Virus record (IMG/VR): IMGVR_UViG_3300009436_000142
Location: 1 to 20,454 of that record
Length of the DNA: 20,454 nt
Direction: 5' to 3' (one strand)
Origin: a virus
A model generated the notes under the pieces. It was not told the DNA's origin and searched no databases. It saw only the letters and a program-made list of their open reading frames with translations. A program made the translations under genes and the position numbers. This document shows positions 1 to 20,454 of this stretch, in pieces. How positions within the stretch are numbered: position 1 is the stretch's first letter; each line of letters starts with the position of its first letter.

Positions 1-20
1 CAAAGAAGTCACACATTGTC

Positions 21-212
21 GTGGCTAAAGTAGGTAAGAAGATAAAGACTATTCGTTTCGGGCAACAAGGAGCAAGCACCGCAGGCAAGCCTAAAGCAGG
101 CGAGTCGGAGGCTATGAAAGCAAAACGTCGTTCTTTTAAAGCTCGTCACGCTAAGAATATCGCTAAAGGTAAAATATCTGCAGCATATTGGGCGGACAAA
201 GTAAAATGGTAA
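21..212 (+). CDS. small basic phage protein (DUF6321-like), unknown function
   Basis: A 63-residue Lys/Arg-rich protein starting at GTG 21. No hydrophobic segment or signal peptide is visible. The C-terminal third (about residues 36-63, with RRSFKARHAKNIAKG and then AAYWADKVKW) resembles a short conserved segment I recall from small marine-phage proteins grouped as DUF6321, which has no known function; that recollection is the only family evidence. The frame stays open to the left window edge and no clear Shine-Dalgarno precedes GTG 21, so the true start could lie upstream and the gene could be partial. It is followed after 18 bases by the membrane protein gene and then by terminase. The basic composition would suit nucleic-acid binding, but that is inference. 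It does not look like a terminase small subunit. Confidence 0.7.
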   Translation: MAKVGKKIKTIRFGQQGASTAGKPKAGESEAMKAKRRSFKARHAKNIAKGKISAAYWADKVKW

Positions 213-230
213 GAAAAGGGGGAAGAAGAA

Positions 231-554
231 ATGACAGAAGAAACTAAAACCTTTCATCCTGCGGACACCAATGGAGATGGGCAAGTAAGCAAACAAGAAG
301 AGCAAATGTATCTTGAGTTTAAACGGAAAGAACTTGAAGATCAAGACGCTATGCGAGATGCGCAGAGAAACATGACCTGGTTTGCACTAGGTGGTTTGTT
401 ACTCTATCCCTTCGCTGTAGTACTGGCATCATTAGCAGGTTTAGATCAAGCTCAAGGTACATTAGGTGATATGGCACCAACATACTTTGTTGCTGTTGCT
501 GGTATCGTTGCGGCTTTCTTTGGTTCTCAAGCACTAACATCAAAAAAGAAATAG
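231..554 (+). CDS. small membrane protein with an EF-hand loop and two transmembrane helices
   Basis: A 107-residue protein with a purine-rich ribosome site (GGGGGAAGAAGAA) just before ATG 231. Residues 12-23 (DTNGDGQVSKQE) match the 12-position EF-hand calcium loop, with Asp12, Asn14, Asp16, Gly17, Val19 and Glu23 in the expected places. A charged helix (about 24-46) follows, then two hydrophobic segments (about 49-70 and 83-101) and a C-terminal LTSKKK tail. This predicts a calcium-sensing or calcium-binding soluble head on a two-helix membrane anchor. Two helices and a basic tail would fit a holin-like or other host-membrane role, but no lysis gene is nearby in the window, so this is only a possibility. 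A single EF-hand loop can also be structural (dockerin- or calcium-binding-like). Confidence 0.75.
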   Translation: MTEETKTFHPADTNGDGQVSKQEEQMYLEFKRKELEDQDAMRDAQRNMTWFALGGLLLYPFAVVLASLAGLDQAQGTLGDMAPTYFVAVAGIVAAFFGSQALTSKKK

Positions 555-563
555 GTAAACAAA

Positions 564-1868
564 GTGGCAGTAGAAGTAAGTAGAAAAGATATAATTACAA
601 ATGAAATAGCTGATTTATACTCACAAGATAAGTTTTTAAAATTGCCTCCAGAGCCATACTTAGATATGCTCGGCATAGAACCCTTAGAGTCTCAAATAGC
701 TATGATAAATGCTGTGAACAACCCAAAGTATCGGTTTATAGTAGCAGCACTATCTCGTAGGCAAGGAAAAACTTACATTGCAAACATTATTGGGCAACTA
801 GTTACCCTTATTCCTAATTGCAATGTTTTAATAATGTCCCCAAACTATTCTCTTTCTCAGATTTCTTTTGATCTACAAAGAGGCTTGATTAAGCACTTTG
901 ATTTAGAGGTCACAAAAGATAATGCAAAAGATAAAGTTATTACTCTTTCTAATGGGTCTAATGTTCGCATGGGCTCTGTCAATCAGGTCGACTCCTGTGT
1001 CGGACGAAGCTATGACCTTATCATCTTTGATGAGGCAGCTTTATCAGACGGAAGAGATGCTTTCAACGTAGCCCTTCGCCCCACCTTGGATAAACCTAAC
1101 TCAAAAGCTATATTTGTTTCCACGCCTCGGGGTCGAAACAACTGGTTCTCTGAGTTTTTCTATAGAGGCTATAGCGATGAGTTTCCTGAATGGTGTTCTA
1201 TTCGTGCAACGTACAAAGATAATCCTCGTATGTCAGAGACTGATATTTCAGAAGCTCGTAAGTCTATGTCAGAAGCAGAATTTAAGCAAGAGTACGAGGC
1301 CGATTTTAATACTTATGAAGGACAGATTTGGAACTTCAACTTTGAAACCCAGGTACAGGACTATAGTAGATTTGAACCCAAAAAGATGGACATCTTTGCA
1401 GGGCTTGACGTAGGCTATAGAGACCCTACTGCATTTTGTGTAATTGCATACGACTGGGAGAACGAGTGCTACCATTTATTAGATGAATACTTTGACTCGG
1501 AACGAACAACAGAGCAGCACGCAGTAGAAATACAAAGACTGATAGATAAGTGGGATATAGATTTTATTTACATAGATTCTGCAGCCGCTCAGACACGTTT
1601 TGATTTTGCTCAAAACTATGATATTAGTACTATAAACGCCAAAAAATCAGTACTTGATGGTATAGCTCACGTAGCAGGAATAGTAGATAATGACACTTTA
1701 TTTGTTCATCAAGAATGTAAAGAGTCTTTAGGATGTTTAGATGCCTATCAATGGGATACAAACCCTAATCTTGCTAGAGAAAAGCCAAAACACAATATGG
1801 CATCGCACATGGCCGATGCTTTAAGATACGCACTATATTCATTTCAAACCGGTGGTGGCACATTCTAG
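564..1868 (+). CDS. terL: terminase large subunit (DNA-packaging ATPase/nuclease)
   Basis: A 434-residue protein of typical TerL length. It powers DNA translocation into the prohead through the portal and cuts the concatemer. The N-terminal ATPase domain shows a Walker A variant (ALSRRQGKT, 62-70), Walker B with catalytic Glu (DLIIFDEAAL, 151-160) and the coupling motif VSTPRG (185-190). The C-terminal RNase H-like nuclease shows GLDVGYRDPTA (280-290, Asp282), YIDSA (Asp338) and HMADALRY (Asp418), the three expected acidic metal ligands. The start is GTG 564, nine bases after the previous stop, with only a weak ribosome site. I see no recognisable terminase small subunit in the window. The gene is followed directly by a consensus promoter, which separates it transcriptionally from the portal and capsid genes. 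Packaging type (cos or headful) cannot be decided here. Confidence 0.95.
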   Translation: MAVEVSRKDIITNEIADLYSQDKFLKLPPEPYLDMLGIEPLESQIAMINAVNNPKYRFIVAALSRRQGKTYIANIIGQLVTLIPNCNVLIMSPNYSLSQISFDLQRGLIKHFDLEVTKDNAKDKVITLSNGSNVRMGSVNQVDSCVGRSYDLIIFDEAALSDGRDAFNVALRPTLDKPNSKAIFVSTPRGRNNWFSEFFYRGYSDEFPEWCSIRATYKDNPRMSETDISEARKSMSEAEFKQEYEADFNTYEGQIWNFNFETQVQDYSRFEPKKMDIFAGLDVGYRDPTAFCVIAYDWENECYHLLDEYFDSERTTEQHAVEIQRLIDKWDIDFIYIDSAAAQTRFDFAQNYDISTINAKKSVLDGIAHVAGIVDNDTLFVHQECKESLGCLDAYQWDTNPNLAREKPKHNMASHMADALRYALYSFQTGGGTF

Positions 1869-1889
1869 TGCAGGTAGGAAAAATAGTGT

Positions 1890-1918
1890 TTGACAATAAA
1901 CCTGAAACTAGTTATAAT
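1890..1918 (+). promoter_or_regulatory. sigma70 consensus promoter P1
   Basis: TTGACA (1890-1895), a 17-base spacer, and TATAAT (1913-1918): both hexamers are perfect and the spacing is optimal. It lies between the terminase stop (1868) and the HNH gene. Transcription should start near 1925, only about 7 bases before ATG 1932, and would run through portal, protease and capsid genes to the hairpin at 5820-5852. The TTG of the -35 box could be mistaken for a start codon of the next gene; the promoter argues against that. Confidence 0.85.
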
Positions 1919-1931
1919 TTTGGATAAGAAA

Positions 1932-2294
1932 ATGGAACTGAAAAGAGATTTAGTAAAATACATTCGAGATAAGGCGAAGTCGAAATACAAAAAAGGATGT
2001 GAGTGCGAGATTTGCGGAGATACTGTAAAACTTGACTTTCACCATTATAATAGCCTAACTCGACTACTTGACAAATGGGTCAAGGAAAATGATGTAGAGC
2101 GTTATCTTGTATTAGAATGGCGCGAAGAGTTTATTGATGAACATGACGCAGAGTTGTATGAGTATACCGCCACGTTATGTCACAAGCACCATCTACAACT
2201 ACACTCTATTTATGGTAAAGACCCACTATTAAGCACTGCTACAAAGCAAGAGCGCTGGGTAAAAATTCAAAGAGAAAAACATGGCTTGGTATGA
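1932..2294 (+). CDS. HNH-type zinc endonuclease-like protein
   Basis: A 120-residue protein when started at ATG 1932. It has a Cys-x2-Cys pair (CEIC, residues 25-28), an HHYN motif (37-40) and a second pair in LCHKHH (82-87), the layout of a small zinc-stabilised HNH (beta-beta-alpha metal) nuclease fold. The N-terminus is strongly basic. HNH proteins next to terminase are common in HK97-like phages, where several stimulate terminase cutting of DNA; that role here is inferred from position. An in-frame TTG at 1890 would add 14 residues but falls in the -35 box of P1, and a transcript starting near 1925 could not include it. No Shine-Dalgarno precedes ATG 1932, so translation may be nearly leaderless. 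The end overlaps the portal start by 14 bases. The spacing between the two zinc pairs is longer than in many phage HNH enzymes, so activity is not certain. Confidence 0.8.
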   Translation: MELKRDLVKYIRDKAKSKYKKGCECEICGDTVKLDFHHYNSLTRLLDKWVKENDVERYLVLEWREEFIDEHDAELYEYTATLCHKHHLQLHSIYGKDPLLSTATKQERWVKIQREKHGLV

Positions 2295-3480
2295 TAAAAT
2301 CCTAGGAAGAACTCAAGAAGATTTAGAGGAGAAACTAAATCCTGCTCAATTTCACTTGGGCAAAGATATTGAATCTTCACGAGAGCATACTTTTAGCTAT
2401 GAAAGAGCCTACGAAGAGATAGAAGTAGTCAATCGTGGCGTAAACATGATTGTAGATGACGTATCTGAAATTCCTACTTTAGTTTCAAGAGAAAACTCTT
2501 TTAGAGGAATAGCTCCTGGAGTTAAAGCCTCTAAAGTAGAAAAATTACTTAATAAGTCCCCCAACCCTTACCAAGATATAAATAGTTTTAAACGTAATTT
2601 AATTACGGATTACTTAATTGATGGAAACATCTTTATATACTTTGACGGGGCTCATATGTATCACTTACCTGCTGCAGACGTAAAAATCCATGCTAGTAAA
2701 GATACTTATGTAGAAAAGTATACTATGAAAGATACTACGTTTAGCCCTGATGAGATTATTCACGTTAAAGAAAACTCTTTTCACTCTATCTACCGAGGAG
2801 TACCTCGATTAAAGCCTGCATTACGTACTATGATAATCGTGAAGCAGATGAGAAGTTTTCAAGATAACTTTTTTAAGAATGGAGCAGTTCCAGGATTAGT
2901 ACTAAAATCTCCCAATACTCTTTCAGAGAAAATCAAAGAAAGAATGATGGTTTCCTGGCAGGCAAGATATCGACCAGATGAAGGCGGAAGACGCCCTCTT
3001 ATTCTAGACGGTGGGTTAGAGCTAGATAGGTTATCTAATGTAAATTTTAAAGAGCTAGACTTTCAAACTTCTATAGAAGAAAACGAAAAAATGATTCTAA
3101 AGGCGCTTGGAATACCTCCAATTATGTTAAACTCTGGTAATAACGCCAATATTCGCCCGAATATGCGAATGTACTATCTTGAGACTGTGCTTCCTATTGT
3201 TAGAAAAATGAACTATGCTCTCGAAAGATATTTTGGTTTTGAGTTAAAAGAGGATATTACAGAAATTCCTGCACTACAACCAGAGTTGAGAGATGCATCA
3301 GGTTATTATACGGCTCTAGTAAATGGAGGGATTATTACTCCTGCAGAAGCTAGAAAAGCTCTAGGATTTGACTTCCTAGATAATACAGAAGATATAAGAG
3401 TTCCTGCTAATATTGCAGGTTCTGCGGTCAACCCTGATGAGGGTGGCCGACCAGTAGAAACTGCAGAAGGAGAAGAATAA
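2281..3480 (+). CDS. portal protein, HK97 family
   Basis: A 399-residue protein of the usual length for HK97-type portals. The portal forms the dodecameric ring at the capsid vertex through which DNA passes, docks terminase and nucleates head assembly. Supporting segments are LINKSP-like LLNKSPNPYQ (89-98), DYLIDGNIFIY (110-120), the NGAVPGLVLKSP segment (200-211), LGIPPIML (276-283) and the C-terminal NGGIITPAEARKALGF (348-363), which are characteristic of this family in that order. Start ATG 2281 overlaps the end of the HNH gene and lacks a strong ribosome site, so translational coupling is likely. The C-terminal tail (about 365-399) is acidic and low in complexity. Arginine codons are a mix dominated by AGA, unlike the downstream capsid ORF. 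Confidence 0.93.
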   Translation: MAWYDKILGRTQEDLEEKLNPAQFHLGKDIESSREHTFSYERAYEEIEVVNRGVNMIVDDVSEIPTLVSRENSFRGIAPGVKASKVEKLLNKSPNPYQDINSFKRNLITDYLIDGNIFIYFDGAHMYHLPAADVKIHASKDTYVEKYTMKDTTFSPDEIIHVKENSFHSIYRGVPRLKPALRTMIIVKQMRSFQDNFFKNGAVPGLVLKSPNTLSEKIKERMMVSWQARYRPDEGGRRPLILDGGLELDRLSNVNFKELDFQTSIEENEKMILKALGIPPIMLNSGNNANIRPNMRMYYLETVLPIVRKMNYALERYFGFELKEDITEIPALQPELRDASGYYTALVNGGIITPAEARKALGFDFLDNTEDIRVPANIAGSAVNPDEGGRPVETAEGEE

Positions 3481-3774
3481 GTGTCTGTAAGACAAAAAAA
3501 GGTAACATTAAATACTGCGTATACTCACTTTAAGGAGTACGAGCTACCTTTAGACATTGAGTATAAAAGCTATCAAAAAATTATAGGTAGAAAGGCTCTA
3601 AGTGCCCAGTCAGTAAGAACACATTTTAGAGCATGGAAATACCTTCTTCATGCTCTTAAAGGAAGTCACCCCGATTTACTTACCAAATTACAAGAACCTG
3701 TAAAACACACAGAATCTGTAATGCCAAAACAAGACCCTTTAGCTTCATTAAGGGCAAGCACCACAGAGAAATAA
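3481..3774 (+). CDS. small protein of unknown function between portal and protease
   Basis: A 97-residue basic protein that I do not recognise. It starts at GTG 3481 directly after the portal stop, with AAGGAG at 3467-3472, eight bases upstream. The first 65 residues look mixed alpha/beta (with SVRTHFRAWKYLLHAL, about residues 44-59, as a likely amphipathic helix). The last 30 residues are polar and probably disordered. No cysteine pair, membrane segment or signal peptide is seen. Its place between portal and prohead protease, with one intervening base before the next start, points to a head-assembly or minor-head role, but that is position alone. Confidence 0.7.
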   Translation: MSVRQKKVTLNTAYTHFKEYELPLDIEYKSYQKIIGRKALSAQSVRTHFRAWKYLLHALKGSHPDLLTKLQEPVKHTESVMPKQDPLASLRASTTEK

Positions 3775-3775
3775 T

Positions 3776-5800
3776 ATGGATAAAATATTACATGTAGCCT
3801 CTACGTTCAAGTCTCATGAGAATGATGACGGTAGCGTAATGATACGAGGTATGGCAAGTACTAACCACTCTGACCGAGCAGGAGATGTAATCTCTGCTGA
3901 AGCTTGGGCAAAAGGTGGATTAGAAAACTTTAAAAATAACCCTGTAATTTTATTTAACCACGACTATGATAAACCAATTGGTCGTGCTACTGGAGTTAAA
4001 ATCACAGACAATGGACTAGAGCTAGAAGCAAAAATTAGTAAATCTGCTCCTGCCTCAGTCTGTGAATTAGTTAAGGACGGTGTCCTTGGAGCCTTTTCCG
4101 TTGGTTTCAAAGTCAAGGATGCTGATTACATAAAAGAAACTGACGGATTAATGATTAAGGATGCTGAGTTGTTTGAAGTATCGGTTGTATCGGTACCATG
4201 CAATCAAGCAGCTACTTTTTCGCTAGCGAAGTCTTTTGACTCACAAGATGAGTACGAAGAATTCAAAAAAACTTTCACCAATCGTGTCGATCTACCTGGT
4301 CAGTCTCTGACCAAAGATGATTCAAAAGAATCAAACCTGGTTAGTGACGCACCTAAGCACGTAGAGCAATCTACAAATAAGGAGACGAAAATGTCGGAAG
4401 ATAACACTCCCGCAATCGACTTGGAAGCATTTGCTAAGAAAGTAGCTGATGAAACTGCTGCTAAAATTGCAATGAAACAAGCCGAACAAAAAGCCGCTGA
4501 TGAAGCGCAACAAAAAGCTACTGCTGACGCAGAAGCTGAAAAAACTGCTCAAGAAGAGCAAATTAAATCAACTATCCGTACTGGTATTGAAACTGGTGCA
4601 GAGAAGCTTATGGCAGATGTTCAAGCCGATATGGCAAAAGCTTCAGCTGATCAATTAGCAGAAGTTGCTGCTAAATATGAAGCTGATCTTAAAGAAAAAT
4701 CAGAAGAGTTGGCCGCTATGCGTAATAGCAAAAAATCTTTCTCTGATCGTTCTGGTTCTGCTAAAGACTCTATCTCTAAATGGGGTAAAGACTTCATGCA
4801 CGCTCATTTATTAGGCGTTATGACTGGTAAAGGCGTGGACACTAAGTATTCTCGAGACTTGATGGAAAAAGCTGGTCTTGACTACGCAACTAATGCCGGC
4901 GGTATTGCACAAGAAGTTTCTAGTCAAATTGAGCGAGAAATCAATCTTGAGCTTAAATTAGCACAAGCTTTCCGCGAAATCACTATTAACTCATCTACTC
5001 AAGTATTACCAATTTTAGGTGACTCAGGTCTTGCTAAGTTTGGTGTTAATGCAGTATCGGGCGGTAACTTGGATAACAATCCACAAGTTACAAATAACCA
5101 ATTCAATGCTAAGCAGGTAATCTTAAAAGCTACTCGATTAGTTTCTAGTACTTTTATGGATAACAATATTGACGAAGAAACTCTTGTTAATTTAATGCCT
5201 ATGCTTATTGAAGGTGTTGCACGTGCACACGCTCGTTCAGTAGATAACGCTATTCTTAATGGTACTGCTGGCGGAGACGAAGGCTTTAACGGTCTTGAAG
5301 CTCTTGCAGGTAGTAACACTGTTGTCGCTCGTGATGAGAATGCCAGTGGCGGTACTGATTTAGTATTAACAGCTGCTGAATTTTTAGCTGCTCGTCAGAA
5401 AATGGGTAAATATGGCATGGTTGCAGGCGATGTTGCTTATGTAGTTAATCAAAGCGGTTACTATGATCTTATTGCTGATTCAGGTTTTGCTGATATTACT
5501 GATGTAGGTTCGGATCTTGCTACTAAGATTACTGGTCAAGTAGGTGCAATTTATGGTTCTCCTGTAATTGTATCAGATCAGCTTGAAGCTAATGCTGATG
5601 GAGCTACTGCTGGTTACGCAGTCAATGTTAAAAACCATGTAATTCCACGTTTACGCGGTGTTTCAGTTGAGCAAGACTACGAAGTAATGAATCAACGTAA
5701 CGTAATTGTTGCTAGCCAGTCTCTTGGCTTCAATCAATTAGTTGCTAATAACGGTACTACTGATGTATCTGTTGTTAAACTGATTCGTACTGACGGTTAA
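3776..5800 (+). CDS. fused prohead protease, scaffold-like domain and major capsid protein (HK97 type)
   Basis: A 674-residue ORF joining what are usually separate genes. Residues about 1-152 match HK97-type prohead protease (U35): GMASTNHSDRAGD (25-37), the candidate catalytic His62 in LFNHDYD, Ser108 in GAFSVGF, and Glu134 in ELFEVSVVSVP. Residues 153-205 are a polar linker. Residues about 206-325 are an Ala/Glu/Lys/Gln-rich predicted coiled coil, like the HK97 capsid delta (scaffolding) domain. Residues about 326-674 look like the HK97-fold major capsid protein (GIAQEVSSQIEREI, 376-389; VILKATRLVSSTFMDNN, 448-464; ARSVDNAILNG, 486-496). ATG 3776 has only a weak ribosome site, whereas an in-frame ATG at 4391 has a strong one, so protease-capsid fusion and capsid alone are probably both made. 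All 19 arginine codons are CGN, unlike neighbouring genes, which suggests high expression. The catalytic assignment is by eye. Confidence 0.9.
   Translation: MDKILHVASTFKSHENDDGSVMIRGMASTNHSDRAGDVISAEAWAKGGLENFKNNPVILFNHDYDKPIGRATGVKITDNGLELEAKISKSAPASVCELVKDGVLGAFSVGFKVKDADYIKETDGLMIKDAELFEVSVVSVPCNQAATFSLAKSFDSQDEYEEFKKTFTNRVDLPGQSLTKDDSKESNLVSDAPKHVEQSTNKETKMSEDNTPAIDLEAFAKKVADETAAKIAMKQAEQKAADEAQQKATADAEAEKTAQEEQIKSTIRTGIETGAEKLMADVQADMAKASADQLAEVAAKYEADLKEKSEELAAMRNSKKSFSDRSGSAKDSISKWGKDFMHAHLLGVMTGKGVDTKYSRDLMEKAGLDYATNAGGIAQEVSSQIEREINLELKLAQAFREITINSSTQVLPILGDSGLAKFGVNAVSGGNLDNNPQVTNNQFNAKQVILKATRLVSSTFMDNNIDEETLVNLMPMLIEGVARAHARSVDNAILNGTAGGDEGFNGLEALAGSNTVVARDENASGGTDLVLTAAEFLAARQKMGKYGMVAGDVAYVVNQSGYYDLIADSGFADITDVGSDLATKITGQVGAIYGSPVIVSDQLEANADGATAGYAVNVKNHVIPRLRGVSVEQDYEVMNQRNVIVASQSLGFNQLVANNGTTDVSVVKLIRTDG
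4379..4393 (+). promoter_or_regulatory. internal ribosome-binding site and in-frame start inside the protease-capsid ORF
   Basis: AAGGAG (4379-4384) is followed by six bases and ATG 4391-4393, which is in frame (codon 206) with the long ORF. This is a better ribosome site than the one before ATG 3776. It sits exactly at the junction between the polar linker and the scaffold/capsid part, where a stand-alone capsid gene would begin. Confidence 0.8.
4391..5800 (+). CDS. major capsid protein with N-terminal delta-like domain, made from the internal start
   Basis: The nested product from ATG 4391 would be 469 residues: about 120 residues of coiled-coil delta-like domain, then about 350 residues of HK97-fold capsid protein. 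That is the usual layout of a precursor major capsid protein whose N-terminal domain is removed by the prohead protease. The start is supported by the AAGGAG site at optimal spacing and by the domain boundary. The long ORF around it would supply the protease as a lower-abundance N-terminal extension, similar in logic to nested protease/scaffold genes such as lambda C/Nu3. The cleavage site cannot be read with confidence; a change from helical to capsid-like sequence occurs around residues 318-330 of the long form (NSKKSFSDRSG). Confidence 0.75.
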   Translation: MSEDNTPAIDLEAFAKKVADETAAKIAMKQAEQKAADEAQQKATADAEAEKTAQEEQIKSTIRTGIETGAEKLMADVQADMAKASADQLAEVAAKYEADLKEKSEELAAMRNSKKSFSDRSGSAKDSISKWGKDFMHAHLLGVMTGKGVDTKYSRDLMEKAGLDYATNAGGIAQEVSSQIEREINLELKLAQAFREITINSSTQVLPILGDSGLAKFGVNAVSGGNLDNNPQVTNNQFNAKQVILKATRLVSSTFMDNNIDEETLVNLMPMLIEGVARAHARSVDNAILNGTAGGDEGFNGLEALAGSNTVVARDENASGGTDLVLTAAEFLAARQKMGKYGMVAGDVAYVVNQSGYYDLIADSGFADITDVGSDLATKITGQVGAIYGSPVIVSDQLEANADGATAGYAVNVKNHVIPRLRGVSVEQDYEVMNQRNVIVASQSLGFNQLVANNGTTDVSVVKLIRTDG

Positions 5801-5815
5801 TAGTTAATTTAACTA
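5801..5815. repeat. perfect 7-base inverted repeat after the capsid gene
   Basis: TAGTTAA, one central T, then TTAACTA: a perfect dyad directly after the capsid stop codon, before the terminator hairpin. The first three bases also form a second stop (TAATAG tandem stops). A one-base centre cannot make a stable RNA hairpin with the full arms, so a DNA-binding site is possible; it could also be AT-rich chance. Confidence 0.4.
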
Positions 5816-5819
5816 TACT

Positions 5820-5852
5820 AACTTCGGGGTGGTTCGCCGCCCCCAAGTTTTT
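5820..5852 (+). terminator. intrinsic terminator after the capsid gene
   Basis: AACTT (5820-5824), C, GGGGTGG (5826-5832), the loop TTCG, CCGCCCC (5837-5843), C, AAGTT (5845-5849), then further T to 5852. Twelve paired positions are interrupted by one C-C mismatch and closed by a stable UUCG tetraloop. The T run after the stem is short, so partial read-through into the connector gene is expected. No promoter is seen between it and the next gene at 5870. Confidence 0.8.
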
Positions 5853-5869
5853 ACTAATGGACTTATAAG

Positions 5870-6436
5870 ATGGCAGACTTAATATCTTTAAATGACTACA
5901 AAGAACTCGAAGGGGTGACTAATACTCAGCACGATGCTCGTACTGAGATTATCATTGACTCTGTGAGCTCATTAGTAAAAACTTACTGTGGAAACAGTAT
6001 TATAGATTTTTATAGCGCTAACAAAGTAGAGCTAGTTACTATTAAATATAGTACTGATTTTATACAATTAACAGAAAGTCCTGTTAATACTATTGTATCT
6101 GTAAAAGAAAGAGATGACGTATCAAGTGCTTATACTACTCTTGTCTCCACAGATTTTGAGCTAGAGAAAGACACTGATACTTTATATAGAGTCGCTAGTT
6201 CATCTACTAAGCATTGGCCTCAAGGAATTAATGCAGTAGAGGTTACTTATACTGCAGGGTATACTTCAACCCCCGGAGACTTAAAACTTGCAGTAGCAGA
6301 TTTAGTTACTCACTACTTAAAAGGTGAGCACAAAGAGCGCAGAACTATTAGTGGCGCTACTATACAAAATCAAAAAAGTGATATAGCCTTTCCTGACCAT
6401 ATTAAGAGAGTGCTAGATTTATATAAGACTTACTGA
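5870..6436 (+). CDS. head-tail connector (adaptor) protein, HK97 gp6-like
   Basis: A 188-residue protein, slightly longer than typical gp6-like connectors. These form a ring under the portal and provide the surface for the neck proteins. The segments showing this are the N-terminal helical part (SLNDYKELEG, then IIIDSVSSLVKTYCGNSI, about 27-44), the central beta strands (IQLTESPVNTIVSVKER), and VEVTYTAGYTSTPGDLKLAVADLVTHYLK (about 123-151), the most typical piece of the family. It is the first gene after the capsid terminator and its stop overlaps the next start (TGATG), so translation is coupled to the neck protein. ATG 5870 has only a weak ribosome site. Confidence 0.85.
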   Translation: MADLISLNDYKELEGVTNTQHDARTEIIIDSVSSLVKTYCGNSIIDFYSANKVELVTIKYSTDFIQLTESPVNTIVSVKERDDVSSAYTTLVSTDFELEKDTDTLYRVASSSTKHWPQGINAVEVTYTAGYTSTPGDLKLAVADLVTHYLKGEHKERRTISGATIQNQKSDIAFPDHIKRVLDLYKTY

Positions 6437-7764
6437 TGGCTAAGAAGAACCTAGAAACTTTTTTAAAGAAACTAGAAAAAGAACTAGATAAAGATAATGA
6501 ATATAGAAAGCTAGTATCAGATGTAAAAGCGCATCAGTTTTATATAACAAAAGATGGTTTACTTGAACAAGCGTTATTTCAAGTAGAACAGGATGGAGTA
6601 AGTAGATCTAAAACTGCTATAAAAAAAGTTACAGATCAATATTTTAAAGATATAGTAGCAGGCTTTAAGCCTTTTGACGTAAATAAAGGCCCTAAAACTA
6701 TAATTGTTTTTGATAAAAAAGTAACTGCAGATTCATTTTCTATAACGTTTCAGACAAACATGGCAGAGATAAAGAAAGTTTCTCCGCAAGGGCTATTGAT
6801 GCCTGGAGGAGGCTTTCAAGCAGGAACAACTTTTAATAGTATAAAGTTTATTATTAATCCTGCTAAACAAAAGTTTCATGCCTCTATGAAAAAGATATAC
6901 AAAAATAGAGGACAAAACTTAGATACATCAAAAATGCTTGACATAGGACACAGCGAAAAATCAGCTGTTTACAACAACAAAGTTAGTGATGCGCTACTTA
7001 GCTCAGGAGAGATACCTCCTTCAGCATACAATATGGAAGAGCTAGCAGCTATACTAGCATTAAAGAAAAATGACAAGACAAATGTGATTACTTGTAGTTT
7101 AGAGTCTTCTTCAAATAATAGGTCTCATGGACAGTACCTTAGTCAAAAGTCAAAACACTTTGACCAGTTAATCAAAAAAGCACTAGAGCGGTTACCTAGC
7201 TTGGCTTTGACAAAAGGATCCGATACACCTTCAGAGAGAACAGGTAAGAAAGCAGCTAAAAGTATTCTTAAAGAGTTTAAAAAAGTAAAAAGCTTAGATG
7301 TTCAAATAAAAGAAGACGATTTAAAGATTGAAGAAAAGATTACTCTTGCTCAGTTAAAGTTAAAAAGAAAGACAACAGGCAGCAAGAAAGGGACAAAAGG
7401 CAAGAAATCTAGAGGCGAAAAAACACAAGGATCTAAAGGGCCTGCGTCCGCCCCTTTACGACTTATAGCATCTTTAAACAAAAGACTACCTGAAGTAGTC
7501 CAAAAAAACATGAAGCCTCCTGCTCTTGAGTATCAAACAGGTAGATTTGCAAAAAGCGTACAAGTTACAGATGTTAGTACAACAAATAAAGGCTTTCCTA
7601 GTGTAGGATATACTTACGACAGAGAAAATTACGGTCAATTCGAGGCAAGCAGCGGAACTAGATTCGCAGACTCAGATAGAGACCCAAGAAAATTGATAGA
7701 TAAATCCATAAGAGAGATAGCCAGAGGCATGGCTATAGGAAGATTTTTTACTAGGAGAACTTAA
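6436..7764 (+). CDS. neck/tail-completion protein with long N-terminal extension
   Basis: A 442-residue basic protein lying between connector and tail terminator, where head-closure or HK97 gp10-type tail-completion proteins are encoded. The C-terminal part (about 345-442) has LEYQTGRFAKSV, a Tyr-containing segment near YGQFEASSGTRF, and RDPRKLIDKSIREIA, an order that resembles gp10-like neck proteins; I also recall similar C-termini in marine phage structural proteins. Residues about 250-345 are very Lys-rich with low complexity (KKGTKGKKSRGEK), a probable flexible, DNA-contacting or charged linker. The N-terminal 240 residues are not recognised. It overlaps both neighbours by stop/start (TGATG and TAATG). 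It is three times the length of usual gp10-like proteins, so it may combine two neck functions. Confidence is high for a virion protein, lower for the exact role. Confidence 0.65.
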   Translation: MAKKNLETFLKKLEKELDKDNEYRKLVSDVKAHQFYITKDGLLEQALFQVEQDGVSRSKTAIKKVTDQYFKDIVAGFKPFDVNKGPKTIIVFDKKVTADSFSITFQTNMAEIKKVSPQGLLMPGGGFQAGTTFNSIKFIINPAKQKFHASMKKIYKNRGQNLDTSKMLDIGHSEKSAVYNNKVSDALLSSGEIPPSAYNMEELAAILALKKNDKTNVITCSLESSSNNRSHGQYLSQKSKHFDQLIKKALERLPSLALTKGSDTPSERTGKKAAKSILKEFKKVKSLDVQIKEDDLKIEEKITLAQLKLKRKTTGSKKGTKGKKSRGEKTQGSKGPASAPLRLIASLNKRLPEVVQKNMKPPALEYQTGRFAKSVQVTDVSTTNKGFPSVGYTYDRENYGQFEASSGTRFADSDRDPRKLIDKSIREIARGMAIGRFFTRRT

Positions 7765-8216
7765 TGACAGCTAGAGTATATGCAACAAAGAGAAACTCTA
7801 TAGTTAGTGCCCTAGCTAGTAAATTAAAGTCTATAGATGGTACTGGAGAATTTCTTACTAACGTATATGAGAATGTAGAGCCTCGTCTATTATTTTGGGA
7901 TGAGGTAACTGATTTTCCTGCTATTCATATAAATGCGGGACAAGAGACACGAGAATATCAAGGTGGTGGGTATAGAGACCGATTCTTAGCCCTTACAATT
8001 AGATGTTATGTAAACGAAGAAAATGCACAAGACGCATTATCAGCTTTAATAGAAGACGTAGAGACTGTCCTAGAGGCTAACTCTGCTTTAAGCTATAGAG
8101 ACAAATTAAACGTAGAGCATTCTACACACCAAATCTCCTTGCTTAGTATTGATACTGACGAGGGAGTACTAGAACCTTTAGGCGTAGGAGAGCTACAAGT
8201 CGAGGTTCGATACTAG
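7764..8216 (+). CDS. tail terminator protein
   Basis: A 150-residue protein of the right size, position and pattern for the siphovirus tail terminator (lambda gpU type), which caps the finished tube and joins it to the head. The N-terminal helix (ATKRNSIVSALASKLKSIDG), FPAIHINAGQETREY (about 52-66), a strand with FLALTIRCYVNEE (about 74-86), the helix ALSALIEDVETVLEAN (about 91-106) and a C-terminal strand ending in LGVGELQVEVRY follow the alpha/beta order of the family. Start ATG 7764 overlaps the previous stop (TAATG). The next gene is a tail-tube-like gene, as expected. Confidence 0.8.
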   Translation: MTARVYATKRNSIVSALASKLKSIDGTGEFLTNVYENVEPRLLFWDEVTDFPAIHINAGQETREYQGGGYRDRFLALTIRCYVNEENAQDALSALIEDVETVLEANSALSYRDKLNVEHSTHQISLLSIDTDEGVLEPLGVGELQVEVRY

Positions 8217-8222
8217 AAACAG

Positions 8223-8249
8223 CTAACACGAACAAATGTTCACGATTAG
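8223..8249 (+). promoter_or_regulatory. inverted repeat upstream of the first tail-tube gene
   Basis: CTAA...GAAC-AAAT-GTTC...TTAG: the inner arms (8230-8233 and 8238-8241) pair perfectly, and outer arms CTAA/TTAG pair after a 3x4 internal loop. The core CGAACAAATGTTCA (8229-8242) also resembles the Gram-positive-type SOS box (GAAC-N4-GTTC). A weak RNA hairpin, an operator, or chance are all possible. The gene downstream has its own AGGAG at 8267-8271. Confidence 0.3.
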
Positions 8250-8279
8250 TTCTTTCAAGAAATCATAGGAGAAATAACT

Positions 8280-9689
8280 ATGTCAGCAAATAATTTATTT
8301 TTTAGTAGAGATACGAAACTCTACATCGAGCTTATAGATAGCGCCGGGGTTGCTCAAACAGATGGTAGTGTATGGGAAATTCCAATTCTAGACGGCTATA
8401 GCTTTTCACAATCAACAAATACTTCAGAAATTACACTATCTGAAGCAGCTTCTTCTACTGGTACAAGTAGACGAGGCCGTAAAGTGTTTACTGATAACTT
8501 TGCTCCTGCAGAGTTCTCGTTTTCAACTTATGTTCGACCTGTAAAAAATCTTACAGCTAATAATGGTAGACCAGGAGACTGGGAAGCCGGTGGTGTTGGT
8601 ACTAATGCAATTCACGCAGTAGAAGAAGTTTTATGGGCATTATTTACTGGCGACTCAACTTTTACAAAAAGCTCGGGCAGTGCAGCAGCATCTTGGAGCG
8701 ATAGTATAACTCAAGGTGCTACAAATATGGTTGTTGACTTTTCTGCATCAAACAAGTCGCAGTTAGGTAGAGCAAACCTGTACTTTGTTATGGGCGGAGA
8801 CCAGTCTATTGTTTCTACTACAAATAGTTCACAATCTAATGCAGCACAAGCAATAGTTGCAGTTGCTCAAACAGCGGGCATTAAAAAAGGCGACTATATG
8901 CGATTTGTCGGAGACGATGTTTCGACAAACTCCGGAGACAATGCAGTATTTGAAGTAGATGCTGTTTCTACAGCTAGTGGAGCCGGTAACGTTACCTTGA
9001 AATCAAATATTCCAAATGCTATTCCAAGTGGAACTACTCTAAGCTTTAGTAGCGCTCAAGTGTATAAACTTCCTGGCTCTGTTTTAAATGAAGTTGGCGT
9101 TGATTTTGACTTAGAGGGTATTGCTACTCTAAACTGGTCAGGCATGGCAGACATTATTGAAGAATCATTCTCTGCTCCAGCCGCCACAATTTATGAAGGA
9201 CTTACATCTACAAGTAACTTTATTCGGAATAAAATTTCTACTCTTGCTTTGACAAGTAGTGCATCTGCTGTTCCTGCTAGTCATACTTATGATATTACAC
9301 TAACTGGTGGTAATATTACAATGACGAATAACATTACTTTCCTAACCCCAGAAGAGATAGGTACTGTAAATAAACCAATCGGCCATGTTACAGGAACCCG
9401 TAGTATTACAGGTAGCTTTACTTGTTACTTAAATACTGCGGCTAGTGGTAGTGCGGATTTATTCCAGGATATCATGAGCGCAACAACTGTCGTTACTCAT
9501 GATTACAGCGCAACTTTAAACATGGGAGGCACAACAGGGCCTTGCGTAGCATTTACTATGCCTCAAGCTCATGTATCTCTACCTGCAATCAACATTGAAG
9601 ATGTTGTCTCAGTAGAGGTAACTTTTGATGCGTTACCTTCATCAATTCCAAATACTGATGAGATAACAATTACCTACAAAGGTGCTTAA
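8280..9689 (+). CDS. tail-tube-like protein 1 (probable major tail protein)
   Basis: A 469-residue protein with a good ribosome site (AGGAG at 8267-8271, eight bases before ATG). Position right after the tail terminator and before chaperone and tape measure genes is the usual place of the major tail protein, which polymerises as hexameric rings into the tube. It shares a block pattern with the two later paralogues: an N-terminal strand with KLYIE (13-17), SFSQS (41-45), EFSFSTYVRP (78-87), AVEEVLWALF (113-122), a strand RANLYF (164-169), LNWSG (284-288) and a C-terminal region with KPIG (365-368), TGSF (377-380) and DEITITYKGA. Residues about 175-262 are an extra beta-rich insertion not matched in the other two. 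A terminator follows. Of the three paralogues it is the likeliest major tube subunit, given its good ribosome site and following terminator. Confidence 0.75.
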   Translation: MSANNLFFSRDTKLYIELIDSAGVAQTDGSVWEIPILDGYSFSQSTNTSEITLSEAASSTGTSRRGRKVFTDNFAPAEFSFSTYVRPVKNLTANNGRPGDWEAGGVGTNAIHAVEEVLWALFTGDSTFTKSSGSAAASWSDSITQGATNMVVDFSASNKSQLGRANLYFVMGGDQSIVSTTNSSQSNAAQAIVAVAQTAGIKKGDYMRFVGDDVSTNSGDNAVFEVDAVSTASGAGNVTLKSNIPNAIPSGTTLSFSSAQVYKLPGSVLNEVGVDFDLEGIATLNWSGMADIIEESFSAPAATIYEGLTSTSNFIRNKISTLALTSSASAVPASHTYDITLTGGNITMTNNITFLTPEEIGTVNKPIGHVTGTRSITGSFTCYLNTAASGSADLFQDIMSATTVVTHDYSATLNMGGTTGPCVAFTMPQAHVSLPAINIEDVVSVEVTFDALPSSIPNTDEITITYKGA

Positions 9690-9709
9690 TTATTAAGCTA
9701 GCAATAGAT

Positions 9710-9731
9710 AGGGGCTTCGGCCCCTTTCTTT
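9710..9731 (+). terminator. intrinsic terminator after tail-tube gene 1
   Basis: A, GGGGC (9711-9715), TTCG loop, GCCCC (9720-9724), then TTTCTTT (9725-9731). A compact, perfectly paired GC stem with a UUCG tetraloop and a T-rich tail. It would lower transcription of the propeller-bearing paralogue that begins 13 bases later. Confidence 0.85.
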
Positions 9732-9743
9732 GGATAAAAGAAT

Positions 9744-12700
9744 ATGGCTGAAACATTTTACTTTGGTAAAGAACTTAAAGTATACCTTGAGAATAATAGA
9801 GGCGAATTGTGGCAGATTGCTGTAACTTCAGAGCCTTCCTTTTCACAAAGTGTTAACCAAGAAACTGTTAGTACACCTTCGCTATATGCGGGAGGTACTA
9901 CTAGGAATTCTTTAAATAAGTTTACAAAAAATATCAAGGTAGGATACGCACCAGGTGAGTGGTCATTCAGTACGTATGTTAGACCTTTTAATCAAGACTC
10001 GAAAGAACGTGCTGTAGAAGACGTTTTATGGGAGTCTTTTGCTCAAGGTTCTGCAACCGCATACGCAGATAGCCCAAGCTCTGTATCTGCTACACAACAA
10101 GATATAACTCTTTCTAAAGATGAACTACTAAGTTCATTTAATCTTTACTTTATATATGAAAACAATACCGGATACGTAATGAAGAATTGCGTAGTATCCT
10201 CCGCTAATACAACTGTAGATATTGGGTCTTTGGCTACAATATCATGGTCGGGGTCGGGAACAAGTTTAGAAAAGTTCGACCCACAAGATTTAGTACAGTC
10301 TGCAGATAACTCGCCACAACATAGAAGCGGCAACATTGACAGTGGAAAAATGGCTGCAATGGAAGGCAATACTGCAATATTTGCACACTCATGGGAAAAC
10401 GCCCCTGATACAAATAACTACGATGGTGCTGCTCATGTGTATGTAACAAATGATGGTGGGTGTACGTGGGAGTTTCAACAGACTTTACGACCTACTGAGA
10501 CGGGAGGCCATGAGTACTTCGGGGTCTCTATAGCTCTCGAAGGGGATAAACTTGTTATAGGTGCAGTCAATCGCCTGGGCGGAGACGGAGGATTCTACTA
10601 CTATACTAGAGCTGCAGGAGTTTGGACTCTTGTAGCGGCTTATTCTAGTCCTGACTTTGACGAGGATAATGGTGACGATGACGGAGTCTCAGGGGACTAT
10701 GATGATGATAGACTAGGTCAATCAGTAGCAATGAGCGGAGACTATTTAGTAACAGGTGTATCTGGGCACGATTCCGGAGATAGTTTAGACGATAATATTG
10801 GTGCAGCAGTTGTATGGAAGCTTGTAAACAACGCATGGGTGCAAAAGGCTATATTATATAACACAGATGGAACGGACCAGCAATACGGAAGAAGTGTGCA
10901 GATAGATGGAGACAGAATTGTTATTCCGAGCAGACAAAATCTTTATTTTTACACTACATCAGACGCGGGAGAAACTTGGTCACTAGAGCAGACTTTATTT
11001 ATCTGGGCCGTCGGTAAACCAATAGCATCACAGAACGAAATATGTAAATATAACCGCCAGGGCGGAACTTATGGTACCGTCTTTCTTGGCATGTCCTACA
11101 TAGACTCACATGCCGGCTTTTTTGATAGCGGTGCAGTGCTGGTAATTACACATAATGGAACAGCTTGGTCCGTTACACAAACTATAGCGTCTCCTCTTGC
11201 AGCAACGCAACATTATTTCGGACGCCACATAGACTTTGATGGAACTACACTATTAGTCGCAGGCTCAGACGATTACTCACGTTGGGGCTCTACCGATACG
11301 AATTACGGTAGAGGCAAGCTATACCAATACAACTTAAACGGAACAACTTGGGAGTTATCCCATACGTTAGATACTGAAAAAGCATTATCTTTAGGTGGTG
11401 CAATGGGTCGTACTAACTATAGCTTCACATTGAGTAATGGCAATATATTAACTAGATGTCTAGAAAACCGAACAGGATTAAGCGTAGCTACTACTACCCG
11501 AACTGTGACCAGCATTACAGCAGACTACATAACACTAAATGCCCGCTACAATCCTAGAAGCTACGATTCTGTAGTTATCAACGGACAAAGGTATTTTGCT
11601 ATTTTGTTATCTCCAGCCGGGGTCAACCACGCTGTAGGTCTTAGTACGAACTGGGTTATGAACCAGGAGGGTAGAGGGCGAATAGACTGTACTACTTTAG
11701 GTCTATCTGTAAATGATAGTTTAGTTTTTGAAGGCGAGAGTATACACTCTTGGCACTTCTTTAAGGCTGGCTTCCACCCTTCAATGTGTGAGAACAAAAC
11801 GGGGTTAGCGCTAACAGATAACTACATAGTAAATAAACTTAGTAGCATGGAATTTGGTCTGCAAGAAAGTAAAGAAGTTCTTTATCGTGGTGGCATGCTT
11901 CCTGATTCGCCTACATCGTATGATTATTTTGGAGCGGCAATGGACATGCAGTACCCTTGGTTGATGGTATCCGCATATGGAGATGATACTGCCACAGGCG
12001 ATGCAGGCTCAGTACAAGTTTTTAAATTTGATGAAGCTACTAACGCTTGGGTATTTAAACAGACTTTATTTTCCTTCTCACCTGAAGGAAGTGCACAATT
12101 TGGAGGACCCCCTGATGGTAGTCCAATTTCTATCTCACCTTGCGGTAGGCAGGTAGCAATAGGAGAACAAGGCAGAGGTACAAATACTACAGGCCGTGTA
12201 TATATCTTCTCCTTAAAAGCAGACCTGTGGCAGCAAGAAGCAATTATAGACCCTACAGGCACCGCTGCCGGCGATACGTACCTAGAATTTGGTAGGGACG
12301 TGTCTTTGTATCACAACATGCTTATTGTAGGTTGCTGGCTAGATAATACTTCTACAGGCAACGACAAAGCAGGCAGCGCCGCTATTTATAGAAGAGAAGG
12401 AGCGTTGTGGACTAAGAGAGAGCATTTAGTTGGGTCAGATCATGGCGGCACCAGTGCAGCACATGATTTTTTCGGTAGAGGAGTAGCTATATATGACGGA
12501 GTGGCTATAGTATGTGCTTCTGGAGAAGGTGCCGGTACTTACTACTCCTTCAAATCCACAAATAATGGAAAAGACTGGTCGCTAGCAGAGAGAAAATACT
12601 TGCCTACCGGAGCATCATCAGGGGGTCGCCAAGTCAAGCTTGCAGAAGGTACCATGATCATTGGAGAGCACGGGCTAGATGTACTGAATGGCTTAAATAA

Positions 12701-13538
12701 CACAGGGGGTGTATTTGTCTATAATACTACTTCGACATTAGGCGTATTTAATCATGTAACTACTCTGCTTCCACTAACTGTAGACTTTGCTGATTTAGAG
12801 GTTAATGATTATTTTGGACTGCCTGTAGATATGGACACGTCTGAGAACGGTAAGAATGTTACTATTGTGGCAGGCGGTCATACGTTCGACACCAACGGAA
12901 TAAATTCTGCAGGCCTCGGATACATTTGGAACTCTACTGATTACGGAAAATCTTGGTCTGAAGGACGTACGTTTCACCCTTCCAATTTGGCCGATACCGA
13001 TACTTTTGGACACTCATTAGCAGTAAGCAATGGACATATTGCAGGTGGATCTAGATACGGTGTAGTACCGGGATTTGCGGGAAATCGTCATGGATATGTA
13101 GCTACATTCAGAACTGGCGTAAACTTCCCTATAACATCCGCAGAGATTCAAATTAGTAACTCACTAACGCCCATTTCTTACCCATTACTTGGCGAAATGG
13201 ACAAACCTCTTGGCTTTTCCTCAGGGACTCAACAAGTGTCTGGTAGCTTCTCTGGCTATATAATGGATGACGGAGGCCTAGATACAAAAGAGTTTATATC
13301 TTCTTTATTTGACAACACGATACAGACTTTGCCACTTTCTTTAAATTTTGGAGGAACCAAAGCAAATACTAATAGGTTAAAATTTAAAATAAACAAAGCT
13401 ACACTTTCCAACCCTTCTATATCGGGAGAGGGTATAGCAGCCTTCAACGTAGAATTCTACGCAGAAGATACTCAGACACAGAACTCGAATTTAACAGATA
13501 TAGTAAAAATAACCTATAAATCTTCATCAGTAGCTTAG
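9744..13538 (+). CDS. tail-tube paralogue carrying two inserted beta-propellers (FG-GAP/Asp-box)
   Basis: A 1264-residue protein. Residues 1-180 repeat the tube pattern of the upstream gene: KVYLE (12-16), SFSQS (32-36), EWSFSTYVRP (72-81), AVEDVLW (90-96), FNLYF (132-136) and ISWSGSGT (166-173). Residues about 1129-1264 supply the rest of that fold (DKPLGF, VSGSF, DIVKITYKSS). Between them lie about 940 residues with a repeating unit: a Trp-containing strand, then FG or YG, then a hydrophobic strand of the form LVIGA. Trp-type units occur at 242, 294, 365, 412, 475, 536, 769, 829, 889, 945, 1002 (Phe) and 1071. FG-type turns fall in two groups, about 196-572 and 728-1125, each compatible with seven blades. 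Asp-boxes are at 235-242, 405-412, 938-945 (degenerate) and 1064-1071. Such propellers often bind glycans or calcium. It probably decorates the tail exterior; being weakly transcribed, it may be a minor subunit. Confidence 0.8.
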   Translation: MAETFYFGKELKVYLENNRGELWQIAVTSEPSFSQSVNQETVSTPSLYAGGTTRNSLNKFTKNIKVGYAPGEWSFSTYVRPFNQDSKERAVEDVLWESFAQGSATAYADSPSSVSATQQDITLSKDELLSSFNLYFIYENNTGYVMKNCVVSSANTTVDIGSLATISWSGSGTSLEKFDPQDLVQSADNSPQHRSGNIDSGKMAAMEGNTAIFAHSWENAPDTNNYDGAAHVYVTNDGGCTWEFQQTLRPTETGGHEYFGVSIALEGDKLVIGAVNRLGGDGGFYYYTRAAGVWTLVAAYSSPDFDEDNGDDDGVSGDYDDDRLGQSVAMSGDYLVTGVSGHDSGDSLDDNIGAAVVWKLVNNAWVQKAILYNTDGTDQQYGRSVQIDGDRIVIPSRQNLYFYTTSDAGETWSLEQTLFIWAVGKPIASQNEICKYNRQGGTYGTVFLGMSYIDSHAGFFDSGAVLVITHNGTAWSVTQTIASPLAATQHYFGRHIDFDGTTLLVAGSDDYSRWGSTDTNYGRGKLYQYNLNGTTWELSHTLDTEKALSLGGAMGRTNYSFTLSNGNILTRCLENRTGLSVATTTRTVTSITADYITLNARYNPRSYDSVVINGQRYFAILLSPAGVNHAVGLSTNWVMNQEGRGRIDCTTLGLSVNDSLVFEGESIHSWHFFKAGFHPSMCENKTGLALTDNYIVNKLSSMEFGLQESKEVLYRGGMLPDSPTSYDYFGAAMDMQYPWLMVSAYGDDTATGDAGSVQVFKFDEATNAWVFKQTLFSFSPEGSAQFGGPPDGSPISISPCGRQVAIGEQGRGTNTTGRVYIFSLKADLWQQEAIIDPTGTAAGDTYLEFGRDVSLYHNMLIVGCWLDNTSTGNDKAGSAAIYRREGALWTKREHLVGSDHGGTSAAHDFFGRGVAIYDGVAIVCASGEGAGTYYSFKSTNNGKDWSLAERKYLPTGASSGGRQVKLAEGTMIIGEHGLDVLNGLNNTGGVFVYNTTSTLGVFNHVTTLLPLTVDFADLEVNDYFGLPVDMDTSENGKNVTIVAGGHTFDTNGINSAGLGYIWNSTDYGKSWSEGRTFHPSNLADTDTFGHSLAVSNGHIAGGSRYGVVPGFAGNRHGYVATFRTGVNFPITSAEIQISNSLTPISYPLLGEMDKPLGFSSGTQQVSGSFSGYIMDDGGLDTKEFISSLFDNTIQTLPLSLNFGGTKANTNRLKFKINKATLSNPSISGEGIAAFNVEFYAEDTQTQNSNLTDIVKITYKSSSVA

Positions 13539-13555
13539 CACCTAAAAAATAACTC

Positions 13556-13584
13556 TTGACATTCTAGGTTGTTTATCATATACT
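13556..13584 (+). promoter_or_regulatory. sigma70 consensus promoter P2
   Basis: TTGACA (13556-13561), 17-base spacer, TATACT (13579-13584): perfect -35, one mismatch in the -10, optimal spacing. It sits in the gap between tail-tube paralogues 2 and 3, with expected start near 13591, and would drive the third paralogue, the chaperone pair and the tape measure gene. No terminator precedes it. Confidence 0.85.
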
Positions 13585-13603
13585 ATAGACTAGAAATTAA
13601 GAA

Positions 13604-13627
13604 CAGGCCGCAGGCCGGGTGCTGGAG
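13604..13627 (+). promoter_or_regulatory. GC-rich leader with tandem CAGGCCG repeat and ribosome site
   Basis: In the P2 leader the heptamer CAGGCCG occurs twice in tandem (13604-13617), followed by GGTGCT and GGAG (13624-13627), five bases before ATG 13633. GGCC-GCA-GGCC can also fold as a small hairpin. This is a marked GC island in an otherwise AT-rich gap and could modulate translation or bind a regulator; which of these, the sequence does not say. Confidence 0.45.
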
Positions 13628-13632
13628 TTAAG

Positions 13633-14649
13633 ATGGATATTTATCAGTTTTTAGAGAATGCGGATGTTTATCTTCAACCTTCCGCAGGAACTGATACGTA
13701 TAAACTAGACATAACTCCCGAAGGTGTTTCATTCTCCCAAACTTTTACAGAGCATACCTATGCAAAGAAAACCTTGCATCAACAGTCTCATAATATAAAA
13801 GAGGGTTCAATATCTAAAGCCAATCCTGCCGACTTTTCTTTTACCATACCTCTATTAAGAGAAAATGATTTTGATACTATATTTAACCTACTTGTAGACC
13901 TAAATACAAGCGATACTTTAGATACTTTCAACTTGTTCTTTTTTGTAGATAATTCAGCCTATATAATAGAAAAGTGTGTATTTACAAATGGAAATTTTCC
14001 TATAAATAACGCTAGTCCTTTATCAATTCAGTTGTCTGGGCAAGGAACACGACTTTATGTGTATAATGCTCCTACTACTGGTATACATCAAGGAAAGATA
14101 GTAGATAGCCTAGGAAATCTTAGTGCTTTGTTTCAATCGCAAACTGATGTACCCAAATTCACACAGGCAAATATAGTAGCTAGATCGAATAATAGGAATT
14201 TTCTTCCTTTGACAGAGGCTATATTAATAGAAACCTACGCTCCTGCAGGCAGCAATAGATCAGAAAGTGTAGCAAACCTTAATATAGAGCTACAAAACAA
14301 TATTAGTTGGGTAGGCTATACTACAGTGCACAAGAGATTGAGCGTAACAGATAATAGTAATAGCCAATACCCTGATAACTTCACTTTAAAAAATAGGTCT
14401 TTAGCAGGTAACGCATCCTACTATGTAGGAAAAGATAGAAGTGCTTCTACAGCATGGATAGAAGGCACAGAGTTTACTATAGCTGCATTCAGTAGATCGA
14501 ATAATACTAACTATGGCCTCAAATTAATAGCACCACTAAATATAACAACTAGAGTTACTCCTGGCTCTGTAATAACAAACTCGTACGACTGGAGACTGGC
14601 AAGCAATGCCGATACTATTTCAAATTACTTTACATACACAACCGCCTAA
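13633..14649 (+). CDS. tail-tube-like protein 3 (smallest paralogue)
   Basis: A 338-residue protein with the same block order as the two upstream tube-like proteins but no large insertion: DVYLQ (11-15), GVSFSQTF (31-38), FSFTIPL (68-74), FDTIFNLLVDL (79-89), FNLFFFVDNSAYIIEKCVF (about 97-115), IQLSGQGTRLYVYN (about 131-144), and a C-terminal half with ANLNIELQNNISWVGY and a terminal FTYTTA strand. It has the simplest tube-like architecture. It has its own promoter and leader and directly precedes the tail chaperone gene, so an adaptor, baseplate-proximal or alternative tube ring is plausible. Assignment of which paralogue is the true major tube protein is unsure. The similarity is visible by pattern only; percentage identity is low. 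Confidence 0.65.
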   Translation: MDIYQFLENADVYLQPSAGTDTYKLDITPEGVSFSQTFTEHTYAKKTLHQQSHNIKEGSISKANPADFSFTIPLLRENDFDTIFNLLVDLNTSDTLDTFNLFFFVDNSAYIIEKCVFTNGNFPINNASPLSIQLSGQGTRLYVYNAPTTGIHQGKIVDSLGNLSALFQSQTDVPKFTQANIVARSNNRNFLPLTEAILIETYAPAGSNRSESVANLNIELQNNISWVGYTTVHKRLSVTDNSNSQYPDNFTLKNRSLAGNASYYVGKDRSASTAWIEGTEFTIAAFSRSNNTNYGLKLIAPLNITTRVTPGSVITNSYDWRLASNADTISNYFTYTTA

Positions 14650-14654
14650 GGAGG
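14648..14654 (+). promoter_or_regulatory. strong ribosome-binding site of the tail chaperone gene
   Basis: AAGGAGG, seven bases before ATG 14662, overlapping the stop codon of the previous gene. It is among the best Shine-Dalgarno sequences in the window and predicts high expression of the chaperone, which is normally needed in many copies. Confidence 0.8.
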
Positions 14655-14661
14655 CATTTAA

Positions 14662-15066
14662 ATGCAACTAAAAAACTTAATTATAGACAGTAAATCAGCT
14701 TGGGTAGACTTTCCTGGGTTATCTGGATTCTCAGTAGAGGTAGTAAACCTCTCGCGAAAAGAGATTCAAGCACTACGTAAGCGATGTATTACACAAAAGC
14801 TCGATCGCAAAACTCGCACAATGGAAGAAGTATTAGATGAAGAAAAGTTCGTTGAGTATTTCACTGGGTCTACTGTAAAGAACTGGAAAGGGCTAACCCT
14901 AGAACATTTAGAAACTCTTATTCTTATTGATACAGAAGAAAAAGACTTAAAAACAGAATTAGAATACTCAGTAGAAAATGCAGAAATTCTAGTAGCTCAA
15001 TCAGCAGAATTCGATACGTGGCTCAACGAGGTAGTCTTTGATCTAGATAACTTTCGTACAGTCTGA
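14662..15066 (+). CDS. tail assembly chaperone, short form (lambda gpG analogue)
   Basis: A 134-residue protein directly upstream of the tape measure gene, where lambda-like phages encode the chaperone that coats the tape measure and recruits tube subunits. It begins with beta-rich LIIDSKSAWVDFPGLSGF, has a basic segment (RKEIQALRKRC, about 32-42) and then an acidic helical C-terminal half (TEEKDLKTELEYSVENAEI), typical of such chaperones by size and charge but too divergent to name a family. The end overlaps an open frame (from 15047) that has no start codon, so most copies should stop at TGA 15064 and a minority continue by frameshift. The gene has a strong AAGGAGG ribosome site. Confidence 0.8.
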   Translation: MQLKNLIIDSKSAWVDFPGLSGFSVEVVNLSRKEIQALRKRCITQKLDRKTRTMEEVLDEEKFVEYFTGSTVKNWKGLTLEHLETLILIDTEEKDLKTELEYSVENAEILVAQSAEFDTWLNEVVFDLDNFRTV

Positions 15067-15439
15067 ACGTGAGTTATTTTGGGAACGCTTAGATCGTTAT
15101 TTCAAAAACTCCGACTCAAAGATAGATGTAAATAAGTATTTTGAGATATGTGAGCAGCTGAATCAAGAAATAGATTGGACGAAAGTCCCTGTTTCCTGGG
15201 AAGAAATACCTGAGATAGCTAGAGCCGCAATTAATGCTTTCAATATGTTAGGAGATAGAATAGCAGTAGATATAGGCTATTTAGGAAAAGATTATACTAA
15301 TTTACCTTTATACATGGAAATATGGGAAATAGAGGATAAAGAGTTCTTTCTAGAGATAATAAACTGGTTAGACTCAAGAGCTATCAAAAAATCCGCAGAA
15401 ACAATGAAGCGGGAAAGAGATAAGCTAAAGAGAAAATAA
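15047..15439 (+). CDS. tail assembly chaperone C-terminal extension, reached by +1 frameshift (lambda gpT analogue)
   Basis: A 130-codon open stretch in the +1 frame relative to the short chaperone, from just after an in-frame TAG (15044-15046) to TAA 15437-15439, two bases before the tape measure start. Codons 15047-15244 contain no ATG, GTG or TTG, yet the translation looks real (SERELFWERLDRYFK, then YFEICEQLNQEIDW, then VSWEEIPEIARAAINAF), so it is not a separate gene starting at the first in-frame ATG (15245). A +1 slip at TTT_C (15052-15055) would give a 258-residue fusion: 131 residues of the short form plus 127 from this frame. It ends in a very basic helix (KKSAETMKRERDKLKRK). In lambda the equivalent fusion bridges the tape measure and tube protein. 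The frame geometry is clear; the exact slip site is inferred. Confidence 0.75.
   Translation: MTFVQSERELFWERLDRYFKNSDSKIDVNKYFEICEQLNQEIDWTKVPVSWEEIPEIARAAINAFNMLGDRIAVDIGYLGKDYTNLPLYMEIWEIEDKEFFLEIINWLDSRAIKKSAETMKRERDKLKRK
15052..15055 (+). other. candidate +1 ribosomal frameshift site
   Basis: The two frames overlap only between 15047 and the TGA at 15064-15066. Of the short-form codons in that overlap, only TTT (15052-15054) can re-pair after a +1 move, because tRNA-Phe reads TTC at 15053-15055. None of the other codons there re-pairs well, and no -2 slip is plausible. No Shine-Dalgarno-like stimulator is seen at prfB-like spacing. Confidence 0.6.
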
Positions 15440-15440
15440 C

Positions 15441-18400
15441 GTGGCAAGTGAAGTCAAGGTAAAGATAAAAATTGATGATGACGGAAGTCTATCTGTAGTC
15501 GCTAAGGAAGCTAATAAAGCTACTAAGGCTACAGAGAAGCTTGGCACTGCTACGAACAAAACTAATAAGACCCGTAGTAAATATCATAAACAAGAGAAGG
15601 GAGTTGCAGGTGCAACCAGTAACTCTACTAAAAGTTTTGCAAAACAAGCCCAGACTATCGGTGGTGGTAGTTCGGGTCTTGTTGGTGCATACGCAACTCT
15701 TGCTGCGCACGTATTTGCAGTATCCGCTGCTTTTGGTGTCCTTTCTAGGAATGCAGGTTTCAAGCAGTTGGAGCAAGGCATTATCTTTACAGGTAGAGCA
15801 GCAGGTGCCAATCTGCCTCTACTATCGAAAAATCTAAAAGAAATAACTGATAGTGCCATTTCTACTGCTGATGCAATGAAAGCGGTAGCTATTGGTACGT
15901 CTGCAGGATTTAGTTCAAGTCAATTAGAAGGTTTAACAAGTGTAGCTAAAGGGGCTAGTTTGGCTTTAGGTAGAGATATGACCGATGCCCTGGATCGTCT
16001 TGTACGAGGTGCAGCAAAACTAGAGCCTGAGATACTTGATGAATTAGGTATCATGGTTCGACTAGATAAAACTGCTCAGGACTATGCAGGGAGCTTGGGT
16101 AAAACCGTATCTCAGTTAAGTGTATTTGAAAAGCGAATGGCCTTTACAAATGCTATTATAACACAGGGCGAGCAAAAATTCGGTGCTTTAAATAATATAA
16201 TTGAAGCCAACCCCTACTCAAAACTTGCAGCAACTTTTGACTCTTTACTTAAAAATACAATCGCCTTTGTAGAAAAAGGACTAGGCCCTGTAGTATCTTT
16301 ACTTGCTAGTAATGTTGGGCTACTAACGGGTGCTATAGGTATATTTGCAGCAGGTGTTGTAAAAATGATGATACCCGCCCTTACTCAAGGCGGTAAAGCG
16401 GCTTCAGAAATGGCTGCAAGAACTCGAGACATGGCTAAAGAACAATTACAGTCAGTAAAAGTCTTTAAAGGTGCGCCAAAAGTTTTTACAGATCTCCAAA
16501 AGAAAATGGCTGCAGGCACTGCAACTGAAAACGATATGGTTAAGGCAAAGGCAAGCTTGAACCAGTCTATTGCTAAACATCAAAAGCTTCAAAAACAAGA
16601 TTCTGTAAGATACGCTAAAAGTACGGTTGAAGGCCAGAAAAAGATAGCAATTATAAATTCAGAAAAAGCTGCACTAAATGATTTGATTAGGGTTGAGCAG
16701 TTGGAAGCAAAAGCTACTTTGATGTCAGGTAGAGCAGATGTTATGCATACCGCAAGTACGGGAGGTTTAATAGCTACTTATAAAGCTCTTACGGTACAAA
16801 TTACACTGGAACACGCAGCCCTAACAGCAGAAACCCAAGGCACAAATTTAGCTACTAGAGCTAAACAGAGACTTACTCTTGTAGCCGCACAAGCAGGACT
16901 AGCAGTGCGAGCTTTTGGTACTGCAATTATGAATGCTATACCTGTGATTGGTATGATAGTTTTTGCAATCTCATTAGCTGTTGCAGGATTTAAAAAGTTT
17001 TTTATGGCGCCTCCAACGGCATTGGAAAAACAGCTTGAAAAAACTAAAGAAGCTTTCGAAGATTTCCCTAATGTTTTAAATCAGATGATAGATGCGTACT
17101 CTCTCGCTACTACTAGTGCTGAGAGGTTTGAGGTTTCTTTAAAAGCGCAGGTAGGGCTAGTAAGTCAAGTAACTGATCAAATGAGAAAATTAGTAACTGT
17201 GCAGCAAGCAAGTATTCTCGCTGCACAGGCAAAGGCCGAAGCCAATTTAGTAAAAAAACAACTAGCTGCTAAGAAGCTAGGTGCTAACCCTGAGCAAAGC
17301 AGTAGGCCTGTGGTATTTGGCGCTCCAAGCTATGCTGGTGCCACGATAACAAAGCAGGGGATGGCCGAAGCTTCGGTGAATTCTGCAAAGCGAGAAGCAG
17401 AAGAGGCCAAGAAAAAGAAGGTCCAAGTAGAGCAAACCAGAGATGCTATGATAGATGCCATCTCCGAACAAGTAGCTTTTCAACGAGCATTTAATAGTGT
17501 TCAAGAAGAGGGCAGTGATGGGCTGAAAGTAGGTATTACTGTACTTGAAGGATATGAAACAGCCCTAGCGAATTTAGTAAAAGTAGAGACCTTAAAAGAC
17601 ATAAATGATGTGAATAAAGGGTTAATGGCCTTAAATGTAGAAGTAGCAGGAGTTAAAGACTCTTTTGACCAAGGACTGGAAAGTAGCAGAAAATTTACAG
17701 AACACTTCGCAAAAATGGAAAAACCAACGGGTAAACTAAGTGCAGAAATGGAACTAATGAGTGATGCTATAAATGCCATGGGGGACAATGATAAGTTTGT
17801 GGAGGTCTTTGAGAGGTACGCTGACGCTTTCGCAAAATTCGGAGCTACGGACGCAGAAGGTGCCAGAAGAATACTACAGACAATAAAAGATATCAATCAG
17901 GAAACAAAAGATCAAGCCTTGCAAAAAGGACTGCAAGCAGGGGACCCCGATACTTACAGAAGCCCTTATGCCGTAGAAAAAGCAAATATGGCTAACTTAC
18001 AAAAACGAAAGGCCACTGAAATTAAAGAAGTGCAGTTTCAGTCAGGCATACAAGAGGCAGCATACCAGAATAGCCCTCTAAGTGGGTCTATGGACAGAGA
18101 TAAGTTTCTTGGTGCGGGCAATGCTAACGCCGATGCCTTATCTGCTGCACAAATTGCAAAAGCAGCAACGGAAAAAGAAATACTTGCAAGTAGAAAAAAA
18201 CTTAGTGGGTTTAAAACAGAAGACTTTAATAGCAGAGATGTGTCTGGTTTAAATACAGGTGCAACTTTATCAAATTCTTTTGGTGCTGGAGCACAAGGCA
18301 CAGCACTGGATCCAGCATCCAGCGCCAGCGCGGGAGAAAAACTTGCTGCAGTAAACGATGCTATGTCTCCAATGATGGAAAACCTAGCTTCGCTTGGCCC

Positions 18401-19334
18401 GGAAGGAGCACTCATGGCTTCAGCTATGGAAGGGGCGATGTCTTTAGGGGAAACGTTAATAACCAGCTTTGAAGGAGGAAAAATGGGGGCTGCAGATATG
18501 CTTAACGCTGTTGGCTCAGCTATTGGGGCAATAAACCAGATGCAACAAGCCCAGACGAAGAGAAAGGTTATGGCTGTGGACAAAGAAATTGCTGCAGAGA
18601 AGAAAAGGGATGGATCTTCTAAACAGAGTCTTGATAAAATTAAACAACTCGAAAAGAAAAAAGAAGGGATGGAGAAAAAAGCATTTGAAAGAAATAAGAA
18701 AATGCAAATGGCTCAAGTAGCCATCTCTATAGCTACAGGTATTGCAGGAGTATGGGGAGGTGTTAAAGACCCCTATATAGGACCGACTATGGCAACAGCA
18801 GTAAGCGCTATGATTTTAGGTATTGGTGCAGCACAGCTTTCTATGATCTCAGGTACTACATACGAGGGAGGAGCCTCTTCAGCAGACGCAGGAGCAGGCG
18901 GAGGTGCACGTAGTGCAACGGCAGGAGAAAGATCAAACACTGTGGATTTAGCAAGATCACAAAGTGCGGTAGGAGAACTAGGATATGCACGTGGTGAATC
19001 AGGTGTTGGAGATGCAAACAGCTTTAAGCCTGCATTCACAGGTGCTCGTTACAGAGCAGCCGGAGGAAGCACTGGGTATATGGTAGGCGAGCAAGGTCCC
19101 GAACTGTTTATGCCTGATACCCCTGGTACCATTATTCCTGCAGGAGAGACTGCGGGAGCGGGGACACCTTCAAATGTTAATATCTCTATTCAAGCATTAG
19201 ATTCAGCAGGTGTAGAAGATATTTTAGTATCTCAGAGAGCAAACATTATATCAATGATAAGAGAATCGGCAAACCAAGTAGGTGATACATTCCTAGAAAA
19301 TGTAGACACTGTAAGTGATGGAGCAACATACTAA
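15441..19334 (+). CDS. tape measure protein
   Basis: A 1297-residue protein, the longest gene in the window. It sets tail length and is passed into the host during DNA entry. At about 0.15 nm per residue it predicts a tail of roughly 190 nm. Seen in order: N-terminal beta-rich segment and Lys/Thr-rich stretch (1-70); hydrophobic helix about 79-101; a region with KTVSQLSVFEKRMAFTNAII (221-240), typical of tape measures; hydrophobic segments about 280-310 and 490-517; long Ala/Lys/Glu-rich coiled coil (about 525-1080); a hydrophobic Ala/Gly region containing AISIATGIAGVW; a Gly-rich linker; and the motif GYMVGEQGPELFMPDTPGTI (1212-1231), common near the C-terminus of phage tape measures. The start is GTG 15441, one base after the chaperone stop, with a weak ribosome site. 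It overlaps the next gene by TAATG. Confidence 0.95.
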   Translation: MASEVKVKIKIDDDGSLSVVAKEANKATKATEKLGTATNKTNKTRSKYHKQEKGVAGATSNSTKSFAKQAQTIGGGSSGLVGAYATLAAHVFAVSAAFGVLSRNAGFKQLEQGIIFTGRAAGANLPLLSKNLKEITDSAISTADAMKAVAIGTSAGFSSSQLEGLTSVAKGASLALGRDMTDALDRLVRGAAKLEPEILDELGIMVRLDKTAQDYAGSLGKTVSQLSVFEKRMAFTNAIITQGEQKFGALNNIIEANPYSKLAATFDSLLKNTIAFVEKGLGPVVSLLASNVGLLTGAIGIFAAGVVKMMIPALTQGGKAASEMAARTRDMAKEQLQSVKVFKGAPKVFTDLQKKMAAGTATENDMVKAKASLNQSIAKHQKLQKQDSVRYAKSTVEGQKKIAIINSEKAALNDLIRVEQLEAKATLMSGRADVMHTASTGGLIATYKALTVQITLEHAALTAETQGTNLATRAKQRLTLVAAQAGLAVRAFGTAIMNAIPVIGMIVFAISLAVAGFKKFFMAPPTALEKQLEKTKEAFEDFPNVLNQMIDAYSLATTSAERFEVSLKAQVGLVSQVTDQMRKLVTVQQASILAAQAKAEANLVKKQLAAKKLGANPEQSSRPVVFGAPSYAGATITKQGMAEASVNSAKREAEEAKKKKVQVEQTRDAMIDAISEQVAFQRAFNSVQEEGSDGLKVGITVLEGYETALANLVKVETLKDINDVNKGLMALNVEVAGVKDSFDQGLESSRKFTEHFAKMEKPTGKLSAEMELMSDAINAMGDNDKFVEVFERYADAFAKFGATDAEGARRILQTIKDINQETKDQALQKGLQAGDPDTYRSPYAVEKANMANLQKRKATEIKEVQFQSGIQEAAYQNSPLSGSMDRDKFLGAGNANADALSAAQIAKAATEKEILASRKKLSGFKTEDFNSRDVSGLNTGATLSNSFGAGAQGTALDPASSASAGEKLAAVNDAMSPMMENLASLGPEGALMASAMEGAMSLGETLITSFEGGKMGAADMLNAVGSAIGAINQMQQAQTKRKVMAVDKEIAAEKKRDGSSKQSLDKIKQLEKKKEGMEKKAFERNKKMQMAQVAISIATGIAGVWGGVKDPYIGPTMATAVSAMILGIGAAQLSMISGTTYEGGASSADAGAGGGARSATAGERSNTVDLARSQSAVGELGYARGESGVGDANSFKPAFTGARYRAAGGSTGYMVGEQGPELFMPDTPGTIIPAGETAGAGTPSNVNISIQALDSAGVEDILVSQRANIISMIRESANQVGDTFLENVDTVSDGATY

Positions 19335-20074
19335 TGGCGTTCACAAATACGTTACCAGATCCAAATAACCCAATAACTCCTGCAGGGGCTACCACAGGAA
19401 CAGGGCCTGTTAACGGTCCTGGGTATTCCTCCGTATCTGTAAAATCGGTACTCCCTAGTATAGTTACTACTACTAACTCTGGTAGTACGATAGTGAGAAA
19501 TATAGCGGGACATAAGTGGCAGTTAAATATTTCTTATAACCCCCTTACACGCGCAGAGTTTGAGCCTTTACATGGCTTTCTTTTACAGAAAAAAGGAGGA
19601 ACCGCCCCTTTTTTTGTGTCGCTACCTCAGTATACCGCTCCACAAGATACAGCTTTTAATACGTTCGTAACTAGCAACAACTTTGCACCCAGCGCAGATG
19701 TAGCCGCAGGCTCGGACAGGTTCGAGATAACCCATACAAGTTACTCGTATGATACAGGCGACACTGATCAGGGTCTGCCTTCTGTAGGCGATATTTTTTC
19801 AGTAACAGATTCAGGCAATACAAACCACAAAAAAGTATATATGATTACCCGTGTAGAGACCAAATTAGACCAAAGTACGGGTGCTCTTGCTGCAACTAAT
19901 CTACGAATACATTTTACTCCCTCTCTGCAGAAGTCTGTAGAGAGCACCACGTCTACTATTAAGTTTAGAGATGTTCAATTCAGAGTAATCAATAAAAGCA
20001 AAGACATAGGGTACAACCTCGATGTTAATAACTTATACAAACTATCACTCAAACTAGAGGAGGCACAACCCTAA
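19334..20074 (+). CDS. tail-tip protein (distal tail/minor tail protein-like)
   Basis: A 246-residue protein coupled to the tape measure gene by a TAATG overlap. It occupies the slot of the distal-tail or lambda gpM-type protein, which caps the tube and anchors the tail tip. The segment WQLNISYNPLTRAEFEPLHGFLLQKKGGTAPFFVSLP (about 56-93) follows a pattern (strand, helix, FF-type strand) seen in tail-tip adaptors of this kind. Residues about 112-220 look like an inserted beta-rich domain (FEITHTSYSY...GDIFSV...HFTPSL). The N-terminal 35 residues are Pro/Thr/Gly rich. I cannot decide between Dit-like and gpM-like families; both give a tail-tip role. Confidence 0.65.
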   Translation: MAFTNTLPDPNNPITPAGATTGTGPVNGPGYSSVSVKSVLPSIVTTTNSGSTIVRNIAGHKWQLNISYNPLTRAEFEPLHGFLLQKKGGTAPFFVSLPQYTAPQDTAFNTFVTSNNFAPSADVAAGSDRFEITHTSYSYDTGDTDQGLPSVGDIFSVTDSGNTNHKKVYMITRVETKLDQSTGALAATNLRIHFTPSLQKSVESTTSTIKFRDVQFRVINKSKDIGYNLDVNNLYKLSLKLEEAQP

Positions 20075-20454
20075 TGGCACTTAGAAATATACCCACAGAC
20101 TTACAAGAAGTATTTAGCGATAATATACCTTTTACATATGCTCATTTAATAAAGTTCGAGAGACCTTCAACAGTTTCTCAGTATCTAGGTATAGGTGATA
20201 CAGACCCTACTAACTATACATATATAACCGACGCTGCTTACGATATCATATACAATGATGGTACAGGTAATGGCCCTCAGGTGTATAGATCTAATAAAGT
20301 ACTAAAAGTAGGTTCTACTAATGAAACCGTAAAAGCAAAAGCATCTAGTATCACGGTGCAGTTAGATTCTAGTACTATGGACTCTCAAGCGATTGAGCCT
20401 CGTTTTATTACTTTATCGACTGCAAAAGGTGGCATTGGCACACTAAACGCTACG
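20074..20454 (+). CDS. tail-tip protein, N-terminal part only (cut by window edge)
   Basis: The first 127 residues of a gene starting at ATG 20074, coupled to the previous gene by TAATG and preceded by AGAGGAGG (20056-20063). The frame is open to the window end. The visible part begins MALRNIPTDLQEVFSDN, then has hydrophilic beta-rich sequence (TYAHLIKFERPST, TYITDAAYDIIYNDG, VYRSNKVLKVG, ASSITVQLDSS). In siphoviruses the gene after the distal-tail position is often a gpL-like or other tip protein, and the FERP and YRS segments are compatible, but the piece is too short to name. It is a real gene by frame, coupling and composition. Confidence 0.7.
   Translation, partial: MALRNIPTDLQEVFSDNIPFTYAHLIKFERPSTVSQYLGIGDTDPTNYTYITDAAYDIIYNDGTGNGPQVYRSNKVLKVGSTNETVKAKASSITVQLDSSTMDSQAIEPRFITLSTAKGGIGTLNAT

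Follow-up and report, generated by a model that had tools for sequence, protein, structure and literature searches.

The closest described counterparts of the locus analysed here are tail assembly chaperone pairs of the lambda type, in which two genes in overlapping frames lie between those for the tail tube and the tape measure protein, and the second, lacking a start codon of its own, is reached by frameshifting (-1 in lambda, -2 in Mu); lambda G/GT is also the basis for the assembly role that we propose below (PMC5009743). Programmed +1 shifts are known from other genes, namely bacterial prfB (RF2), in which the P-site tRNA slips on CUU_UGA with the help of a Shine–Dalgarno (SD) sequence, and morphogenesis genes of the Listeria phages PSA, A118 and A500 (CCC_UGA, CCC_UCC). 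Work on UUU-pyrimidine sites was reportedly published by Schwartz and Curran in 1997. The UUU-UGG of yopN was considered as a bacterial UUU_Y precedent and rejected, given that the hybrid was unaffected by mutation in Y. pseudotuberculosis (PMC3789692). A 2016 recoding review gives the phage +1 cases as those of Listeria and a likely archaeal one, and a text search of that review for 'phage T5' found no mention (PMC5009743); according to a 2024 predictor paper, no general +1 motif has been identified (PMC10885494). In eukaryotic viruses, influenza A PA-X (UCC_UUU_CGU) and amalgaviruses (UUU_CGN) use a zero-frame UUU_CGN at which the P-site tRNA moves from UUU to UUC. The +1 shift at influenza UUU_CGU was proved by a transframe peptide and is abolished by UUC_AGA (PMC3498833), and plant amalgaviruses carry UUU_CGN with all four CGN codons, for which a property beyond tRNA supply is suspected (PMC5052127). 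Searches of the open literature, a scope outside which Xu 2004 and the subscription papers on T5 fall, turned up no prior report of a +1 site in T5-like phages or of a bacterial UUU_CGN precedent. New here is a predicted G/GT chaperone frameshift that would use a +1 site of the UUU_CGN class.

The window, that is, the whole stretch of DNA analysed, is a 20,454-base IMG/VR virus contig. The features that bear on the frameshift are the following.

13633-14649, + strand: upstream neighbour, baseplate tail tube protein-like (phrog_3889, E 7e-5)
14662-15066, + strand: G-like tail assembly chaperone, 134 aa, the normal translation product (PHROG phrog_313, E 1.2e-17)
15028-15039, + strand: upstream block GAGGTAGTCTTT, candidate stimulator or pausing element (-24 to -13 from TTT)
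15047-15439, + strand: T-like open frame (PHROG phrog_3914, tail assembly chaperone, E 1.6e-18)
15052-15057, + strand: predicted +1 frameshift site TTT_CGT (from comparison with relatives)
15064-15066, + strand: G stop codon TGA (from the sequence), three codons past the start of the A-site codon
15441-19334, + strand: downstream neighbour, tape measure protein (phrog_3779, E 3.9e-79)

The G open reading frame starts with ATG and stops with the TGA at 15064. Its codons fall at 1 mod 3, whereas T codons fall at 2 mod 3, and T is therefore +1 to G, the relation that an initial annotation of this DNA had given for the frame at 15047-15439 and the gene at 14662. The two frames overlap by 20 bases, in which the G frame reads GAT AAC TTT CGT ACA GTC TGA, and the T frame offers its earliest ATG, GTG or TTG at 15245, in agreement with the 198 bases without a start codon counted earlier. 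The order tail tube, G, T, tape measure matches that of T5-like phages, across which the G family is conserved. As in the lambda-type pairs, both proteins are homologous to PHROG tail assembly chaperones and lie between tail tube and tape measure genes, and T occupies another frame, has no start of its own and is under selection from the junction on; the comparison with relatives bears out the initial reading of the locus as a G/GT chaperone pair. Unlike in the lambda-type systems, the shift predicted for the window goes in the +1 direction and uses the tetramer UUU_C in place of a slippery heptamer. Scans of the window for tRNAs and against Rfam gave no matches.

Relatives were collected through protein searches, in which T matched 597 phage records and G 883 (almost all of them T5-like Demerecviridae), and from several hundred IMG/VR loci; junctions were read from the loci through profile searches of all open frames. 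A blastn search of phages with the G-T DNA gave no matches. Two records, PQ773600.1 and OR848485.1, hold T5-like chaperone genes under Corynebacterium and Listeria phage labels and are probably mislabelled or contaminated. T lies in the +1 frame in 125 of 204 distinct junctions, in agreement with the frame relation of the window. Every one of the 124 readable +1 junctions, which share kinship so that counts over them are not independent, carries TTT_C in the G frame: 106 have TTT_CGT, 10 TTT_CGC, 6 TTT_CGA and 2 TTT_CAC. A zero-frame UUU_CGN inside the overlap, followed by a downstream ORF in the +1 frame, is thus found in 122/124, as in the UUU_CGN class, and all nine additional isolate junctions also have TTT_CGN. 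The initial annotation had placed the shift at TTT_C (15052-15055) and proposed an alignment of the overlap with related phages; the comparison confirms the site, but the conserved unit is TTT_CGN, longer than TTT_C. In a dereplicated +1 set, the site is TTT in 86/86 and the next codon CGN in 85/86 (72 CGT). Readable junctions come from nine genera (Tequintavirus, Epseptimavirus, Sugarlandvirus, Myunavirus, Priunavirus, Novosibvirus, Thalassavirus, Jesfedecavirus and Pogseptimavirus), and T5 itself (T5.143/T5.142) reads GAT ACT TTT CGT AGC. The predicted +1 site is general in T5-like phages and not peculiar to the phage of the window. TTTCGA is also visible in a tenth genus, Shenzhenvirus, through the damaged record of Aeromonas phage AhSzq-1 (L019/L271, NC_047949.1), in which G and T are unannotated and interrupted by several frame breaks, probably sequencing errors. 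Two loci, L065 and L072 (about 1500-1560), keep TTT_C but have CAC as the A-site codon where the others have CGN, and so offer a natural test of the need for CGN.

In the same genes, TTT accounts for 75% of Phe codons and AGA and CGN for 44% each of Arg codons; in other conserved columns of G, Phe is encoded by TTT in 65-91% and Arg mostly by AGA. Of all codons of G, TTT (position 0) and CGT (+1) rank in the top five for synonymous constraint. Among +1 relatives, both the overlap length and the E-site codon vary freely, and TTT is separated from the G stop by a distance of 6 to 90 nt, which puts the stop outside the signal. Past Phe-Arg the homology of G is variable, and that of T starts at the Phe. 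The 15 listed genes of the window, 6,373 codons in all, contain TTT_CGN a single time, at the shift site, with 3.2 expected, a weak indication of avoidance elsewhere in the window. No avoidance is seen in the late region of T5 (7 in-frame TTT_CGN pairs versus 5.9 expected), suggesting that TTT_CGN by itself is probably only weakly shifty.

On the strength of these comparisons, a programmed +1 ribosomal frameshift very probably yields a long chaperone, G-T, beside G. Most ribosomes would release G after reading TTT CGT ACA GTC TGA. With CGN in the A site (CGT, 15055-15057, in the zero frame), tRNA-Phe (GAA) would occasionally slip in the P site from UUU (TTT, 15052-15054) to UUC (TTC, 15053-15055), a codon that this tRNA reads better. 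Reading would restart at GTA 15056 as GUA CAG UCU..., so that the T segment translated after the shift would be 15056-15439 and the junction LDNF-VQSER, the same peptide, LDNFVQSER, that had been put forward for mass spectrometry. By analogy, a slippage of a few percent would suffice and would match the lambda ratio; from lambda G/GT we further infer that G would serve as a coat for the tape measure protein (15441-19334), and that recruitment of tail-tube subunits would fall to the T domain. The C after TTT would be invariant because tRNA-Phe (GAA) needs it for re-pairing from UUU to UUC, and the conserved G after TTT_C makes the waiting codon CGN.

The predicted site thus resembles those of PA-X and the amalgaviruses in its zero-frame UUU_CGN, its +1 direction and the P-site move from UUU to UUC, and differs in that the ribosome is 70S, the virus a DNA phage and the genes unrelated; unlike in PA-X, the E-site codon of the phages is not UCC and is not conserved. 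A further difference concerns the A site, where a slow, rare codon is not found for E. coli and T5: at 16.9 per 1000, CGT heads the Arg codons of the late region of T5, and E. coli uses CGU 20.2 times per 1000 codons (PMC3498833). For T5, rarity of the A-site codon is therefore not the driver, unless infection alters the tRNA pool. The likeness to prfB is a bacterial +1 slip of the P-site tRNA; here, however, the A site holds a sense Arg codon, CGN, and no SD abuts the E site. The Listeria phages share a programmed +1 shift in morphogenesis genes, but their site is a proline codon and the product a C-terminal extension of a structural protein, with no chaperone pair.

That T is read as protein from the junction on follows from its pattern of substitution. 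Between the G stop and the first T start codon, the median dN/dS of the T frame is 0.156 (224 pairs of relatives), as against >1 in the other two frames of the same region and pairs, which supports the earlier statement that the frame is coding. This weighs against an independent T gene, whether initiated at an internal or atypical start codon or through reinitiation past the G stop, although isolate records do annotate T apart, from a downstream start, and in marine phages an SD-like GAGGT is followed 5 nt later by a T-frame UUG at -14. In the window, AUC UAG comes directly after that UUG, and 79/124 junctions have a T frame that opens only at -5, past that stop. The first start codon is scattered over 3-192 nt among the 124 junctions and has an SD-like motif upstream in just 7, and the annotation of AKFV33 reads 'No ribosome-binding site'; we consider independent initiation of T very improbable. 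The same data bear on a sequencing error, which the initial annotation had named as what would overturn its reading, and on a decayed, frameshifted gene. A single +1 offset is what an indel error usually looks like; the frame relation and site nevertheless recur in contigs and isolates that are independent of one another (124 distinct junctions), and T is under purifying selection, leaving error or decay a negligible probability.

The two remaining alternatives would join the same frames by another route, and under neither of them, nor under an internal start, is there a reason for the invariant C. A Mu-like -2 shift would arrive in the same frame as +1, but re-pairing from TTT onto ACT (AAC TTT, 15050-15052) or from CGT is poor, the bases ahead of TTT are not the same in marine phages as in T5-likes, and only a +1 shift needs the C of TTT_C, which is invariant; a -2 shift is highly improbable. 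RNA polymerase would have to slip on a T run that counts only three bases in the window and three or four among relatives, whereas transcriptional slippage sites are usually longer homopolymers, and such slippage would require neither the conserved CGN nor the stem-loop of the -1 clade described below. It could account for a change of direction between clades, given that transposase families with both +1 and -1 members have been tied to transcriptional slippage (PMC3711429), yet we regard it as extremely improbable. Ribosomal +1 slippage on TTT_CGN is the reading that we carry forward.

Sequences that might stimulate the predicted shift were sought on both sides of it. Synonymous constraint on G in the marine +1 clade is strongest at the shift codons and at GAG GTA GTC (-24 to -16), and the block GAGGTAGTCTTT has 91-100% nucleotide identity in marine relatives; it is absent from T5-like isolates. 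The block contains an SD-like GAGGT (anti-SD pairing -6.9 kcal/mol) that ends 19 nt before TTT, and stimulation of the SD type by GAGGT was rejected because this distance is outside both prfB-like and dnaX-like spacing. No SD was found at prfB spacing, with no anti-SD pairing at -15 to -3; the initial claim that the site has no prfB-like SD holds at that spacing, with the qualification that the window and its marine relatives have the SD-like block GAGGTAGTC 16-24 nt upstream. The upstream block can pair weakly with the shift site, and a hairpin between the two was also rejected (synonymous-shuffle z -0.65 for the marine clade, -1.03 for eight isolates), its 3' arm falling on the site covered by the ribosome. 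Downstream, marine +1 members have no structure at +6 to +60 (mean z -0.1 versus shuffles).

The other 79 distinct junctions, every one of them metagenomic, have T in the -1 frame, and the aligned segment in them reads GAA AAT TTT AC. Their sites are A_AAT_TTT (73), G_GGA_AAC (4) and T_AAT_TTT (2), and TTT_C at the Phe codon is present in 1/78 of the -1 junctions with an AATTTT site. The earlier statement that no -1 heptamer can reach the T frame holds for the window, and the +1 clade likewise has T in the +1 frame on TTT_C, but this uncultured sister clade, the only one with a lambda-type heptamer, has it at nearly the same codon. That the motif is exchanged where the frame is -1 counts in favour of the +1 reading of TTT_C. 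In L190, L211, L212 and L216 (about 1500-1520), the lambda-like heptamer G_GGA_AAC lies one codon ahead of the usual A_AAT_TTT. A stem-loop starts 8 nt past the heptamer (mean z -2.8 versus shuffles at +6 to +60), so that the sister clade alone combines an X_XXY_YYZ heptamer with a 3' stem-loop, as in canonical -1 sites. In the main -1 group (37 members), the stem is 94% paired with compensatory changes, and its covariation score is 0.288, compared with 0.137 for shuffles and <=0.068 for slid alignments; the stem-loop is missing in some basal -1 members. RNAalifold found no structure in the mixed -1 set, and pair counting on the main group found the stem; we think that the null result is due to members with other stems or none. 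A second strongly structured region of the -1 clade lies within T at +132 to +186 from the site (mean z -3.7).

In a maximum-likelihood tree of 140 G-T proteins, a single branch separates the frame classes (SH-aLRT 99), so one switch of direction suffices. Midpoint rooting leaves +1 on both sides of a root that is not secured, which hints that +1 is the ancestral direction. We lean slightly towards a wider account, in which UUU_CGN would promote +1 slippage through its codon pair, and not through scarcity of the A-site tRNA, on bacterial and eukaryotic ribosomes alike, T5-like phages would have kept it to switch between their tail chaperones, and one sister clade would have exchanged it in a single step for a -1 heptamer and stem-loop at nearly the same Phe. 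If this codon-pair account is true, the locus is a natural reversal of frameshift direction inside one gene pair. The two clades form a natural experiment on changes of direction and on the stimulators that accompany each, and a bacterial case of the influenza and amalgavirus UUU_CGN in which CGU is common makes a rare A-site codon separable from a codon-pair effect. T5 is a classic model phage, and its conserved +1 site predicts a product that can be tested in E. coli K-12. No joined G-T gene is present in the annotated isolate records examined, in which G and T are separate or T is missing, and the region is unannotated in three further isolate records; the Sugarland genome paper describes a tape measure chaperone, like that of T5, without a predicted frameshift signal (PMC6256483).

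Three other regions of the window were noted. The ORF at 9744-13538 encodes a 1,264-aa second homologue of the major tail protein (phrog_3575, E 1.7e-20) with FG-GAP repeats in mid-protein (PF14312, E 2e-37); it adjoins a tail protein of normal size (8280-9689), and the product of 13633-14649 is the third tail-tube-like protein. At 3776-5800, a prohead protease (PF04586) and a major head protein (phrog_617), separate genes in T5, are fused in one 674-aa frame. Between the terminase and portal genes, a 134-aa ORF (1890-2294) with a CxxC...HH pattern has the look of an HNH endonuclease and no Pfam match.
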